A stretch of 64,000 bases of DNA, from assembly GCA_016124975.1 (NCBI GenBank), contig WGMP01000012.1, forward strand, positions 62,001 to 126,000, read 5' to 3'. The notes under the pieces are model-generated. The model worked only from the letters and a program-made list of their open reading frames with translations. It was not told where the DNA came from and did not search any database. The stretch is from Phycisphaera sp. (GTDB lineage Bacteria > Planctomycetota > Phycisphaerae > Phycisphaerales > SM1A02). Positions 1-64,000 of the stretch are shown one piece after another (position 1 is the first letter of the stretch; each line of letters starts with the position of its first letter). A program made the translations under genes and the position numbers.

Positions 1-280
1 GGCGCAGTTCGCTCAGTGGGGGCTTGGGCCGCTGCAGCCCGGCCGCGAGATGCTCGACTTCGACGGGAACGGAGCGCTCGGCGCGGAGGATGTCGACGCG
101 TTCTGGCAGCGTGCGTCGTTCGCGCGAGGCGACCTCGACGAAAGCGGCTCCGTCGACGCAGGCGATCTCGCGCAGATGCTCGGCTCCTGGGGATCGAAGG
201 GCTCGCACGCGGACCTCGATCTCGACGGATCGGTCGGCGCGGGCGATCTCGCCATCCTGCTCGGCGCGTGGGGCGGATGA
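1..280 (+). CDS. C-terminal end of a secreted dockerin-repeat protein (5' part outside window)
   Basis: The frame is open from base 2 to the TGA at 278-280, so only the last 92 residues are visible and the main domain and start lie upstream. The visible part holds three calcium-loop-like repeats, DFDGNGALGAEDVDAFW, DLDESGSVDAGDLAQML and DLDLDGSVGAGDLAILLG, the last two ending in GSWG/GAWG. This is the 'GC-type' dockerin-like tail seen at the C-terminus of many exported Phycisphaerae proteins. In cellulosomal bacteria dockerins bind cohesins; in planctomycetes the partner is unknown, so surface anchoring is inferred. It converges on the FG-GAP gene, whose stop is 18 bp away. Confidence 0.85.
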   Translation, partial: AQFAQWGLGPLQPGREMLDFDGNGALGAEDVDAFWQRASFARGDLDESGSVDAGDLAQMLGSWGSKGSHADLDLDGSVGAGDLAILLGAWGG

Positions 281-298
281 CCCGCGCCCGCCGCGGGG

Positions 299-1762
299 TC
301 AGGGCGCGGGCAGCTCCAGCACGAGCTCAAGCACGCGATCCACGCCGTCGATGCGCGCAGACATCGTGTCGCCGTTCGGCCAGCGGAGCTCGACCTGAAC
401 GGGCCCCGCGTGCGCCCCGAGCCCGAAGTGCAGGATCGGGCCGTTCGCGTTGCCTTCGCCCGTGCCGACCTCGACCTGTCGCGTCAGCGTGCGGCCATCG
501 GGAAGCGTCACGCGCGCCTGTGCGCCGATCGCGTCGCGGTTCACGCGGAATCCGTCGCCCCGGAGGCGAAGGCCGAGCCAGTGCGCGCTTCGTGCGCCTT
601 CGTTCAGGAACACCTTGCCCGCGGTCGCGAGGTCGAGCCGGCCGTCGCGGTTCACATCGGCCCACGCGGCCTGGTAGGTCGGCGGCAGCGACTCGAGGCC
701 GGAACCCGCCGTCGCATCGCTGAAGACCCACGGCGCGCCCGCCTTCGCTGCGTCGTTGCGGAAAAGCACGGGGAAGTTCGGCTTCTTGAAGCTCGCCGTC
801 GCGTAGACCGTCGTGAGGAAGAGATCGAGGTCGCCGTCGTTGTCGAAGTCGCCCGCCGCAGGGGAGGCATAGCTCTCCTGGTACCACACGCCGCATTCGG
901 CCTTGTCCTCGAAGTTCCAGTCCCTCGCCGCGCCGAGATTACGGAGGAACCGGCTCTTGGGCTGGTCGCCGCGCGAGTCGACATGCGCGAAGTTGCCCGC
1001 GAAGAGATCGAAGCGACCGTCGTTGTCAAAGTCGGCGAAGCAGGCGCCGATCGAGTGGCCGCCCGCGAATCCCTCGCTCGTCGCGATCGCGCCGCGCGCG
1101 GCCGCGTCGTCCGTGAAGACCGCCTTGCCGTCGTTGACAAGCAGTGCGTTCGGCTGCAGGCGGTAGTTCGAGCGGTAGAGGTCGAGGTCGCCGTCCTCGT
1201 CGAAGTCGCAGGCCGTGACGCCGCGCGTGCGGCGATCGGATGTGGTGGACGCGACACGGAAGCCCTTGCCGCGCTCGTTGAGAAGCAGGATCGATGGATA
1301 AGTCGTCTGCGTCGGCCAGTCTTCGTAGCCGCCGAAGTAGGCGTCGACAAAGCCATCGCCGTCGAAGTCGCCGACCGCGACGCCGCGCGACACGGTCTTC
1401 GGGAGTTCGGGGAGCGGCAGCGGCTCGAACCGCAGCGAGTCGCCGTCGCGCACACCGCGCGCCACTGCGATCGGCGCGAAGGACACGAGGTCGCCGACGC
1501 CGTCGTTGTCGATGTCCGCGACGACTCCCTCGCCCGGTGCCTCGACGCGGGTGAACGCCTCGCCCCCGCGATTGAGCCACAATGCGCCGTTCGTGCGGAG
1601 GTCGGGCCAGCCGTCCGCGTTCGCGTCGCACCATGCCGCGTGCTGGCCTGAGGGTTCGATCCCAAGCGCGGCGGAGCGGTCGGCGAACACGGGCTCGGGC
1701 GAGGGCGAGGCCGCCTGCGCGGACAGCGCGGCGATGAGTGCGAGGAGGGCGGTTGCGCTCAT
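299..1762 (-). CDS. Secreted FG-GAP/VCBS repeat protein with C-terminal ASPIC/UnbV domain
   Basis: A 487-residue exported protein of unknown partner or ligand. I chose the ATG at 1762 because it begins a clear signal peptide (MSATALLALIAALSAQAAS) and has GGAG six bases upstream; the frame extends about 60 codons further but that part is arginine-rich and unlike a protein N-terminus. Six calcium-binding FG-GAP/VCBS loops follow, for example DIDNDGVGDL, GDFDGDGFVDAY, DFDEDGDLDLY, DFDNDGRFDLF, DFDNDGDLDLF and DVNRDGRLDLA, which should fold as a beta propeller. The last 80 or so residues match the ASPIC/UnbV domain (RVNRDAIGAQARV...GPVQVELRWPNGD). Such proteins are common on planctomycete surfaces; the exact role is unknown. 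Confidence 0.88.
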   Translation of the reverse strand: MSATALLALIAALSAQAASPSPEPVFADRSAALGIEPSGQHAAWCDANADGWPDLRTNGALWLNRGGEAFTRVEAPGEGVVADIDNDGVGDLVSFAPIAVARGVRDGDSLRFEPLPLPELPKTVSRGVAVGDFDGDGFVDAYFGGYEDWPTQTTYPSILLLNERGKGFRVASTTSDRRTRGVTACDFDEDGDLDLYRSNYRLQPNALLVNDGKAVFTDDAAARGAIATSEGFAGGHSIGACFADFDNDGRFDLFAGNFAHVDSRGDQPKSRFLRNLGAARDWNFEDKAECGVWYQESYASPAAGDFDNDGDLDLFLTTVYATASFKKPNFPVLFRNDAAKAGAPWVFSDATAGSGLESLPPTYQAAWADVNRDGRLDLATAGKVFLNEGARSAHWLGLRLRGDGFRVNRDAIGAQARVTLPDGRTLTRQVEVGTGEGNANGPILHFGLGAHAGPVQVELRWPNGDTMSARIDGVDRVLELVLELPAP

Positions 1763-1879
1763 GGATGCTCCAAGTGGTTCCGCGGTGCGGTGGCAACCGC
1801 ATTGGAACGCAAAGCGTGGTGCCGTGCGCAGAGCGTCGAGGCCGCGCGCGGCGTGCGTTCGCGCAGCGTCGCGCCCTCG

Positions 1880-1913
1880 CACGGGGGCGATCCGCAGTAG
1901 GATCGCCCCCGTG
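1880..1913 (+). promoter_or_regulatory. 14-bp perfect hairpin covering the -10-like box and GTG start of the FkbM-like gene
   Basis: The arm CACGGGGGCGATCC (1880-1893) is the exact reverse complement of 1900-1913, with loop GCAGTA. The right arm contains TAGGAT (1898-1903), a plausible -10 hexamer 7 nt before GTG 1911, and the GTG itself. It could be an operator dyad or an RNA hairpin that hides the start codon. Both readings are inference. Confidence 0.5.
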
Positions 1914-2726
1914 CAGCCGACGCCCATCGATCGCAGCCTCACCCATGCGGTCTCCCGCGGTGATCTTGTGCGCGTCGGAAGCGAGTTCGACGGCGGCTAT
2001 GTCGTGCCCGCGGAGATCCTCGCGAACTGCGACGGGATCCTCGGCCTCGGCATCCATGCGGACTGGTCGTTCGAGGAGCAGGCCCTCGCGCGCATGGCCG
2101 TGCGGCGCGCCGATCTCTACGACCCGACGACCACGCTTCCTTGGCTCTGGCGCCGCGCGCCGTGGGGCATCGTGCGCGTGCTCGGCGGGCTCCTCTCGGG
2201 CAAGGCGAAGCGTGTGGCGGATGGGCGCGCGCGGCTCGCGGCTCCGTGGAGGTACGGCCGCTTCTTCCGCGATCCCGTGCGACATGTGCGCGCCTTCATC
2301 GGGCCCGAGGATCGCGCGGGGCAAGTCGGCATCGCGCGGGCGATTGCGGCGCTGCGCGCGCGCGGTGCATCGCGCATCGTGCTCAAGATGGACATCGAGG
2401 GCGGCGAGTACGAGACGCTCGCGGGCATCGCGCGCTGGGGCGATGCGGTCGACCTCCTCCTCGTCGAGTTTCACGGAATCCATACAGACCCGGCGCGCTT
2501 CAACGCCACCATGCGCGAGCTTTCCGAGCTGTTCGTCCCCGCGCACCTCCACGGCAACAACTCCGCGCCACTGACGGCGGACGGCTTCCCTTCGATGGTC
2601 GAGATCACCTTCGTGTCGAGGCGGGTGCTGCCGCAGCCGATCGAGGTCGCGGAGCGCGCCTATCCCGACGCGCGGCTCGATCGCCCGAACTCGCTGCGGG
2701 GGCCCGATGTCTCCTTCCGCGCGTAG
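1911..2726 (+). CDS. FkbM-family-like SAM-dependent methyltransferase
   Basis: A 271-residue protein. The motif KMDIEGGEYETL followed by LLVEFHGIH is typical of the FkbM methyltransferase family, and the N-terminus (RVGSEFDGGYVVP) matches the relatives that lack a separate glycine-rich loop. The likely reaction is O-methylation of a sugar or other small-molecule substrate; the substrate cannot be told. There is no early ATG, so I start at GTG 1911, which lies 7 nt after a TAGGAT box and has no Shine-Dalgarno, suggesting a leaderless transcript. A GTG slightly further in (within LVRVGSEF) is an alternative. It is divergent from the FG-GAP gene and ends just before a strong terminator. Confidence 0.75.
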   Translation: MQPTPIDRSLTHAVSRGDLVRVGSEFDGGYVVPAEILANCDGILGLGIHADWSFEEQALARMAVRRADLYDPTTTLPWLWRRAPWGIVRVLGGLLSGKAKRVADGRARLAAPWRYGRFFRDPVRHVRAFIGPEDRAGQVGIARAIAALRARGASRIVLKMDIEGGEYETLAGIARWGDAVDLLLVEFHGIHTDPARFNATMRELSELFVPAHLHGNNSAPLTADGFPSMVEITFVSRRVLPQPIEVAERAYPDARLDRPNSLRGPDVSFRA

Positions 2727-2772
2727 CGAGGCCTGAATCGGAGTCCGCCGCTTGACAGGGCGAAGCAAAAAG

Positions 2773-2803
2773 AAGCGCGGCCCCCGAAGAGGGGGCCGCG
2801 CTT
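2773..2803. terminator. Bidirectional intrinsic terminator
   Basis: Perfect 13-bp stem, AAGCGCGGCCCCC (2773-2785) against 2791-2803, with loop GAAGA. It sits between the convergent FkbM-like gene and the PEP-CTERM-like gene. Read on the minus strand the stem is followed by CTTTTTG, a good U-tract, so it mainly serves the PEP-CTERM-like gene. Confidence 0.85.
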
Positions 2804-2851
2804 GATTGTCAGGGAGTGATGCCTTCGGGCCGCCGAGGCAGCCATTTCGCC

Positions 2852-3451
2852 TCAGCGACGACGACGGGCCGCGAGGCCCGCGACGCCAAGGAGGGCGAGC
2901 GCGCCGGGAGTCGGCACGGTCGTGAGCTCGAAGGCGTGGATGAGGTTGCCCGTGACGATGGTCTGCGAACCGACCGATGCAGGAGTCGAGGTCAAGAACC
3001 AACGACCCGTCGCCCCGTCGACGCCGGAGATCGACATGGAGCCAATCTGGGCGACGGAGATCCCGTCGGCCTCGTCGAGCGTGATCGTCCAGATGAAGTT
3101 GCCAGCCTGCGGCAGCGCGACATCGAACGAGCTGAGCTCGACGGCGGACGAATCGAGGAAGGTGAAGCGGAGCGAGGTCGCGGCGACCGTCACGCCACCG
3201 ACGAAGCGGAGCTGCGTGAGGGTCTCGGAGGCTCCGGTCATCACAGAGGTGTAGTTCGCCGTGCCGAGGGCAGTGCCTGCGGGGAACCCAGAGTAGGGGC
3301 CGGGAATGCTGGAGTAGACCACGGCAGGCGGGTTGAACGACGCGTTGTCGGAGCCGATCTCAGCCCACGAAACGGTGATAGCACCTTGCGCGGCAAGGGA
3401 CAGGGACGCAGCGGCAGCAACCGCCGCAGTGCGGACGCACAGATTCATCAT
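2852..3451 (-). CDS. Exported protein with PEP-CTERM-like sorting tail
   Basis: A 199-residue small exported protein of unknown function. The start is the first of two adjacent ATGs (3451), with GAGG five bases upstream; it begins a signal peptide (MMNLCVRTAAVAAAASLSLA). The middle is a beta-rich domain without a recognised family. The C-terminus, VPTPGALALLGVAGLAARRRR, is the planctomycete version of a PEP-CTERM signal: a proline motif, one hydrophobic span and an arginine cluster, normally processed by an exosortase-like enzyme. The canonical VPEP is replaced by VPTPG. It is followed by a strong terminator. Confidence 0.85.
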   Translation of the reverse strand: MMNLCVRTAAVAAAASLSLAAQGAITVSWAEIGSDNASFNPPAVVYSSIPGPYSGFPAGTALGTANYTSVMTGASETLTQLRFVGGVTVAATSLRFTFLDSSAVELSSFDVALPQAGNFIWTITLDEADGISVAQIGSMSISGVDGATGRWFLTSTPASVGSQTIVTGNLIHAFELTTVPTPGALALLGVAGLAARRRR

Positions 3452-3712
3452 GTTGGCCTCGAAGAGGGGGAGGGAAGGGAGGAACAGGGAGAACAAAGTC
3501 CGCCGAGGGGGGCGGACCTCAGAGGACTGCCACCAAAAACGACCGAGTCAATGAGAATTGTCGATGAATGGCGGAAAATTCCGCCGAGATCGCCCCCGAG
3601 GGCCCCGTGCACGGCTTCGGCATCCCGATAACGGCCCCCAGAGCGCGGCCAAGGCGCAGTTTCGGCCCAAGGAGTTCACGGGCTGGACTCCGTCCCATCC
3701 TGAACTCCAAAG

Positions 3713-3760
3713 CCTTCGGACTCGACGGCCTTTGGACTCGACGGCCTTTGGACTCGACGG
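3713..3760. repeat. Three tandem copies of a 16-bp repeat
   Basis: Units CCTTYGGACTCGACGG at 3713-3728, 3729-3744 and 3745-3760; the last two are identical and a fourth partial copy begins at 3761. The period is not a multiple of three and the stretch is intergenic. Confidence 0.9.
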
Positions 3761-3818
3761 CCTTCCCGATTCCACAGCCTCAGCTCCGCCCCATGCAGGA
3801 TTCGAGGGACCACGCAAA

Positions 3819-3844
3819 GGCCCGCCCTGATGCCAGGGCGGGCC
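3819..3844 (-). terminator. Intrinsic terminator of the subtilisin-type protease gene
   Basis: GGCCCGCCCTG (3819-3829) pairs perfectly with 3834-3844 over 11 bp with a four-base loop. On the minus strand the stem is followed by TTTG. It lies 45 bp past the stop codon. Confidence 0.75.
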
Positions 3845-3889
3845 GAAGGGGAGGAGAGAGTCTGGGCGGCGAGACGCTTCGCCGATGGG

Positions 3890-5953
3890 TCAGTTCAACG
3901 GAACGCCGCGGAGCTCGACCGCGTCGATGTCCGCCCACTCGTCGTTTCGATTGGCGTTCGTGCGGAACCTGAATCGGAAGTCCGCACGGTTCGACGCGCC
4001 CGCGGGCAGCGAGATCCAGCCCTGCGAGAACGCGTTGTTGCGCACCTGCGCTGCGATCGTCCACGCCGAGCCGTTCCACCACTCGACGAACAGCCACTCG
4101 CTGCTTTCGAGACCCGCCGTGCGGCGAGCCACGTTCAACTCGATGCTGCCATAGCCCACGGTGCTGATCGAGCGCTGCATCCACGAGGTGCGGAGCACAC
4201 GGGCGCCCCAGGCTCCGTCGAAGGTGGCCGCGGTCGAAGCGAAGGAGTTGGTGTTCTGTCGGGTCCATCCGCCAGTGGTGAGGTTGCCCGACTCAAAGCC
4301 GTCCGCGAAGAGCGTCACGGGCTCGGGTGGCGGCGGGGGGGCGACAGGGGTGGCGGCGACGATCGCCGAGGCGGGCGATGCGTTTCCAGCATCGTCCTCC
4401 GCGACCACGAAGTAGGAGTAGGTCGTGCCGTTGACCAGGCCCGTATCCGCGAAGGTGGCGCCCGTCAGGAGAGCGGGCGTGATCTCGGCGAAGTTGGTGC
4501 CGTCGGTCGAGCGGAACACCGCGTAGCCCGCGAGATCGCTCTCAGGCGAGGCGTTCCACGCGAGGTCGACGCGGGCGTCGCCAGCGGTGGCGACAAGGCC
4601 CGACGGGGCCGCTGGCGGCGTCGTGTCGGGCGCGTCGGGCGGAGTCATGGCGATCGCGGCCGCTGCGTTGATGCGTCCGTAGCCGAAGGTGCCGTCGACG
4701 CCCGCTGTGCCGAGGTCGACGCAGGTGGCGCGCAGGATCGCCTCGACCTCCGCAGGGGTGAGCGACGGGTTGCGCGACCAGATGAGCCCGCAGAGTCCTG
4801 CGGTGATCGGGCAGGCGAAGCTCGTGCCGCTGACGCTCGTGTACGAGGTCGTTGAGGTGCGCGAGGTCGTGCGGATGCTGACGCCCGGGGCAAACAGGTC
4901 GACGAGCGTGCCGTAGTTCGAGAACGAGGCCCGCAGGTCGTTCTGATCGGTTGCGCCGACGACGATCACGCTGTCCTCGCGGTTGCCGCTGAGGTTCGCG
5001 TTGCTGTTGCCTGCGGCCCAGACGAGAAGCGCGCCCTTCGAGCGGACATAGGTGCCGGTCGTGAACACGGTCGAACTGTTCACGCCGCTGTAGCTGACGC
5101 TCGCCACCTTGTCGCCCGCATCGGCGGCTACGCGCGCGGCCAGCGTCAGGTTCGAGATCGAGGCACTGCCGTCGGCGCTGTCGGTGACGCGCATGGTGCG
5201 GTGGCCGAGGTTCCAGCCCATTCCCGCGACGCCGACCGCGTTGTTGCCGTTCGCGGCGGCGCTGCCCGAGCAGTTCGTGCCGTGGCCGTTGACGTCGTTG
5301 ATCGCGCCGCCCTGGCTCTCCCACTTCTGCGACGGCACGTTGTAGCCCTCGCGCTTGTGAAGGAGGAGGTCCTGGTGCGTCGCCAGGATGCCCGTGTCGC
5401 AGATGGCGATCACGATGTCGGGCGAACCCGTCTCGAGATCCCACGCGGCGCACGAGCCGAGGCGGTTCGCCGCGTGATGCCATTGCTGGCTGAACTGCGA
5501 ATCATCCGGGCAGGCGACGGGGAAGACGATCCAGTCAGGCTCGACATACTCGAAGTTGCCCGTCGCCATGAGGCGGGCGATGACCGTGTTCTCGGTTTCG
5601 CCCGCGGGAACCTTCACGAGGTACTCGCCGACTTCGGGGAAGTGCCGCGCGATGCCGAGGGCGCGGAGGTCGCGCTCGGCCTGCGCGACGGCGCGTGCGT
5701 AGGCGGCCTCGCTCAGTCCGCGCTCCGCAGCCTTCTCGGGCTGGAGCGGCCGCGCGATGAGCACGCCGCTGAACTGGCGCTCCCCGGGAATCTCCTCGAA
5801 GAGGTGCAGCACCACCTGCGCCTCGGCGGAGGACACGGCGGGCAGGGTGGCGATGAAGACCGGAACTGCAGCGGTCGGAACGATGGCGGAAAGGGGCGCG
5901 ACGATTGCCCCTGCGATGGAGACGAGCCAGCGCGAGATCGGTCTGTTCTTCAT
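3890..5953 (-). CDS. Secreted subtilisin-family (S8) serine protease with fibronectin III and C-terminal beta domain
   Basis: A 687-residue exported endopeptidase. The ATG at 5953 has GGAGG eight bases upstream and starts a signal peptide (about residues 1-45). An I9-type propeptide region follows (ALGIARHFPEVGEYLVKVP). The catalytic triad is visible: Asp in IAICDTGILATHQDL, His in NGHGTNCSGSAAANG, Ser in VSGTSFACPITAGLCG, plus the oxyanion Asn in VWAAGNSNANL. After the protease comes a fibronectin type III module (DTTPPAAPSGLVATAGDARV) and a jelly-roll-like C-terminal domain (about the last 140 residues). It has neither dockerin nor PEP-CTERM tail. The likely role is extracellular proteolysis. 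Confidence 0.93.
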   Translation of the reverse strand: MKNRPISRWLVSIAGAIVAPLSAIVPTAAVPVFIATLPAVSSAEAQVVLHLFEEIPGERQFSGVLIARPLQPEKAAERGLSEAAYARAVAQAERDLRALGIARHFPEVGEYLVKVPAGETENTVIARLMATGNFEYVEPDWIVFPVACPDDSQFSQQWHHAANRLGSCAAWDLETGSPDIVIAICDTGILATHQDLLLHKREGYNVPSQKWESQGGAINDVNGHGTNCSGSAAANGNNAVGVAGMGWNLGHRTMRVTDSADGSASISNLTLAARVAADAGDKVASVSYSGVNSSTVFTTGTYVRSKGALLVWAAGNSNANLSGNREDSVIVVGATDQNDLRASFSNYGTLVDLFAPGVSIRTTSRTSTTSYTSVSGTSFACPITAGLCGLIWSRNPSLTPAEVEAILRATCVDLGTAGVDGTFGYGRINAAAAIAMTPPDAPDTTPPAAPSGLVATAGDARVDLAWNASPESDLAGYAVFRSTDGTNFAEITPALLTGATFADTGLVNGTTYSYFVVAEDDAGNASPASAIVAATPVAPPPPPEPVTLFADGFESGNLTTGGWTRQNTNSFASTAATFDGAWGARVLRTSWMQRSISTVGYGSIELNVARRTAGLESSEWLFVEWWNGSAWTIAAQVRNNAFSQGWISLPAGASNRADFRFRFRTNANRNDEWADIDAVELRGVPLN

Positions 5954-6099
5954 GGTGGAAACCTCCAGGAGTCCGCAGTGTCCGCGCAGGTCGCCGAGAT
6001 CTCTCACAAGCGTGCAGAAAATCCGTCGGCTCGCCCTGAATCGGGTGTTCGCCTGAACGGCGGCCTGCCCGCTACGCTTGCGGCCGAGGAGGTCCCCGC

Positions 6100-7125
6100 A
6101 TGAAGCTGGCCGTCTACTCGCACCGCGGCTACGAAGCCCCGTTCCTCGAGAAGGCTGCGCAAGGCACGGGGATCGAGCTCCTTCCGATCCCCGTGGCGCT
6201 GTCGCCGCTTTCCGCGCCGCTGGCACGGGGATGCCTCGGGGTCTCCGTCTTCGTCGGAGACGACGCCTCGGAAGCGTCGCTGCGCGTCCTCGCCGAGGGG
6301 GGCACGCGGGCGCTCGTCCTGCGCTGCGCCGGCTTCAACCATGTGGACATCGCGGCGGCGGCGCGCCTCGGCATCACGGTGGCGCGGGTGCCCGCCTACT
6401 CGCCGCACTCCGTGGCGGAGCACGCGGTCGGGCTCATGCTGGCCTTGAACCGCAAGCTGCACCGCGCCTTCAATCGCGTGCGCGAGCAGGACTTCTCGCT
6501 CGACGGCCTGATGGGCTTCGACATGCACGGGAAGACCGTCGGCATCGTCGGGGCGGGGCAGATCGGCGAGGTCGCCTGCCGCATCCTCCTCGGCTTCGGG
6601 TGCCGGGTGATCGCGCACGACCCGAGGCCGAGCGAGGGCTGCCTCGCGCTCGGGGTTCCGTTCGTCGGCATGGACGAACTCCTCGGCGACAGCGACATCG
6701 TCTCGCTGCATTGCCCACTGACCCCCGCGACGCGCCACCTGATCGACCGCGACGCGCTCGCGGCCATGCGCAAGGGGGTCATGATCGTCAACACGAGCCG
6801 CGGCGCCGTCATCGACACGCGCGCCCTGATCGACGCGCTCAAGCAGGGCCATGTCGGTTCCGTCGGCCTCGATGTCTACGAGGAGGAGGGTGATCTCTTC
6901 TTCCGCGACCTCTCGGAGACGGTCATCCAGGACGACGTGTTCGTGCGTCTCATGACCTTCCCCAACGTGCTCATCACGGCGCATCAGGCGTTTCTCACGC
7001 GCGAGGCGCTCACGGCCATCGCCGCCACCACGGTCGGGAACGCGGCCGCGTTCCTGCGGGGCGCCGTGCCCGAGGAGAATCTCGTCGACGCGCGGCTGAT
7101 CGCGCCACCCGCCGCGGGCCGTTGA
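6100..7125 (+). CDS. ldhA: D-lactate dehydrogenase-type 2-hydroxyacid dehydrogenase
   Basis: A 341-residue cytosolic NAD-dependent enzyme expected to interconvert pyruvate and D-lactate. The start ATG has GAGGAGG nine bases upstream. The NAD-binding glycine motif is GIVGAGQIGEVACRIL. Catalytic Arg lies in NTSRGAVID, Glu in DVYEEEGDLFF and His in ITAHQAFLT. The segment RCAGFNHVDIAAAARLGI and the long DVYEEEGDLFFRD insertion are typical of the E. coli LdhA/fungal-type D-lactate dehydrogenases rather than of glycerate or phosphoglycerate dehydrogenases. Length is normal for the family. A related 2-hydroxyacid substrate cannot be excluded. Confidence 0.9.
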   Translation: MKLAVYSHRGYEAPFLEKAAQGTGIELLPIPVALSPLSAPLARGCLGVSVFVGDDASEASLRVLAEGGTRALVLRCAGFNHVDIAAAARLGITVARVPAYSPHSVAEHAVGLMLALNRKLHRAFNRVREQDFSLDGLMGFDMHGKTVGIVGAGQIGEVACRILLGFGCRVIAHDPRPSEGCLALGVPFVGMDELLGDSDIVSLHCPLTPATRHLIDRDALAAMRKGVMIVNTSRGAVIDTRALIDALKQGHVGSVGLDVYEEEGDLFFRDLSETVIQDDVFVRLMTFPNVLITAHQAFLTREALTAIAATTVGNAAAFLRGAVPEENLVDARLIAPPAAGR

Positions 7126-7217
7126 GATCGGACATGCGGGAGCGGGATACACTCGCGGGGTCGGGGAGCGGGCGCGGGCCGCGCATTCGCTCCGCCCGCA
7201 GCGAAAGGAGCGGATCC

Positions 7218-8195
7218 ATGTCGTCCACCTCGGGAAACAGTGGCGCGGGAGTCACGGTGCGGGACCGCGGCGCGAAGGCCCGCGCCGCGGCGACCGCGTC
7301 GGTCGGGATCAGGTCGGTCGTCGTGCCCGTCGACCTCTCCGCGATCTCGGATCGCGTGCTGGGGAGGGTCGCGCGGCTGCCGCTCGCTGCGGACGCGCGC
7401 GTGACCCTCGTGCATGTCGCGCCATCCTCTGCGTCCGCATCGGAAGGGCGGCGCACGATGCGTGCGGCCGGAGACGCGCTAGCCCATGAGGCCGCGCATC
7501 TTCGCACGGCACTTCCGGCGACGGTGCGGGTCGAGTGCGTCGTCCGCGACGGCGGCGCCGCCGCGGAGATCACGGCCATCGCGAAGGAGAAGTCGGCGGA
7601 GCTGATCGTGATGGGACGAGGCGGAAGCCGCGCGCTCCGCGATGCGTTCCTTGGCTCCACCGCCGAGCGCGTGATCCGGGCCGCGCGGCGCCCCGTGCTG
7701 GCCGTGCGGCTCTCGCCGCGCGCGGCGTACGCACGGCCCGCCGCTGCGGTCGATCTCGACGCGTCTGTCCCTCGCGTGATCGCATGGCTCCTCCGCGTCG
7801 CCGATGGATCGGCCCAGCGGGTCGAGGTGATCCACGCCCTCAGGACCCCGTTCGAGGGCAGGGCCTACTCGGGAGCCGCGCCGGAGGACGTGGCGGAGCG
7901 GCGCGCGGAGCTGCGGCGCGCAGCGGCCGATGCGCTCGGCGTCTCCGTGGGGCAGGGGTTCGCGCTCCGAAACGGGCGCTCGCTCCCGCCCCGATGGGCG
8001 CTCCATCTCCTGCAGGGCGCGCCGAGGACGGCGGTGCCGGCCGCGGTCGAGCGCTCGCGCGTCGACCTCCTCGCGCTCGGGACGCGCGGCCCGTCGGGTC
8101 TTTCACAGGCCTTCGTCGGTTCGGTCGCCGGGGATCTCCTGCGCACGCTCTCCTGCGATGTCCTGATGGTGCCGCCGGCGGCGTCGACCGCGTGA
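7218..8195 (+). CDS. Tandem-domain universal stress protein (UspA family)
   Basis: A 325-residue cytosolic protein with two Usp domains. The start at 7218 has GAAAGGAG just upstream; the frame extends further but without a better start. Each domain carries the ATP-binding pattern G-2x-G-9x-G-S: first GRGGSRALRDAFLGS, second GTRGPSGLSQAFVGS. Usp proteins bind ATP and respond to starvation, redox and membrane stress; tandem forms are common in anaerobic or slowly growing bacteria. It lies 92 bp after the lactate dehydrogenase gene on the same strand and converges on acr3 with only 9 bp between the stops. Confidence 0.9.
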   Translation: MSSTSGNSGAGVTVRDRGAKARAAATASVGIRSVVVPVDLSAISDRVLGRVARLPLAADARVTLVHVAPSSASASEGRRTMRAAGDALAHEAAHLRTALPATVRVECVVRDGGAAAEITAIAKEKSAELIVMGRGGSRALRDAFLGSTAERVIRAARRPVLAVRLSPRAAYARPAAAVDLDASVPRVIAWLLRVADGSAQRVEVIHALRTPFEGRAYSGAAPEDVAERRAELRRAAADALGVSVGQGFALRNGRSLPPRWALHLLQGAPRTAVPAAVERSRVDLLALGTRGPSGLSQAFVGSVAGDLLRTLSCDVLMVPPAASTA

Positions 8196-8204
8196 GCGGC
8201 CTCG

Positions 8205-9335
8205 TCAGGCAGCGCCCGCGGCCGCATCGCGCGCCGTCTCCCGCCGCAGGAGCCGCAGCGCCGCCCCGACGAGGAGGATGAGGACGGGAACCTCGACGAG
8301 CGGGCCGACGACCGTCGCGAAGGCGGTGCCCGAGGCGATCCCGAAGACGGAGATCGCCACGGCGATCGCGAGCTCGAAGTTGTTGCCGCTCGCTGTGAAG
8401 GCGAGCGTGGTCGCGCGTTCGTACTCCGCGCCCGCGCGGCGCGCCATGAAGTACGACGCGAAGAACATCACGACGAAGTAGATCGAGAGCGGCGCCGCGA
8501 TGCGCAGGATGTCGAGGGGCGCCGCCACGATTCGGTCGCCCTGCAGGCTGAACATCACGACGATCGTGAAGAGGAGCGCCACGAGCGTGATCGGCGCGAT
8601 CCTCGGGAGGAACCGCTCCGCGTACCACGCGTCGCCGCGGAGGCGTCGCAGCAGGGCGCGCACGAGGAATCCCGCCGCGAACGGAATGCCGAGATAGATG
8701 GCGACGCTCGCGAAGATCTCGCCGACCCCGACATCGACCACCACTCCCTCGATCCCGACGAGGGGCGGCAGCCAGGTCATGAAGATCCAGGCGTACACCC
8801 CGAAGAAGAGCACCTGGAAGATGCTGTTGAAGGCGACGAGGCCCGCCGCGTACTCGGCGCTTCCGCGCGCGAGGTCGTTCCAGACGAGCACCATGGCGAT
8901 GCAGCGCGCGAGGCCGACCATGACGACGCCGAGCATGTACTCGGGCTTGTCGTGCAGGAAGATCGCCGCCAGCGCGAACATGAGGACCGGCCCGACGACC
9001 CAGTTCTGGACGAGCGAGATCGCGAGGATGCGCCAGTCGCGGAAGACGCGCGGGAGCTCCTCGTAGCGCACCTTCGCGAGCGGCGGGAACATCATCAGCA
9101 CGAGGCCGATCGCGATCGGGATGTTGGTCGTGCCGACCGTGACCGAGTCGGCGAGGTCGCCGACCTGCGGCGCGAGCCGTCCGATCAGGACGCCCGCTCC
9201 CATCGCGAGGAAGATCCAGAGCGTCAGATAGCGGTCGAGGAAGGAGAGCCTCCGCGGCGCCTCCGTGCCGCAGCAGTCCGTCTTCGTGCTCGTGCTCGTG
9301 CTCGTGGCTTCACCGCGCGTGGCTTCACCGCTCAT
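8205..9335 (-). CDS. acr3: ACR3-family arsenite efflux permease
   Basis: A 376-residue inner-membrane protein with about ten membrane segments that exports arsenite. Key family features are the conserved cysteine in [16 protein letters not shown] and the segment [18 protein letters not shown]. The N-terminus is unusual: repeats of GEAT(R/S) and [16 protein letters not shown], a serine/threonine-rich cytosolic extension with a Cys pair, possibly for metalloid capture (inference). The start ATG overlaps the TGA of the upstream arsC-arsM fusion (ATGA), so translation is coupled. It is the last gene of the arsenic operon. Confidence 0.94.
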
Positions 9336-10627
9336 GGCTTCACCGCCACGATGTCGACGCTCGCGATGAAGTCGCTCGGCTTCTTCCCAACGGGAAGCGC
9401 GAGCATGATGCGCTGGTAGAGCGGGTCGTTCCAGTCGGTCAGCGCGTCGATGTAGGAGGCCTTCGCGTCGACGCGGACCTCGGAGAGGCCGGCGGACTCC
9501 GCATGTGCGCGGTTCTCCGCGACGGTGACAGCGCCCGCGACGCAGCCGACCAGCGCCTCGAGGTCGGTGCGGACCGATGCGGGCAGCTCCGCGAGCAGCG
9601 CGAGGTCCGACACCGCGACGCGGCCGCCTGGCTTCAGGACCCGCGCAATCTCGCGCCAGACCCGCGGCTTGTCGGGCGAGAGGTTGAGCACGCAGTTCGA
9701 GATCACGACATCGACGCTCGCGTCCGCGACAGGAAGGTTCTCGATCTCGCCGAGGCGGAACTCGATGTTCTCGAACCCGCTCTCCCGCGCATACGACGCG
9801 ATGTTCCGCCGCGCCTTCGTCACCATCTCGGGCGTCATGTCGACGCCGATCACGCGCCCCGCGGCGCCGACCTTGGCGCCTGCGATGAAGCAGTCGAAGC
9901 CGCCACCTGCGCCGAGGTCGAGCACGGTCTCGCCGGGCCTGAGTGACGCGATCGCCGTCGGGTTGCCGCAGGAAAGCCCCATGTTCGCGCCCTCGGGCGC
10001 GTGGGCGAGCTCGCCCTGCGTGTAGCCGATCGCCTGCGCGAGTTCTTCGGGCGTCCAGTTCGAGGGGCCGCAGCACCCTCCGCCCGCGCAGCAGGCGCTC
10101 GCGGTGGACGCGGCGGGCGCCGAGCCCGACCACACGCCCGACTCCGCGATGCGCGCGTAGCCCTCTCGCACGGTCTCGCGCGTCTCGTCCGCGCCGCGCG
10201 GGAGCGCGCTCGGCAGCCGCTCGACGAACGCGCGGATCTCGTCGCGCACGCGGCGGTAGTGGGTCATGGCCTCGTCGTCGCTCGCGGCGTCCTTCGCGAG
10301 CCGCGGCGGGTCGTCGAAGCCGACATGGACGACGCGGGCGCCGGGGAACGCGGGGCAGCGTTCGTCGGCGCTTCCGCACACGGTGACGACGAAGTCGAAC
10401 GCGACGGCGATCTCGTCAGGGCGCTTCGACCGATGCATGGAGATGTCGACGCCCGCCTCGCGCATGGCGCGCACGGCGAGCGGGTTCAGCCCGTGCGGGT
10501 CCGTGCCCGCCGAATAGGCCTCGATCTCGCCGCCCTTCAGGGCGCGCGCCCAGCCTTCCGCCATCTGGCTGCGGCAGGAGTTCCCCGTGCAGAGGAAGAG
10601 GATGCGCAGTCTGCGATCAGCAGCCAC
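9332..10627 (-). CDS. arsM: Fusion of thioredoxin-type arsenate reductase (ArsC) and arsenite methyltransferase (ArsM)
   Basis: A 431-residue cytosolic protein joining two arsenic enzymes. Residues 1-140 are the low-molecular-weight-phosphatase type ArsC: P-loop CTGNSCRS with Cys13-x5-Arg19, and the redox pair Cys84/Cys91 (VCGSADERC), the spacing of thioredoxin-coupled arsenate reductases. Residues 175-431 are ArsM: Cys pairs 179/180 and 185/186, [13 protein letters not shown] (Cys220), SAM motif [10 protein letters not shown] (237-246) and Cys362 in VGCVAG. It should reduce arsenate to arsenite and then methylate it. The start is GTG 10627 with GAAGGAGG upstream, overlapping the arsR stop by 11 bp. 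The frame is continuous through the linker, so this is not two genes missed by a stop codon. Confidence 0.92.
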
Positions 10628-11057
10628 AGCAGCCTCCTTCGCATGCTGCGAGGCGCGAAGGCACGCACTCCTCGACTGCGTCCGCAAGCGCGCGCAGCGT
10701 CTGGCAGAGGTGGGCGTGCCTTGCGCCGTACCGCACGGTGCGGCCCGACTTCGACGACTCCGCGAGCCCCGCACGCGCGAGCACGGCGAGATGCCTCGAC
10801 ACGACCGAGAGATCGACGGCGCAGCACGCCGCGATCTCGCCGACCGAGCAGGGGCGCCCGCACTTGATGATGCATGAGAGGAGCTTGATGCGCGTCGGGT
10901 CGCCGAGCGCCTTGAAGAGCGCAGGGTCGAGGAGGTCGTCGACGGGCTTCGTGCAGGCGAAGGCCTGGCGCGCCGTCATCGGGCGGGTGCGAGCGGGCCG
11001 AGTGCGGCGCGTGCGCGCGCGCGGCGTCGTTGCGTCGAGTTTGCGTACTTGTGCCAT
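10617..11057 (-). CDS. arsR: ArsR-family metalloid-responsive repressor
   Basis: A 146-residue winged-helix repressor of the arsenic operon. The HTH is EIAACCAVDLSVVSRHLAVL, followed by a wing (GRTVRYGARHAHLC). It is cysteine-rich: SCIIKCGRPC just before the recognition helix and a CEGGCCGC tail, likely arsenite ligands. The ATG at 11057 lies 6 nt after a TATATT box and lacks a Shine-Dalgarno, suggesting a leaderless message. An internal ATG at 10979 (MTARQAF) is an alternative start because the first 26 residues are basic and low complexity. It is translationally coupled to the arsC-arsM fusion. Confidence 0.93.
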   Translation of the reverse strand: MAQVRKLDATTPRARTRRTRPARTRPMTARQAFACTKPVDDLLDPALFKALGDPTRIKLLSCIIKCGRPCSVGEIAACCAVDLSVVSRHLAVLARAGLAESSKSGRTVRYGARHAHLCQTLRALADAVEECVPSRLAACEGGCCGC

Positions 11058-11075
11058 GATGCAAATATAGCGGCC
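11055..11075 (-). promoter_or_regulatory. Likely -10 element and leaderless start of the ars operon
   Basis: On the minus strand TATATT (11069-11064) is followed by six bases and the arsR ATG. The start region TGCATCATGGCA is close to palindromic and could be the ArsR operator. Farther upstream CCGTGAA occurs three times (ending 11141, 11130 and 11108). No clear -35 is visible, so the assignment is tentative. Confidence 0.45.
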
Positions 11076-11141
11076 CGCGCGCAGTGCGGGGAGGCTTCCC
11101 GATCTCTTTCACGGGCCCCTCCCGAGTCCTTCACGGAACCT

Positions 11142-12263
11142 TCACGGTGCGCGCGGCTCTGGCGCCTCGCCCGTCTTTCCCACCTCATTCGGCTTCGCGC
11201 CGTCCTTCACGCAGCGAAATCCGATGTGCTCTGTGCCCGTGTCGGGCGGCATGCCGCGGCGCGCGGTCGCGCGGTAGCTCTCGCAATAGCTCGGGTTGCA
11301 GAGGTAGGACCCGCCCTTCGTCACGCGCTCAGGCGTGTCGGGAACGGGCCGCGTCGGATCATGGCTCGAGACAGGCCCGCGCGGGTTGATGCAGCAGCCC
11401 GTGGGCGACTCCGCGGCGATCCGCTTCCTGTCCGCGTGCGCGTCGGAGCGGTAGAGGTCCGCGGTCCAGTTCCACACATTGCCGACCATCTCGTAGAGCC
11501 CATAGCCGTTCGGCGGGAAGCTCCTGACGGGCGCAACGAGCGCGAAGCCGTCCTCCTTGGTGTTGCGGTGCGGGAACTCGCCCGTGAAGGTGTTCGCCAT
11601 GAACTTGCCCGCGTGCGGGCCATCCTTCGGGATGAACGACTCGCCCCACGGATAGCGCGTGTCGCCGCCGCCGCGCGCGGCGAACTCCCACTCGGCCTCC
11701 GTCGGCAGGCGCTTGCCCGCCCACGCCGCGTAGGCCGCGGCGTCCTCCCACGCCACATGGACGACGGGCAGATCTTCCTTCCCTTCGATCGACGAGTTCG
11801 GCCCCTGCGGGCGCCGCCAGTTCGCGCCCGTGGTCCAGGTCCACCATGCGGACATATCGCGGAGGTCGACGGCGCGGTCGGGCGGCGTGAAGACAAGCGA
11901 CCCTGGCGCCAGCATCTCGTCGGGCGGCTTCGGCGTGCCCTCGGGGACCTGCTTCCGCAGCTCCTCCCAGTCGACGGCGCGCTCCGCGACCGTGACATGG
12001 CCCGTCGCCTCGACGAACGCGCGGAACTGCGCGTTGGTGACGGCGGTTTCGTCCATCCAGAATCCATCGACCTTCACGCGGTGCGCGGGACGCTCGTTCG
12101 GAAACGAGCGGGGGTCGTCGGTTCCCATCGTGAACTCGCCGCCCGGGATCCACACCATTCCTGCGGGCGCCTGCTCGAGGCGCGTCGTGGCAGCGCCCGA
12201 TGCCGCCGTCGAGTCGGATGGAGGCGACGCGAGCAGGGCGATGGCGAGGGCGATCGTCGGCAT
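11142..12263 (-). CDS. Exported formylglycine-generating-enzyme (SUMF1) family protein with both active-site cysteines
   Basis: A 373-residue protein with a short signal peptide (MPTIALAIALLASPPS). The FGE-sulfatase fold is clear: GMVWIPGGEFTMGTDD, RPAHRVKVDGFWMDETAVTNAQF, KRLPTEAEWEFAARGG, YEMVGNVWNWTADLY, GGSYLCNPSYCESYR and HIGFRC. The two cysteines of true formylglycine-generating enzymes are present (Cys322 and Cys327, LCNPSYC), so it may oxidise a sulfatase cysteine to formylglycine. No sulfatase gene is in the window. The ATG is 6 nt after a TATGAT box, a leaderless pattern. It is 84 bp upstream of arsR on the same strand. Confidence 0.87.
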   Translation of the reverse strand: MPTIALAIALLASPPSDSTAASGAATTRLEQAPAGMVWIPGGEFTMGTDDPRSFPNERPAHRVKVDGFWMDETAVTNAQFRAFVEATGHVTVAERAVDWEELRKQVPEGTPKPPDEMLAPGSLVFTPPDRAVDLRDMSAWWTWTTGANWRRPQGPNSSIEGKEDLPVVHVAWEDAAAYAAWAGKRLPTEAEWEFAARGGGDTRYPWGESFIPKDGPHAGKFMANTFTGEFPHRNTKEDGFALVAPVRSFPPNGYGLYEMVGNVWNWTADLYRSDAHADRKRIAAESPTGCCINPRGPVSSHDPTRPVPDTPERVTKGGSYLCNPSYCESYRATARRGMPPDTGTEHIGFRCVKDGAKPNEVGKTGEAPEPRAP

Positions 12264-12390
12264 GGGGCGATCATATCGCCCGTGTCAGCCATGCTTGCTG
12301 CGGGCGTGCGCACCGCAGCCCCTGTCTGGCCCCGTCCGGATCTCGGCCGACCGCGCGACCAAGCCGAGCGTGGCGCGTTCGGGCGTCATG

Positions 12391-13398
12391 TCACGCGTGC
12401 TCCTTCATGCGCGTCGCGAACTCGGCGCGGCTCCGCACCCCGAGCTTCGCATAGATCCGCTTGGTCGCCGACGCGATCGTGTTCACGCTCACGCCGAGGG
12501 CCTGCGCGACCTGCGGGCGCGACTCGCCTGCGGCGAGGCGCTGCGCGATTTCGCGCTCACGCGGTGCGAGGACCGCCTCTGGCACCCTTGTGAGAAAGGC
12601 GAGTTCGCGCGCCAGGGCCTTCTTCTCCCAGGTTCCGAGGTCGCAGATGGGGAGTTCCGGCTCCCTGAGTGGCCTGAACTCGAGCGCGATGTGGAAGGGC
12701 ACGGTCTCGGCCGCCGCTGGGTCTGGCGAAGTTGCGGCGCCGCCGTTGCCCGAAGCGGCTGCGCCGTGGCTTGAAGCGGCTGCGCCGTGGCTTGAAGCGG
12801 CTGCGCCGTGGCTTGAAGCGGCTGCGCCGTGGCTTGAAGCGGCTGCGCCGTGGCTCGACGCGGCTCCGCCTTGGATCCGCGCGGCACCGCGCTTCCGCGC
12901 ATCCGCTTCGATGCGTGTGATCGTCTGCCACGCGTTTCGAAGCGCCTGTGCGATCGCCTCCGACTCGGCGCGGGTCAGCATGAACGACTGGTGTCCGCGG
13001 AACTTGGCGAGCCCGGGCATCCCTCGTGTGTCCGTCGTGTCGTTGCGGTCGATGATGCTCCGGCTGAGCGCTCGGGTCGCCTGCCTGTTGCGGAGCAGCA
13101 CCGCGAGATCCGCGTCCGAGTCCGAGTCCCACTCGATGATCACGAGCTCCGCGATCGACCGATACGCGATGCCGCGTCGGCGCGCGTTCGCCTTCAGGCG
13201 GACCACGAGGCCGACGTCGACGAGGGTATCGAGCGAGCGTTGCGCGACGCCGTCTGAGACTCCGCACGCCTCCGCGAGCTCATGGGCCGTCATCGGCTCT
13301 GCGGAGCGGCGGAGGACTTCCCAGCGCTGCATCAGCGCGATGTCGGGAAGCGCCGCGCGGAGCTTCGGGCAGCTGAGGTTGAGGACCACCGGGATCAT
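12391..13398 (-). CDS. Two-headed regulator: N-terminal winged helix plus C-terminal LuxR HTH, with a repeat linker
   Basis: A 335-residue DNA-binding protein. Residues 20-80 form a winged helix (MQRWEVLRR...HELAEACGVSDGVAQRSLDTL). Residues 178-216 are five GAAASSH heptads, a flexible linker. Residues 277-333 are a LuxR-type HTH (LAPREREIAQRLAAGESR...VSVNTIASATKRIYAKLG). The start ATG has AAGGGA seven bases upstream. The gene is divergent from the large dockerin protein at 13894. Two proteins with the same order lie at 21589 and 45372 and a shorter one at 48563, each beside an exported protein. Which DNA it binds and what signal it reads are unknown. Confidence 0.82.
   Translation of the reverse strand: MIPVVLNLSCPKLRAALPDIALMQRWEVLRRSAEPMTAHELAEACGVSDGVAQRSLDTLVDVGLVVRLKANARRRGIAYRSIAELVIIEWDSDSDADLAVLLRNRQATRALSRSIIDRNDTTDTRGMPGLAKFRGHQSFMLTRAESEAIAQALRNAWQTITRIEADARKRGAARIQGGAASSHGAAASSHGAAASSHGAAASSHGAAASSHGAAASGNGGAATSPDPAAAETVPFHIALEFRPLREPELPICDLGTWEKKALARELAFLTRVPEAVLAPREREIAQRLAAGESRPQVAQALGVSVNTIASATKRIYAKLGVRSRAEFATRMKEHA
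12752..12877 (-). repeat. 21-bp tandem repeat encoding the (GAAASSH)5 linker
   Basis: Five nearly perfect units beginning GAAGCGGCTGCGCCGTGGCT at 12752, 12773, 12794, 12815 and 12836, then a degenerate sixth. The period of 21 keeps the reading frame, so copy-number change would alter linker length without breaking the gene. Confidence 0.93.
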
Positions 13399-13893
13399 TC
13401 AGTTTCCCTTCTGAGACGCGTCAAAACCGCGATCGTACCGAGCGCTTCCGACGCGACGGAGCGGCACCCTTCGTCCGCTTGACCTTCATCGCGCGCGCCC
13501 ACCCGATCAGGTGCTTCGCGATGCCGCGCGCCTTTCGCGGGGCCGAACGGCGATATCGACTGCATCCGCCCGCGCCGCGCGCCTTGCGTGCGGGGCGCTT
13601 CTCTTCGCGCCAGAGGTCGCCAGAGGTCGCCAGAACCCCGCCTGGAAGGGGGATGGCCTGCGAGGCTCGTCCAGTGCACTACGGGCCCCGACTGGAGGGG
13701 GCTGGCGCAGGCCGAGTCCTTCCAATCGGGTACAGGGCAAGGAGCGACCTCACTCAACGCGGCGATTTTCGGAGTTTGCTCTTTGAAAGATCGGAGTTCG
13801 ATGTATCCTCGCCTGTCCCTGCCTCGCGAGAGCTCCCTGTCGCGCCCTGTTGTGCGCGCGGTCTGGTGCGGCACGGTCTGCGGAGAGTGCACG
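13399..13893. other. Divergent control region between the winged-helix/LuxR regulator and the dockerin protein
   Basis: No convincing gene. It holds a 10-bp direct repeat (GCCAGAGGTC, about 13610-13629), and two related GC boxes, CCCCGCCTGGAAGGGGG (from 13636) and CCCCGACTGGAGGGGG (from 13687), similar to a box found upstream of other exported-protein genes here. An ATG at 13801 is in frame with the dockerin gene but lies before the signal peptide. Confidence 0.5.
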
Positions 13894-16449
13894 ATGCCGG
13901 CCGTCACGACTGTTCACGCATCCGTTCTCATCCTTGCGGGCTTTCTCGCTGGATTCCTCGCGCCCTCGGAAGCGGCGCTGGCGCAAGTCTGCCCCGCGTG
14001 CGAGGAGGCGACCGTGGTCGATGTGGGCGACACGCCGTTCGTCGGATCCGCGACGGGCTGCCTGATCCCCGCCGACCAGGGCGGCTGCCTTCTTCCCTCT
14101 TACAACACCTTCTTCTTCTCCTTTACGCCCGCGCAGACGGGCCTGTATCGCGTCTCGACCTGTACGGATGCTCCCCCGAGCGCCGGGCTCACCGTGCTCT
14201 CGGTGTGGGCCGACTGCAGCGGTTTCTCGCTCGTTCAGTGCGGAATCGCCGGATGCCCGAGCGGCAACGCCGATGGAAGCTTCATCGGCGACATCGAGCT
14301 CTTCCAGGGCGTCAACTATCGAATCGGGGTCGGCAGTGGTGGGTGTTGCAGCGACGTCTTCATCGAGAGCGGGACACTGAGCATCGAGCCCATCGATCCC
14401 GCGGGATCGGGGTGCAAGGAGGCGACTCCCGCGGTGCTCGGCCTGAACGCCTACGACACCACCGATCGCAACGAGATCGTCGATCTGGCTGGATTCTGCG
14501 AGCCTGCGCCCGTCGGAGAGCCTTTCGACCGCCGTATTCACAACGCGCAGTACTTCCGATTCACGCCGCCCGCGACCGATGTGTACACAATCTCGACCTG
14601 CGGGCAGGGCGAGCAGATCTGGGAGCGGATCGCCGTCATGGCGGGCTGCTCACCTGCGGACGGCGTCGTCGCCTGCTCGGACTCGGGCTGCTACACGAAT
14701 GACGACAACGCGGGCTCCACGATCGTCGGCGTGCTGCTCGAGGGAGGCGTCGAGTACACGATCATCATCGGAGGCGTGTACGGCTCGCAATCTGGCACGG
14801 GCGCCTTCATGATCGCGCCCTTCGAGGCGTGCCCCGCGCCCAAGCCGACGGTGCAGGAACTCGAGGCCTGCGGCGCGGATGAGAACGCCGGCTGCGTCGG
14901 TTCGCCGAAGTCGGCGGAGCCGATCGTGCTCGGCGACTCCGTCCGCGGGACCATTTGGGCCTCGGGCGGCCTGCGCGACTCCGACTGGTACCGCATCGAG
15001 CTCGACGAGGGAACGAACCTGACGCTCGAGCTTAACTCGCGCATCCCGAGTTTCGCCACGATCTACTTCTCGAACTGCACCACGAGCCTGTTCATGGACC
15101 AGACGGCGGGAGTCTGCCCCGGGCTCACCGACGGCGAGTGTCTGCCCGCGGGCGTCTACTACATCGTGGTCGCGCCGTACGAGCTCTCGGGATTCCCGTG
15201 CGGCTACGCGGCCGGCAACGAGTACACGCTGACCGTCTCGGGCAGGCCGTGCGACGCGAGTCCGCCGCCCAACGACCTTTGCATCGACGCGATCGAGGTC
15301 AGCGAGGGTGCGATGGCGTTCGACAACTACTTCGCGGGCGGCGAGATCGACTTCAAGACCTGCGCGCTCATCGGGCGCGACGTGTGGTTCTCGTTCACTG
15401 CGACGAAGGCGGGGGACTACAGGTTCTCCGTCTGCAACGGTTCCACGCCCTTCAACAGTGGCATGGACCTCTGGACCGCGTGCCCCGTCGAGGGCGGCGA
15501 GGTCGTCGCATGCAACCGCGACGCCAACGACCCGAACTGCGGCAACTCGTCCTACTCGGCCATCATCCTCCCGATGACCGCGGACCAGACCGTGCTCGTC
15601 CGCATCGGCAGCGAGTGGTTCCTCGACATCCTTCCGCCGGGCGATGCGGAGCTCATCATCACGGCTCTTGGCGATGAGATCGTCTGCGGCGACCCCGATG
15701 CGGGCGACTGCTGCGTCGCGCGCGGCCAGCCCTTCTGCAGCGATGCGGAGTGCTGCAACTTCATCTGCCTCGTCGACCCGCCATGCTGCGACACGGCATG
15801 GGACGAGACCTGCGCCGCCGGCGCCGCGCTCTTCTGCTTCTCCCAGTGCGGCCTGCCGCCCGGGAACGACGATTGCTCGAGTCCGCTTCCTGCGGAGGTC
15901 GGCGCGAACGCCTTCCGAAACGCACGCGCCGAAGGCTCGACGCCGACGCCGTGCGGCACCGTGCATTCGGATGTGTGGTTCGAGTACACCGCGACCACGG
16001 ACGGGCCCGTCGCCATCTCGCTCTGCGCGGCCGACGGCGGATGGGCGCTCGTCACGGGCGGCTTCTCGGGCGATCTCGACACACGCATCGCCGTGTTCGA
16101 CTCGTGCAGCGGCTCGCTCGTCGCGTGCGACGACAACGCGTGCGGCGTCGGCTCGCGGGTCGTGTTCACGCCGTCCTGCGGCGCGACCTACCTCGTCGCG
16201 ATCGGCTCGAGCGGCGATGCAGACGGCATCTACAGCCAGGGGGTCGGGTCCTTCACGATCACAGAGACCGGTTCCTGCGGCGGGGTGTGCGGCGCCGATC
16301 TCAACGGCGACGGCGAGGTCGGCGCACAGGATCTCGCGGCGCTCCTCAACGCCTGGGACGGGGCCGCCGGCGATCTGAACGACGATGGAACCACGAACGC
16401 GCAGGACCTCGCGGCGCTGCTCAGTGCGTGGGGGCCGTGCGCGCGGTGA
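13894..16449 (+). CDS. Large secreted cysteine-rich protein with GC-type dockerin tail
   Basis: An 851-residue exported protein. The ATG at 13894 follows GGAGAG and starts a signal peptide (MPAVTTVHASVLILAGFLAG). It contains at least five related beta domains of the pre-peptidase C-terminal type, recognisable by YFRFTPPATDVYTIST, VWFSFTATKAGDYRFSV and VWFEYTATTDGPVAISL. Between them lies a compact cysteine cluster (DCCVARGQPFCSD...CCDTAWDETCAAGAALF), a module I recognise as recurrent in planctomycete exported proteins. Residues 797-851 are a two-repeat dockerin (DLNGDGEVGAQDLAALLNAW, DLNDDGTTNAQDLAALLSAWG). Role unknown; probably cell-surface adhesion or assembly. It is divergent from the winged-helix/LuxR regulator. 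Confidence 0.88.
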   Translation: MPAVTTVHASVLILAGFLAGFLAPSEAALAQVCPACEEATVVDVGDTPFVGSATGCLIPADQGGCLLPSYNTFFFSFTPAQTGLYRVSTCTDAPPSAGLTVLSVWADCSGFSLVQCGIAGCPSGNADGSFIGDIELFQGVNYRIGVGSGGCCSDVFIESGTLSIEPIDPAGSGCKEATPAVLGLNAYDTTDRNEIVDLAGFCEPAPVGEPFDRRIHNAQYFRFTPPATDVYTISTCGQGEQIWERIAVMAGCSPADGVVACSDSGCYTNDDNAGSTIVGVLLEGGVEYTIIIGGVYGSQSGTGAFMIAPFEACPAPKPTVQELEACGADENAGCVGSPKSAEPIVLGDSVRGTIWASGGLRDSDWYRIELDEGTNLTLELNSRIPSFATIYFSNCTTSLFMDQTAGVCPGLTDGECLPAGVYYIVVAPYELSGFPCGYAAGNEYTLTVSGRPCDASPPPNDLCIDAIEVSEGAMAFDNYFAGGEIDFKTCALIGRDVWFSFTATKAGDYRFSVCNGSTPFNSGMDLWTACPVEGGEVVACNRDANDPNCGNSSYSAIILPMTADQTVLVRIGSEWFLDILPPGDAELIITALGDEIVCGDPDAGDCCVARGQPFCSDAECCNFICLVDPPCCDTAWDETCAAGAALFCFSQCGLPPGNDDCSSPLPAEVGANAFRNARAEGSTPTPCGTVHSDVWFEYTATTDGPVAISLCAADGGWALVTGGFSGDLDTRIAVFDSCSGSLVACDDNACGVGSRVVFTPSCGATYLVAIGSSGDADGIYSQGVGSFTITETGSCGGVCGADLNGDGEVGAQDLAALLNAWDGAAGDLNDDGTTNAQDLAALLSAWGPCAR

Positions 16450-16529
16450 GCCGCCGCGATGCGCACGGCGTCGATGCACCCGCGTCGCGCGATGGCCACG
16501 CCCGACGCGCGCTACCATCGCGGCGCACG

Positions 16530-17390
16530 ATGGTGGTTTCCCGCATGGACACGGCGTTCGGCGACAGGCGCATCGCGTTCCTCACCCAGCACGGAAAGGA
16601 GCGCGTGCTCGCGCCGCTCTTCCTCGAGGAACTCGGCGCACGCGTCGAGGTCGTTCACGGCTTCGACACAGATTCGCTCGGCACCTTCACGCGCGAGGTC
16701 CCGCGCGAAGGCACGCAGCTCGCGGCGGCGCGCCGCAAGGCGGAGATCGCCATCGAGCGCTCGGGCCTCGAGCTCGGCCTCGGAAGCGAGGGCGCCTTCG
16801 TGCCGGGGCCATTCGGTCTCGGTTCGTGGAACATCGAGGTGCTGGTCCTTGTCGACCGCGCGCGTGCGATCGAGGTCGTCGGCCGTGCGCACGCCGCGGG
16901 GCGGCATCTCCACGCGACGGTTCGCACGCGCGAGGAACTCGACGCGTTCGCGGCGCGCGCGGACTTCCCGTCGCACGCGCTTGTCATCCGCCCGAACGAC
17001 GAGCGTGATCCACGCATCGCGAAGGGAATCGCGACCGAGGCCGACCTCGCGTCTGCGTTCGAGCGCGCGCGCGGTGCTGCGGCCGATGGCGCGGTCTTCG
17101 TCGAGAGCGAGCTGCGCGCGCATCTCAACCCGACGCGCATGGCCACCATCGAGGCCGCGGGGCGCGACCTCGTCGCGCGGCTTCGATGCGCATGTCCGGC
17201 CTGCGGGGCCGCGGGGTTCGGCATCGTGCGCGCCGTGCCGGGCCTGCCGTGCGGCGACTGCGGCGCGCCCACGCGCGAGGCGGTCGCAGACGAGTTCGCG
17301 TGCGTGCGTTGCGAGCATGTCGAGATTCGACCGCGCGCCGATGGGCCTGCCGAGGCGAGCCCCGCGGTGTGCGACTACTGCAATCCGTAG
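16530..17390 (+). CDS. DUF6671-family protein with C-terminal zinc ribbon
   Basis: A 286-residue cytosolic protein of unknown function. The N-terminus (FGDRRIAFLTQHGKERVLAPLF) and the segment GLGSEGAFVPGPFGL match my memory of the DUF6671 family. The C-terminus holds zinc-ribbon cysteines: CACPACGAAGFG, CGDCGAP, CVRCEH and CDYC. I place the start at ATG 16530; ATG 16545 (MDTAFGD) is equally possible. TACCAT lies 11 nt upstream of 16530, and ACCATCG (16514-16520) can pair with 16528-16534 across that ATG. The gene is 26 bp before the next one on the same strand. Confidence 0.78.
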   Translation: MVVSRMDTAFGDRRIAFLTQHGKERVLAPLFLEELGARVEVVHGFDTDSLGTFTREVPREGTQLAAARRKAEIAIERSGLELGLGSEGAFVPGPFGLGSWNIEVLVLVDRARAIEVVGRAHAAGRHLHATVRTREELDAFAARADFPSHALVIRPNDERDPRIAKGIATEADLASAFERARGAAADGAVFVESELRAHLNPTRMATIEAAGRDLVARLRCACPACGAAGFGIVRAVPGLPCGDCGAPTREAVADEFACVRCEHVEIRPRADGPAEASPAVCDYCNP

Positions 17391-17416
17391 CGCGTCGCCT
17401 CGGCTATCGTGCCGTG

Positions 17417-18553
17417 ATGCGCCCGCTGCACTCGACGCTGTGCTTCCTTCCAGGGTTCTCCGCCGCTCTCGCGGCCGCACTCGCAGCGCCGCTCACGGCG
17501 CTCTCGCCCATTCAGGTCGCGCATGCGGCTGATGTGATCCAGAGCGCGCCTGCTCCTTTGGCGAAGCCAGCCGACGCGCCTCCGCCCGCGCCCACGCCGA
17601 CGCCTGTGACCGATCGGTTGAAGCGCGACGCCGCGAAGCTCGAGGCGATCGTGGCGAGCGACCTCGCCAAGCGCTTCCTCGCGGCGACCGCGATGCTTGC
17701 CGAGCCCTCCGCGCGCGTCGTCTACAGGAACCGCGAGAAGGGGATCGCGGTCTCGAAGCGCGCGTTCGATGCGATGTCCGCGGAGGAGAAGTCCTCGCTC
17801 GCGCCGCGCGAGTTCCCGTCCGAGTTCTACTACGACACCGCATACGGTTCGCCGCTCGTCTACGCACGGGTGCTTGACCTCGCGGCGCCGCATGTGCGGC
17901 TCGGCGGCGAGGGAGCCCCGCGACCGAGGCTGCTCGACTTCGGCTACGGCACGATCGGCCAGCTGCACCTTCTCGCGCACTGCGGCTTCGACGCGCACGG
18001 CGTCGATGTCGAGCCCGTGCTGCCCGCGCTTTACGGCGAGCCAGGCGACACGGGCGCGATGGGCGCTGGCTCTGCCGAGATCCACGCGGGCCAGTGGCCG
18101 GCCGACGAGAGGCTGCGCGCCGCGATCGGCGGCGGCCACTCGCTCATCACGAGCAAGAACACGCTGAAGAAGGGCTACATCCATCCGTCGCCGCCCGCTG
18201 GGCAGACGGTCGACCCGAGGAAGTTGGTGCATCTTGGCGTCGGCGACGAGGAGTTCCTCGCGCGCGTCCACGACGCGCTCGTTCCGGGCGGCGTGTTCGT
18301 GATCTACAACATCTGCCCGCCGCAGAACCCGCCTGAGAAGGAGTACATCCCGTGGGCCGACGGGACCTCGCCGTTCTCACGCGAGATGTTCGAGCAGGCT
18401 GGCCTCGAGGTGCTGGCCTTCGATGTCCGCGACGACGCGTGGGTGCTCGACTGCTTCGAGAAGCTCGGCTACACCGAAGGCAAGACCCGCCAGGAGGCCG
18501 CGAAAGAGTACTTCTGCTGGTACACCGTGGTGCGGCGCAAGCCATCGGCGTGA
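17417..18553 (+). CDS. Exported SAM-methyltransferase-like protein
   Basis: A 378-residue protein. The ATG lies 6 nt after TATCGT with no Shine-Dalgarno (leaderless pattern) and starts a signal peptide of about 40 residues ending near VAHAAD. A proline-rich stretch follows (PPPAPTPTPV). The core has a Rossmann methyltransferase signature (RLLDFGYGTIGQLHLLAHCG, GVDVEP) and later VPGGVFVIYNICPPQNP, typical of class I methyltransferases. An exported SAM-dependent enzyme is odd because SAM is cytosolic, so it may be retained, use another ligand, or be mis-predicted as exported. A 14-bp direct repeat (18541-18554 and 18555-18568) spans its stop codon. Confidence 0.7.
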   Translation: MRPLHSTLCFLPGFSAALAAALAAPLTALSPIQVAHAADVIQSAPAPLAKPADAPPPAPTPTPVTDRLKRDAAKLEAIVASDLAKRFLAATAMLAEPSARVVYRNREKGIAVSKRAFDAMSAEEKSSLAPREFPSEFYYDTAYGSPLVYARVLDLAAPHVRLGGEGAPRPRLLDFGYGTIGQLHLLAHCGFDAHGVDVEPVLPALYGEPGDTGAMGAGSAEIHAGQWPADERLRAAIGGGHSLITSKNTLKKGYIHPSPPAGQTVDPRKLVHLGVGDEEFLARVHDALVPGGVFVIYNICPPQNPPEKEYIPWADGTSPFSREMFEQAGLEVLAFDVRDDAWVLDCFEKLGYTEGKTRQEAAKEYFCWYTVVRRKPSA

Positions 18554-18610
18554 AGCCATCGGCGTGAAGCACCCAAGCGCGGCGGCCTCCAACGGTCGGA
18601 TGCGTGCACC

Positions 18611-18975
18611 ATGCCACGACGACTCGTCGGCTCCAGATCCAGCTCCGAGCGCGAGATCGGCGACTCGCGTGTTCGTGTCGGGAACGACGGGCTTCGACGA
18701 CGCGGCCACGACGATCTCCGACGACATCGGTGAACAGGCCGCGCAGTGCCTGCGCAGCTATCGAGTCGGAGCTCGCGCAGGCGGGCGCAACGATGGGCGT
18801 CGTCGCGCGCGTCCGCTCCATCCTTCCGAACGCCGCCGACTTGCCCGCAGCCTTTCCCTCGCTGCGCGCCGCGTTCGGCGAGGTGCTCCCCGCCGCCACG
18901 ATGTTCGAAGCGAAGCTCGCAGACCCCCGCATGAAGATCGAGATCGAGGTCGACGCGATCATCGGATCGGGGTGA
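18611..18975 (+). pseudogene. Broken ridA (YjgF/YER057c) gene with two frameshifts
   Basis: Three frames together spell one RidA-family protein. The start ATG 18611 gives MPRRLVGSRSSSEREIGDSR; the next frame continues VFVSGTTGFDDAATTISDD and GEQAAQCLR; the third continues IESELAQAGATMGVVARVR and AATMFEAKLADPRMKIEIEV to the TGA at 18973-18975. Shifts occur near 18661 and near 18755. RidA hydrolyses reactive enamine/imine intermediates. Either the gene is dead or the assembly has two indels. It overlaps nothing and ends 18 bp before the stop of the convergent hydrolase gene. Confidence 0.82.
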
Positions 18976-18993
18976 GGCGGCCGGCGAACCAGC

Positions 18994-21216
18994 CTATCGG
19001 CACGCGCCCCACTCTGCGAGCAGGATCGTGAGATCGCCGCTGCCCACCGCGCCGTTTCCGTTGAGGTCTGCCGGGCAATCCTCCGTGCAGGGTCCCCAGC
19101 TCGCGAGGAGCATGACGAGATCGTTCCCGTCCACGGCCCCGTCTCCGGAGAGGTCGGCGATGCAGGGGTGGCGGTCGACATAGCGCGCGAGGAGTTCGAT
19201 GTCCGCCTCGTCGGCGAGGCCATCGCCGTCGAGATCGGTGGGGGACTTGGTGATCCGCTCTATGTCCGCGGCGTCGAGCAAGCCGTCGCCGTTCAGATCG
19301 CCCGCGCGCGGCGAATCGGGAAGCAAGAGCTCGAGCCGCGCGCGCTGCGGGTCCTTCGGGATCAACAGCCCCGTCACGGCGATCAGGCCGCCGGCCTCGG
19401 CGGCGACCGCGCCCGACTGCAGCACCGCATCGGTCTTGTCATCGCGCAGCGTCCAGTGAATCGTCGCGCCCGCCGCGGGCAGCAACCTCCGAGGCTTCCG
19501 CAGCGTGAGGCTTGTCGTCGCGGCGGTTCCTGGGAAGTTGTCGACGCTCACGGCCGACTGGCCCACGAGGAAGAGCGTGCACGACCAGCCCGAAGGCGTG
19601 TCGAAGATCGTCTCCGTGTCCCAGTCGAAGTAGCCGCCCCAGGTGCCCCACGGCGTGCCGCTGTCGGGCGCCCCGTTGCCGAGCGTCGGTTGACGGCCCG
19701 CCGTCGAAAAGTCCTGGTCGTCGTTGAAGAATCCGGGGTACGACTGGCTCGCACGGAAGCGGCTCTGGTAGGGCGCGCCCGATCGTTCGGTGCGCACGGG
19801 CGAGACCCACTCGCCGATGTCGACGCCGGGAATCGACGGGCTGTCGGTCGTCCAGTCCGACGCCGTATGGTCGCGGTTGTCCCAGAAAAGGTGCGTGCCC
19901 CAGCGGCCCGCGGACATCTCTTCGAAGAGCTGGATCGTGAGAGGCCCCCATTCGACGGCCTCGTCGCGCCGACCGCGGAAGATGCGCGTGTGGCAGTAGT
20001 CGCGCTGCGTCTGCGAAATCCGTATCGCAGGGTTGAAGAAGTCGTTGACGCGCAGCACTGCTCCGGTCGGCCCGATCTCGGTCGTCGCGAGATTCTGGGC
20101 GGGCGTCCCGAAGAGTCGCTGACCCGTCTCGGGCGTGTAGTGCTGCGGCACGAACGCCGTCGCCGCGCTGAAGCGCTCGGGCATGAATCGACTGAGAAGA
20201 AGCGTGCCTGCGCCGCCCATCGAGTTGCCCATCACGGCGATGCGATCGGACTGAATCGCATACGGGGAGCGCGACTCGATCCAGTCAATCGTCCACCCCA
20301 GTCGACGGAGGGTGTAGGGCACGACCACCGCGCTGTTGCTCGGAAGGTTGCTCCCGAACGGATTCATGCCTGGCCACCAGCCGAACCAGTTGCTCGGGCG
20401 ATCGAGGCTGACCTGGCCATTCGTCGCGACGAAGACCCGGTCGTCCATGGCGATGGTGATCCCATCGACGGGGGTCGCCCCCGTGTTTGCGTACTGCGCG
20501 GACTCGGGCGCCCACGACCAGTGGCTTCCCTGCGGTCCGCCGCCATGCAGGCAGACGACGGCGGGGTACGGGCCCGCGGGGAGACCGTTCTTCGGCTCGA
20601 ACACGCTGAAGACATGCGGCGCACCGTGCTTGGCGGCGTTGGCGAGGACTGGCGTGTCGGGGCGCGCGTCGTTCGGATCGTCGCGTCCATAGGCCCACAT
20701 CGCGTAGGTGCGGAAGGGGTAGCCCTGCTGCGTGGTGCCCGCCAGTTGGAGGTGACAGGTCACGGGCTCGTTGATCGGGTCGTACACCACGGACACGGGC
20801 GACGGCGTGCGGTTGGTGGCGGAGACCGCCGCGTTCCCGTTGCGCACGACCGCGAAGTACTCGGTCGACTGCGCGCTCGGCGTGAAGACGAAGAGCCCCT
20901 CGTTTGCCGCGAGCTGGTAGACGCCGCCCTTCGCGGTCGGGATGCGCCAGCGCGCGTTCGGCGACGCGAGCTTGAGCCGCGCGCCCGACCACTCGGGCTC
21001 GAACACGCGGCCTGCGAGCGTTCCCTGCGAGGTCGTCGTGATCGGTGTGGTCGATCGATAGATGTCGTATGTGAGGGGAGTGGAGGCGTCGACCTGCCAG
21101 ACCACGAAGACTTGCCCGGCCGCGGACCACGCGCGCACGTTCGACTGAGCCCACGAGGGTGCTGCGACGGCTGCGGCGATTCCAAGCGCTGCGATGATGC
21201 GGAGTACGGTCGGCAT
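18994..21216 (-). CDS. Secreted alpha/beta hydrolase with four C-terminal dockerin repeats
   Basis: A 740-residue exported hydrolase. The ATG at 21216 begins a signal peptide (MPTVLRIIAALGIAAAVAAP). A fibronectin-like N-terminal region follows. The hydrolase core shows the oxyanion segment VVCLHGGGPQG (about 220-230) and the nucleophile elbow IAVMGNSMGGAG with Ser332, typical of esterases and dipeptidyl-peptidase-like enzymes. Residues 638-740 hold four dockerin-type calcium loops (DLNGDGLLDAADI, DLDGDGLADEADI, DLSGDGAVDGNDL, DLNGNGAVGSGDL), twice the usual number. The likely role is extracellular ester or polymer degradation; the substrate is not evident. It is divergent from the winged-helix/LuxR regulator at 21589. 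Confidence 0.88.
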   Translation of the reverse strand: MPTVLRIIAALGIAAAVAAPSWAQSNVRAWSAAGQVFVVWQVDASTPLTYDIYRSTTPITTTSQGTLAGRVFEPEWSGARLKLASPNARWRIPTAKGGVYQLAANEGLFVFTPSAQSTEYFAVVRNGNAAVSATNRTPSPVSVVYDPINEPVTCHLQLAGTTQQGYPFRTYAMWAYGRDDPNDARPDTPVLANAAKHGAPHVFSVFEPKNGLPAGPYPAVVCLHGGGPQGSHWSWAPESAQYANTGATPVDGITIAMDDRVFVATNGQVSLDRPSNWFGWWPGMNPFGSNLPSNSAVVVPYTLRRLGWTIDWIESRSPYAIQSDRIAVMGNSMGGAGTLLLSRFMPERFSAATAFVPQHYTPETGQRLFGTPAQNLATTEIGPTGAVLRVNDFFNPAIRISQTQRDYCHTRIFRGRRDEAVEWGPLTIQLFEEMSAGRWGTHLFWDNRDHTASDWTTDSPSIPGVDIGEWVSPVRTERSGAPYQSRFRASQSYPGFFNDDQDFSTAGRQPTLGNGAPDSGTPWGTWGGYFDWDTETIFDTPSGWSCTLFLVGQSAVSVDNFPGTAATTSLTLRKPRRLLPAAGATIHWTLRDDKTDAVLQSGAVAAEAGGLIAVTGLLIPKDPQRARLELLLPDSPRAGDLNGDGLLDAADIERITKSPTDLDGDGLADEADIELLARYVDRHPCIADLSGDGAVDGNDLVMLLASWGPCTEDCPADLNGNGAVGSGDLTILLAEWGACR

Positions 21217-21588
21217 TGTGGAGAGATCCTTGCAGTTCAGTTGTCGGGCCATGCGGCCGACTTCGAGTCAGCGCCGTGAGCGGCTCGGAAACGGAGGAAC
21301 GCCGTGCCGCCCGCTGCATTGCGTCATGCGTCGCGTTTCAGTGTGACGAAGGTGTGAGAACGGCCGCAGGCTTGTCGAGTCTCTCGATCGCTCTTCTCCT
21401 CCCCGTTGCGCCAACCCCCCCGATTGGGGAGGGGTGGTCCGCGATCCGACCCCTCGCTCTCGCCTCCTCTGCGACGGAACCTCGCGCGGTCCGTACCATC
21501 CGACTTCGGGCAGTTGGGTCGCTCCGCAGGCCGTGATGCGTTGACGGGCGGAGCGTTCATCGAAGCCGCGCGGAGCGAGACGGGACCC
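21217..21588. other. Divergent control region between hydrolase and winged-helix/LuxR regulator
   Basis: No gene seen. It contains the GC-rich box CCCCCCCGATTGGGGAGGGG at 21414-21434, of a kind also found upstream of several other exported-protein genes here. Confidence 0.5.
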
Positions 21589-22425
21589 ATGTCGGAAGTG
21601 CAAGTTCAGCTGAAAGACCCCGCCGTGCTGCGGGCCGTGTGCCATGTACCCACCATGCAGCGCTGGGAGATCCTGCGTCGATCGGAGCGGGCGCTTTCCG
21701 CGGCCGAGGTCGCGGCGTCCGCGCATGCCCCGGTCAAGGCGGTCCAGGAGTCGCTCGACCGCCTCGTTGCCGCGCACCTGGCGGAGTCGATCCCCGCGAG
21801 CAGTCGCCGACGCGAGATCACCTATCGCGCCGCGATGAAGCGCCTCTTCCTCAAGTGGGATCGGCACGACCCGGCGGGCGTGAAGGCGGCGCAGGTGCTC
21901 GGCGACAGCATGCGGGACTACAGCCGCAAGCTGATCGCCGAGGCGGAGGTGCACCCAGGGGCCGAGCTGGTCGAGACGCTGAGCCTGGCCGGGAGCACCA
22001 GCGTCGTGCTGCTGAGGGACGACGCAGAGCGGGTGCGCAGCGCCTTGCTCTCGCTCTACTCGATGCTGATGGAGGCGGATCGGCGCGCGCGCGCAGCGGA
22101 GCATGCGGACGCGGCGATTCCCTTCCACCTTGCCTTCGACTTCCGGCGGCTGTGGCAGGCCGATCCACCGTGGGCGGAGTTCGTCGTCAGCGAGTCCGAA
22201 TCGCACGATCGGACGCGCGACCTCTTCTCCGCGTCCCCGGCCGAGGTCCTCTCGCCGCGTGAGCTCGAGATCGCGACGCTGCTTCAGCAGGGAAAGTCGC
22301 GGCCCGAGGTCGCGCGCCAGCTCGGGCTCACGCCGAACACCGTGTCGACCCTCTCGAAGACCATCTATCGGAAGCTCGGCGTCCACGGCCGCGCCGAACT
22401 GGCCGAGCGGCTTCGCTTCCTCTGA
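21589..22425 (+). CDS. Two-headed regulator: N-terminal winged helix plus C-terminal LuxR HTH
   Basis: A 278-residue DNA-binding protein, homologous in order and sequence to the ones at 12391 and 45372. Residues 20-80 form the winged helix (TMQRWEILRRSERALSAAEV...VKAVQESLDRLV). The middle is a helical region with a short RPLW-like block (AFDFRRLWQADPPW) that matches EFRPLREPELP in the first paralogue. The last 60 residues are a LuxR HTH (LSPRELEIATLLQQGKSR...LTPNTVSTLSKTIYRKLG). The ATG has a purine-rich GGAGCGAGACGGGA leader upstream. It lacks the GAAASSH linker. It is divergent from the dockerin hydrolase, which it may control (inference). Confidence 0.83.
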   Translation: MSEVQVQLKDPAVLRAVCHVPTMQRWEILRRSERALSAAEVAASAHAPVKAVQESLDRLVAAHLAESIPASSRRREITYRAAMKRLFLKWDRHDPAGVKAAQVLGDSMRDYSRKLIAEAEVHPGAELVETLSLAGSTSVVLLRDDAERVRSALLSLYSMLMEADRRARAAEHADAAIPFHLAFDFRRLWQADPPWAEFVVSESESHDRTRDLFSASPAEVLSPRELEIATLLQQGKSRPEVARQLGLTPNTVSTLSKTIYRKLGVHGRAELAERLRFL

Positions 22426-22682
22426 GGGGCGCAGGCCGTCGGAGCGCCTTCAGGCACGCGGGAATCTGGTGCGCGGCGGTTCTCGGGCGCTTCGCTGCGG
22501 CTCGCGAGGTTTCCTGACGAACTCGACCGCCCGGCTCCGTTCCTTGGAACGCAGGCAGATGGTCCGTGCCGATGTTCCTCGCGCGAGGGAATCGGGCCCG
22601 CGGATCATCGGGCTCCGCACTCCCTCGATGCGGTGCGAACGCGCATCGTCGACCCGTGCGGGCGATAGGAAGGCAGGTCTCC

Positions 22683-23690
22683 ATGATGATCCGCATCGGC
22701 AAGGCACTTTCGGTCGCGGCGCTCTGCCTGACGGCGGGCTCAGCCCCGATGCCCGCGTCGGACGCGCGCGCGCCCGCGGGCGCATCGGACGCAGTCGAGA
22801 CGACCGATGCGGCGGTGCTGCGATTCTCGCCGGCGGTGCTCGACCTTGGCGACCTCACGATCGGCACGGCGGGAGAGGGCGTCATGACCGTGACGAACGC
22901 GGGCAATGCGCCCGTGGCGATCGCCGCGATCAGGCCCGCATGCGGATGCACGAAGGTGAGCGCTGCGCCGACGGGCGAGATCGCTCCAGGCGAGTCGTTC
23001 GCGATCGCGGTGTCGCTTGACCCCGGCAAGAAGCCGGGCGCGAATCTGGTCCGCTCCGTGCATGTCGCGCTCGCGGACGGATCTGTCGAGACCTTCGAGA
23101 TCACGGCGCGGGTCAGGACCGTGATCGCGATCGAGCCCGCGGTGCTCGAGGTCGCCGCCTCGGGCGACGCGGCGGTCGGCGCGATCTCGCTTGCAAGCAT
23201 CGATGGCGCGGACTTCGCCCTGACGGGGGCGGTGCCCGCGGGCGTCCTGTCGGCCGCGCGGATGCAGAGCGTCGATGGCGTCATGACTCTCACGCTCGAC
23301 GCCGCAGAGTGGGAGAGGGCAGGGCGCCCCACCACGGTCGTGCTTGCGACCGATCGTCGCGACGCGCCCGAACTGATCGTGCCGATCAGGTCGACGGAGG
23401 CCGTCGCGATGTTCCGCCTGCCCGCCGCCGCTGGGGAAGGCGCGCGACGCGCCCGTCTCGAGGCGCGGCAGGGCGCGCTCCTCCGCGAGATCGACGCGGG
23501 CCTCGGCGGTGCATCGATGTCGAGCGGCTTCCGCATGCGGCTCCACCGCGAGTCGGGGATGCTCTTCGTGCACGGGACGGCGCGCGACCTCGACGCCGTC
23601 CGCACCGCCGTCGCGGCGCTGCCCGGCTCGAGCGGGGTGCGGGAATCGGACGGCGGCGCCCGCGCCGAGGCGGACGCCGCGGGTCGATGA
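22683..23690 (+). CDS. Exported DUF1573-domain protein
   Basis: A 335-residue exported protein. The ATG at 22683 follows AGGAAGG and starts a signal peptide (MMIRIGKALSVAALCLTAGS). The DUF1573 immunoglobulin-like domain is clear: LRFSPAVLDLGDLTIGTAGE, VTNAGNAPVAIAAIRPACGCT, IAPGESFAIAVSLDPGKKPG. Such domains are very common in Planctomycetota and Bacteroidota but have no proven function. The second half has a less conserved repeat of the same fold. It lies 21 bp upstream of the ECF sigma gene and probably forms one transcription unit with it. Confidence 0.88.
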   Translation: MMIRIGKALSVAALCLTAGSAPMPASDARAPAGASDAVETTDAAVLRFSPAVLDLGDLTIGTAGEGVMTVTNAGNAPVAIAAIRPACGCTKVSAAPTGEIAPGESFAIAVSLDPGKKPGANLVRSVHVALADGSVETFEITARVRTVIAIEPAVLEVAASGDAAVGAISLASIDGADFALTGAVPAGVLSAARMQSVDGVMTLTLDAAEWERAGRPTTVVLATDRRDAPELIVPIRSTEAVAMFRLPAAAGEGARRARLEARQGALLREIDAGLGGASMSSGFRMRLHRESGMLFVHGTARDLDAVRTAVAALPGSSGVRESDGGARAEADAAGR

Positions 23691-23711
23691 GCGAGGAGAG
23701 GCGACCGATCC

Positions 23712-24356
23712 ATGTGTGAGCCGTGCACGCACTCCTTGCCCGCAATCGCGGCCGCTTCTGCGGTGGCCGCGACGGCGGTCGACCTCGAGGACGCCGCGGT
23801 CGACCGCTGCACGGCGAGCATGGTCGCCGGGGACAGGACGGCCTACGAGACGCTCTTCCGCGGGCGCTGCGGTTTCGTCGAGCGCGAGGCGCGTCGACGC
23901 GTCGGCAGGCGCGCCGATCTTTCCGACGATGTCGTGCAGGAGGCGTGGATGCGTGTCGCGCGCGGTCCGCGCCGCTGCGAGTCGGCCGCGAGCCTCGACG
24001 CGTGGCTTCGGCGCATCGTCCGAAGCGCTGCGATCGATCTCCTGCGCGGCGAACTTTCGCGCCGGAGCCGCGAGCGGCGCGTGGCCGAGTCGAGAAGCGA
24101 GGCCGCCGGGTTCGTCGATGACTTCGAGCTCCTCGAGTCGCTGCGCCGCGACACAGAGGAGATCGAGGGGATCACGCGCGAGGAGCAGGCGCTCCTCGAG
24201 CTGCGGGTGCGCGCGGGAGGAAGCCTCGCGCAGCTCGCGGCGATGCTCGGAATCGGCGCCGCCGCCGTCGACAGCAGGCTGCGGCGCGCGGCCGAGCGGG
24301 CGCGCGCGCATCGGAACGGCGCTGGAACGAACGACGGCTGGAGGACGACGCCATGA
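23712..24356 (+). CDS. ECF-type RNA polymerase sigma factor
   Basis: A 214-residue sigma-70 family protein. Region 2 is seen in DLSDDVVQEAWMRVARGPRR and LDAWLRRIVRSAAIDLLRGE; region 4 in LLELRVRAGGSLAQLAAMLG followed by AAVDSRLRRAAERAR. The N-terminus has a short Cys-containing extension (MCEPCTHSLP). A purine stretch (GAGGAGAGG) lies about ten bases upstream. The stop overlaps the start of the next small membrane protein (ATGA), the usual place for an anti-sigma factor. Target promoters are unknown; the upstream DUF1573 gene and downstream rhodanese gene are candidates. Confidence 0.88.
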   Translation: MCEPCTHSLPAIAAASAVAATAVDLEDAAVDRCTASMVAGDRTAYETLFRGRCGFVEREARRRVGRRADLSDDVVQEAWMRVARGPRRCESAASLDAWLRRIVRSAAIDLLRGELSRRSRERRVAESRSEAAGFVDDFELLESLRRDTEEIEGITREEQALLELRVRAGGSLAQLAAMLGIGAAAVDSRLRRAAERARAHRNGAGTNDGWRTTP

Positions 24357-24673
24357 ACACGCTCGACGACACGCGGAAGAAGACGCTCGCCCTCGGCCTC
24401 GCCGCGTTCGACGCGGCCGCCCGCCGCCGCCGCCTGATCCGCCGTGCGACGCAGGGAGCGGCGGTCGCCGTGCTTGTCCTGGCCTGCGCCGCCGTCGCCG
24501 GGCGTGCGCTGCGTTCCGAGGCGCCGCGGTTGCCTGCGTATGTCGAACTCATCCCGAACGACGCCCAGTTGACGGGCGAGCTCGAGCTCGCGAACGCCTG
24601 CGAGCGGATCGACCGCAACGACGGGCTGCTGCTTGTCATCGAGTGCGCGCGGCCGCCCGCGAGCGGCTCGTGA
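24353..24673 (+). CDS. Small single-pass membrane protein, putative anti-sigma partner
   Basis: A 106-residue protein with no family I recognise. A cytosolic N-terminal segment with many arginines (AARRRRLIRRAT) precedes one membrane helix (about residues 35-52) and a 50-residue outer domain ending in a Cys-containing segment (ANACERIDRNDGLLLVIECA). GGAGG lies upstream and the start overlaps the sigma-factor stop by 4 bp. Position and topology fit a membrane anti-sigma factor, but the classic zinc anti-sigma motif is absent, so this is inference from context only. Confidence 0.7.
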   Translation: MNTLDDTRKKTLALGLAAFDAAARRRRLIRRATQGAAVAVLVLACAAVAGRALRSEAPRLPAYVELIPNDAQLTGELELANACERIDRNDGLLLVIECARPPASGS

Positions 24674-24804
24674 CCATCGCGCGGCCCGTTCGCGCCGTAC
24701 TCGCGGGAACTCACGACGAAACGCCGTCGCCTGCTCCGTTCCATGCTGCGAGAGGACCGCGCGCCCGGACCGCGCGCGGTCGAAACAGCATGCAGAGGAG
24801 CACC

Positions 24805-26238
24805 ATGATCATCTCGCCCAGAGCGTCGTTTCTGAGAGCACTTCTTCTGATCGCGTCGCTCGGCGGCGCCGTCGCCGCCGCGGGGCAGGCTTCCGACGGG
24901 GCGCCGCAGCCGCCCGCGGCCGCCGCGGTCGCTGATGAAACGCCCGCGCAGAAGCTCGGCGCGTTCGAGATCGTGTCGGTCGCGCGCGCGCGTGCGCTCG
25001 TCGCCGACAAGCGCGTGCATCCGATCGACGCGCGACCTGTCGCGAAGTATCTCGCAGGCCATATCCCGGGCGCGATTCATCTCGACGACGAGGTCCTCCG
25101 CGGGCCATCGGGCGCGCTTCCCGTCCAGTTCCATCGCACCGATGAGCTCGCGGCGATCTTCGCGCGCGCGGGCGTCTCGGTCGGCACGCCTGTCCTCGCG
25201 TATGGCGACGGCGAGGACCCGCTCTCCGCTGCGATCATGGCCTATGCGCTTCTGAAGACGGGGCATCCGCGCGTCCTCCTGCTCGACGGCGGATTCGAGG
25301 CGTGGCGCGGCGTCGCGGAGGTCTCGCAGGAACATGGCGTCCTCGAGGTCTCCGACTGGCGGGGCTCGCCGCCGGCCGAGCCCGTCGCGGCGTCGCTCGA
25401 CGAGGTTCGCCGCGTGGTCGACACCGACGAGGGCGTGCTCGTCGATGCGCGCCCCGCCAAGGTCTATCGCGGCGAAGGCAAGGGCTGGATGCGCAACGGG
25501 CACATCCCCGGCGCCGTGAACATCGACTGGAAGTCGCTCATGCGCGCCGACAACGAGGCGCTCTTCAAGCCGCGCAAGGAGATCGAGGCGATCCTGCGCG
25601 CGGCAGGGCTCGATCCGAGCTACCCCACGATTGTCTACTGCGGCACGGGCCGCGAGGCGACGCTGCTCTACCTCTACCTCAGGTGCGTGCTCGAGTGGCA
25701 GAGGGTCACGCTCTACGAGGGCTCGTGGACGGAGTGGTCCAGCGATCCGTCGCTGCCCGTCGCGATCGGCGATGAACCCTTCATCCCCGTCTACGCCGAC
25801 GGAGATGTGCTCGTGAGTGGCCAGCCGAGCGAGGCGCTTCTGCGCGAGCTCGCCGACCAAGGCGTGACGCTCGTGATCAGCTGCCGAACGCCTCGCGAAA
25901 TGGCCGCGCTCTCCTTCAACCAATCGGCGCTCGCAAAGTCGCTGGGGATCGCGACGATCGACATTCCGCTCGGCGGCAGCGAGGGCTTCGAGCCGAAGGA
26001 TGTCGAGGCATTCAAGTCGGCGCTAGTGGCTCACAAGGAGCGCGATCAGGGAGGCAAGGTGCTCCTCCACTGCGCGAGCGGCGGCCGCGCGGCCGAACTC
26101 TGGGTGGCACACCTCGTCGTGAACGAGGGCCTCACGCCTGAAGCCGCCGAAGCGCGCGCGCGCGCCGCAGGCATCAGGGGCCCTTCGGGTCTCGACCGCC
26201 TGCTCGGCCGCGACCGCCCCGCGCAGCCCAAACCGTGA
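24805..26238 (+). CDS. Exported tandem rhodanese fused to a DUF442-type phosphatase-like domain
   Basis: A 477-residue exported protein with three enzyme-like domains. The ATG at 24805 has AGAGGAG upstream and begins a signal peptide (ASFLRALLLIASLGGAVAAA). Rhodanese domain 1 (about 50-185) has lost the catalytic cysteine: the loop reads YGDGEDPL. Rhodanese domain 2 (195-320) keeps it (Cys279 in IVYCGTGREATLLY), the pattern of tandem thiosulfate sulfurtransferases. The third domain (330-450) resembles DUF442 cysteine phosphatases: VSGQPSEALLRELADQGV and the P-loop LLHCASGGRAAE with Cys423. It may transfer sulfane sulfur outside the membrane; why a phosphatase-like domain is attached is unknown. 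Confidence 0.88.
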   Translation: MIISPRASFLRALLLIASLGGAVAAAGQASDGAPQPPAAAAVADETPAQKLGAFEIVSVARARALVADKRVHPIDARPVAKYLAGHIPGAIHLDDEVLRGPSGALPVQFHRTDELAAIFARAGVSVGTPVLAYGDGEDPLSAAIMAYALLKTGHPRVLLLDGGFEAWRGVAEVSQEHGVLEVSDWRGSPPAEPVAASLDEVRRVVDTDEGVLVDARPAKVYRGEGKGWMRNGHIPGAVNIDWKSLMRADNEALFKPRKEIEAILRAAGLDPSYPTIVYCGTGREATLLYLYLRCVLEWQRVTLYEGSWTEWSSDPSLPVAIGDEPFIPVYADGDVLVSGQPSEALLRELADQGVTLVISCRTPREMAALSFNQSALAKSLGIATIDIPLGGSEGFEPKDVEAFKSALVAHKERDQGGKVLLHCASGGRAAELWVAHLVVNEGLTPEAAEARARAAGIRGPSGLDRLLGRDRPAQPKP

Positions 26239-26330
26239 GTGAGAGTCACCGTCAGGGCGCGTCTGGCTGCGCATGGCTGCGCCGCGCTGCGATGCGGCAA
26301 TGCCGTGCCAGCGCCGCGCAAGCCGCACCG

Positions 26331-27056
26331 TCAGCGGCGTCGTCGCGTGCGCATGACGGAGGCGAGGCCAAGGAGCGCGGCAGCACCTGGCGCGGGAATC
26401 GCCTGATAGGCATCCACTTGGAACCGCGCGAAGTCCGTGGAGGACGACACGCTGCCGGCGAAGGTCGACTTCCCGCGCAGCGTGAAGTCGGTGAGCGTGC
26501 CCGCCAGCGCGTGGTAGTTCGAGGTCAGGAATGCGCCCGAGACGGTGTACGAGGTGTCCGCGGTCGGAACGGAGACGAAGCCGTTTCCTGCGTCGAACTG
26601 GATGTCGGAGTAGACGAGGGTGGCCGACGACGAGAACGAGGTCGATGCCAGCTGGATGCCAAAGTCGAAACCGGCCAGCGAGTTTCCGGGCGCAAACACG
26701 GGAGCCTGCGTCATCGACATCGCGCTGCTTCCGCTCCAGTCGTTGCTCGAGAACACGCGGAATGTCAGCGTCGAGCTGGTGTTGTTCCAGACGAGCTCCC
26801 ACGAGCGGGTGACTCCGCCCGACCACCATCCGGTGCCGCCGCCGATGCCGCCCTCGATCGTCGCGAGGCCTGTCGCCTCGAGGCGCGCGGCGCCGCCCGC
26901 CGGGTTGACGAAGGTTCCGACGGCGCGGGCGACCCGCGATGTGCCGCTCGGCGGAGAGCCGGCGGATCCGTCAACGAGCACGAGATCGGCGTGCGCGGAA
27001 AGGGCGACGGCGGCGCAGGCCATCGAACCGAGGAACGGCCGGTAGAGAGTCTTCAT
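26331..27056 (-). CDS. Exported protein with PEP-CTERM-like sorting tail
   Basis: A 241-residue exported protein. The ATG follows CGGAG and begins a signal peptide (MKTLYRPFLGSMACAAVALSAHA). The middle is a serine- and threonine-rich beta domain with no recognised family (STSFSSSATLVYSDIQFDAG). The C-terminus reads IPAPGAAALLGLASVMRTRRRR: proline motif, hydrophobic span and arginine cluster, as in the other three such proteins of this window. The GC box at 27214-27235 lies about 160 bp upstream. Confidence 0.85.
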   Translation of the reverse strand: MKTLYRPFLGSMACAAVALSAHADLVLVDGSAGSPPSGTSRVARAVGTFVNPAGGAARLEATGLATIEGGIGGGTGWWSGGVTRSWELVWNNTSSTLTFRVFSSNDWSGSSAMSMTQAPVFAPGNSLAGFDFGIQLASTSFSSSATLVYSDIQFDAGNGFVSVPTADTSYTVSGAFLTSNYHALAGTLTDFTLRGKSTFAGSVSSSTDFARFQVDAYQAIPAPGAAALLGLASVMRTRRRR

Positions 27057-27264
27057 CGCATGCTCCGAAGTTGGTCAGTCGATCGTGCGTCGAGGTGGGG
27101 GGTGGGGGCGTACGAGCAGCCCGCCGACTTCCTCCCGGCGACACCCGTGCAGGACGCGCAATCCGAGGGCAAGGCGAGTCACGGAAAGGACGATCGAACG
27201 AGATTTTCCGTCGCCCTCACCCGAATGGGGGGCGGCGCCACGATCGGTTTGCGGACCGCGCCTC

Positions 27265-27735
27265 TCACACGCCGAGGTTCTTCCGCTTCTCGCGCACGAA
27301 CTTCAGGTGGTGGTCCACATGGTTCGCATAGATCTCGACGATCTCAAGCAGCGTGACCTTCCCGCGCTGCGTGTGCACCCCCGCGCGCGCGAACGCCTCG
27401 GCGGGCAGCGTGCGCATCCATCGCGCCGTGAAGCGGCGGTTCAGCTCGAAGAGGTCGATCACCTCCGCGAGATCACAGCGCTCGCTCGGGAGCCGCGCAA
27501 TGAACGCGTTCTCGTCGTAGGCGACGAGGAGCGGGCACTCCTCTGCCACGATGCGGCGCTTGCGGTGCGTCGACGCGAGGTCGCTGTCGAGGAGGTGCAC
27601 CGCGTTCTCCATGATGCTCCACTCGCCCGGGCCGATGCGGCGGTTGAGGATGTCGGCGGGAAGCCCCGCGCACGCCTCGCGAAGCTTGGCGGGGCCTGAC
27701 TCGTACGACGCGATGGCGGTCTCGATGCGGTCCAT
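27265..27735 (-). CDS. DinB-family (DinB_2) putative metal-dependent protein
   Basis: A 156-residue four-helix-bundle protein. Histidines of the DinB metal site are seen in GEWSIMENAVHLLDSD and EIYANHVDHHLKFV. DinB-like proteins act as thiol transferases or remain uncharacterised; the reaction here is not evident. I start at ATG 27735 because TACACT lies 6 nt upstream (leaderless pattern); a GTG at 27762 is in frame. The gene is 57 bp before the DUF368 stop codon. Confidence 0.82.
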   Translation of the reverse strand: MDRIETAIASYESGPAKLREACAGLPADILNRRIGPGEWSIMENAVHLLDSDLASTHRKRRIVAEECPLLVAYDENAFIARLPSERCDLAEVIDLFELNRRFTARWMRTLPAEAFARAGVHTQRGKVTLLEIVEIYANHVDHHLKFVREKRKNLGV

Positions 27736-27792
27736 CCGCGCAGTGTACGGGTGGTCGGTCACGACTGCGGCGCCGCGCGGATGCAGCGGCGT

Positions 27793-28833
27793 TCACGAGC
27801 CCTCTTGGCCGCGACCAAGCCGCGCGACGCCGAGCGTCGCCGCGAATCCGATCGCCACGAACGCGAGCGACCCCGCGATCTGCGTGGACGACGGCGTGAA
27901 CGCGACCTCCGGCCAGTCCTTAGGCCGATCGAGCATCTTGCGTGCGGCCGCTTCGTCGAGCACTTCGCCTCGGAAGGTGTCGCCCGCGCGTGGCGGCACG
28001 CCTTCCATGAACGGGTACAGCCCCGCAGGCGCCCCGATGAGGAGTCCAAGCAGCACGCCGAGCGTCGCCTTCTCGAATCGCCGCAGGAGCCAGCGCAGCA
28101 CGTTGCTTGCGGCGACGAGGCCAAGACCGACGCCGATCGCGACAGGCAGCAGGAAGAGGCTCGCAGACCATATGCCTTCGAGATCGCCCGCCGCGAGCGC
28201 GGCCGTGCCTGCGCGGATTCCCTCGAGGATGGGGCGGTACTGACCGAGCAGCATCAGGAGATAGGCGCCGCTGACTCCGGGAAGGATCATCGCCGCGGCG
28301 CCCGCAGCTCCGCCGAGGACGAAGAGCAAGGCGCTCGTCGAGCTGCCTGTCGCGACCTCGCCCGACTGAAGGAAGGTGATGGCCACCATGCCGCCCGCGC
28401 CGAGAGCCGCGCCGATCCATGCAGCGGGCGTCGCGGGACGCAGCACCTTCCAGAGGACAGGCACGCCGCCGAAGGTGAGTCCGATGAAGAGCGAGTACAT
28501 GACCCAGCGGATCTCGATGAGCGCCTGGCTGACGAGGGTGGCGAAGAGCGCGATCGAGCAGAGCGCGGGCAGAACAACCGCAGCGAGGATCAGGAACGGT
28601 GCCGCGCGAAGCCGCATCCGCGAAAGCTCCGAGATCGACTCGATGAAGTGGCGGTAGACGCCCGCGGCGACAAGCATCGTGCCGCCCGAGATCCCGGGCA
28701 CCAGGTTCGCGAGGCCCATCATCGAGCCACCGAGGGCGAGGCGCAGCCAGGTCTGGCCGCGCGGCACGGTGAGCGTCGCCTCGGCTCTTGGAGCCGGAGC
28801 GGGATCAGGCGAAGAAGCGGGCGCTGCGTTCAT
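27793..28833 (-). CDS. DUF368 polytopic membrane protein, putative polyprenyl-phosphate translocase
   Basis: A 346-residue inner-membrane protein with about nine helices. The family motif LANLVPGISGGTMLVAAGVYRHFI and the second internal-repeat motif MILPGVSGAYLLMLLGQYR are clear. DUF368 members (PopT type) have been reported to recycle undecaprenyl phosphate across the membrane for envelope synthesis. The ATG at 28833 gives a short proline/alanine-rich N-terminus; the frame extends upstream but without membrane-protein character. Length is normal for the family. Confidence 0.9.
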   Translation of the reverse strand: MNAAPASSPDPAPAPRAEATLTVPRGQTWLRLALGGSMMGLANLVPGISGGTMLVAAGVYRHFIESISELSRMRLRAAPFLILAAVVLPALCSIALFATLVSQALIEIRWVMYSLFIGLTFGGVPVLWKVLRPATPAAWIGAALGAGGMVAITFLQSGEVATGSSTSALLFVLGGAAGAAAMILPGVSGAYLLMLLGQYRPILEGIRAGTAALAAGDLEGIWSASLFLLPVAIGVGLGLVAASNVLRWLLRRFEKATLGVLLGLLIGAPAGLYPFMEGVPPRAGDTFRGEVLDEAAARKMLDRPKDWPEVAFTPSSTQIAGSLAFVAIGFAATLGVARLGRGQEGS

Positions 28834-29205
28834 GCTGGAAGAGAATCGACAGATTCCGAGGCCGACCTTGAGCGGGCGGTCGCACCCGTGGATGCGGAGG
28901 CGGCATCGATGGAGCCCATCGCCCGGGCGTCTCGGCGTCAACATCGTGTCGACTCCCACTCCAGTTGTCTCGGCGGCTGTGTCCCGCCAAAGTTCCAGCC
29001 GCGCGCGCTGAACATCGACGCCCAAACGAGGTACATGGTCGAGCGCAAGTATCGGCCGAGCTACGCGCGCGCGCACCTTCGCCCGAAAGGCCTTGCCGCT
29101 TCGCAGATTCGGCCCCCTCGATCGGGGAGGTTCCGTGGACATCGACGCCGCTCGAGGAAGAATGGATTGGCGCAATAGCCCCGCGAATCGGTCGTTTCGA
29201 CAAGC
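28834..29205. other. Divergent intergenic region, DUF368 / propeller-dockerin
   Basis: No gene seen. The GC box CCCCCTCGATCGGGGAGG at 29112-29129 lies 77 bp before the start of the propeller-dockerin gene. Confidence 0.5.
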
Positions 29206-30516
29206 ATGAAGAAGCACGCGGCCACGATTTCAGCCCTCTGGGTCACCCTTGGTTTCCTCGCGGGAGGCTTCGTCGCCCCCAAGGCCTCGGCGCAGGACCT
29301 TCGGTTCATCCCGCTGCCGCCGCCCGCGTCGCCGCGCGACCTCCTCTACAACCCGATCAGCAACCGGCTCTACACCGCGAACACGCCGCAGACCGGCGCG
29401 CCGTCGAACGAGAGCGTCAGCGTGATCGACGGAGCGACCGACGCCGTCCTCGCCACGATTCCTGTCGCGGCGGGCCCGCGCGACTTCTGCCTCAACACGC
29501 AGGCGAACAAGGTCTATGTCGCCAACTACTTCGCCGACAGCGTGACCGTGATCGACGGAGTGACCAACCAGATTCTCGCCGTCGTTCCGGCGGGCGACGG
29601 CCCGCGCGCGCTCGCCTACAACTCGGTCAACAACCGCATCTACTGCGCCAACGAGTTCACCGCGAATGTCACGGTGATCGACGGCGCCTCGGACGCGGTG
29701 ATCGCGACCGTGCCCGTGGGGACGACGCCGCGCGTCATGTGCTACAACCCGACGAGCAACAAGATCTATGTCCCGAATGCGGGCAGCCAGACCGTCTCGG
29801 TGATCTCGGGCGCGACGAACACCGTCATTGCCACGGTTCCGGTGGGCGCGGTGCCGCGCGGGATCCTGTTCAACCCGCAGAACAACCGCGTCTACTGCTC
29901 GAACTACGGGTCGGACACGGTGAGCGTGATCGATGGCGTCACCAACGCGGTCGTCGCCACGGTGGCGGTGGGCGATGGTCCGACCGCGCTGGGCCACAAT
30001 CCGATCGGAAACAAGGTCTATGTCTCGAATGTCGGCGCGCCGGGCCCGGGCACCCCGGTCGTGTGCTCGGTGTCGGTCCTCAGCGGCACTTCGAACGCCG
30101 TCATCAAGACGCTCTCCGCGGGCGACGAGCCGACCGCGTTCTGCTTCAGCGAGCGCGACGGCAACATGTACTGGGTCAACGAGTGGAGCCACTCGGTGGC
30201 GGTCGTCGATGCGGCGACCGACACGCAGACCGCGCTGATTCCCCTCGGCACGGGGCAGGTTCAGCCTGTCGACATCGCCTACAACTCCGTGGAGGGGCTC
30301 GTCTACACCGCCAATCGCCTGACCTTCGAGGTCGGTGTGATCACAGCGGGCGGCGCCCCGTGCGAAGCCGATCTCGATGGCGACGGCAGCGTCGCCGGCG
30401 AGGATCTGGCGATCCTCCTTGGCGGCTGGGGCACGCCGAGCGGCGACCTCAATGGCGACAAGCAGACGAACGGGAAGGATCTCGGGATCCTGCTCTCGTC
30501 GTGGGGACCGTGCTGA
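29206..30516 (+). CDS. Secreted YncE-like beta-propeller protein with dockerin tail
   Basis: A 436-residue exported protein. The ATG starts a signal peptide (MKKHAATISALWVTLGFLAG). About seven repeats of the YVTN/YncE type follow, each like NKVYVANYFADSVTVIDG plus TNQILAVVPAGDGPRAL; they should form a single seven-bladed propeller. The tail is a two-loop dockerin (DLDGDGSVAGEDLAILLGGW, DLNGDKQTNGKDLGILLSSW). Propellers of this type bind proteins or ligands and are usually not enzymes. Its stop is 24 bp from the convergent DCC-family gene. Confidence 0.9.
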   Translation: MKKHAATISALWVTLGFLAGGFVAPKASAQDLRFIPLPPPASPRDLLYNPISNRLYTANTPQTGAPSNESVSVIDGATDAVLATIPVAAGPRDFCLNTQANKVYVANYFADSVTVIDGVTNQILAVVPAGDGPRALAYNSVNNRIYCANEFTANVTVIDGASDAVIATVPVGTTPRVMCYNPTSNKIYVPNAGSQTVSVISGATNTVIATVPVGAVPRGILFNPQNNRVYCSNYGSDTVSVIDGVTNAVVATVAVGDGPTALGHNPIGNKVYVSNVGAPGPGTPVVCSVSVLSGTSNAVIKTLSAGDEPTAFCFSERDGNMYWVNEWSHSVAVVDAATDTQTALIPLGTGQVQPVDIAYNSVEGLVYTANRLTFEVGVITAGGAPCEADLDGDGSVAGEDLAILLGGWGTPSGDLNGDKQTNGKDLGILLSSWGPC

Positions 30517-30540
30517 ACAGCGCGCGTCGGACGCGTTGCG

Positions 30541-30954
30541 TCACTCGAGAAATCGCGCGCTGTGCTCGGGCGACGGGATCATGCAGGTGTCGCGGCGCCC
30601 GAAGAGGCGGTAGCGGTTGCGCGCGACCCACCCATATGCCGCGTCGCGCAGCGGTCGCGGCACGATGCAAAGGACGCCAAGGCATGGCCACGGAAACGGG
30701 GGCCGCGCGGCGATGGCGAGCGCGGCGTCCGACCGCTCGAGCACCTTGCCGTTGGCGATCACGATGACCGAATCGAACGCTCCGTCCGTTGGCAGCGACA
30801 CGCCCGCATCCGCGCACAGCCTGCGTGCGGTGTCGCCCCGAAGCGGCGCAAATCGAAAGCGCCTGCGTTGATCGCGGCGCAGCACGAACTGCACCGTTCG
30901 GTCGAAAAGGCTGCAGCCGCCGTCGAAGAGGATGACCGCGGGCGGGTCGGACAC
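30541..30954 (-). CDS. DCC (DUF393) family protein lacking the second CxxC cysteine
   Basis: A 137-residue protein. The DUF393 family has a DGxCxxC motif near the N-terminus and the segment FAPLRGDTARRL; here the motif is FDGGCSLFDRTVQFVLRRD, so the first Cys stays but the second is Phe. Disulfide exchange therefore seems unlikely, and a binding or monothiol role is possible. I start at GTG 30954 (VSDPPAVILFDGG), the usual distance before the motif; no good Shine-Dalgarno is seen. A terminal-inverted-repeat element lies right upstream and may provide its promoter. Confidence 0.8.
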   Translation of the reverse strand: MSDPPAVILFDGGCSLFDRTVQFVLRRDQRRRFRFAPLRGDTARRLCADAGVSLPTDGAFDSVIVIANGKVLERSDAALAIAARPPFPWPCLGVLCIVPRPLRDAAYGWVARNRYRLFGRRDTCMIPSPEHSARFLE

Positions 30955-30963
30955 GGCACCACC

Positions 30964-31128
30964 TAGGTTCTGTCTGACGGATCCCCGGACGTCGAATCGC
31001 GCGGCATCCCGGCTGGCGGCGTCGGCTTCAACTCGCTGTATCGCTGCGGATACAGCTTCGTTTCGCCTCCTTGCCATCCGGGCGCCGCACGATTCTTTGG
31101 TCTTCGGGGATCCGTCAGACAGAACCTA
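30964..31128. mobile_element. MITE-like element with perfect 21-bp terminal inverted repeats and TA duplication
   Basis: The left end GGTTCTGTCTGACGGATC (from 30966, 21 bp to 30986) is the exact reverse complement of 31106-31126. TA is found on both flanks (30964-30965, 31127-31128), as expected for a TA target duplication. The 161-bp element has no transposase. An internal 7-bp dyad (CTGTATC...GATACAG) lies at about 31036-31055. Related ends occur at 46200 and 63867. Confidence 0.88.
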
Positions 31129-31166
31129 GCGTCACCGATGCGGTCGCCGGACTGGCGCAGCCGCAG

Positions 31167-32381
31167 TCAGCTGCGCTTCGACTCCCACTCAAGCACATCG
31201 AGGTCAGGAAGCGCGTCGCTGACGCCCGCGACGCCGAGCCGCCGCAGCATGTTCAGGCACTGCGCGCGGTGGTGCATGCCGTGGGTCGTGGCGTGGACGA
31301 GCATGGCGCCGAGCGTGAGGCGGTAGGGGGTGCCGCCGAGCGTGACATCGAGTTCGGTGGCGAGCCCGAGCCTGCGCGCGCGTGCTGCGGCGGCCTCGAG
31401 ATCCGCCGCAGCGGCGTCGAGCAGCGCGAGCAGTTCCGCCGGCGTGCGGCGCGTGCCGTCCTCGATCGACGGGTGCATCGTGCGCGACGGCCCATCGATG
31501 CGATCGGCCCAGCGGAACATCGCGCCGACGATGTGGGTCAGCGTGTCGTGCAACGAGCCAGGTCCGATGTCAAACCCGCGGTGCCACTGCGCGCCGTCGA
31601 GCTTCGTGCACACGCGCAGCAGCTCGCGCGTCGCCCAGGCGTTGTGCCGAAGCGAGATGTTGAGCGGGTCGGAGGAGCGCGCATCGGGCGCCTCTCCGAC
31701 GAGCGCGATCAGAAGCCCGTCGTACCCCTTCGCCCCGACCGTCTGCACGCCCGCGGCCTTGAGGCGCGGATGGCTGCGCACGAGATCCATCATTGCGCGC
31801 ACGCCGTCGACGCTCGCGTCGCCCGTTGCGGCGTCGATCACGCGCCCGCGCCGCACGATGTTGTCGACCACGATCAGCGTGCCCGCTCGCGAAAGCACAA
31901 GCGCCTGCTCGAGATATCGCGCGCAGTTCTCCTTGTCTGCGTCGATGAAGACGAGGTCGAACGGCTCCGTGCCCGCCGCGATCATCGCGTCGAGCGAGTC
32001 GACCGCGGCACCGAACTTGATCTCCACCTTCGTGCCGAGCCCTGCGTGGTCGAGGTTCGCGCGCGCCACCCGCGCGTGTGCCGCGTTGATCTCGAGCGTC
32101 ACCAGCCGGCCGTCCTCGGGCAGCGCGCGCGCGAGCCAGATCGCGCTGTAGCCCGCAAGCGTGCCGATCTCGAGGACGCGGCGCGCACCGACGGCGCGTG
32201 CAAGCACCTCGAGCAGCCGCCCCTGCGCCGGCGCCACCGCGATCTCCGGAAGCCCCGCGCGCGCAGCCGCCTCGACGGCGTGGTCGAGCGCTGCGTCCGC
32301 GGGCGCGAGCCACTCCTCAAGTGCATGGTCGACGGCGAGCCAAAGTGAGGGGTCGAGCGGCGAGGGTATCGGAGCGGACAT
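31167..32381 (-). CDS. Fusion of a CCoAOMT-type O-methyltransferase and a DinB domain
   Basis: A 404-residue protein. Residues 1-235 are a class I O-methyltransferase of the caffeoyl-CoA/catechol type: VLEIGTLAGYSAIWLARALP (SAM site), VTLEINAAHARVARANL, FDLVFIDADKENCARYL and IVVDNIVRRGRV. From about 240 on there is a DinB four-helix domain: LNISLRHNAWATRELLRVC, PGSLHDTLTHIVGAMF, and HATTHGMHHRAQCLNML, with the metal histidines in place. The ATG at 32381 lies 6 nt after TATTCT (leaderless pattern). A broken copy of the DinB half is at 61395. The substrate is unknown; the DinB part might bring thiol chemistry. Confidence 0.88.
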   Translation of the reverse strand: MSAPIPSPLDPSLWLAVDHALEEWLAPADAALDHAVEAAARAGLPEIAVAPAQGRLLEVLARAVGARRVLEIGTLAGYSAIWLARALPEDGRLVTLEINAAHARVARANLDHAGLGTKVEIKFGAAVDSLDAMIAAGTEPFDLVFIDADKENCARYLEQALVLSRAGTLIVVDNIVRRGRVIDAATGDASVDGVRAMMDLVRSHPRLKAAGVQTVGAKGYDGLLIALVGEAPDARSSDPLNISLRHNAWATRELLRVCTKLDGAQWHRGFDIGPGSLHDTLTHIVGAMFRWADRIDGPSRTMHPSIEDGTRRTPAELLALLDAAAADLEAAAARARRLGLATELDVTLGGTPYRLTLGAMLVHATTHGMHHRAQCLNMLRRLGVAGVSDALPDLDVLEWESKRS

Positions 32382-32493
32382 CGGTGCAGAATATGGTATG
32401 GCCACTCGCGTCGGGTTCGGCGCTCGCTCGGCTACCATCGGCGCCGCTGAGAGACGCACGAGCGCACCTCCGAGCATTCCCCAGTCGACTCCA

Positions 32494-32931
32494 TTGGCAC
32501 CGAAGAAGCCCGCAACCTCGAAGCCGCGCACGCCCCGACTCCTCTCGGGCGGCAATCCCCAGATCGCAAAGGCCTACGGCGACGCTCCCGTGCAGGCCTT
32601 CATCGAGGCGATGCCCGGATGGAAGCGCGCGGTCGGCCAGCGCCTCGACGCCGTGATCGTGCGCGCCGTCCCCGATGTCGCGAAGGCGGTCAAGTGGAAC
32701 TCGCCGCTCTACGGCGCCGAGCACGGGCGTTGGTTCCTCGGCGTCCACTGCTTCACGAAGTACATAAAGATCGCGTTCTTCGACGGTGCGGCGCTCGAGC
32801 CCGTGCCGCCGGTCGAGTCGAAGGACGCGCGCGTGCGCTACTTCCACATCTTCGAGCACGACACGCTCGACGAACGGCGGCTCGAAGGCTGGGTGAAGCA
32901 GGCGAGCGCGCTGCCGGGCTGGCGTGGCTGA
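32494..32931 (+). CDS. DUF1801-family protein
   Basis: A 145-residue protein of the DUF1801 (YdhG/Frataxin-like fold) family: VQAFIEAMPGWKRAVGQRLD, VKWNSPLYGAEHGRWF, VHCFTKYIKIAFFDGAALEP and LDERRLEGWVKQASALPGW. The start is uncertain. An ATG at 32398 is in frame, but it is only 17 bp from the divergent start and TACCAT (32433-32438) lies inside that extension, so I prefer TTG 32494, which gives a lysine-rich N-terminus usual for the family. The function is unknown. Confidence 0.75.
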   Translation: MAPKKPATSKPRTPRLLSGGNPQIAKAYGDAPVQAFIEAMPGWKRAVGQRLDAVIVRAVPDVAKAVKWNSPLYGAEHGRWFLGVHCFTKYIKIAFFDGAALEPVPPVESKDARVRYFHIFEHDTLDERRLEGWVKQASALPGWRG

Positions 32932-33027
32932 GGCGCACCGCGGCGAACGCGCTCGTCTCGCACGCATCGCCACGGCCAAGCGCTGCGAGTGCCGCGAATC
33001 TCGCATCGTTCCCGCGCGCGAACGACA

Positions 33028-33612
33028 TCATCGCCTCAGCTTCGCCTCATACAGCGCGATCCACGCTTTCGGCGTCATGCGGCGGCAGAGGTCGGCGAGG
33101 AGCGCGACGGGCACATCCTCGGGCTTCTTGAATCGCACGCAGCTCTTGCCCATGTCGGGCTTCTTCGGCAGCCTCTTGCCGCACTCGCCCTCGAACCACG
33201 CGAGAAGCGCGGGGTCCGCGTAGAGCCCCATGTGATAGAACGAGATGTGCGACTTCTGGGAGGCAAGGCCGACGAAGGGGAGCGGCGCACACGGCGTGCA
33301 GTGGTAGCCCGCGGGGTAGAGCGAGAGCGGCACAACCCATCCCGGCATCCCGTATGCGACGACTTCCTCGAAGCCCTTGGGAAGCGCCTTCGCGATCGCC
33401 GCGCGCAGCGCCTGCATCACGGGTCGTCTTTCCGCGGGCAGTGCATCGAAGTAGGCGTCGGGCGTGAGGCCTGCCTTCGGGCTCGGCTTCGCGCGCGCCG
33501 CCGTGCTGGCCTTCGCGCCGCGCGTCCGTGTCGCGCGCGCGGGCTTCTCTGCGTTTGCTCGAGACTTTGCAGGAGCAGGCGTCCGCGCGACCTTCTTCTT
33601 CGGCGTTGGCAT
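33028..33612 (-). CDS. DUF1801-family protein with basic N-terminal tail
   Basis: A 194-residue protein. The first 45 residues are lysine- and alanine-rich (MPTPKKKVARTPAPAKSR). The rest is DUF1801: LTPDAYFDALPAERRPVMQA, VVAYGMPGWVVPLSLYP, LPFVGLASQKSHISFYHMG, KSCVRFKKPEDVPVALL. The ATG is 7 nt after TACCAT without a Shine-Dalgarno (leaderless pattern). The basic tail could bind nucleic acid (inference). A second, shorter DUF1801 gene lies convergent just before it. Confidence 0.87.
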   Translation of the reverse strand: MPTPKKKVARTPAPAKSRANAEKPARATRTRGAKASTAARAKPSPKAGLTPDAYFDALPAERRPVMQALRAAIAKALPKGFEEVVAYGMPGWVVPLSLYPAGYHCTPCAPLPFVGLASQKSHISFYHMGLYADPALLAWFEGECGKRLPKKPDMGKSCVRFKKPEDVPVALLADLCRRMTPKAWIALYEAKLRR

Positions 33613-33682
33613 GCGCGAGATGGTAACGCCAGGCCCTTCGTGCGCGGGCGCCTCGCGGCAGACCTGCGACGCCTCGACGCGC

Positions 33683-35749
33683 TCAGGCGCCGAAGTCGTC
33701 CTTCGTCAGCACGCCGTCCCCGTTCGCGTCGAGCTCGTCGAACCGACGGTGTAACGCAGGCGCAATCTCCGGCTTCTCGATCCTTCCGTCTTTGTTCCGA
33801 TCGAACTGTCGTTGGAGCGCCTCGAACGAAGGGGCGCGCTCGCCACGCGCGCCGCGCAACGCACCGCGCCCCGGCAGGTCCATCGGGTTCATCGGGTCCT
33901 CGCCCTCGATGTAGTACTCGATGTATCCGAGCATCATCTCGTCGACGGTCTGCGGGCCCCAGCGCACCGTCTTCGTCGGGTCGGGGTTCGCAGGGTTGTC
34001 GGCGCTGTTGTCGTACCACGCGGTGCCGTGCAGCACCGCGCCACGCGGTGCGTCGAGCGGCTCTCGCAGTTCGTAGCGCAGCTGCCAGTTGAAGTCGTAC
34101 TTCGGGATGTCGAGCACGGTGCGCTTCGGCTGCCCGGGAAGCTCGAGCTCGTAGCGGTACGCCTTCCCGCGCACATGCATGTGCGGCATGAACGCAAGGA
34201 TCTTCGCATCGGCAGGCACGCGCAGCTGTCCCGTCTCGCGGTGGTTCGCGGCCCCCGGCGGAATGCGAAGCCGGATGTTCGCCACCGCCGCCGTGCGCAC
34301 GAGATGCCTCGGAGGCGCGTCGGCGAACACAAGTCCGATCTTCATCTGGTCGCTCGTCGCCTTCCCGTTCGGCGTGTAGTGGATCTGGAAGAGAAGCGAC
34401 GAGTTCGCGGGCAGCTTCCGCGCCATGCCCTCGGGCAGCACCATCGAGTCGTTGCCGGGCACATACGCGGCCCAGTATCCGCTTGCCTCGTCTGCACCGA
34501 GTCGACGGCGCGTCGCAGGGTCCTTCGCCGTCTCTTCGTCGAGCGCAAACACGAGCACATGATGGACGACCGACGGATCGGTCGGCGCGATCTGTACGGC
34601 CGTCACCCAGCGGTCTTCCGCGATGTTCGTGGGCACGAGCACGTTCTGATAAGGCATGAAGCCGTCGGCCTTGACCGCGATCGGCTCGGGAAGCTCGAAC
34701 ACCGCGTCGGGTGTCCCGATCTTCCACGCGCTCTCGGCGAATGCGCGCGGCAGCGGGAGGTCCTTCGGGTCGCCCTCGGGCTTTCCCGCCGCGATCCAGG
34801 CGGCGATCGCGTCCTTCTCGGCTTCGCTCATCGAGCGATCGTTCGACCACGGGCTCGCGTGCGCGCCGCCGTCGGCGTCGATCGGCGCCGCGAACCAGGG
34901 CGGCATCGTGCCCTCCTCGGTGACGGCGCGGATCATGGTCGCGCGCCGCGAGACCGCTTCGTAGTTGTCGAGCCTGAACGGACCCACGCCGCCCTCGCGA
35001 TGGCATTCGACGCAGTTCGCCGCCATGATCCGCGAGATGTCGCGCGCGTAGGTCACGGCGGGCTCGCCGCCGGCCGCGGCGGTCGACTTCGCAGGCTCGA
35101 TCGCGCAGCCGGGCGCGGAAGTGGCCTGAATCTCAGGTGCGCGCCCCGCGAGCGCCGCATCGAGCGCGTCCTCGAGGAATCGCCGTCGCGGTTCAGGCAG
35201 CGTGAAGTTCACGCCATACTGGTCGCTCACCGCGCCGCGATAGACAAGCGTGTTCGCCGAGTCGACCACGAAGACCTCGGTCGTGGTGCGCGCACGAAGC
35301 GTCGCGGCGATCCGACCATCCGCGTCGTTGAGATAGAGCCCGTCGAGGCCGAGATCGGCGATCTGCGTGCGCATTTCTGCAGCGCTGTCGGTGCCGCTCA
35401 CATTCACGAACACGAATTTCACGCCGCGCGCGAGAGAGGCGTCCTCGATGCGCGCCAGCGACGGCCCGAACTTGCGGCACAAGGGACAGGTGACGCTCGT
35501 CAGCGCGATCACCGTGAGCTTCTCGCCGCGACCTTCGCGCCAGCTGCGCGCGACGCCGTCGACGCCGCTCGCACGCGCATCGGCCGCATAGGACCCGACG
35601 CCGAGCTCCCGCGCATCCCGTGGTGACGGCGGCGCGAGGGGGCTCGGCGCGTCCTTGGAGGCGGGCGCTTGCGGTGGTTGTGCGTCCCTCCCAGGGCTCG
35701 AGGGTGGCACGGGGAAGGCGAGAAGGAAGCAGACCACCGTTGCGGGCAT
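33683..35749 (-). CDS. Exported fusion: redoxin domain, cytochrome c motif, copper monooxygenase-like domain, EF hands
   Basis: A 688-residue exported protein. The ATG at 35749 begins a signal peptide (MPATVVCFLLAFPVP). Residues 50-200 form a thioredoxin-like redoxin domain with Cys88-x2-Cys91 (TSVTCPLCRKFGPS). A haem-binding CVECH (Cys246, Cys249, His250) marks a cytochrome c region. The remainder resembles type II copper ascorbate-dependent monooxygenases, with histidines in SVVHHVLVFALDEE, LLFQIHYTPNG and AFMPHMHVRGKAYR. Two EF hands (DRNKDGRIEKPE, DANGDGVLTKDD) end the chain. This layout is frequent in planctomycetes and acidobacteria but no substrate is proven. It probably acts outside the inner membrane. 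Confidence 0.88.
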   Translation of the reverse strand: MPATVVCFLLAFPVPPSSPGRDAQPPQAPASKDAPSPLAPPSPRDARELGVGSYAADARASGVDGVARSWREGRGEKLTVIALTSVTCPLCRKFGPSLARIEDASLARGVKFVFVNVSGTDSAAEMRTQIADLGLDGLYLNDADGRIAATLRARTTTEVFVVDSANTLVYRGAVSDQYGVNFTLPEPRRRFLEDALDAALAGRAPEIQATSAPGCAIEPAKSTAAAGGEPAVTYARDISRIMAANCVECHREGGVGPFRLDNYEAVSRRATMIRAVTEEGTMPPWFAAPIDADGGAHASPWSNDRSMSEAEKDAIAAWIAAGKPEGDPKDLPLPRAFAESAWKIGTPDAVFELPEPIAVKADGFMPYQNVLVPTNIAEDRWVTAVQIAPTDPSVVHHVLVFALDEETAKDPATRRRLGADEASGYWAAYVPGNDSMVLPEGMARKLPANSSLLFQIHYTPNGKATSDQMKIGLVFADAPPRHLVRTAAVANIRLRIPPGAANHRETGQLRVPADAKILAFMPHMHVRGKAYRYELELPGQPKRTVLDIPKYDFNWQLRYELREPLDAPRGAVLHGTAWYDNSADNPANPDPTKTVRWGPQTVDEMMLGYIEYYIEGEDPMNPMDLPGRGALRGARGERAPSFEALQRQFDRNKDGRIEKPEIAPALHRRFDELDANGDGVLTKDDFGA

Positions 35750-35790
35750 GGCAGGGCACAACGCCGAGGAACCGCAGCCATTGCAGTCTG

Positions 35791-35952
35791 TCAGGCGCGC
35801 CTGGCCAACGACGCGAAGAGCAGCGCAGGATCGCCGCCGTCGATCGCTCCGTCGCCCGTGGAGCTGTTCGTCACAGGGGAGCTCGGTGCGCCGTTGTTCA
35901 ACTGTCCCGCCATCGAGCGCACGGGCGTTGCGTTGTTGAGCGCAACGCCCAT
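35791..35952 (-). CDS. Possible short exported-protein remnant with one dockerin-like loop
   Basis: A 53-codon frame beginning MGVALNNATPV and ending in STGDGAIDGGDPALLFASLA plus RRA. The end resembles a dockerin calcium loop (GDGxVDGxDLALLLASW). It lies between the PEP-CTERM-like gene and the fusion gene on the same strand, 38 bp after the former's stop. The frame remains open further upstream. It may be a degraded dockerin tail or a small real gene; there is no Shine-Dalgarno. Confidence 0.35.
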   Translation of the reverse strand: MGVALNNATPVRSMAGQLNNGAPSSPVTNSSTGDGAIDGGDPALLFASLARRA

Positions 35953-35990
35953 GTGCGAACTGCCCTGGCCCTGCTCGCCGCGGTGAGCGC

Positions 35991-36617
35991 TTAGCGGCGA
36001 CGACGACCGCGGCCACCGATGCCCGCGACCGCGATCATCGCGAGCGCACCCGGAGCAGGCACGAAGATGGATGCGCCTCCCACGTCCTCATACGCATACT
36101 CGATGATGCTGCGCGTGGCCAAGGTGGCGCCGATGCTCAGCCGCAGGTAGCCGTAGTGGACCTCGTTCGTCTCCTCGTTGAGGAAGCGGAAGCCGGCGTA
36201 GTTGTTGGTGCTGTTGAGAAGGAACGGGGCTCCCGCGGGCGAGGTCGTGGTGATTCCTGCGTTCACGGTCTGCCAGAACATGTCGGGCAGGTCCCCGATC
36301 AGGGCGCCGCCAGCAAGGTTCGCGATGTTGAGTCCGTTGTTCAGGCGAGCAAAGCCTCCGGTCGGGGACTGCGCGCCACCGACCAGCGGGCCAGACACGG
36401 TCAGGGTGCTTCCAAAGCCGAACAGGTTCACGTCGTAGCCCGGGACGCCTCCGAACGCTGTCCCGACCTGGCCCGTGAGAACGTTCAGGAACACTCCCGG
36501 GGGGAATCCGCCGATGTTGATGTTGACGGGGCCGCTGGAGACGATGGCGGCGTGGGAGGTGGATGCGAACCCGAGGAAAAGCGAAGCAAACACCGCCGAC
36601 GAGCGAGTGGACTTCAT
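35991..36617 (-). CDS. Exported protein with PEP-CTERM-like sorting tail
   Basis: A 208-residue exported protein. The ATG at 36617 follows GGGAG and starts a signal peptide (MKSTRSSAVFASLFLGFAS). The body is a beta-rich domain with the segment NYAGFRFLNEETNEVHYGYL, and its paralogue at 44444 has the similar NLVGFRRAVSGQTLYGWL, so the two belong to one family. The tail reads VPAPGALAMIAVAGIGGRGRRRR. A purine tandem repeat lies 28 bp upstream of the start, in the probable leader. Confidence 0.85.
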   Translation of the reverse strand: MKSTRSSAVFASLFLGFASTSHAAIVSSGPVNINIGGFPPGVFLNVLTGQVGTAFGGVPGYDVNLFGFGSTLTVSGPLVGGAQSPTGGFARLNNGLNIANLAGGALIGDLPDMFWQTVNAGITTTSPAGAPFLLNSTNNYAGFRFLNEETNEVHYGYLRLSIGATLATRSIIEYAYEDVGGASIFVPAPGALAMIAVAGIGGRGRRRR

Positions 36618-36644
36618 GGCACAGACTCCCGAGGTTGGATCGAA

Positions 36645-36720
36645 GGGACGAGGGACGAGGGACGAGGAACGAGGGAACGAGGGAACGAGGGAACGAGGGA
36701 ACGAGGGGACGAGGGATCGA
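36645..36720. repeat. Purine-rich tandem repeat of 7-8 bp units upstream of a PEP-CTERM-like gene
   Basis: Three GGGACGA heptamers are followed by about five GGAACGAG octamers and degenerate copies. It lies 28-103 bp upstream of the start codon at 36617, in the leader or promoter of that gene. Such runs change length easily by slippage. Confidence 0.92.
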
Positions 36721-36881
36721 GACGGGCGGACTCGCACAAGGGCATGCGCCGGGGCCGCGTCTCGTCGTCACTGTGTGGCACAACTCGCCTCGGTCAAGGC
36801 GGTCCCAGGCGCTTTTCGGCAAGGCGCTCGAGTTCATCCTCCCTGATTGGGGAGAGGAGGTCGGACGCGACATCGACTGGT

Positions 36882-36983
36882 CGGTGCCGCACGGCTACCA
36901 CTCGGTGCCCGGTGGTGCCCGCGAGGTACCCGGCACTGATGCGATGCAGAGCAGGGAGTTCCGATTCACCGCCTGCGGCCGTG
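36882..36983. repeat. Dispersed intergenic repeat, copy A
   Basis: About 100 bp that align with copy B at 60498-60600. Shared blocks include GGTGCCG..CGGCTACC, AGGTACC.GGCAC.GATGC, ATGCAGA, and GCCTGCGGCCGTGA. No coding frame is kept between the copies, so it is probably a non-coding repeat. Confidence 0.75.
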
Positions 36984-37742
36984 ACGCGAGTGCGCCCGTG
37001 CGAAGCCGGCGTCAGTCACGGCGCCGCGGTCCAAGTCACCCGCTGGCCAGCCTGGTCTCTCCGCACGAGCTCGCGTAGAGGCCGTGGTTCGGTTCGTGGT
37101 CGAGGTCGTGGCGTTGGTCTCGCCGAGCCTCGGCGCTTGTCAGCATGCGTCTCGCGCGGATCATGAGACAAGGCCTCGGGAGTATCGCTCGGGAGTATCG
37201 GATGTGGCGCAAGGAAACAAGCCCACGATCTGAAGGCGCAGCACTCCCCGATCAGGGCGGGCGCTCCACCGAATCTGCCGCGAGGCGGCGTTCGGCGCTT
37301 GAAAGCTCATGAGGCGGAGATACGCTCGTTCGAGCGTTCTGTCGTGCCTCGGCCGAGGGGCTCTCGCACAAAGGTGGCTTGGTTCTGACTTCCTCCGAAC
37401 CCCGTCGATTCTTGGCGCCGCTGGCTGCGTCGCCGCGCCGCGCGCAACCGCAGAGACGACCTCGGCGCTTCGTCTGTCTCGCAATACGAATTCTCGGTGA
37501 TTGTCAGCGCCCTCGGGGCTCGGGTCGTCATGTCAGGTCACACGAATCACCGAGGCGAGAGGTTCCGCCCGGCGCCGGGATGGCGTGACGACAGGACGCG
37601 TCGACCGCGGCGTTCGGACGGGTTGAAGCCGAGGGCGCAGGCCGGGATGCGCGTGGATCGGCGGCGGAGCAATTGTCAGATGGAACCTGCCACGAAACGA
37701 TCGTCATTCACCTCTCAGACACCACCACCCCTGAACTCCACC

Positions 37743-38828
37743 ATGCTTCCGAGAATCGCACTGCTCGCTGTCTTCGCTTGTGCTCTTCCGCTCTTCGAGC
37801 GCGCGGCTTCGGCCCGCTCTGGTTGCGAGGCTGATCTCAATGACGACGGCACCGTCGGAGCGGCCGATCTCGTCATCGTGCTCGGTGCTTGGGGGGGCTG
37901 CCAGTTCCAGCCGTGCGTGGGCGACCTCAACGGAGACCTCGTCGTGAACGCGGTCGATCTCTTCGCGCTGCTCGACGCGTGGGACACGCCCTGCGGACCT
38001 CCGCCGTGGTGGACGGTCATCGAGCAACTCCCCGATCCCGCGGTCGTGACCGATGCCGGGTTGCGCGAGGACATCATCGCGACGGGACTACCTTGGAGGG
38101 TCCGAGACAATGGGACGCAGATTGAGATGCTACTCGTGCCGCCCGGAACCTTCGACATGGGATGCTCTCCCTCCACTTCCAACGCGTGTCAGGCTGAGGA
38201 ACTTCCCGTCCATCCCGTCACACTCACGCGTCCCTTCTACCTCGGACGGTACGAGGTGACGCAGTCGCAGTGGACCGCGATGATGGGCTCGAACCCGTCT
38301 TTCTTCGCCAACGCCGCCGACTCTCCCAATCGGCCGGTCGAACGAGTTTCGGGACTGATGATCGAGAGTTTCCTGGTCTTCACGGGACTTCGTCTTCCGA
38401 CCGAAGCGGAGTGGGAGTTCGCCTATCGCGCGGGCACGACTACGGCTTTCCACTCTATGCCTGACGCACCGCAAGGCACCAATTCGCCGGCTTCGCTGGG
38501 CAGCATCGCGTGGTTCTTGGGGAACAACGGTCCGTCCGGTTCGCCAACCTTCGGCACGAAGGCGGTTGGGACGCGGGCTGCCAATGCCCTCGGGCTCCAC
38601 GACATGTCCGGCAATGTCCTCGAGCGGACGAGCGACTGGTACTCGCCCACCTACTACGCGTCGAGCCCGAGTGTCGATCCGACGGGGCCCGCAAAGGGCA
38701 CGCTCAAGGCCGTGCGCGGCGGAATCTGGTTCGACGGTAGCAACGGGCTGCGCGCGTCCTACCGCTCTGGGATGTCGATGAGCTTCATCGGCTCCCACGT
38801 CGGAGTGCGTGTCGCGCGATCGCCGTGA
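37743..38828 (+). CDS. Secreted protein with N-terminal dockerin and SUMF1-type domain lacking catalytic cysteines
   Basis: A 361-residue exported protein. The ATG starts a signal peptide (MLPRIALLAVFACALPLF). Unusually the dockerin comes first (about residues 25-85: DLNDDGTVGAADLVIVLGAW, DLNGDLVVNAVDLFALLDAW). The rest is an FGE-sulfatase/C-type-lectin-like fold: IEMLLVPPGTFDMGC, HPVTLTRPFYLGRYEVTQSQ, LRLPTEAEWEFAYRAG, LHDMSGNVLERTSDWY, VRGGIWFDGSNGLRAS. The two active-site cysteines are absent (IWFDGSNG), so it is unlikely to make formylglycine and probably binds ligands. A further in-frame ATG upstream exists (37680) but precedes the signal peptide. Confidence 0.87.
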   Translation: MLPRIALLAVFACALPLFERAASARSGCEADLNDDGTVGAADLVIVLGAWGGCQFQPCVGDLNGDLVVNAVDLFALLDAWDTPCGPPPWWTVIEQLPDPAVVTDAGLREDIIATGLPWRVRDNGTQIEMLLVPPGTFDMGCSPSTSNACQAEELPVHPVTLTRPFYLGRYEVTQSQWTAMMGSNPSFFANAADSPNRPVERVSGLMIESFLVFTGLRLPTEAEWEFAYRAGTTTAFHSMPDAPQGTNSPASLGSIAWFLGNNGPSGSPTFGTKAVGTRAANALGLHDMSGNVLERTSDWYSPTYYASSPSVDPTGPAKGTLKAVRGGIWFDGSNGLRASYRSGMSMSFIGSHVGVRVARSP

Positions 38829-39058
38829 TCAGTGACGGATGGATCAACGGATGAATGGTTGCGAGCGGCGTGACGCAGGTCAAGGTGACGATCCATGCGC
38901 GTGCCTCGCCGTGATCGTGCCACATGACCGCGCCGCATCCAGGTTCGAGCGAGGCAGCTTCTGCGAGACCCGCGCACGCGCTCTCCTCGATCTGGAAGAG
39001 GCGAGTTTGGGTGGAGTCGGTACGGGTGCGCTCATCCGGTCTTGATGAGGGTCACGGC

Positions 39059-39637
39059 CTATCTTGTGTCGATGATCCGCACGAGTTCCTCGGGCGGCGG
39101 GAGTTCCTTCGCTGGGCAGCTGCCCAGGTGGCCGTCGATGGCGAGCATGGCGTACCCGTGGACGGCGGACCATGCGAGGATCGCGTCGCGCGACGCGCGC
39201 TTCGGATCGGTGTTCGTCGCTGCGGCGACGGCCTCGACCACGACCGCGAAGCTCGCATCGCCCGCCGCCACCAACCCCTCGTACCGCTCCCATCCCGAGA
39301 GCACGGGGCCGAACATCAGGCCGTACAGCCGCGGATTCTCGGTCGCGAAGCGCACATAGGCGGCGCCCATCTGTGCGAGACGCTTGCGGGGCGGACCCTT
39401 CGCCGCTGCGGTGACGGTGGCGAGCCGGCGGAACCCTTCCTCGGCGACCGCCGCAAGCAGCGCGTCCTTTGACTCGAAGTGCCGGTAGGGCGCGTTCGGC
39501 GACACCCCGGCAAGCCGCGCCACGGATCGAAGCGAGAGTTCGGCAGGCGATCGGGTCTCGAGCAGCCGAAGTGCGCCCTCGACGAGGGCCTTCCGGAGGT
39601 CGCCGTGGTGGTAGCGCTTGGTGGACCTGCGAGGCAT
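39059..39637 (-). CDS. TetR-family repressor with WHG-type C-terminal domain
   Basis: A 192-residue regulator. The HTH is SLRSVARLAGVSPNAPYRHF; the N-terminus (RYHHGDLRKALVEGALRLLE) and the C-terminal region (FATENPRLYGLMFGP) are typical of the TetR/WHG subgroup. I start at ATG 39637 (MPRRSTKRYHHG); the frame continues upstream into the operator region. It is divergent from the efflux operon at 39715 with 77 bp between starts, and very likely represses it. The ligand is unknown. Confidence 0.9.
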   Translation of the reverse strand: MPRRSTKRYHHGDLRKALVEGALRLLETRSPAELSLRSVARLAGVSPNAPYRHFESKDALLAAVAEEGFRRLATVTAAAKGPPRKRLAQMGAAYVRFATENPRLYGLMFGPVLSGWERYEGLVAAGDASFAVVVEAVAAATNTDPKRASRDAILAWSAVHGYAMLAIDGHLGSCPAKELPPPEELVRIIDTR

Positions 39638-39659
39638 GCCCGAAGTATGGCAGACCTTG

Positions 39660-39695
39660 TTGACGCTGTCCACATCAATGTGTACACTGTCCACA
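39660..39695 (+). promoter_or_regulatory. Promoter of the efflux operon with probable TetR operator
   Basis: TTGACG (39660-39665), a 17-bp spacer and TACACT (39683-39688) form a good sigma-70 promoter. The direct repeat CTGTCCACA occurs at 39666 and 39687, exactly 21 bp (two helical turns) apart, and GTGTACAC (39680-39687) is a perfect palindrome overlapping the -10. These are probable binding sites for the divergent TetR protein. Confidence 0.8.
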
Positions 39696-39714
39696 CACCG
39701 TCGTCTCTGCCGCC

Positions 39715-40878
39715 ATGCGACCGCTCGACCACCTCGCCTACCGAATGCTCATCGGCGACCGGCTCAAGTACCTGAGCCTGGTCGCGGGACTCGTGTTCGC
39801 GTCGCTCCTCGTGGTGCAGCAAGCCTCGATCTTCACGGGATACTCCGACCGCACGGGCTCGTGGATCTACGACAGCGACGGCCACGACCTCTGGGTGATG
39901 GACGAGCAGGTCGAGATGAGCGAGGACAGCAAGCCGCTCCTCCAGACGGCGCTTTCCCGCGTGCGCGGCATTGACGGCGTCGCGTGGGCGGTCCCGCTCT
40001 ACAAGAACTACCTGAAGGCGCGGCTTCCCGACGGGAAGCTCATCACCGTGCGCGTCGTGGGCATCGACGACGCGAGCCTCGCAGGAGGTCCGCTCGGCGC
40101 ATCGCGCGAGTCCCTGGCCACGCTGCGGCGCGACCAGGCCATCCTCGTCAACGAGGCCCAGCTGGCCACCATCCTCGCCGTGCGAGAAGCGGACGGCAGC
40201 ACTCGGCCGCTCGCGGTGGGCGATGCGATCTCGATCAACGAGCACCAGGCGACGGTGGCGGGGACCTTCAAGGCCACGCCCGACTTCTTCTGGGATCCCG
40301 TCCTCTACACGACCTATTCCCGCGCGCTGACGATGGCGCCTCCCGAGCGACGCAGCACGACCTATGTCCTCGTGAAGGCAAAGTCAGGCGTAGAACTCGC
40401 CGGACTCGCCGCCCGCATCCGCGAGACGACGGGGTTCGCCGCCCTCACCACCGAGGAGTTCGCGGCGCGCACCCGAACCTATGTGCTCGCTCAGACGGGA
40501 ATCCTCATCAACTTCGGCATCACCATCGTCCTCGGATTCATCATCGGAATCCTCGTCGCGGCGCAGACGCTCTACAGCTTCATCCTCGAGAACCAGCGCG
40601 CCTTGGCCGCGCTGAAGGCGATGGGCGTGAGGAACGCTCGCATCGCGCGCATGGTCGTCGTGCAGGTCTTCGTGGTCGGTGTGCTCGGCTATGGAATCGG
40701 CGCAGGCCTCGCAGCGCTCAGCGGATCGATCCTCGACAGCGTGGGGCTCGCCTTCCGCGTCACATGGACGACGCTTTCCCTCGGACTTCTCGCGATCCTC
40801 ACGAGCTGTCTGCTCGCGGGACTCCTCGGCGTTCGCCGCGTCATGCGGCTCGATCCCGCATCGGTGTTCAAGACATGA
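39715..40878 (+). CDS. FtsX/MacB-type ABC transporter permease
   Basis: A 387-residue inner-membrane protein with the four-helix FtsX layout: one helix near the N-terminus (LSLVAGLVFASLLVVQQAS), a large periplasmic domain (about 50-255) and three helices at the C-terminus (ITIVLGFIIGILVAAQTLY, VVVQVFVVGVLGYGIGAG, LGLLAILTSCLLAGLLG). The motif ALAALKAMGVRNARI before the second helix is typical for coupling to the ATPase. This is the DevC-like single-permease form. The stop overlaps the ATPase start (ATGA). Confidence 0.92.
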   Translation: MRPLDHLAYRMLIGDRLKYLSLVAGLVFASLLVVQQASIFTGYSDRTGSWIYDSDGHDLWVMDEQVEMSEDSKPLLQTALSRVRGIDGVAWAVPLYKNYLKARLPDGKLITVRVVGIDDASLAGGPLGASRESLATLRRDQAILVNEAQLATILAVREADGSTRPLAVGDAISINEHQATVAGTFKATPDFFWDPVLYTTYSRALTMAPPERRSTTYVLVKAKSGVELAGLAARIRETTGFAALTTEEFAARTRTYVLAQTGILINFGITIVLGFIIGILVAAQTLYSFILENQRALAALKAMGVRNARIARMVVVQVFVVGVLGYGIGAGLAALSGSILDSVGLAFRVTWTTLSLGLLAILTSCLLAGLLGVRRVMRLDPASVFKT

Positions 40879-41615
40879 CCGCAGTGCCCGCCGCAAGTCC
40901 GCCCACCGTCGCGATCCGCTGCGCCGCCGTCACCAAGCACTACGGCTCGGGCGAAACGCGCATCGCCGCGCTCCGCGGCGTCGATCTCGCCGTCCAAGAG
41001 GGCGGCCTCACCATGCTCGTCGGGCCATCGGGTTGCGGCAAGACCACGCTCATCTCGATCCTCTCCGGGATCCTCTCGCCGAGCTCGGGCGAGCTGAGCG
41101 TCTTCGGCACCGATCCGTCCCGCCTTTCGGACGGCGAGCGCGCCGAGTGGCGCGCGAGCACGGTCGGCTTCGTGTTCCAGCAGTTCAATCTGCTGCCGGC
41201 GCTGACCGCCGCCGAGAACGCAGCCGTCCCGCTTCTCATCCGAGGTGTCCCATGGAAGCAGGCGGTCGAGGTGGCGCGCGGCCATCTTGCCGAACTCGGC
41301 CTCGGCGAGCGCTGCGCGAGCCTCCCGCGCGAACTCTCCGGTGGCCAGCAGCAGCGCGTCGCCATCGCCCGGGCGCTCGTCCATGATCCGCGGCTCCTCG
41401 TCTGCGACGAACCGACCAGCGCGCTCGACCACGAGACGGGCGAGCGCGTGATCGATGTCCTCCGCACCGCAGCGCTGCGATCGGGCCGAGTCGTGATCGT
41501 GGTCACCCACGACCAGCGCATTCTTCGCTACGCCGACGCGCTCCTTCGCATGGACGATGGATGCATCGTCGGCGACCGCTCGAACACATCCGCTGCGCCC
41601 GCAGAGGGAACCTGA
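40875..41615 (+). CDS. ABC transporter ATP-binding protein (MacB/DevA type)
   Basis: A 246-residue cytosolic ATPase. Walker A is GPSGCGKTTL, the Q-loop VGFVFQQFNLLPALTA, the signature LSGGQQQRVAIARAL, Walker B LLVCDEPTSALD and the switch His in VVTHDQR. It pairs with the FtsX-type permease upstream (4-bp overlap) and the membrane-fusion protein downstream to form a tripartite-type export system. The substrate cannot be told from sequence; drugs, lipids or peptides are usual. Confidence 0.95.
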   Translation: MTAVPAASPPTVAIRCAAVTKHYGSGETRIAALRGVDLAVQEGGLTMLVGPSGCGKTTLISILSGILSPSSGELSVFGTDPSRLSDGERAEWRASTVGFVFQQFNLLPALTAAENAAVPLLIRGVPWKQAVEVARGHLAELGLGERCASLPRELSGGQQQRVAIARALVHDPRLLVCDEPTSALDHETGERVIDVLRTAALRSGRVVIVVTHDQRILRYADALLRMDDGCIVGDRSNTSAAPAEGT

Positions 41616-41666
41616 ACCCGACTGATCGCCTGAGTCCGAACGATCACCTCGCCTGGAAGTCTATTC

Positions 41667-42749
41667 ATGCCGCGCAACGCCCTCCCCAACGTCATCCTGC
41701 CGATCCTCGCCCTCGCAGGCACCGGCCTCGCGGTCGTCACCGTGTTCGCAGGAACGCGCGCGCCCCAGTCACCCGTCGTGGTCGATCAGCCGGCGCAATC
41801 GACATTCGCCTACGCCGTCTCGGGCACAGGTCTCGTCGAGCCGGGATCGGAGTTCATCGAGGTCGGGGCCGAGGTCTCAGGCACGGTCGCGCGGGTGGCG
41901 GTGGCCGCTGGACAGCTCATCGAGGCAGGGGAGGTGCTCTTCACCCTCGACAGCCGCGCCGCCGCGGCCGAGCGCGCGGTGCGCGCATCAGAACTCGCGC
42001 TCGCCGAAGCGACCATCGCTCGGCTTCGCGCAGCGCCGCGCAGCGAGGACCTTCCGCCGCTCGAGGCGCGCGTCGCTGCGGCCGAGGCGCTCCTTCGCGA
42101 GGCGCAGAGCCTGCTCTCGCTCGTCGAGCGCGTCGGCGAAGGCGACGCGAGCAGTCCGAACGAGGTCGCGCGGCGACGCTATCTCGTCGAGGAACGCGAG
42201 GCCGCGGTCCGCGAAGCGAAGGCGTTGCTCGCCCACGCCGAGGCGGGAAGCTGGTCCGAGGACATTCGGGTGGCGGAGGCCGAACGCGACGCCGCGGCCG
42301 CGCGGCTCGGGGCGGCCGATGTCGCGCTCGAGCTCCGCACGATACGCGCGCCCGTCGCAGGCACCATCCTGCGGGTCGAGGTTCGCCCGGGCGAGCATGT
42401 CGCTGCGGGCGGAAGTCCCGCCATCGTGCTCGGATCGCTCGATGAACTCCTCGTCCGCATCGACATCGACGAGAACGAGGCATGGCGCGTCGAGAAGGGC
42501 GCCCGCGCCACGGCGTCGTTGCGCGGCAACAGCACCCGTCGCGCTGACCTCGCCTTCGTGCGGATCGAGCCCTATGTCGTTCCCAAGCGATCGCTCACGG
42601 GCCTCTCGACCGAGCGCGTCGACACGCGCGTCCTGCAGGTCATCTACTCGATGCGCGCCGACGCGCTCGACGCCTTTCCAGGGCAGCAGGTCGATGTCTT
42701 CATCGAGGCGGCGCAGAGGAACGCAGAGGCGACGCTCGCTCCGCGCTGA
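41667..42749 (+). CDS. HlyD/DevB-type membrane fusion protein
   Basis: A 360-residue periplasmic adaptor with one N-terminal membrane anchor (NVILPILALAGTGLAVVTVF). The lipoyl/barrel-sandwich halves are VSGTGLVEPGSEFIEVGAEV plus GTVARVAVAAGQLIEAGEVL and TIRAPVAGTILRVEVRPGEHV. Between them is a long alpha-helical coiled-coil hairpin (about residues 95-215, rich in Ala, Glu and Arg). The C-terminal beta-barrel contains RIDIDENEAWRV. It completes the operon 39715-42749. No outer-membrane channel gene is next to it. Confidence 0.92.
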   Translation: MPRNALPNVILPILALAGTGLAVVTVFAGTRAPQSPVVVDQPAQSTFAYAVSGTGLVEPGSEFIEVGAEVSGTVARVAVAAGQLIEAGEVLFTLDSRAAAAERAVRASELALAEATIARLRAAPRSEDLPPLEARVAAAEALLREAQSLLSLVERVGEGDASSPNEVARRRYLVEEREAAVREAKALLAHAEAGSWSEDIRVAEAERDAAAARLGAADVALELRTIRAPVAGTILRVEVRPGEHVAAGGSPAIVLGSLDELLVRIDIDENEAWRVEKGARATASLRGNSTRRADLAFVRIEPYVVPKRSLTGLSTERVDTRVLQVIYSMRADALDAFPGQQVDVFIEAAQRNAEATLAPR

Positions 42750-42862
42750 TCGCACGCGAGGTGACGCAGGACATCGGAGTGGTGGCTCGCGCAGCGTGCG
42801 CCATCGAACAAACGCCCGGCATGCGGGCCTGCGTCCGCCCCGACCATTCCAGGGAGTCTGCC

Positions 42863-43603
42863 ATGAGTGCCATCGACGCAACCGCCACCAACCCGAGTTC
42901 CGACGCTGCACCTCCCACCGCCGCCCCCGCGCGCTGGCTCGGGGTGCTGCTCATCGCCGAGGGCCTGCTCGCCCTTGCGCCCGTCTTCATCCTCGGCCCC
43001 GCGATCGGCTGGCCGGCGTCGCTCGACAACCCAGCGGTCGAGCAGCTGACGGCGATCTCCGCCGCTCCCGGCGCAGTCATCGCCGGCTACGGCCTGTACC
43101 TCCTCTACTCGGTGCTCATCGCGCCGACGATGATCGCGCTGGCGGCATGCGTACGCGGAGGACTTGCCTCGCCGCTCGGCGCGACCGTGGCTGCATTCGC
43201 CGCGCTCTCGACGCTGGCGCGGGCGATCGGAATCCTGCGATGGCTTACCGTCATGCCGATGCTCGCAGCGGCGCACGCGGCCGCCGATCCCGCACAGCGC
43301 GGGCAGATCGAGATGCTGTTCGACGCGCTCACCACCTACGGCGGCGGCATCGGCGAAGTGCTGGGGGTCTCGCTCTTCATGGCGCTCGCGCTCGGCACAC
43401 TTTGCGTGGGCGCGATGTTCCAGGGCGGTCTTCCCAAGTGGATCACTGTCTCCGGCTGCGCCGTTGCGGCCGCACTCGCGCTGCTGTCGCTGCCAGTGTT
43501 CGGCGGTCCCGACCTCATGCCGGGAGCCGTCGCGGTGAGCCTGCTGTCGGTGTGGATGATCGCGGTCGGCGTGCGGTCTCTGCGGGTGGCTTCGATTCGG
43601 TGA
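42863..43603 (+). CDS. DUF4386-type polytopic membrane protein
   Basis: A 246-residue protein with about six membrane helices (for example WLGVLLIAEGLLALAPVFIL and WITVSGCAVAAALALLSLPV). The ATG has AGGGAG six bases upstream. The pattern IGILRWLTVMPMLA followed by a loop and IGEVLGVSLFMALALG resembles the DUF4386 family, which has no known role. It follows the efflux operon by 113 bp and may be co-transcribed or separate. Confidence 0.78.
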   Translation: MSAIDATATNPSSDAAPPTAAPARWLGVLLIAEGLLALAPVFILGPAIGWPASLDNPAVEQLTAISAAPGAVIAGYGLYLLYSVLIAPTMIALAACVRGGLASPLGATVAAFAALSTLARAIGILRWLTVMPMLAAAHAAADPAQRGQIEMLFDALTTYGGGIGEVLGVSLFMALALGTLCVGAMFQGGLPKWITVSGCAVAAALALLSLPVFGGPDLMPGAVAVSLLSVWMIAVGVRSLRVASIR

Positions 43604-44010
43604 ACCCATGCGGTTGCCAACGGCGCGCGCGACCATCGTCAATCGCCGCAGCCTCGTCGCCACCTGCACTGGCCGTATCGATCGCATGAGCCTCTCCGTC
43701 TCATCCATCCGGTTCTCATGCGTGGTGCCGCACGGCTACGTCTTGAGACCCGATGGCACCCGCATGGATCCGGCTGCAATCGGCGCCCGCCGAAGACTTC
43801 GGAGTCCGGCTCGCCGGTGAGAGCATCGGACTTCGAAGGGAGCGGGACCGTCGATGTCGCGTCGTGCCCCAATCGGGGAGGGCGCTGCATGATTTCGCGG
43901 AGCGACTGCTTGCGACTGCAACGATCCATTTGCAAGCCTCTACCACACGCGCAAATCTGCGGGCCGACGCCCGCATCAATCCCGATGGGACACTGTTCCA
44001 GGAGTCACCT
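43604..44010. other. Gene-free stretch upstream of the repeat lipoprotein
   Basis: No gene seen. A short match to the dispersed repeat (GTGGTGCCGCACGGCTAC, 43723-43740) and the GC box GCCCCAATCGGGGAGGGC (43866-43883) are present. The frame of the lipoprotein stays open through part of it but lacks protein character. Confidence 0.5.
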
Positions 44011-44277
44011 ATGAAGTTTGTTTCGATGATGAGTGCAGTCGCTCTCGCCTCCGTGCTTGCTGCCTGCGGGACCACGCAGAAGGACGCCGCGACCGCCCCC
44101 GGCGCCGTCAAGGGTAAGTCGGACTGCAGCACCACCTGCTCGGACGACGCGCAGATCGCTCCTGGCGCCGTCGGCGGCAAGTCGGACTGCGGCGCGAAGG
44201 ACGACGCGCAGATCGCTCCTGGCGCCGTCGGCGGCAAGTCGGGCTGCGGCGCGAACGACTCGTTCAGCATCGACTGA
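44011..44277 (+). CDS. Small lipoprotein with cysteine-bearing 19-residue repeats
   Basis: An 88-residue predicted lipoprotein. The ATG follows AGGAG; the signal ends in the lipobox LAAC (MMSAVALASVLAACGTTQK). The mature part is almost only a 19-residue repeat, DDAQIAPGAVGGKSDCGAK, in two close copies and one degenerate first copy (APGAVKGKSDCSTTCS). Each copy holds one Cys next to Lys, Ser and Asp. I recognise no family. A role in metal binding, disulfide cross-linking or as a surface spacer is possible but unproven. A strong terminator follows. Confidence 0.8.
   Translation: MKFVSMMSAVALASVLAACGTTQKDAATAPGAVKGKSDCSTTCSDDAQIAPGAVGGKSDCGAKDDAQIAPGAVGGKSGCGANDSFSID
44143..44256 (+). repeat. 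Two tandem 57-bp repeats inside the lipoprotein gene
   Basis: Units 44143-44199 and 44200-44256 differ at few bases; the first unit is preceded by a diverged copy. The period is 19 codons, so expansion or loss keeps the frame. Confidence 0.9.
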
Positions 44278-44334
44278 CCTGGCCACTTCAAGATCCGAGT
44301 CGACTTGTCATCGCCAGATCGCAACCTCGAACAC

Positions 44335-44366
44335 AAAGCCCGCCCGGCTTTTGCCGGGCGGGCTTT
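44335..44366. terminator. Strong bidirectional intrinsic terminator
   Basis: AAAGCCCGCCCGG (44335-44347) pairs perfectly with 44354-44366; loop CTTTTG. It is flanked by A and T runs, so it works for the lipoprotein gene and for the convergent PEP-CTERM-like gene. Confidence 0.9.
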
Positions 44367-44443
44367 GAGTTGAGAGAGACATTTCGTCAGAGCGAGCGCT
44401 CGATGGGCCAGTGATGCCTCGGAAGCCCAGCACCAAAGGCCCG

Positions 44444-45061
44444 TCAGCCCATTCGCCGCCGACGGCGCCCGGCAAACACGCCGCTCAGGCCAAGCAGGGC
44501 CAACGCGCCAGGAGCGGGAATCGCGCCTGCCTCGATCGAGGCGCCCGAATTCTCATATGCGATTCCCGTGAGGCGTCGCGTCAGGAAATCGTTTCCAAGC
44601 GAGATGCTGAGCCAGCCGTAGAGGGTCTGGCCGCTCACGGCCCGACGGAATCCGACGAGATTCTCCGAGTTCGGCACGAAGGATGCCATGTTGAAGCTGC
44701 TTCCCATCGTCCCGCCGCCGATGTTGCCGTACCCGCTCGCCGAGTCGATCACGAATCCAGGGTCCAGCCGGTTGATGGTGGGGGGAAGGCCCGTGGTGCC
44801 AACGAAGAAGTTGTTCGAGAGGCTCTGCGAGTTCACCGTGAGGAAGTTCGGGTTGGTTCCGGTCAGGCTCATGTCCCAGCCCGTGAAGTTCCCGGTGGTG
44901 CTCGTCGTGAAGGTGTCGAGATCGATCCAGAGCCGAAGGCCAGTGCCGACCGGGACGGCGATGTCGAGCGGACCGCTGTAGATGATGGCGGCGTGGGACG
45001 ATGCGACGGTGGCGAGCGAAGTCGCCGCGACGGCGATCGCGCAGAGGGAGCGAGCGTTCAT
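44444..45061 (-). CDS. Exported protein with PEP-CTERM-like sorting tail
   Basis: A 205-residue exported protein. The ATG at 45061 has GGAG about nine bases upstream and starts a signal peptide (MNARSLCAIAVAATSLATVA). It is a paralogue of the protein at 35991: both open with AIxxSGPxxIxI, share a GWDMSL/GYDVNL segment and have GFRRAVSGQTLYGWL / GFRFLN...VHYGYL. The tail is IPAPGALALLGLSGVFAGRRRRR followed by MG. It is divergent from the winged-helix/LuxR regulator at 45372. Confidence 0.87.
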   Translation of the reverse strand: MNARSLCAIAVAATSLATVASSHAAIIYSGPLDIAVPVGTGLRLWIDLDTFTTSTTGNFTGWDMSLTGTNPNFLTVNSQSLSNNFFVGTTGLPPTINRLDPGFVIDSASGYGNIGGGTMGSSFNMASFVPNSENLVGFRRAVSGQTLYGWLSISLGNDFLTRRLTGIAYENSGASIEAGAIPAPGALALLGLSGVFAGRRRRRMG

Positions 45062-45371
45062 GAAGGGAACTCCAAACAGGGTGGAACAACGAGGGACGAG
45101 ACCGAGACCAGCAAGGACACGCTGCCTCGGTGGCGGGGGAGGGATTGCCGCCGTCGCCGACCATGCTCCAGACGCCTCGCGGAGCAAGCCATACCTGCGA
45201 GAGGTTGACACTTTCCGCATCGCTGTACCTACGGTTAGGTACACGGCGGCTCCCGCCGCCGCAGCCAGGCGACCCTTGCCGTGGCTACCGTGCGCGAGAG
45301 CCCGCGTCGCGCCCGAGTGCGGAGTCGAGCGTGCGCCCATCGTGATCGCTTTCGCTGCATGAGACCGTCCA
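45062..45371. other. Divergent control region, PEP-CTERM-like gene / winged-helix-LuxR regulator
   Basis: No gene. It contains TTGACA and a 20-bp dyad, listed separately. Confidence 0.55.
45205..45243 (+). promoter_or_regulatory. -35-like box and 20-bp operator-like dyad
   Basis: TTGACA (45205-45210) is followed by the perfect inverted repeat TGTACCTA (45224-45231), CGGT, TAGGTACA (45236-45243). The dyad covers the place where a -10 would lie and is well centred between the two divergent genes, so it is a candidate site for the regulator encoded at 45372. Confidence 0.6.
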
Positions 45372-46202
45372 TTGAGTAAGTCGACCCACATCAATGTCGC
45401 CCAGCCGGGACTCGCCGATGCGATTCGCAGTCCGCGCACCATGGGCATCTGGGAGGTCCTTCGGCGGCATCGGCGCGCCGCGTCGGCGTCCCGGTTGGCC
45501 GAGCTCTGCCAGTGCAGCCTCGCGGAGGCCCAGCAATCCCTCGACCTCCTCGAGCGCGCCACGCTCGTGCGCAAGCGCCGGGCATCGCGTGGCCGCCGGT
45601 CGGCCGTGTACGAGACCGCCGTTGCGTCGATCTCGGTGATCTTCGATCGCGGAGATCCGGGCGAGGCGAGGATCTTCCGCGGCCTCGAGCAGTTCGTCAC
45701 CCGTGAACTCGAGGACAAGCACTTCGAGCACGAGATCCCGATCACGAGCGCGCCGGCCGGGCACTGGAGCTACTACCACTGCAACCCGATGTTCCTCGAG
45801 GCGGCCGACATCGAGGAACTCAGGCGGCGGATCGCGCGCGTCGAGGAGTTCGTCAGTCTCCTGAACGACCGGCAGTCGGAAAGCATGACCACGCAGAGCT
45901 GCAACCATGTCATGGCGATCCGCGTCTCGCCGCTCGGCGGAGCCGTCATGCCGCAGCCCCATGTCAGGCTGGTGGGAAGGAACCTCGCCGAGGCGCCACG
46001 CCGCGCCGTCTCCGCGCCGTCGACGCGGCTGTCGCGCCGCGAACGCGAAGCTGTCCTCGCGCTGCGCGACGGAAAGACCAGGGCGGCGGTCGCGAAGCAC
46101 CTCGGGATCTCGGTGTACACGCTGGGCACGCTCTGCAAGCGCGCCTACCGCAAGCTCGGCATCAACCGGGTGTCGCAGCTTCGGGACATCGCGATCGACT
46201 AG
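45372..46202 (+). CDS. Two-headed regulator: N-terminal winged helix plus C-terminal LuxR HTH
   Basis: A 276-residue regulator, third member of the family also seen at 12391 and 21589. The winged helix is at residues 20-80 (TMGIWEVLRRHRRAASASRL...LAEAQQSLDLLERAT), and the LuxR HTH at the C-terminus (LSRREREAVLALRDGKTR...ISVYTLGTLCKRAYRKLG). The middle part (FVTRELEDKHFEHEIPIT, HCNPMFLEAADIEELRRRI) differs from its paralogues and may be the sensing part. The start is TTG 45372, chosen because the N-terminus then aligns with the paralogues; no ATG is in frame before residue 24. The TAG stop is made by the end of a MITE-like element. Confidence 0.8.
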   Translation: MSKSTHINVAQPGLADAIRSPRTMGIWEVLRRHRRAASASRLAELCQCSLAEAQQSLDLLERATLVRKRRASRGRRSAVYETAVASISVIFDRGDPGEARIFRGLEQFVTRELEDKHFEHEIPITSAPAGHWSYYHCNPMFLEAADIEELRRRIARVEEFVSLLNDRQSESMTTQSCNHVMAIRVSPLGGAVMPQPHVRLVGRNLAEAPRRAVSAPSTRLSRREREAVLALRDGKTRAAVAKHLGISVYTLGTLCKRAYRKLGINRVSQLRDIAID

Positions 46203-46262
46203 GTTCTGCCTGACGGATCACCGAAGCCCAAGGTCGAAGGCTTCGGGATCCGCGCGGCGACC
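46200..46262. mobile_element. Truncated MITE-like element; its end supplies the regulator's stop codon
   Basis: TA (46200-46201) is followed by GGTTCTGCCTGACGGATCA, differing at single positions from the ends at 30966 and 63869. The next 40 bp (CCGAAGCCCAAGGTCGAAGG and on) closely match the element at 63869. I cannot find the right end, so it is a remnant. The first bases TAG close the upstream coding frame. Confidence 0.75.
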
Positions 46263-46418
46263 GTCTTCACTCGAGCAATCCGATTGCGGTCGTCAAGCAC
46301 CTCGACGAGCGGTGCGGCCCGCTCGCCGCGCACTTCCGATGCATCGGGCATCGGCAGACCCCGGTCGTCGCCGCGCCGAACGCGCCGGTTGCTCCAATCG
46401 AAGCTCGCACGACGCACC

Positions 46419-46522
46419 CGAGCGACACCTTCAACGGGCTCGCCGGCTGCTGGGTTGTATGATGTAAGAGTATGTACGAAAACTCAACGAGCGACACCTT
46501 CAACAGGCTCGCAGGCTGCTGG
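46419..46522 (+). repeat. Duplicated 5' end of the nitrobindin-like gene
   Basis: A 35-bp block (46419-46453) recurs at 46488-46522 with two mismatches, 69 bp apart, so in the same frame. The first copy reads SDTFNGLAGCW followed by VV and a TGA; the second is the working N-terminus SDTFNRLAGCW. Confidence 0.88.
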
Positions 46523-46969
46523 ATCGGCAGTGGGCTCGGTTCGTACCCCGGCATCGAGCCCTTCCGCTACGCCGAGCGACTGTTGATCTCGCATGAAGCC
46601 GATTGGAACATGCTGCATGTGCTGCAGCGGACATGGCTTGAGAAGGACGGCAGCGCGGGCCGAGCGCTCCACCTCGAGAGCGGAATCATCCACGCCCGCG
46701 ACGACGGCAGCCTCGTCTACAGCTGCGGACAGGACAACGGGCGAACCGAGGTGATGGTGGGAGCGGTCACGCGCGAGGGTGGCGGCGTGCGGATCGACTG
46801 GGTGACGACCGAGCATGCAAACGACAGTCGCTTGCTGCGCATGGGCCGCACTTGGATGATCGACGGCGCGAGCCTCCGCTACGAGGCGCATCTCTCGACG
46901 GTGCGCACGCCCGAGTATCGAAAGCACCTCGAAGCGAACCTGCAGCGGAGCGCTGCAGTCGGCACGTAG
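46472..46969 (+). CDS. Nitrobindin-like (THAP4/DUF1794) beta-barrel protein
   Basis: A 165-residue protein of the FABP-like nitrobindin family, which holds ferric haem and reacts with nitric oxide or peroxynitrite. Family marks are LAGCWIGSGLGSYPGIEPF plus RYAERLLISH near the N-terminus and the WMIDGASLRYEAHLST strand near the C-terminus, with His in YEAHLS. TATGAT (46458-46463) lies 8 nt before the ATG and no Shine-Dalgarno is present, a leaderless pattern. The first 17 codons are duplicated upstream (see repeat). Haem binding is inferred from the family. Confidence 0.78.
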   Translation: MYENSTSDTFNRLAGCWIGSGLGSYPGIEPFRYAERLLISHEADWNMLHVLQRTWLEKDGSAGRALHLESGIIHARDDGSLVYSCGQDNGRTEVMVGAVTREGGGVRIDWVTTEHANDSRLLRMGRTWMIDGASLRYEAHLSTVRTPEYRKHLEANLQRSAAVGT

Positions 46970-47181
46970 CTTGCTGTCTCTGCGTGTCGGGTCGTGGCGC
47001 TGAACACGCAACGCCTGCCGATGCCTCACGATGCCTGGTGCTACGCGATGAGCCATGCCACGCGATGACCTCTGGGTGGTTGCCGGTGTCCGCACATACT
47101 CGGAAGCGACCCGACGACGGCACTACGGCAACGGGGCTAGGTGCGAACGACGCGTAATGGCTCGCGGAGAGGCTGCCTCAG

Positions 47182-48453
47182 TCAGTTGCGTCGGATGTCG
47201 GCCTGCGATTGCCCTTCAGTCCCAGGCTTGCCACTGTCAGGCGTCTCGGCGTCTGTCTCTATCTTTCCGCCAAGCCACGCCGCCGCGGCATCCAGCACCT
47301 TGTCCGGCGCGCCGTCCGAGCCCGGGAATGCCGTCTCGCGCGTGGGGGCGGGCAGGTTGAACGCGACATCTGGCGCGATCGGCCCGCCGAAGGCCCTCCC
47401 CGCGCTGTCGTAGAGCGCGGAGGCGGTGATGTTGAGGATCGATCCGTCCTGCAGGGTGACCGTTGCGTTCGCAGATGACTTCCCGGCGGTGGGGTCGCCG
47501 AACGATCGCGTGTTCGCGCGATTCCTGAAGGAGACGACGAGGCTCTCGCCGCTGCTCGCGGTCCGCTGATCGATGAGCAGCGCGACGGGAAGCCGCGAGG
47601 TCTCGGGCGCGGCGAACGCGTCGAGGGCGAACACCTTGGAGGTCGGTTCATTGATCCAAGCGGCGCCCGCAGAAGTTCCCCACGTCATGCGCGATCCATC
47701 GGGCGCGACGATGGATCCGTGGGCGCCGTCGCCCAAGATGTTCGAGAGCGCGGCGAGCATCGGCCACTGGTTTCCTCCGACGTTCCGACGAAGGTCGATG
47801 ATCCAGCCCTGCGCACCTGCATCGACCAGCTCGCGCTGAAGCGCTGCGAGCCTCGAGGCGTAGCTGGTCATCCTCTCCCTCTCCATCGCGATGAGGTACG
47901 GAACCCTCAGATAGCCGAGCTTCGTTCCTCCGGGTCCTTCAACCAGCCTTCCGACGGGATCGATCGATGGCGGCATCGCGGGTCCGCTGCTCGCAGGCGT
48001 CTGCCCCTGCGCCCCCGCGTCCCGAACCTTCGCGGCCTCGGCCGCGTTCAGGTAGGAGCTGTGGCCGTCGTCGAGTTGCGCCACGACCCAGCGGATGACC
48101 TCGTCGGACGACTTGCCCTCTGCGACCATCGTGTCCGCGCGCGCGCGGATGGCCGTCCAATCAATCGAACCCCGGCGATACGAGTTCGCCTCGCATGCAT
48201 TGATCGCCTCACGGATCAAGTCTGCGGAAGAGTTCGCGGCGGGTGGCGGCGTACTCGCGACCGAAGCGCCCTGCGTGACTTCCTCGTCGGAGATACCGAA
48301 CGCGATCGGTCTCGGATCGGAGGAGACGCTGAACTCGACATCGGGCGCCTCGAAGTCGAGGAACCGAACCTCGGCGCCGTTGCAGCCCGAGAGTGCCGCG
48401 AGGGTGACGATCTGAAGAGCAACAACGAGATTGGAAGACATGGGTGCGGGCAT
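47182..48453 (-). CDS. S41-family (C-terminal-processing-like) peptidase, predicted lipoprotein
   Basis: A 423-residue exported protein. The signal ends in a lipobox (TLAALSGC). The N-terminal helical part has VAQLDDGHSSYL, and the peptidase core has LGYLRVPYLIA, GWIIDLRRNVGGN, the nucleophile region LLIDQRTASSGESLVVSF and the Lys in GDPTAGKSSANATV. These fit the Ser-Lys dyad of S41 peptidases; no PDZ domain is evident. I use ATG 48453 (AGGA just upstream); ATG 48441 is close. It is divergent from the winged-helix gene at 48563 across an unusually AT-rich spacer. Confidence 0.85.
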   Translation of the reverse strand: MPAPMSSNLVVALQIVTLAALSGCNGAEVRFLDFEAPDVEFSVSSDPRPIAFGISDEEVTQGASVASTPPPAANSSADLIREAINACEANSYRRGSIDWTAIRARADTMVAEGKSSDEVIRWVVAQLDDGHSSYLNAAEAAKVRDAGAQGQTPASSGPAMPPSIDPVGRLVEGPGGTKLGYLRVPYLIAMERERMTSYASRLAALQRELVDAGAQGWIIDLRRNVGGNQWPMLAALSNILGDGAHGSIVAPDGSRMTWGTSAGAAWINEPTSKVFALDAFAAPETSRLPVALLIDQRTASSGESLVVSFRNRANTRSFGDPTAGKSSANATVTLQDGSILNITASALYDSAGRAFGGPIAPDVAFNLPAPTRETAFPGSDGAPDKVLDAAAAWLGGKIETDAETPDSGKPGTEGQSQADIRRN

Positions 48454-48496
48454 AGGGATCCTAATAGCCCAAGAATAGCAGAAAATGGAATACAAG

Positions 48497-48517
48497 CAAG
48501 ATCTTGTTGCGAACAAG
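48497..48517. promoter_or_regulatory. Overlapping palindromes in an AT-rich divergent promoter
   Basis: CAAGATCTTG (48497-48506) is a perfect palindrome that overlaps the inverted repeat CTTGTT-GCG-AACAAG (48503-48517). The whole spacer 48454-48562 is much richer in A and T than its surroundings. A likely operator for the winged-helix protein encoded at 48563. Confidence 0.6.
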
Positions 48518-48562
48518 CCAAGAATGTCGATTCTGTAGATTGCGAGAGAGAAGGAGCCGCCG

Positions 48563-49144
48563 ATGCCGATGCAGCCCGATGGATCGTTCGCCGTCCGCAC
48601 CCCGTCCGAATGGCGCATGATCGGAACCGCCACCTGGGTCGATATCTACGCCGCGCTCGGCAGGGGGGAGGCGCTGACGGCGCAGGAGATCGCTGCGCGT
48701 GTTGGTCGAACCCGCCAGAACATCTACTTCCATCTCAAGAAGCTCGAGGGGGTCGGTCTCGTCCGGGTGGTCGAGCATCGGCCAGCGGTGCGTCGGCCGG
48801 AGGCGGTGTACTCGCTGGTCACGCCTCGCGTCATGCTTGAGCCCCCCAGCGGCCGTTCGACGAGGGCCGGCAGCTTCTCCCGAACCTACGACAAGCTGTT
48901 CCGGGCCACGAGCCGCGAGTTCGCATCCGCCGCGCGGTCTGGCCGTCTTAGGAGTGCGGGCGACGCGCGCGACTGGGTCGTCCTGAAGCTGGTTGCACGG
49001 CCGACGGCCGTGCAGCGGCGGCAGGTTCGCGAACTTGCCGGACGAATCCACGAGATCCTGGGCGAGTCGCATGGTGCGACCACCGGCGAGGTTTGGACCG
49101 TACTGTTCGCCGCGCTTCCACTGGTCGATCGGCCTTCGACCTGA
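48563..49144 (+). CDS. Winged-helix regulator without LuxR domain
   Basis: A 193-residue regulator. The winged helix lies at about residues 20-90 (ATWVDIYAALGRGEALTAQE, VGRTRQNIYFHLKKLEGVGL) and is of the ArsR/MarR-like type. Its N-terminal layout resembles the three winged-helix/LuxR proteins of the window, but the C-terminus is a helical domain (QVRELAGRIHEILGESHGAT) instead of a LuxR HTH. The ATG has GAAGGAG eight bases upstream. It is divergent from the S41 lipoprotein gene and probably binds the palindromes between them. Confidence 0.82.
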   Translation: MPMQPDGSFAVRTPSEWRMIGTATWVDIYAALGRGEALTAQEIAARVGRTRQNIYFHLKKLEGVGLVRVVEHRPAVRRPEAVYSLVTPRVMLEPPSGRSTRAGSFSRTYDKLFRATSREFASAARSGRLRSAGDARDWVVLKLVARPTAVQRRQVRELAGRIHEILGESHGATTGEVWTVLFAALPLVDRPST

Positions 49145-49162
49145 TCGCAACGGCCGTGTCGC

Positions 49163-50026
49163 TCACCGCGCCGATGACTCGTCCATGACGACACGGAAGC
49201 TGATGCTCAGGAAGTCGAAGCCGGAGCTGTTGAACTCTGGCCTTGTGGCGGTGCGGTTCGCCGAACGGCAGTACCCAGCGGAGTAGTTCCAGCTGCCACC
49301 CCGATAGACGCGATCGGTGCCGTTCGCGGGCCCCGTCGGGTCGACCACGGGTCGGCTCGAATGCTCCACATACCAGTCCGCGCACCACTCCCACGCGTTG
49401 CCGTGCATGTCGTAGATCCCGAACGCGTTGGGTCGCTTCTGCCCGACGGGGTGGGTCTGTCCGCCACCGTTCGGCTGATACCACGCGTAGTCGCCGAGCG
49501 CCGCGGCGTCGTCGCCGAACGCAAACTCGCCCGTGCTTCCACCGCGGCAGGCGCGCTCCCACTCCGCCTCGGTCGGCAGCCGGTACGAGCGGCCCGCCGC
49601 CTTCTCCGCGGGAAGTTCTGACAGCCGACGGCAGAACTCGACCGCATCGTTCCACGAGACGCGCTCGACGGGATGGTTCGCGGTGCTTCCCTTGCTGCGC
49701 GGATCCTGGAACTGGCTCGGGTTCTTGCCCATCACCCGCTCATACTGTTCCTGCGTGCACTCGAACGCACCGATGAAGTAGTCGCGGGTGATCGTGACCT
49801 CGTGCTGCCGCTCGTCGAGGTCGGCGTTGCGATTGCCTCTCTGCGAACCCATCGCGAAGGTGCCCTTCGGCACGCGCACGAACTTCATCCCGATGCTGTT
49901 GACGGCGTCGTTCGCGACACCACCTGTTTCGCGCGCATCGATGGTCGCGTCGCCCGCGGTCTGGCAAGAGCACGCGAGCATGGCCGAAGCCAGCAGGAGG
50001 CAGAATCGTCCGGTAGAAGGAGTCAT
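49163..50026 (-). CDS. SUMF1-type (FGE-fold) lipoprotein with one active-site cysteine missing
   Basis: A 287-residue exported protein; the signal has a Cys-containing end (MLACSCQTAG) that fits a lipobox. The fold marks are MKFVRVPKGTFAMGSQRG, HEVTITRDYFIGAFECTQEQ, YRLPTEAEWERACRGG, YDMHGNAWEWCADWY, YRGGSWNYSAGYCRSANR and SISFRVV. Only the second FGE cysteine position (GYC) is kept; the first is Asn/Tyr, so catalysis is doubtful. Such proteins often act as binding domains or in regulation. It converges on the winged-helix gene 18 bp away. Confidence 0.85.
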   Translation of the reverse strand: MTPSTGRFCLLLASAMLACSCQTAGDATIDARETGGVANDAVNSIGMKFVRVPKGTFAMGSQRGNRNADLDERQHEVTITRDYFIGAFECTQEQYERVMGKNPSQFQDPRSKGSTANHPVERVSWNDAVEFCRRLSELPAEKAAGRSYRLPTEAEWERACRGGSTGEFAFGDDAAALGDYAWYQPNGGGQTHPVGQKRPNAFGIYDMHGNAWEWCADWYVEHSSRPVVDPTGPANGTDRVYRGGSWNYSAGYCRSANRTATRPEFNSSGFDFLSISFRVVMDESSAR

Positions 50027-50277
50027 GGAGTTCTTTCGTTGAGAGAGAGCGGCGGAATCCGCGCCGTACTGGCCTGCGCGATGATCCACATCGCGGGACC
50101 GCCGCCGCTTCGCACCCGACTCGCGATCGGATTCGGCCAGGTGTTCACGCCGGCCGATGAACATGCCGCAGGAAGCGGGACCGGCGCCAAGGGCTCGATC
50201 AAGCAGCGCCGCTGCAACGAAGGCGCAGCGTTCCATCCGCACCGACACACACGGTGAGCGGCGTCGATGCGCCCGCA

Positions 50278-50634
50278 TCAGAAGTGCGCGGTCATCGCGC
50301 CGTACCGCTCGGCGAGGTAGTCGACGATCACCCGCGTGTCGGTCGAGTGCAGCCGGTCACCGAATCGATGGAACCGGCTTGCGTCGACGAACTTTTGGTT
50401 CGCGGGGTCGAGGATCAGGTTCGGACATCCCTGGTGCGCGTCGCCGACGAGTTCGACGATCTCGCGCCTCGGCCTCGGATACGCGACGTAGCGGATGTCG
50501 AGCTGGGTGCGCAGGGCAGGGCAGCAGGCGAGCACGCCCTCGAGAAACGCGCAGTCGGGGCAGTAGTAGAGCTTCCCTTCCGCGTCGCGCGCACTGTCCG
50601 TAAAGCCGGGGGAAAGCATGAAGAGGATGTCCAT
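50278..50634 (-). CDS. DUF3088-family thioredoxin-fold-like protein
   Basis: A 118-residue cytosolic protein. The DUF3088 marks are LFMLSPGFTDSARDAEG, the CxxC in LYYCPDCAFLEG and the segment CPNLILDPANQKFVDASRFH. The CxxC and the predicted glutaredoxin-like fold suggest redox work, unproven. The ATG has CCGGAG seven bases upstream. Length is normal for the family. Confidence 0.85.
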   Translation of the reverse strand: MDILFMLSPGFTDSARDAEGKLYYCPDCAFLEGVLACCPALRTQLDIRYVAYPRPRREIVELVGDAHQGCPNLILDPANQKFVDASRFHRFGDRLHSTDTRVIVDYLAERYGAMTAHF

Positions 50635-51092
50635 CGGGTGCTCCGGAGGAATGGCGAGGTGCGACGCCGATCGGCGCTGCGTGGTGCTGAATCGTACTGC
50701 GAAGGGTCGCGTGGCTGTGGTCGCGACTGATTCGCCGTGCTTGCGGCAACGACGCGTCGCTGTGCGAGGCGGGCGCATCGATGAGCGATGTCGCGCGCGT
50801 CCCTGCCATCCCTCGGGACGCCGTGCAGCGTTGCGCGACATGCCGGCCGAACTTGCGAGGATGACGACGGAAGGCGGCGTCGTCCGCATCCTCCGCCGGG
50901 AAGCGAGGGCGGCCGAACTTGCGATGGGTCAACCGCTTGAACTCCCCGGCCTGAACGGCTTCGACCGTTCGATGACGCGGCATGGATGCTTCGCCACGCG
51001 CCGGGAAGTGCTTCGAGTTCAGGATCCTCGCATTTCCAAAATCGGTCGCATCGTCTTCCGAAGCACTCGGTCTCCCTTCCACGAGACCCCCC
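50635..51092. other. Gene-free stretch
   Basis: No convincing gene. GGCCGAACTTGCGA occurs twice (about 50850 and 50910), separated by a partial inverted repeat (GGATGACGACG ... CGTCGTCCGCATCC) that could be a weak hairpin. Confidence 0.45.
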
Positions 51093-51890
51093 ATGCATCC
51101 AGCACTTCATCCAGACATCGCCCGCCTCACCCGCCAAGTTCGTGTGCTGCAGGGCGCCAGCCTCGCGCTGTGTGCGGCGCTCGCCGCCTTCGTCACACTC
51201 GGCTTCGGTCCTCCGACGCCCGCCAACGAAACCCGCGTCGAGAAGTTCGACGAGATCACCGTCGGACGGATCAATGTGGCCGGTCCAGACGGCGTGAAGC
51301 GGTTCATCCTGAGCCACGACATGCCGAAGGCGCCGTTTGCAGGGCAGGAGATCGAACGCAGCGTGCCGCCGGGCTTCGCGGGAATGATCTACTGCGCCCC
51401 GAACGGCGACGAGATCGGCGGCATCGCCTCGGCCGATGGCATGCGCATCATCACCCTCGACTACGCCGACTATCCGATCGAGGCCTTGGTGCTTGCAAGC
51501 GGCGGAGAGGGCGAGCGGCAGGGGACGACCATCAGCCTCAAGCAGCCGCCGAGCGGAGCAAAGGTCGACCTCGCGGCCGCCGACCGCGGCTACAAGACGC
51601 TGCAGTCGATCTGGAAGTCTGGCCTCGATGGCGATGCAGCCGACGCCGAGGCGGAGAGGCGTGCGCTGACCGATCCCGATCTCGCCGAGGTGCTCCGTCA
51701 TCGAAAGATGATGGTCAATCGGATCGGGATCGGCGTGGACCCGAAGCAAGCCGGCATCACGCTTGCCGACCGCGACGGCAACGACCGCATCGTCATGCGT
51801 GTCTCTGACACGGGCGAACCCGAGATCGTGATGTTCGATGCCGACGGCGCGGAAGTCGCGCGGATCCCCGAGCGGAAGGAGAAGCCATGA
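51093..51890 (+). CDS. Membrane-anchored protein of unknown function
   Basis: A 265-residue protein with one membrane helix near the N-terminus (LQGASLALCAALAAFVTLGF). The outer part is beta-rich, with two similar repeats: ITVGRINVAGPDGVKRFILS and GITLADRDGNDRIVMRVSD, each strand-loop-strand with a DG or GPDG turn. I recognise no family. It overlaps the transglutaminase-like gene by 4 bp (ATGA), so the two are translated together and may work in one complex. Confidence 0.75.
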   Translation: MHPALHPDIARLTRQVRVLQGASLALCAALAAFVTLGFGPPTPANETRVEKFDEITVGRINVAGPDGVKRFILSHDMPKAPFAGQEIERSVPPGFAGMIYCAPNGDEIGGIASADGMRIITLDYADYPIEALVLASGGEGERQGTTISLKQPPSGAKVDLAAADRGYKTLQSIWKSGLDGDAADAEAERRALTDPDLAEVLRHRKMMVNRIGIGVDPKQAGITLADRDGNDRIVMRVSDTGEPEIVMFDADGAEVARIPERKEKP

Positions 51891-53107
51891 GCAAGGCTCG
51901 ACGGTTGACGCGCACCCGCGATGCCGCAACCAAACTCATGGCGATGGCGCTCGCGGTCGCATCGAGTGCACCGCTCGGGGGCTGTGCGGCCCGCGCGCCC
52001 GCGGGCGACGCTGCATCGTCGGCAACCGCGCCGCGCAAGGCCATGCCGCGTGAATTGGTGCTTCTCCAGCAGGCGATGAACGCGATGAATGCGAGCCGCC
52101 CCGCAGACGCCCGCAGCGCGCTGAACGAGCTGCGGGCCCTCAATCCCGAGCCTTGGGTGCATGTGTTCCTTGCCCTGACTTGGCGCCTCGAGGGAAACAA
52201 CGACCGGGCCTTCGAGGAACTGGACCTCGCGATCGACGCGTTCGAGAAGGATCCATACTCCGCAGGTCCGCTGGCCTGCTCGTTGGATCTCGAACTTGCG
52301 GATCTGGAAAGCACCGAGTGGAAACCGCTTCGCGCCGATCCTCGGTTCGCGCCGATGCTCGAACGAGCGAAGAAGTGCGCCTGGCGCCCCGACCCGCTTG
52401 CGTTCGACGACTCGACGGGCTCCCATGCGCCGCGCCCGCTTCGGCGCGCGGCCGACGACGCCGAACTGACCAAGCTGCGCGAGGCCTATGCGCTCGATTC
52501 GGTGGTGAAGGATTGCACGAGCGACCTCGAGCGGGTGCGCGCGATGTGTCGCTGGGTCCACGGCCGCACGTCGCATGACGGATGGAACGACGAACTTCCC
52601 GAGGACGCCCTGGGTCTGCTCCAGGTCGCGGAGAAGGGTGCGCAGTGGCGGTGCGTCCAGTACGGGATCGTCGTCGCCGAATGCCTCAACGCCGTGGGCA
52701 TCCCGGCGCGCGTCGTCGGGGCCCAGGCCCGCGATGTCGAGACGATCCTCGCCGGCGCCGGCCATGTCTTCGCCGAGGCCTGGCTCGAGGACCGCCAGCG
52801 CTGGGTGTTCGTCGACGCGCAGCTCGACATCGTCGCGATCGACACCGACGGCACGCCGCTGAACTCAGCCGAGTTCCGGAACGCGCTTGCGCGCCCTGAA
52901 TCGCCATTCTCGTATCCGCGCGGCCTCGCCTTCTGCCTGCACTACTTCAACTACCACGGACTCGAGGGCGAGAAGCGCCTGACGCTCGGGCCCGTGGGCT
53001 CCGCCATGCCCACGAAGTTCCAGCGCGAACCGACCCGCGCGCCCGACATCTTCACGCATCGCATGGCGGACGCGTATCAGGCGCCGCTTCCCGCTGCGGC
53101 CAGATGA
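51887..53107 (+). CDS. Transglutaminase-like lipoprotein
   Basis: A 406-residue exported protein with a lipobox (APLGGC). A helical TPR-like part (about 50-130: LLQQAMNAMNASRPADARSA, DRAFEELDLAIDAFEKDP) precedes a transglutaminase-like core. The expected triad is Cys in GAQWRCVQYGIVVAEC, His in AGHVFAEAWLEDRQ and Asp in WVFVDAQLDI. Members of this superfamily act as transglutaminases or as cysteine peptidases; which applies is unclear. Its start overlaps the stop of the upstream membrane protein. Confidence 0.85.
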   Translation: MSKARRLTRTRDAATKLMAMALAVASSAPLGGCAARAPAGDAASSATAPRKAMPRELVLLQQAMNAMNASRPADARSALNELRALNPEPWVHVFLALTWRLEGNNDRAFEELDLAIDAFEKDPYSAGPLACSLDLELADLESTEWKPLRADPRFAPMLERAKKCAWRPDPLAFDDSTGSHAPRPLRRAADDAELTKLREAYALDSVVKDCTSDLERVRAMCRWVHGRTSHDGWNDELPEDALGLLQVAEKGAQWRCVQYGIVVAECLNAVGIPARVVGAQARDVETILAGAGHVFAEAWLEDRQRWVFVDAQLDIVAIDTDGTPLNSAEFRNALARPESPFSYPRGLAFCLHYFNYHGLEGEKRLTLGPVGSAMPTKFQREPTRAPDIFTHRMADAYQAPLPAAAR

Positions 53108-53383
53108 TGTCGCCACCCGTGGCGCAAGGAGATCGCGGAGGCCTGCGAAATCCTCCGGGCGGGGCGCCGCAATCGCCGTTTCCCCGCTGTTCCGAAGCGC
53201 CCATCGCGATCTCACCGCAAACCCGAGCGCGCGGATCCCTCGCCACGACACGCCGCATGAGGCGATGCGCCCGCCCGCCTGCACGCAAGCCCCTCGACCG
53301 CGATTGAAGCCAACCGGCTGGAACTCAACATGAGTCGGCGGATGTTCATCGCCGCAGCCCGATCGATTAGGCTGCGACACGCG

Positions 53384-53494
53384 ATGCCATCCACGCTTCC
53401 GCCCAGCATCTTCAACGACGTCATCGGCCCCGTGATGCGCGGACCGTCAAACTCGCACTCCGCGGCGTCGGTTCGATTCGGCCGCATCGCGCGC
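53384..53494 (+). pseudogene. N-terminal remnant of an iron-sulfur L-serine dehydratase
   Basis: About 37 codons, MPSTLPPSIFNDVIGPVM followed by RGPSNSHSAASVRFGRIAR, match the N-terminus of L-serine dehydratases (SIFNDVIGPVMRGPSSSHTA). The rest of the enzyme is missing; the same frame runs straight into the signal peptide of the propeller gene, so the remnant was truncated by deletion. Confidence 0.7.
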
Positions 53495-53527
53495 CCGAGG
53501 CCGATACCGATCGGGCGGAGTACGCTC

Positions 53528-54589
53528 GTGAAGCGGGTGTCGCACGGCTGCCTTGTCGCGCTCTTCGCGCTCCTCTGCCGCTGCGCGGCGGCGCCCTCCG
53601 CGGCCCCGACGCTTCCGCGGCCAGAGCGGCTGCCCTTCACCTATGAAGCCGGCCAGAACGGGATGTACAACGGCGGCGTGCGGGCGATCCTGCAGGATCG
53701 CAGCGGAAACTACTGGTTCGGCAGCCACTTCGAGGGAGTCTGCCGGTTCGACGGCGAGCGATTCCAGTGCTTCACCACCGCGGACGGCCTGAGCGACAAC
53801 CAGGTGCGCTCGATCCAGGAGGATGCGCGTGGAACGATCTGGTTCGACAACGGCGTCGGCATCAGCAGCTACTCCGGAGGCGCGGTCGTCGCGAGCACCG
53901 CCCGCCGCTCCGACGCGACGCATGCGTGGACGCTCGACCCGAGTGACCTCTGGTTCAAGAGCGACGGGGTCCATGGCTTCAACCAGCTCGAGCCTGCGCC
54001 GGGCGTCTACCGCTTCGACGGCGAGGGCTTCACCTACCTGACGTTCCCGCTGCCGCTCGAGCGCGCGGCCGACGACGGCTACTCCCTCACCGGAATCTGC
54101 AGGGGAAAGGGCGGGCGCGTGTGGCTCGCGACCTACGAGGCGGTGTTCGGGTTCGACGGGCGGACGCTCACGATGATCGACGGCGATCGCATGGGGCTGC
54201 GGAAGGAGGAGGGCGCACCCCACGTGCGCTGCGTGTTCGAGGACAGCTCGGGTCGGCTGTGGATCGGGAACAACGGCGTCGGCGTCGTCATGGTCGATGG
54301 CGCACGGACGGCGCTGCTCTCGGAGCTGTGCGCCGACGCGGCGGATGCCGACCAGTCGCTGCTGCGCGTGTTCTCGATCGGCGAGGACCGCGAGGGTTGC
54401 ATCTGGATCGGCACCGTCGGTGGAGGCGCGTGGCGCTACGACGGGCGCACGCTGCGCCAGTTTGGAGAACGCGACGGCCTGACCACGAAGGATGTCATGG
54501 CGATCTACCGTGACCGCGCAGGCGACCTCTGGCTCGGCGGCAAGGGCGTGTTCCGGTTCAACGGGACATCGTTCGACCGCATGTACTGA
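53528..54589 (+). CDS. Exported two-component-regulator-type beta-propeller protein
   Basis: A 353-residue protein built of Reg_prop repeats of the kind seen in hybrid sensors: ILQDRSGNYWFGSHFEGVCR, IQEDARGTIWFDNGVGIS, VFEDSSGRLWIGNNGVGVV, IGEDREGCIWIGTVGGGAW, IYRDRAGDLWLGGKGVFRF. I start at GTG 53528, with CGGAG upstream, giving a lipoprotein-like signal (CLVALFALLCRC). No kinase domain follows, so it is a stand-alone propeller that likely binds a carbohydrate or protein partner. The frame continues upstream into a serine-dehydratase remnant that I do not count as part of the gene. Confidence 0.8.
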   Translation: MKRVSHGCLVALFALLCRCAAAPSAAPTLPRPERLPFTYEAGQNGMYNGGVRAILQDRSGNYWFGSHFEGVCRFDGERFQCFTTADGLSDNQVRSIQEDARGTIWFDNGVGISSYSGGAVVASTARRSDATHAWTLDPSDLWFKSDGVHGFNQLEPAPGVYRFDGEGFTYLTFPLPLERAADDGYSLTGICRGKGGRVWLATYEAVFGFDGRTLTMIDGDRMGLRKEEGAPHVRCVFEDSSGRLWIGNNGVGVVMVDGARTALLSELCADAADADQSLLRVFSIGEDREGCIWIGTVGGGAWRYDGRTLRQFGERDGLTTKDVMAIYRDRAGDLWLGGKGVFRFNGTSFDRMY

Positions 54590-54890
54590 CGCGGGCCGTC
54601 CGTTGCGAAGTCAGCGCGGACTTCCAAGTTCCTCGGACGCCGAAGTGTCCCAGAGACCTCGCGGCCAGTTTGGCTCAGGAATCAGGGGGAAGACCACGAG
54701 GAGGTGGTCGCCAAGCTCAGGCAGGCTGACGAGTCCCTGCCCGTGGCCGCGGGCTGGGGGTATGCTCGGGCGGAGCAGCCAGAGACGATCGGGTGACGCG
54801 CAGGACGCATCGGCTGAGTCGCGACGGATTGTCGCAATGCACTGGGTCGGATCCCGAACCACGCGTCACAACCAGCGTAGGGCCTCGCTC
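54590..54890. other. Gene-free stretch
   Basis: No gene that I trust. The minus strand has an 83-codon frame (54611-54862) ending in PELGDHLLVVFPLIPEPNW and so on, with some protein-like character but no start signal or known family. Confidence 0.4.
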
Positions 54891-55565
54891 ATGATTCGCC
54901 TTCACTCGTTCGAAGCACTCCACGCGTCGGTTACCCGCCGTTGGTGGATGCAGCTCTTCGCGGCGTTCGTCCGCTGCCTGCTCGCATTGGGTTTCATCCC
55001 TCCGAGCATCCCGAAGATCCTCGGCATCCCGTTCACCTCGATGCCCGAATCAACCAACATCGGCTACTTCTTCAATGCGCTGCTGAAGACCGGCTTCTAC
55101 TACGAGTTCATCGGATGGAGCCAGCTCGCGGCGGCGCTTCTGCTCCTCATCCCGCGCACGGCGCATCTCGGCGCGCTTCTCTTCCTGCCGATCATCGTCA
55201 ACATCACGGTGCTCACCATCTCGCTGGGATTCGCAGGAACCTGGGTGATCACCATTCTCATGACGCTCGCGAACTTGTTCCTCGTCCTGTGGGAGTACGA
55301 CCGCCTGAAGCAGGTCGTCCTCGGCACGCGCATCGAGCGGCCCCGCAGGTTCCGATTCGAGTTTCTCTGGTTCCCGGCGATCTTCGCGCTCGGCGGCGTC
55401 CTGTCGGGCCTGCTCGCATGGTCGATCGGCCTCGGCAATCTCGCCAACTACCCCGCCGTGACGGGCTTCCTCGCCGCACTTGGCGCGATCTTCGGGCTCG
55501 TCGTGACGGCTCACTACCGATTCATGCCCGTCGGTTCGATGAAAGTTGATGATCCGACGGGCTGA
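54891..55565 (+). CDS. DoxX-like polytopic membrane protein
   Basis: A 224-residue inner-membrane protein with about six helices: FAAFVRCLLALGFIPPSIPK, QLAAALLLLIPRTAHLGALL, IVNITVLTISLGFAGTWVI, LVLWEYDRLKQVV, LGGVLSGLLAWSIGLG and VTGFLAALGAIFGLVVTAH. The layout SIPKILGIPF...EFIGWSQLAAALLLLIPRT resembles the DoxX family; the function is unknown. AGGG lies upstream of the ATG. Confidence 0.72.
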   Translation: MIRLHSFEALHASVTRRWWMQLFAAFVRCLLALGFIPPSIPKILGIPFTSMPESTNIGYFFNALLKTGFYYEFIGWSQLAAALLLLIPRTAHLGALLFLPIIVNITVLTISLGFAGTWVITILMTLANLFLVLWEYDRLKQVVLGTRIERPRRFRFEFLWFPAIFALGGVLSGLLAWSIGLGNLANYPAVTGFLAALGAIFGLVVTAHYRFMPVGSMKVDDPTG

Positions 55566-55603
55566 AGCGATCTGGCGAGCGATCGGGGGTCCGTTGCGTT
55601 GGA

Positions 55604-55726
55604 TCACGCGCGCAGCGACCTGCTGTCGCACTGCTGTGTCTCCTGCAGGCCGTAGCCCAGCGCGCCGACGAGCGTGGCGATCGCCCCGGAATCCGCGCTG
55701 GTGGCAAGGCGGATGAGAACAGCCAC
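55604..55726 (-). pseudogene. N-terminal remnant of a GNAT acetyltransferase
   Basis: The GTG-started frame reads AVLIRLATSADSGAIATLVG then ALGYGLQETQQ, a typical GNAT N-terminus (IRPATxxDAxAIxxLVxxLGY), but ends after 40 codons at TGA 55604. The acetyl-CoA-binding part is absent. Confidence 0.6.
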
Positions 55727-55790
55727 GGCGCACAGGATAGGTTGATACGCGTTCCGACCGACCGCCACGGGCGTTCGGACTGGGCGCAAA

Positions 55791-55836
55791 GAGAACCGGC
55801 CCGTGTGCAAGCGTGCTTGCAGACGGGCCGGTTCTC
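55791..55836. terminator. Long two-part hairpin, probable terminator
   Basis: GAGAACCGGCCCGT (55791-55804) pairs perfectly with 55823-55836; inside, GCAAGC (55807-55812) pairs with GCTTGC (55815-55820). There is no clear T run on the plus strand, so it could also be a palindromic repeat element. Confidence 0.55.
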
Positions 55837-55976
55837 GAAGCTCCCTGATCGGAACGGCGTCGAACTTTAGATGGCGTTCTGGGCGCGCCAGGGGGGGTGA
55901 GGCGCGATTCCTTCGCTACCTCGGCGCAGGGTGCTGATCGGAACGGTGGCGAAATGCCGGGCGGCACCTGCCTGGC

Positions 55977-56004
55977 TTGACAAGCCTGTGTATTGGTGTA
56001 TCAT
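55977..56004 (+). promoter_or_regulatory. Sigma-70 promoter of the YtrA/ABC operon
   Basis: TTGACA (55977-55982), 16-bp spacer, TATCAT (55999-56004). The -10 region overlaps GTGTATTGGTGTATCATTGCAC, a likely site for the GntR protein encoded next. Confidence 0.8.
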
Positions 56005-56054
56005 TGCACTAAGGCAGTCGGGCGGATTCCCGCCCTGCAGTCGAGTCCCTCGCC

Positions 56055-56465
56055 ATGCTGATCACCCTCGAACGCAACTCCGGAGTCCCCGTCTTCCGCC
56101 AGATCTGCGAGCAGATCCGCTTTCAGGTGGCGGCGGGAGTGCTCCGTGCGGGCACCGAGATCCCGTCGACCCGCGACCTCGGCGAGCGCCTCGGGATCAA
56201 CCCGATGACCGTCAGCAAGGCCTACGCGATGCTCGAGCAGGAAGGCGTGCTCGAGCGGCGGCCCGGGCTTGCGCTCATGGTGCGCGGCGCGGCCAACGGC
56301 CGCGCATCAAGCGCCCACCGTGAGAAGCAGGACGAACTCGCCCAGCGCGAGCTCGAGCGCCTGCTACGGCCCGCGGCGATCGCCGCGCGTCAGCTCGGCG
56401 TTCCTGCGAAGGACGCGATCGAACTCTTCAAGCGGGTGCTCCGCGCACCAGGAGATGAGGCATGA
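56055..56465 (+). CDS. YtrA-subfamily GntR regulator
   Basis: A 136-residue regulator. The winged helix is PVFRQICEQIRFQVAAGVL followed by LPSTRD-like IPSTRDLGERLGINPMTVSK and AYAMLEQEGVLERRPG; the short C-terminal part has only two helices, as in YtrA-type proteins, which govern ABC transporters next to them. It overlaps the ATPase gene by 4 bp (ATGA). It likely represses its own operon; the inducer is unknown. Confidence 0.92.
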   Translation: MLITLERNSGVPVFRQICEQIRFQVAAGVLRAGTEIPSTRDLGERLGINPMTVSKAYAMLEQEGVLERRPGLALMVRGAANGRASSAHREKQDELAQRELERLLRPAAIAARQLGVPAKDAIELFKRVLRAPGDEA

Positions 56466-57406
56466 GCACGAAGATCGGGACTGACCTATCGGCGAACTCG
56501 CGCGGCCACGCGACGGAGCAAACGATCGCCGCAGAACACCTCGCGAAGACCTACGGCGACCGCGCGGCCCTCGACGGCGTGACCTTCGCCGTCCCGCGAG
56601 GCCGCATCGTCGGCCTCATCGGACGGAACGGCAGCGGCAAGACCACCCTCCTGCGCGCGCTCCAGGGCCTCGCGGCACCGACCGCGGGGCGTGCCATGCT
56701 CTTCGGGGTCGACGGGCTCGCGCTCGGCGAGGTGGAACTCGCCCGTCTCGGCGTCGTCCATCAGGAGAACCGCTTCATCCCGTGGATGACGGGTCGCGCG
56801 CATCTTGACTTCACGCGCAGCTTCTACGCGCGGTGGGACGCGGCGCGCGAGCGCAGGCTCGTTGACGCGTTCGAGCTCGACCTCACGCAGCGGACCGGCG
56901 TGATGTCGCCGGGCGCGGTGCAGAAGCTCGCGATCGTGACGGCGGTCTGCCACCGTCCCGAGGCGATCCTCCTCGACGAGCCCGCAGCGTCGCTCGATCC
57001 ACCGAGCCGCGAGGCGCTCTACTCGACGCTGTTCGAGCTCCTGCGCGAGGACGAGCCCGCGATCATGATCTCCTCGCACCAGCTCGACGATATCGAGCGC
57101 AGCGTCGACTGGATCCTCTGTCTCGAGAAGGGACGCGTCGTCCGAGACGAGTCGCTCGATTCGCTGCAGGAGCGCTACGCGCGCTGGCGCGTGCTGCCGA
57201 CGGCGGATGCGCCCGCGCTGCCGACGGAGTTCCGCGAGGGTTGGATCCGCAGTGCTGTCATCGAGCCCCGCGGCGCACTCCTCGTCGTCGAGTGCGCGGA
57301 CGATGCGCGCGAGGCCTTCGAGGCGCGACACAGCGTCACCGTCGATGCGCAGCCCCTGCGGCTCTCCGAGATGTTCAAGGTCTGGACCAATGGAGGTGCG
57401 CGGTGA
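56462..57406 (+). CDS. ABC transporter ATP-binding protein
   Basis: A 314-residue cytosolic ATPase. Walker A is GRNGSGKTTLLRAL, the Q-loop VVHQENRFIPWM, Walker B AILLDEPAASLDP and the switch His in MISSHQLDDIERS. The signature is unusual, MSPGAVQKLAIV in place of LSGGQ; this loosened form is seen in YtrB-like ATPases. The C-terminal 80 residues are an extra domain of unknown role. It starts inside the GntR stop and ends inside the GTG of the membrane partner. Confidence 0.92.
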   Translation: MSTKIGTDLSANSRGHATEQTIAAEHLAKTYGDRAALDGVTFAVPRGRIVGLIGRNGSGKTTLLRALQGLAAPTAGRAMLFGVDGLALGEVELARLGVVHQENRFIPWMTGRAHLDFTRSFYARWDAARERRLVDAFELDLTQRTGVMSPGAVQKLAIVTAVCHRPEAILLDEPAASLDPPSREALYSTLFELLREDEPAIMISSHQLDDIERSVDWILCLEKGRVVRDESLDSLQERYARWRVLPTADAPALPTEFREGWIRSAVIEPRGALLVVECADDAREAFEARHSVTVDAQPLRLSEMFKVWTNGGAR

Positions 57407-59019
57407 CGGCGCTCGTGCTGCCGAGGCTCTACGCGGGCGGATGGCCGCTCCTGCGGCTTTTCGGTATTGCCAACGTCACGCTCGGGGTCGGCGTGATTGT
57501 CTCCCTCGCACGACAGATGTTGCTCCCGATCCCGACCGGCAACGAGGCGACGCTCGTCGGGCACGGGCTCGTTGCCTTCCTCGCCGCAGGGTTCGTGGCC
57601 TCCGCCGCCGGCTACGCGTTGTGGGAAGTGAAGAGCACTCCCGGCGCGAGAAACCTGCCTGGTCTCGTGCGTCGTGCGCGGCGGGAGATCGAACTGCTCG
57701 GGTTCGTGACCTTCGGCGTGGCCTCTGGGCTCGGCGGCGCATGGCACGGGGCGATCTTCGGTGCAAGCGGCTTCATCGGCGTCGCCGCGATGCTCGGCTT
57801 CACGATCGGTCTCGTGAACACGCTGGATCCGACGCGTTGGAACCAATGGCTCGGGGGCCTCCCCATGGTCCTTCTGGCTTTCGTACCTCTCTTCTTCCTG
57901 CCCGAGATCGCGAGGCTCGTCGCGCACGGCGGCATCCTGTGGGCAGTGCCTGCAGGCCTCTTGATGCTGCTCGCGATCGGCTTCTGCATCCGCTCGCTCG
58001 AGCGTGGCGACGACTGCGTCTCGGAGCGCAGCGCCGACTCCATCCGAGTCGGCGTTCCTCCATTCGTCAGCGCGACCCGCCTGCGCCGCGCACCCCGCGG
58101 CGGTGCGGACCGCTTCCAAGGCCTCCGCCAGACGAACCTCGACTGGGTGCGGGCGATGCTGCACGAGTCGTACGGCATGCTCCGTGGTGGCCTCGTCGCG
58201 TTCGCGGTGCGCATCGCGATCGCCACCGTGATCGTGACGGGCCTGTTCCTGATCGGCGCCCGCGCGCTCGGCAATCTGCGGGTCATCGACGCGACTTCGG
58301 GCGAGCCCGCCACGAGCGAGACCAGCAGCTTTTCGACGGTGCATCAGGGCCTGTCGGGCTTCTCCGGCGACTGGCTCACGCTGCCGTTCGAGCGGCAGAC
58401 CGTGCTGCCGCTCGCGTCTGCGATCGTCATGGCGGTCTTCACGGCGCTCGCCTGGAACCTCGTCGGCAGGAGTTCGTCCCTACGGCTTCCGATCTCGCGG
58501 CGACGCCTCGCCACGGTGCGGTGGCTGCGAACCCAGATCGAGGATGTCGCGCTTGTGGGCGGGATGCTCATGGGGCTTCTCGCGCTGGGCGCCATCCTCT
58601 CGCGCCTCTCCGAGCACGATCCGTGGACCAACCTGCGGGAGTTCGTCTCGCTCACGATCGCGGCGTTTGTGCTTCTCCCCTTCATCTACTGGATGCGGCT
58701 CTGGTGGGTCGACGCGCGCGTCGGATCTCCGATGGGCTTGGGCATGGGATCGGGCATGCGTCCCTCACCCCGTGACGACCGCACGGACTCGGCCGACCCC
58801 TGGACGCTGCTCGGCTACGCGATCGCCACCGTCGCGACCGTCGGCGGTGGCAAACTCCTCCTGGTGGGATGGACCGAGTTGTCCATGCACCTGCGCGCCG
58901 TGCTGCCGATCGCGCTCGAGGCGTGGATCCCACTTGTCGTCATCGTCCCGATCGCACTCGTCCGCTGGCTGTGGCTGGTCGAGCTGCAGCGCTTCTATGC
59001 GCGCGGGGAGATGGCGTGA
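57403..59019 (+). CDS. Large polytopic membrane protein, presumed ABC partner
   Basis: A 538-residue inner-membrane protein with about ten to twelve helices, for example LFGIANVTLGVGVIVSLA, GLVAFLAAGFVASAAGYAL, FVTFGVASGLGGAWHGAIFG, GLLMLLAIGFCI and FVSLTIAAFVLLPFIY. I recognise no family. The GTG start at 57403 overlaps the ATPase stop (GTGA), so it is very likely the permease or membrane unit of that transporter. Substrate unknown. Confidence 0.82.
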   Translation: MTALVLPRLYAGGWPLLRLFGIANVTLGVGVIVSLARQMLLPIPTGNEATLVGHGLVAFLAAGFVASAAGYALWEVKSTPGARNLPGLVRRARREIELLGFVTFGVASGLGGAWHGAIFGASGFIGVAAMLGFTIGLVNTLDPTRWNQWLGGLPMVLLAFVPLFFLPEIARLVAHGGILWAVPAGLLMLLAIGFCIRSLERGDDCVSERSADSIRVGVPPFVSATRLRRAPRGGADRFQGLRQTNLDWVRAMLHESYGMLRGGLVAFAVRIAIATVIVTGLFLIGARALGNLRVIDATSGEPATSETSSFSTVHQGLSGFSGDWLTLPFERQTVLPLASAIVMAVFTALAWNLVGRSSSLRLPISRRRLATVRWLRTQIEDVALVGGMLMGLLALGAILSRLSEHDPWTNLREFVSLTIAAFVLLPFIYWMRLWWVDARVGSPMGLGMGSGMRPSPRDDRTDSADPWTLLGYAIATVATVGGGKLLLVGWTELSMHLRAVLPIALEAWIPLVVIVPIALVRWLWLVELQRFYARGEMA

Positions 59020-59059
59020 GGGGGAAGGAGCCAGTCCCCAAAAACTCCGAATCCCCGCC

Positions 59060-59095
59060 TTGACATTGTCGCAGAGTATGATACAAATACATCAT
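59060..59095 (+). promoter_or_regulatory. Promoter/operator of the second GntR gene, leaderless type
   Basis: TTGACA (59060-59065), 16-bp spacer, TACAAA (59082-59087), then ATG 59094 after six bases. ATGAT (59078-59082) and ATCAT (59091-59095) form an inverted repeat that includes the start codon, a likely autoregulatory site. Confidence 0.65.
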
Positions 59096-59483
59096 GCTCA
59101 CGATCTCGCTCGCAAGCGCCGTCCCCATCCACGACCAGCTCGTGGCGGGGCTGCGGGGGCTGATCGCGGCGGGAAAGCTCGCGAAGGACGATGAACTGCC
59201 GCCCGTCCGCCAGCTCGCCGCAGATCTCGGGATCAACCTCAACACCGTCGCCCGCGCCTACCGCGAGCTGACCGACGCGGGACTCCTCGCATCCGTGCGC
59301 GGCCGCGGCACCGTGGTGATCGCCACGGTCGAGCGGCCGTCGGGCCCGAAGGCCGACGAGCGCAAGCGCATCGAGGCGGGCCTCGCGGCCGCCTTCAACG
59401 ACGCCAAGATCGCGGGTCTTCCGCGCGAGGTGGTCGAGGCGATCGTCAACCGCCAGATCGCCCGCCTGTGGGGCGAAGCCTAG
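59094..59483 (+). CDS. YtrA-subfamily GntR regulator
   Basis: A 129-residue regulator: VPIHDQLVAGLRGLIAAG, LPPVRQLAADLGINLNTVAR and AYRELTDAGLLASVRGRG form the winged helix; the C-terminal part is two short helices (EVVEAIVNRQIARLW). It resembles the GntR protein at 56055 in type but is not close in sequence. It lies 45 bp before the next membrane protein and probably controls it. Confidence 0.9.
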   Translation: MLTISLASAVPIHDQLVAGLRGLIAAGKLAKDDELPPVRQLAADLGINLNTVARAYRELTDAGLLASVRGRGTVVIATVERPSGPKADERKRIEAGLAAAFNDAKIAGLPREVVEAIVNRQIARLWGEA

Positions 59484-59527
59484 GGCACGCGCAGTCCGCG
59501 TGCGCGACTTCTCATCGGAGCCAATCC

Positions 59528-60454
59528 ATGCAAGACCCACTCATCACCATCGGTCGCATCCTGATGCTCGTGTTCCCGCCGTTCATGATCCTCGTCCCGC
59601 TCGTCACGGCGCTGCTTGCGCCGCAGCGCGCCACGGAGGAATCGGCGCGCGCGCGGCAGCGGGGGCTTCATCTGGCGCTTGTCGCCGGAACGATGTTCTC
59701 GCTCGCCGTCTGGGGCACGTTCGTCCTCCTCACGCCTCGGTTCGCCTCGGCGCAGTGGGCCGCGATGTGGTCGTGGCCGCTCTTCTTCCCGCTCTGGTTC
59801 GGCCTCGCGTGGCCTTTGATCCGCGCCAAGAGCCCGCACTGGGAGGGCGCGATGTACGGCGCCGAGGCGGCGTCCGGCGCCGTGCGCACCGCATCGCTCG
59901 TGAACCGCGAGCGCCTGAGCCCGGTGACGCGCTGGATGTGGGCGGTCGCTCTGCTTGCGAGCGTCGCGGGCGTTGCGGCAATCGCCGCGCGCGGACTCAT
60001 GCCGTTCCCGCTCGAGTCGGTCGGCTCGGGCGACGAAGCCGCCGCGACCGCGCAGCGAACGCAATGGTGGATCTTCCTCGGCCTCTCGCTCATGGGTCCG
60101 CTCGGACTTCTCTGGCTTCCGCGCGTGCTGCGCGCCATGCTGCGCGAGCCGGAGCCGATGGACGCAGCGGGCTCGCGCGACCTGGCCGAGCTCTACGCAG
60201 CCCAGCGCAGGCGCCGCGTGCTCGGCATGTTCTGGCTCAACGGCGTCGCAGGCCCGCTCGTTCTCGGCGGCATCTTCGCGCTCGTCACCTGGTTCCCGAA
60301 CTCCGGTGCCATCTGGGGAATCATCGGCGGCGTCGGTGGCACGGCCCTCGGCATCACGGGCGCCGTCTTCGGCTTCATGATGACGGCCGAGCGCGCGAAG
60401 ATCGCGGAGGCGAGGGCGCGGCTTGAACGGTCCTCCTCTGCCTCGGCCGGCTGA
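59528..60454 (+). CDS. Polytopic membrane protein of unknown family, partner of the GntR gene
   Basis: A 308-residue protein with about six to seven helices (ILMLVFPPFMILVPLVTALL, LALVAGTMFSLAVWGTFVLL, MWSWPLFFPLWFGLAWPLI, WWIFLGLSLMGPLGLLWLP, FWLNGVAGPLVLGGIFALVT, GIIGGVGGTALGITGAVFGF). The ATG at 59528 has CGGAG seven bases upstream. Pairs of a YtrA-type regulator and a multi-helix protein are common in Gram-positive and planctomycete genomes; the function is open. Confidence 0.78.
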   Translation: MQDPLITIGRILMLVFPPFMILVPLVTALLAPQRATEESARARQRGLHLALVAGTMFSLAVWGTFVLLTPRFASAQWAAMWSWPLFFPLWFGLAWPLIRAKSPHWEGAMYGAEAASGAVRTASLVNRERLSPVTRWMWAVALLASVAGVAAIAARGLMPFPLESVGSGDEAAATAQRTQWWIFLGLSLMGPLGLLWLPRVLRAMLREPEPMDAAGSRDLAELYAAQRRRRVLGMFWLNGVAGPLVLGGIFALVTWFPNSGAIWGIIGGVGGTALGITGAVFGFMMTAERAKIAEARARLERSSSASAG

Positions 60455-60497
60455 GGAGCCGTTCGGCCGAGGAATCGCTCGGATCGAAAGAATGCGG

Positions 60498-60695
60498 TTG
60501 GTGCCGTGCGGCTACCGCGCGATACCCGAGTGAACCCGCAAGGTACCTGGCACCGATGCAATGCAGATGAGAGAGTTGCGAATCCTCGCCTGCGGCCGTG
60601 ATTTGGCCTGGTTCACGAGGATTCGGAACACAGGCCCCGCGGTGCCGGGAAGGTGCCCGCTTGTACCCGCAAGTACCCGCCAGCTACCCGGCACC
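60498..60695. repeat. Dispersed intergenic repeat, copy B, followed by a GTACCCGC-rich hairpin
   Basis: 60498-60600 aligns with copy A at 36882-36983. Next to it, GGTGCCGGG (60641-60649) is the reverse complement of CCCGGCACC (60687-60695), and the loop holds TGTACCCGCAAGTACCCGC-type direct repeats. No gene is present in this stretch. Confidence 0.72.
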
Positions 60696-60753
60696 ACCGT
60701 CGAAACCACGCTTCGGAAGGATGATCACGGTGTCGCCCCGCTGCCTGATCTGG

Positions 60754-61323
60754 TCAGCCTGCACCGCGGGCAGGCTCGTCGGGGTTGAATCCCATGTCGG
60801 CGTGGCGCTGCGCTGTGCCGCCGCGCGGTATCGAGATCGTCTTCCACGCGGAGGGCCCCGCCAGAATGCGTGCGGTGAGCGTGATCTGACCCTGGTGATA
60901 CGCGGTGTGCGCCATCGACCGCGCCAGCGCCTCCAAGACCGTGTGCCGCGCGCCTCGAATGTGAACATGGCGTTGCAGATCGCCGTCGTTCAGGTTGGCA
61001 AGCGTCGCTTCAAGCGTCTCCCAGCCCGCCGTCCACGCCGCGATCGCGGCCACGCGGCCGTCCTCGCCGGGCGGGAAGTCGTCTACGAACTCAGCCTCTC
61101 GGTCGCGCCACGGCTTTTCGCCATCCTCCGACAGAAAGTTCGTGAAGCGCGAACGAAGGTTCCCTCCAACATGCTTCAAGACGATCGCGATCGAATTCGT
61201 GTCGCCGTCGATCGAGCGGCGGATTCCGGCGGCGTCCACCTGCTCGATGGCGAGCTCCGACTCGCGGCGGATCACGCCGAAGCGGGTTTCGATGCACGAG
61301 ATGGTGGATCGCTTGATTGACAT
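60754..61323 (-). CDS. DUF1572 (DinB-like) protein
   Basis: A 189-residue protein: NSIAIVLKHVGGNLRSRFTN, EDGEKPWRDREAEFVDDF, WTAGWETLEATLANLND and SMAHTAYHQGQITLTARIL are DUF1572 marks, with metal-type histidines in LKHVGG and AYHQGQI. The fold is the DinB four-helix bundle; the role is not known. The ATG at 61323 begins MSIKRSTISCIETRF; the frame is open further upstream into a broken DinB gene, which explains a longer chimeric reading frame there. Confidence 0.85.
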   Translation of the reverse strand: MSIKRSTISCIETRFGVIRRESELAIEQVDAAGIRRSIDGDTNSIAIVLKHVGGNLRSRFTNFLSEDGEKPWRDREAEFVDDFPPGEDGRVAAIAAWTAGWETLEATLANLNDGDLQRHVHIRGARHTVLEALARSMAHTAYHQGQITLTARILAGPSAWKTISIPRGGTAQRHADMGFNPDEPARGAG

Positions 61324-61394
61324 GGTGGATGCCTTGGTTCCCACGCGCCAGCCGACGGCATGGGACGCGGGTTCTGAAGAGGAGCGGCGCTCCC

Positions 61395-61698
61395 GATCTG
61401 CCACTCCAACACGTCGATCACTGGCCGTCGGTCGCAGATACCAGGCACTGTAATCTGCCGCAGCATGTTGAGGCACTGCGTGCGGCGGCCCATTGATCCG
61501 ATCGGCCCGACGGAACATCGCGCCGACGATGTGCGTGAGCGTGTCATGCAGCGATCCAGGAACTGTTTCGAAACGGCGAAGACATTGGCTGTCGTCCGCG
61601 GCGGCACATGCGCTCAGCACCTCCCGCGTCGCCCAAGAATTGTGCTCAAGCGCGATCGAGAGCGTCTCGGACGATGCATGGCGGTGGTTCGTGCTCAT
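61395..61698 (-). pseudogene. DinB gene broken by an internal deletion and frameshift
   Basis: The first part reads SIALEHNSWATREVLSACAA and PGSLHDTLTHIVGAMF, very similar to the DinB half of the fusion at 31167. At about 61485 the homology jumps, in another frame, to QCLNMLRQITVPGICDRRP and VIDVLEWQ, which match the far C-terminus of that fusion (QCLNMLRRLGVAG...DVLEWE). About 80-90 residues are deleted. Confidence 0.8.
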
Positions 61699-61757
61699 TG
61701 AATCCGCGGTGCCCACAGCGAACTCAGGATGAGGGATACTGCTGGCGGATCAATCAG

Positions 61758-62192
61758 ATGCCGATCACGATCTCCCTCGACCCCGCCCGCCAAGACCTCG
61801 ACGCCATCCACGGCATACTGGTCGGGACCTACTGGTCGCCACACATCCGCCGCGAGGTGGTCGCGGCGGCGCTCCGCAACAGCATCACGGCCGTCGCAAT
61901 CGACGACGCCACGGGTGCGACGGTGGGACTCGCGCGTGTCGTCACCGATCGTGCGACGTTCGCGTGGCTCTGCGATGTCTGCGTTCAGGAAGGCTGGCGC
62001 GGGCAGGGCATTTCACGCCGCATGCTCGAGGCGATCGAGCGTCACCCCGATCTCCAGACCCTGCGGCGATGGTGCCTCGCGACTCGCGATGCCCATGGTC
62101 TCTACGAGAAGTTCGACTATCGCCCCGTTCCCGCTGACCGCTGGATGGAGAAGCACTGCCCGAAGGAGCGTTGGCAGGGCGGCGGCGCATGA
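61758..62192 (+). CDS. GNAT-family N-acetyltransferase
   Basis: A 144-residue acetyl-CoA-dependent acetyltransferase. Motif A is WLCDVCVQEGWRGQGISRRM, motif B LRRWCLATRDAHGLYEKFDY; residues 1-60 form the usual N-terminal strands (ISLDPARQDLDAIHGILVGT). The segment SPHIRREVVAAALRNSI and the C-terminal RPVPADRWMEKH resemble GNATs near E. coli YhhY-like proteins. The acceptor is unknown. Start ATG 61758; no clear Shine-Dalgarno. Confidence 0.88.
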   Translation: MPITISLDPARQDLDAIHGILVGTYWSPHIRREVVAAALRNSITAVAIDDATGATVGLARVVTDRATFAWLCDVCVQEGWRGQGISRRMLEAIERHPDLQTLRRWCLATRDAHGLYEKFDYRPVPADRWMEKHCPKERWQGGGA

Positions 62193-62392
62193 ATCGAGCC
62201 GACAACCAACAGCGTCCAAGGGACATCTGCTTCCTGCACACGCCCTGATTCACCGAAAGCGCCCGCGACAACGAGGGCAGGCGCTACGACTGCGCATCCC
62301 CAACGACACATTCCTCGACGGCGCGCTCGCCGCACGCTTCTGCAGCGACACGCCACCCGATCGGGTGGCATCGTCGGCGCGAGTCGCGTTCC

Positions 62393-63853
62393 TCAGAGGA
62401 CTTCGTCCAGCGCTTCGCAGGTGAGCGCGAGTTCCTCCGTCGAGTTGTAGTGCTGGAGACTCAGCCGCGCCACGCCTGCGGCGGGGTCGATGTTCAGGCT
62501 CGGATCGGTGGCGAGCTGCTCGACCAGTCGCTTCGAGTACGCGTGGCCATGCCGCATCGCGATGTTGCGGGCTCCGAGGTGACGGCAGATCTGAAGCGGC
62601 GTCGCCTTCGTGCTCGTGAAAGAGATCGTGCCGACCCGGCTCCGCTCCGCATGACTCGGGCCGACGATGCGGACTCCCGGCTTGCGCATGAGATACTCGA
62701 TGAGCTGCGCGGTGTGCCGCTCCTCGAGGTCTGCGATGATCGCGAACGCCCGATCGACGATCGTGCGCGAGGGGGGATCGGTCCAGTCTCCCTGTTCGCG
62801 CCGCGCGATGGGCGCGCTCGGCCCGTCGAGTGCCGCCAGCTCGCACATGAAGTCCCACATCGCGGCCACGCCCGCTGCTGCCTCGTGGCTCGCCCCTCCG
62901 AGCTCCCACTTGTTCGGCGCCGTGTTGTCGAGGAAGTAGTGGTTCGGGCCGATCAGCTCGTTCATCGCCTCGCGCGTTCCGAACATCGCGGCCATGTGCG
63001 GCCCGAAGACCTTGTAGGTCGAGTAGGTATACCAATCGCAACCAAGCTCGGCCATGCGTGGCGCGTGGTGCGGCGCATACGCGACGCCGTCGACGAGAAT
63101 GCGCGCTCCCGCGGCGTGCGAGATCTCGGCGGCGCCGCGCATGTCCCAGATTTCACCGAGGATGTTCGAGACCTGCGGCACGACCACAAGCAGCGTGCGC
63201 GCGTTCACGAGCGTGCGGAGCGTGTCGAGCGAGGGCCGCCAGTCGCATTCGCTCGAATCAGGCCGCTTCCCGTCGCGCACCGGCTCCACATGCCACGGCA
63301 CGATCCTGTAGCCGCGAAGCGCGAGCCGCATCCACGGGCCGATGCCCGCCTCGTGCCCCGCGGTGCAGACGACGATCTGGTCGCGCGAGAGAAGTCGGTC
63401 TCGGAACGATCCATGCGCGTCGCCACCGTGGTTCGCGCCGAGCCTCTCGAGATGCTCGCGGAGATCGGACGGCGCCGATTCAGGATTGCGGCATGTGTCG
63501 CGTGCGTCGGCATGCGCGGCAGCGAGATGATAGCTGAGCACGGTGGCCGATGATCCGAAGAACACATCGCCCATTCCGGCGCCGACCTTCGCGCCTTCGC
63601 GGTCGCCGCCCGCGGCCTCGTGCGCGCCAAGAAACACCTTGACGACCTCGCGCGCCCGAGGAATGACCGCCGACGCGCGCTTCGACAGCGCGAACTCGCC
63701 ACCAAGATGCACGAACGACTGCTCCATGTACCGACGCATGGCGTCGATGACGCACTGCGGCATCTGCGATCCGCCTGCGTTGTCGAGCATGACGGTGCCG
63801 GTCGAGAGACCGGGAAAGAGCGAACGGATGGCAGGGAGGTGTGCGAGCGGCAT
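62393..63853 (-). CDS. Class V aminotransferase / cysteine-desulfurase-like PLP enzyme
   Basis: A 486-residue PLP enzyme. The start (SLFPGLSTGTVMLDNAGGSQ) is typical of the VC1184-type cysteine-desulfurase-like group. The PLP Lys is in TYSTYKVFGPHMAAMFG; the Asp for the ring nitrogen in ARILVDGVAYAPHHA; a His stacks in TAGHEAG. A loop of about 50 residues (RDTCRNPESAPSDLREHLER and on) is longer than usual. It could be a desulfurase, a selenocysteine lyase or another beta-eliminating enzyme. A MITE-like element lies 14 bp upstream of the ATG. Confidence 0.88.
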   Translation of the reverse strand: MPLAHLPAIRSLFPGLSTGTVMLDNAGGSQMPQCVIDAMRRYMEQSFVHLGGEFALSKRASAVIPRAREVVKVFLGAHEAAGGDREGAKVGAGMGDVFFGSSATVLSYHLAAAHADARDTCRNPESAPSDLREHLERLGANHGGDAHGSFRDRLLSRDQIVVCTAGHEAGIGPWMRLALRGYRIVPWHVEPVRDGKRPDSSECDWRPSLDTLRTLVNARTLLVVVPQVSNILGEIWDMRGAAEISHAAGARILVDGVAYAPHHAPRMAELGCDWYTYSTYKVFGPHMAAMFGTREAMNELIGPNHYFLDNTAPNKWELGGASHEAAAGVAAMWDFMCELAALDGPSAPIARREQGDWTDPPSRTIVDRAFAIIADLEERHTAQLIEYLMRKPGVRIVGPSHAERSRVGTISFTSTKATPLQICRHLGARNIAMRHGHAYSKRLVEQLATDPSLNIDPAAGVARLSLQHYNSTEELALTCEALDEVL

Positions 63854-63866
63854 ATCCGCGGAATGT

Positions 63867-63958
63867 TAGGTTCTGTCTGGCGGATCACCGAAGCCCAAGG
63901 TCTAAGGCTTTGGGATGCCGCGTGGATCGACGGCCGATGATCCGTCAGACAGAACCTT
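63867..63958. mobile_element. MITE-like element, short copy
   Basis: Ends GGTTCTGTCTGGCGGATCA (63869) and its near-perfect complement (63938-63956, 18 of 19 positions) enclose 88 bp without a gene. TA precedes the left end; the right flank is TT, so the duplication is imperfect. The left 60 bp match the remnant at 46200. Confidence 0.85.
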
Positions 63959-64000
63959 GGGCCTTCGCAGCCGTATCTCGAACGACTGCAGCGACTGCCC

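Follow-up and report, generated by a model that had tools for sequence, protein, structure and literature searches.

A planctomycete family of regulators joining a winged helix to a LuxR head, often divergent from exported-protein genes

Three regulators encoded in a 64,000-nucleotide stretch of Phycisphaera sp. DNA (the window) combine an N-terminal winged helix with a C-terminal LuxR-type head, and each is transcribed away from the gene of an exported protein. They probably represent a lineage-specific, paralogue-rich family of one-component regulators that locally controls exported-protein genes through a 20-bp dyad. Computation shows the shared architecture, the homology of the N-terminal two thirds to a regulator lacking the LuxR head, the enrichment of exported partners and a dyad in some of the spacers, while the steps leading from the dyad to control are proposed below.

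Regulator 1 (P0001, 335 aa; 12391–13398, minus strand) consists of a winged helix (residues ~1–90), a middle domain with a low-complexity insert (~95–258) and a GerE/LuxR helix-turn-helix (HTH; ~273–334). The same architecture is found in its paralogues regulator 2 (278 aa; 21589–22425, plus strand) and regulator 3 (276 aa; 45372–46202, plus strand), the latter with a TTG start that is favoured by the family alignment, the gene caller having picked an ATG at 45441. In all three, the first helix of the winged helix carries the sequence W-E-x-L-R-R. The C-terminal head of regulators 1, 2 and 3 scores above the Pfam cut-off of 23.5 bits for GerE (PF00196; 49.5, 52.7 and 24.6 bits, E = 3.3e-13, 3.3e-14 and 2e-05, respectively). 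The Pfam model HTH_20 matches the N-terminus of regulator 1 (E = 1.5e-07; 31.7 bits, cut-off 27) and falls slightly below its cut-off in regulator 3 (E = 7.6e-06; 26.2 bits). Regulator 2 has no Pfam HTH_20 match at its N-terminus and other models are weak there (E 0.012 or worse), its winged helix being identified through alignment with regulators 1 and 3. Pfam and alignment thus confirm an earlier note on this DNA, which had described three proteins of this build. The note had also described a fourth protein with the winged helix but not the LuxR part (48563–49144, plus strand), and this holds as well, with an HTH_20 match at E 6.6e-13 and GerE absent. It matches the family profile weakly (28.8 bits, over the winged helix and a portion of the middle domain), and we take it as a distant relative outside the family count rather than a fourth member.

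A structure model of regulator 1 (pLDDT 86.6) supports these assignments: the LuxR head compares with the LiaR, VraR and NarL domains at Z 11.8–12.5 over 63–65 residues, and the winged helix superposes on structures of the MarR/ArsR type, whole-chain scores being weak. The Pfam and NCBIfam matches listed for regulators 1–3 include no receiver domain, the N-terminal fold being modelled as a winged helix, and no autoinducer-binding domain, such models touching the GerE end only. ArsR/SmtB metalloregulators have conserved metal-binding cysteines and histidines; several family members show a C-N-H motif in the middle domain, where regulators 1 and 2 have P-F-H. The insert of regulator 1, a disordered SHGAAAS repeat, is encoded by a 21-bp tandem repeat of 6.7 copies (12734–12874, minus strand) and is mostly missing from the orthologue in genome G012. 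A PADLOC scan returned nothing beyond weak HTH matches.

Twelve full-length two-headed copies are encoded in this genome, which belongs to a lineage of uncultured planctomycetes, and three of them lie in the window. At E ≤ 1e-18, 56 of 181 genomes from the same GTDB family contain a match, and none of full length was among the matches listed for 198 other genomes of the phylum, with at most 12 candidates scored per genome. In some record titles this planctomycete family goes under Phycisphaerales. All 58 members scanned have a GerE match at E ≤ 0.01 and 27 of them an HTH_20 match, counted irrespective of match position within the chain. The copies align along their full length and form a single tree, which does not support the alternative of unrelated domain fusions. 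An hhalign comparison of 58 two-headed with 10 headless rows (probability 99.6, E 3.2e-24, 203 columns) shows that the N-terminal two thirds, comprising winged helix and middle domain, are homologous to a regulator without the head. In seven genomes of the genus these headless relatives and a UvrA-like gene (a by-eye name) are convergently oriented, and one of their six divergent partners is exported under the rule used below, two of the six cases involving distant relatives. The family probably originated when a complete HTH_20/ArsR-like regulator, with winged helix and alpha/beta middle domain, was joined to a GerE/LuxR head.

Attaching a GerE head to an entire winged-helix regulator is an unusual build. 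No single model spans both parts among the Pfam and NCBIfam matches listed (NCBIfam for regulators 1–3 only), and among the non-subscription papers listed in literature searches no title concerned such a two-headed family. The four-helix C-terminal HTH, together with TACYYM half sites in one branch, resembles regulators of the NarL/FixJ type (NarL, LiaR, VraR), but no receiver domain is among the matches listed and the N-terminal part is a second fold of DNA-binding type. HTH_20 and ArsR/MarR-like regulators share the winged helix and middle domain, whereas the headless ones lack the LuxR head. EpsA (TIGR03020), a LuxR regulator associated with XrtB and PEP-CTERM, is similar in its LuxR head and, by model name, in its PEP-CTERM link; however, TIGR03020 covers the C-terminal part only, and regulators 1–3 score 22.7, 32.9 and 22.7 bits against a cut-off of 170. 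A regulated PEP-CTERM protein is also known in Aquincola, where pepA is reported to be under RpoN-dependent control (PMC9850573). That control acts through sigma-54, unlike the local one-component regulation that would apply here.

All four of these winged-helix proteins are divergent from an exported gene, in agreement with the earlier description. Regulator 1 faces an 851-aa protein (13894–16449, plus strand) with a signal peptide and a C-terminal GC-type dockerin pair, which lies below both curated cut-offs (Pfam 21.4 versus 22.9; NCBIfam 20.7 versus 29), its repeats being plain by eye. The partner of regulator 2 (18994–21216, minus strand) is an exported protein that combines a dockerin and an esterase-like domain (Pfam Dockerin_1 27.8, cut-off 22.9; NCBIfam 26.5 versus 29). 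Regulator 3 is paired with a PEP-CTERM protein of 205 aa (44444–45061, minus strand; TIGR02595 19.6, cut-off 16), and its orthologue in G368, which belongs to a different genus, faces a partner with a similar PEP-CTERM end. The LuxR-less protein is paired with an S41 peptidase-like lipoprotein (47182–48453, minus strand; Peptidase_S41 4.6e-25).

The enrichment test that had been proposed for this pairing was run on genomes that are mostly multi-contig drafts, with genes and signal peptides called by our own scripts, which missed some regulators that were later added by profile search. Exported proteins made up 37 of the 46 divergent partners, compared to 29/91 and 49/141 members of other divergent pairs in two control sets (80% versus 32–35%), some export calls being doubtful (e.g. 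L165). Dockerin or PEP-CTERM ends were found in 24 of the 46 partners, against 6/91 and 14/141 in the controls, the scripts having overlooked some dockerin ends (e.g. L144, L154, L159). With regulators clustered at 50% identity, the partner was exported in 23 of 27 clusters and carried a dockerin or PEP-CTERM end in 14 of 27. For full-length copies the excess depends on position: the neighbour is exported in 34 of 41 cases when divergent and in 9 of 32 when upstream on the same strand, and downstream genes are also somewhat export-rich (21/47 on the same strand, 15/34 convergent). The background of exported genes was 86 of 280 in control stretches, which were hand-picked away from regulators, mostly on contigs bearing one. 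TetR genes served as a further control under the same crude rule; of 18 loci, 16 had an upstream gene, 12 of these were divergent and 4 of the 12 were exported. Chance pairing in an export-rich genome was dropped after these controls. The nine partners not called exported comprise two PyrE-like, four NCS1-transporter-like, one epimerase-like and two unassigned proteins (names by eye). Among 80 full-length copies with an upstream gene, 38 have no divergent one. The 80 neighbourhoods analysed were drawn from listed matches, with fragmentary or contig-edge ones omitted (e.g. in G002, G004, G014, G339, G360 and G375).

The spacer between the PEP-CTERM gene and regulator 3 contains a 20-bp dyad, TGTACCTACGGTTAGGTACA (45224–45243), which is the sole TGTACC-N8-GGTACA in the 3.6-Mb genome. 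The orthologous spacer in G368 retains both arms with one extra base between them, an orthologue footprint. Of 103 upstream regions of regulators, 9 contain the form TACYY-N6-RRGTA, with 0.06 expected from shuffling; for other genes the figure is 12 of 919, and each of these 12 adjoins a family regulator. In an enumeration of 3,159 four-base dyads GTAC-N10-GTAC ranked top (9/130 spacers versus 0/472, p 8e-7 before correction), where several of the nine spacers come from one orthologue cluster and shared descent makes the p values too small. The wider form YGTNNC-N8-GNNACR occurs in 21 of 130 spacers beside regulators versus 2 of 472, a descriptive count for a pattern shaped on the same spacers, the enumeration being the fairer measure; most spacers have no dyad. 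The spacer of locus 1 (13399–13893) has no confident dyad, its best candidate (13434–13453) being weak with 6 of 10 pairs. Where a dyad is found it sits within the shared spacer, in the clearest divergent cases closer to the regulator start than to the partner start; the sites by regulator 2 and by the copy on contig C26 are weak and closer to the partner. A large GTAC-type regulon was rejected, as GTACYYN6RRGTAC gave 21 forward hits in 18 genomes versus 30 for a control pattern. Eight of these hits were the already known ones in regulator spacers; ten of the other 13 were inspected (excluding three in G009), five being inside called genes and five intergenic, two of the latter preceding orthologous PEP-CTERM genes. 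A like dyad stands ~270 bp ahead of PEP-CTERM orthologues in G000 and G012, where no family regulator shares the contig, and such a gene is a likely target of the family.

Which head would read the dyad has to be weighed. MarR-type winged helices also bind dyads of such size, so the winged helix could read it, leaving the LuxR head with another site or job. We consider this very unlikely. NarL sites have a 7-2-7 arrangement, and that spacing, with TACYYM half sites, recurs in one large branch of the family. The NarL heptamer consensus is TACYYMT (PMC4886647). The site variants also track the LuxR recognition helix: among regulators with a site, 14 of 15 T-type ones have GTAC forms and one has GT[AC]GC, whereas all seven E-type ones have GT[AC]GC and none GTAC (neither form is found for 56 of 71 T-type and 10 of 17 E-type regulators). 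This covariation was rejected as independent proof of the binding head. In the tree the 15 E-type rows group into a single clade enclosing three T-type rows, and one T-type regulator within it, L152, carries the clade's GT[AC]GC site; the T/E difference follows one clade.

A broader objection is that adjacency does not imply regulation: dockerin and PEP-CTERM genes are common, and the regulators might mainly control themselves or distant genes. We judge this unlikely, as the excess of exported partners over both control sets and TetR is strongest in the divergent position and absent from the same-strand upstream position, and the dyad, where found, lies in the shared spacer. The background of exported genes does favour it, as do the five same-strand upstream genes among the 11 copies of this genome with a known upstream gene (the twelfth is at a contig end), the likely PEP-CTERM target on regulator-free contigs and the fact that the locus-1 pair is not kept in G012, the sole other genome found with close orthologues of both genes. 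The same observations qualify the earlier inference that each regulator governs its neighbour as a dedicated surface-protein switch. Export enrichment and the concentration of the dyad in spacers speak for local control, but dedication is weakened, with only 6 of the 12 copies in this genome facing an exported gene, some partners elsewhere metabolic, and tandem and co-directional copies present. Linkage could alternatively reflect the spread of regulator and exported gene as a duplicated or mobile cassette, since paralogues often share contigs or stand in tandem (C4, C26, C44 and C47 in this genome; three in a row on G012:C605, two in G371/G374). This is very unlikely: the partners differ in kind (sulfatase-dockerin, PEP-CTERM, lipoprotein and others), which means that simple copying of the pair as one unit does not account for them, and the label 'T-type with exported divergent partner' changes 13 times on the tree, at least 12 of these forced by well-supported branches, the label being also lost at contig ends.

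We therefore prefer local control by the two-headed regulators themselves. A dimer, using chiefly its LuxR head, would bind the dyad YGTNNC-N8-GNNACR of the divergent spacer, a site that resembles the NarL heptamer in one large branch, and would control its own gene and the adjacent exported-protein gene, often one tagged with dockerin or PEP-CTERM. A dyad nearer the regulator start would be consistent with a regulator that represses its own gene and activates the partner, and a signal may be received by the middle domain or the winged helix.

Planctomycetes have many dockerin and PEP-CTERM proteins, the role and control of which are poorly known. For freshwater planctomycetes a cohesin/dockerin 'planctosome' has been proposed (PMC6461901). 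The pairing of switches with exported-protein genes suggests that surface proteins are locally controlled. It is conceivable, though we put this forward tentatively, that in one planctomycete family surface-protein genes with dockerin or PEP-CTERM ends each have their own two-headed switch and dyad variant and are controlled singly, together with a degree of cross-control in trans. With its predicted operator, a regulator family marking dockerin and PEP-CTERM genes opens their control to direct testing and gives a way to find which surface proteins act in concert.

The earlier note described three two-headed proteins, with an N-terminal winged helix and a C-terminal LuxR head (here regulators 1, 2 and 3, at 12391-13398 on the reverse and 21589-22425 and 45372-46202 on the forward strand), and a LuxR-less fourth (48563-49144). 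This observation was right: all four lie at the claimed positions and strands, and all are divergent from an exported protein gene. Regulators 1-3 form one family: in an alignment of the 12 full-length copies from the 3.6-Mb, 59-contig genome of the window (G000), both heads contain invariant residues and a middle stretch is shared. The match of the fourth protein to the family profile (28.8 bits) is confined to the winged helix and part of the middle. At locus 1, regulator 1 diverges from an 851-aa dockerin protein (13894-16449, forward strand) across the spacer 13399-13893. Regulator 1 is directly followed on its own strand by a gene for an exported FGE-sulfatase (SUMF1-like) protein (11142-12263, E 5.1e-82); proteins ending in GFRVAR/GFRVVR, which we take to resemble FGE proteins, adjoin family regulators in the related genomes G013, G011 and G368.

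The AlphaFold2 model of regulator 1 (58 aligned rows, pLDDT 86.6, pTM 0.75) consists of the winged helix, a middle domain of long helices and strands, a disordered repeat insert (residues 186-216) and a four-helix LuxR head. In structure comparison this head resembles the DNA-binding domains of LiaR, VraR, EL222, RcsB and NarL (best nine matches: Z 11.8-12.5, rmsd 0.9-1.2, 61-65 residues). The structures ranked nearest to the winged helix are of the MarR/ArsR type (best Foldseek E 7.4e-4), and its sequence matches include ZitR at 4.2e-7. The disordered SHGAAAS insert is encoded by a 21-bp tandem repeat (12734-12874, 6.7 copies, 92% matches) and is mostly missing from the G012 orthologue; it is probably a recent expansion inside the middle domain. 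A shorter family, here termed headless, lacks the LuxR head; 15 members were found in 18 stretches, with called lengths of 166-257 aa, and an alignment of 10 of them matches the two-headed profile over 203 columns (probability 99.6). Within the window's genus, seven genomes have a headless regulator convergent with a uvrA-like gene (identity by eye). The simplest reading is that a headless regulator was fused to a GerE head, with expansion afterwards.

Across the GTDB family, 56 of the 181 genomes, belonging to 13 of the 45 genera, gave profile-search matches at E <= 1e-18, fragments included. Among the matches listed from 199 phylum genomes, with at most 12 candidates scored per genome, none outside the window's own genome was full-length; most of the others covered the LuxR part and a few the N-terminal part. 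Eight related loci occur in named records (two Phycisphaerales, one Planctomycetaceae, two uncultured bacterium), of which the three under other names are taken for mislabelled records. Among the papers listed by literature searches, none on the two-headed architecture or its lineage-specific expansion was met. Family copies also occur in tandem, three in G012 (contig C605) and two each in G371, G374, G011 and G013. In G074 (C94, L150:1906-3729) two regulators share one open frame, which may encode one 607-aa protein carrying four DNA-binding heads. In G343 (L125:3658-4545) a regulator split by an in-frame stop is called as two pieces, adjoined by a dockerin partner and a GTAC-type dyad. In G000:C51 (L025:4418-9066) about 3 kb upstream of one regulator is without a called gene; downstream of that regulator, before a cytochrome-oxidase-like gene (identity by eye), lies a short orphan GerE frame (~8503-8664), possibly a decayed duplicate.

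The association with exported divergent neighbours held up beyond the window. In 80 neighbourhoods of related genomes, with genes called by our own script, one export rule throughout and partial regulators counted, 37 of 46 divergent partners (within 1.5 kb) were exported. For genes in other divergent pairs the figures were 29 of 91 in 20 hand-picked 20-kb control stretches away from regulators and 49 of 141 within the 80 neighbourhoods themselves (Fisher p ~5e-8 against each). Dockerin or PEP-CTERM ends were likewise more frequent (24/46 vs 6/91 and 14/141), and after clustering of the regulators at 50% identity, 23 of 27 partners were exported and 14 of 27 carried such ends. For full-length copies the excess was strongest in divergent position (34/41), somewhat above background downstream (21/47 same-strand, 15/34 convergent) and absent for same-strand upstream genes (9/32). 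Divergent orientation was itself commoner beside family regulators (42/80 vs 205/573 and 106/286). A TetR control had 4 of 12 divergent partners exported, and the headless relatives, which are few and mostly have long spacers, 1 of 6. Within G000, all six divergent neighbours are exported; five further copies have a same-strand upstream gene and one lies at a contig end.

The spacers also share a candidate operator. Alignment of 12 spacers (an 11-member cluster and a split relative) revealed a palindrome, found by pattern search in 8 of them. Of 103 regions preceding regulators, 9 contain TACYY-N6-RRGTA, where shuffling predicts 0.06. Regions preceding other genes have it in 12 of 919 cases, and each of these 12 genes adjoins a family regulator: nine are divergent partners and three lie directly downstream of one, in three related loci. 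When all four-base dyads were enumerated with no prior choice, GTAC-N10-GTAC ranked first (9/130 vs 0/472; p 8e-7, uncorrected for the 3,159 tests), several of these nine spacers being orthologues. Counts for the broader form YGTNNC-N8-GNNACR (21/130 vs 2/472 spacers) are descriptive, since it was drawn from the same spacers. NarL sites have a 7-2-7 spacing. One large branch of the family has the half site TACYYM at 7-2-7 spacing, and the NarL heptamer consensus is given as TACYYMT (PMC4886647). In the clearest divergent cases (G340, G343, G378, G009, G008, G003, G031, G317) the dyad lies closer to the regulator start than to the partner start. TGTACC-N8-GGTACA occurs once in G000, at 45224-45243 in the spacer that regulator 3 shares with its PEP-CTERM partner, 128 bp from a TTG start or 197 from an ATG of the regulator versus 162 from the partner, the ordering thus depending on the start; its arms are conserved in the orthologous G368 spacer with a gap one base longer. 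For regulator 2 and the C26 copy, the weak candidate dyads nearby are closer to the partner. One GTACCCC-type palindrome is intergenic in both G345:C13 (L256) and G048:C207 (L265), where no called gene starts away from it within the stretch; it may be RNA or another element.

Site variants go with one residue of the LuxR recognition helix. By relaxed patterns, 15 of 71 T-type regulators have a site (14 GTAC forms, one GT[AC]GC), and all seven sites of the 17 E-type regulators are GT[AC]GC. In the tree the E-type rows fall into a single clade that also contains three T-type rows, and one of these three has a GT[AC]GC site; the covariation therefore represents one event rather than proof of which head reads the dyad. 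Genome-wide, two GTAC-type matches precede PEP-CTERM genes by ~270 bp, one in G000 (C37) and one in G012 (C84); the products of these two genes share 59% identity over 259 residues. Since the profile search listed no family match on either contig, control is probably not purely local. On C37 (L212:86-3609) four consecutive PEP-CTERM genes share a strand, and a GTAC-type dyad lies upstream of the first transcribed.

Against a simple one-regulator-one-gene reading stand the tandem copies, the metabolic and transport partners (the nine not called exported are, by eye, two PyrE-like, four NCS1-like, one epimerase-like and two unclear, L113 and L116) and the separation of the locus-1 pair in G012. 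There, regulator 1 has its orthologue (60% across 330 aligned columns) in the three-copy tandem, which starts at a contig end, and the dockerin protein has its orthologue (76%) on a different contig, behind a paralogue of that orthologue, with no family regulator called there. No convincing dyad was found at locus 1. Large dockerin proteins related to that of locus 1 form a repeated family, with several of the genes in tandem (L278-L283), and no family regulator was called on these stretches. The earlier note's proposal that each regulator governs its neighbour divides: at locus 1, control of the dockerin gene by regulator 1 is close to an even call, whereas for the family as a whole export enrichment and the spacer dyad strengthen the proposal, and these regulators rather likely, at some two chances in three, control their divergent exported-protein neighbours.
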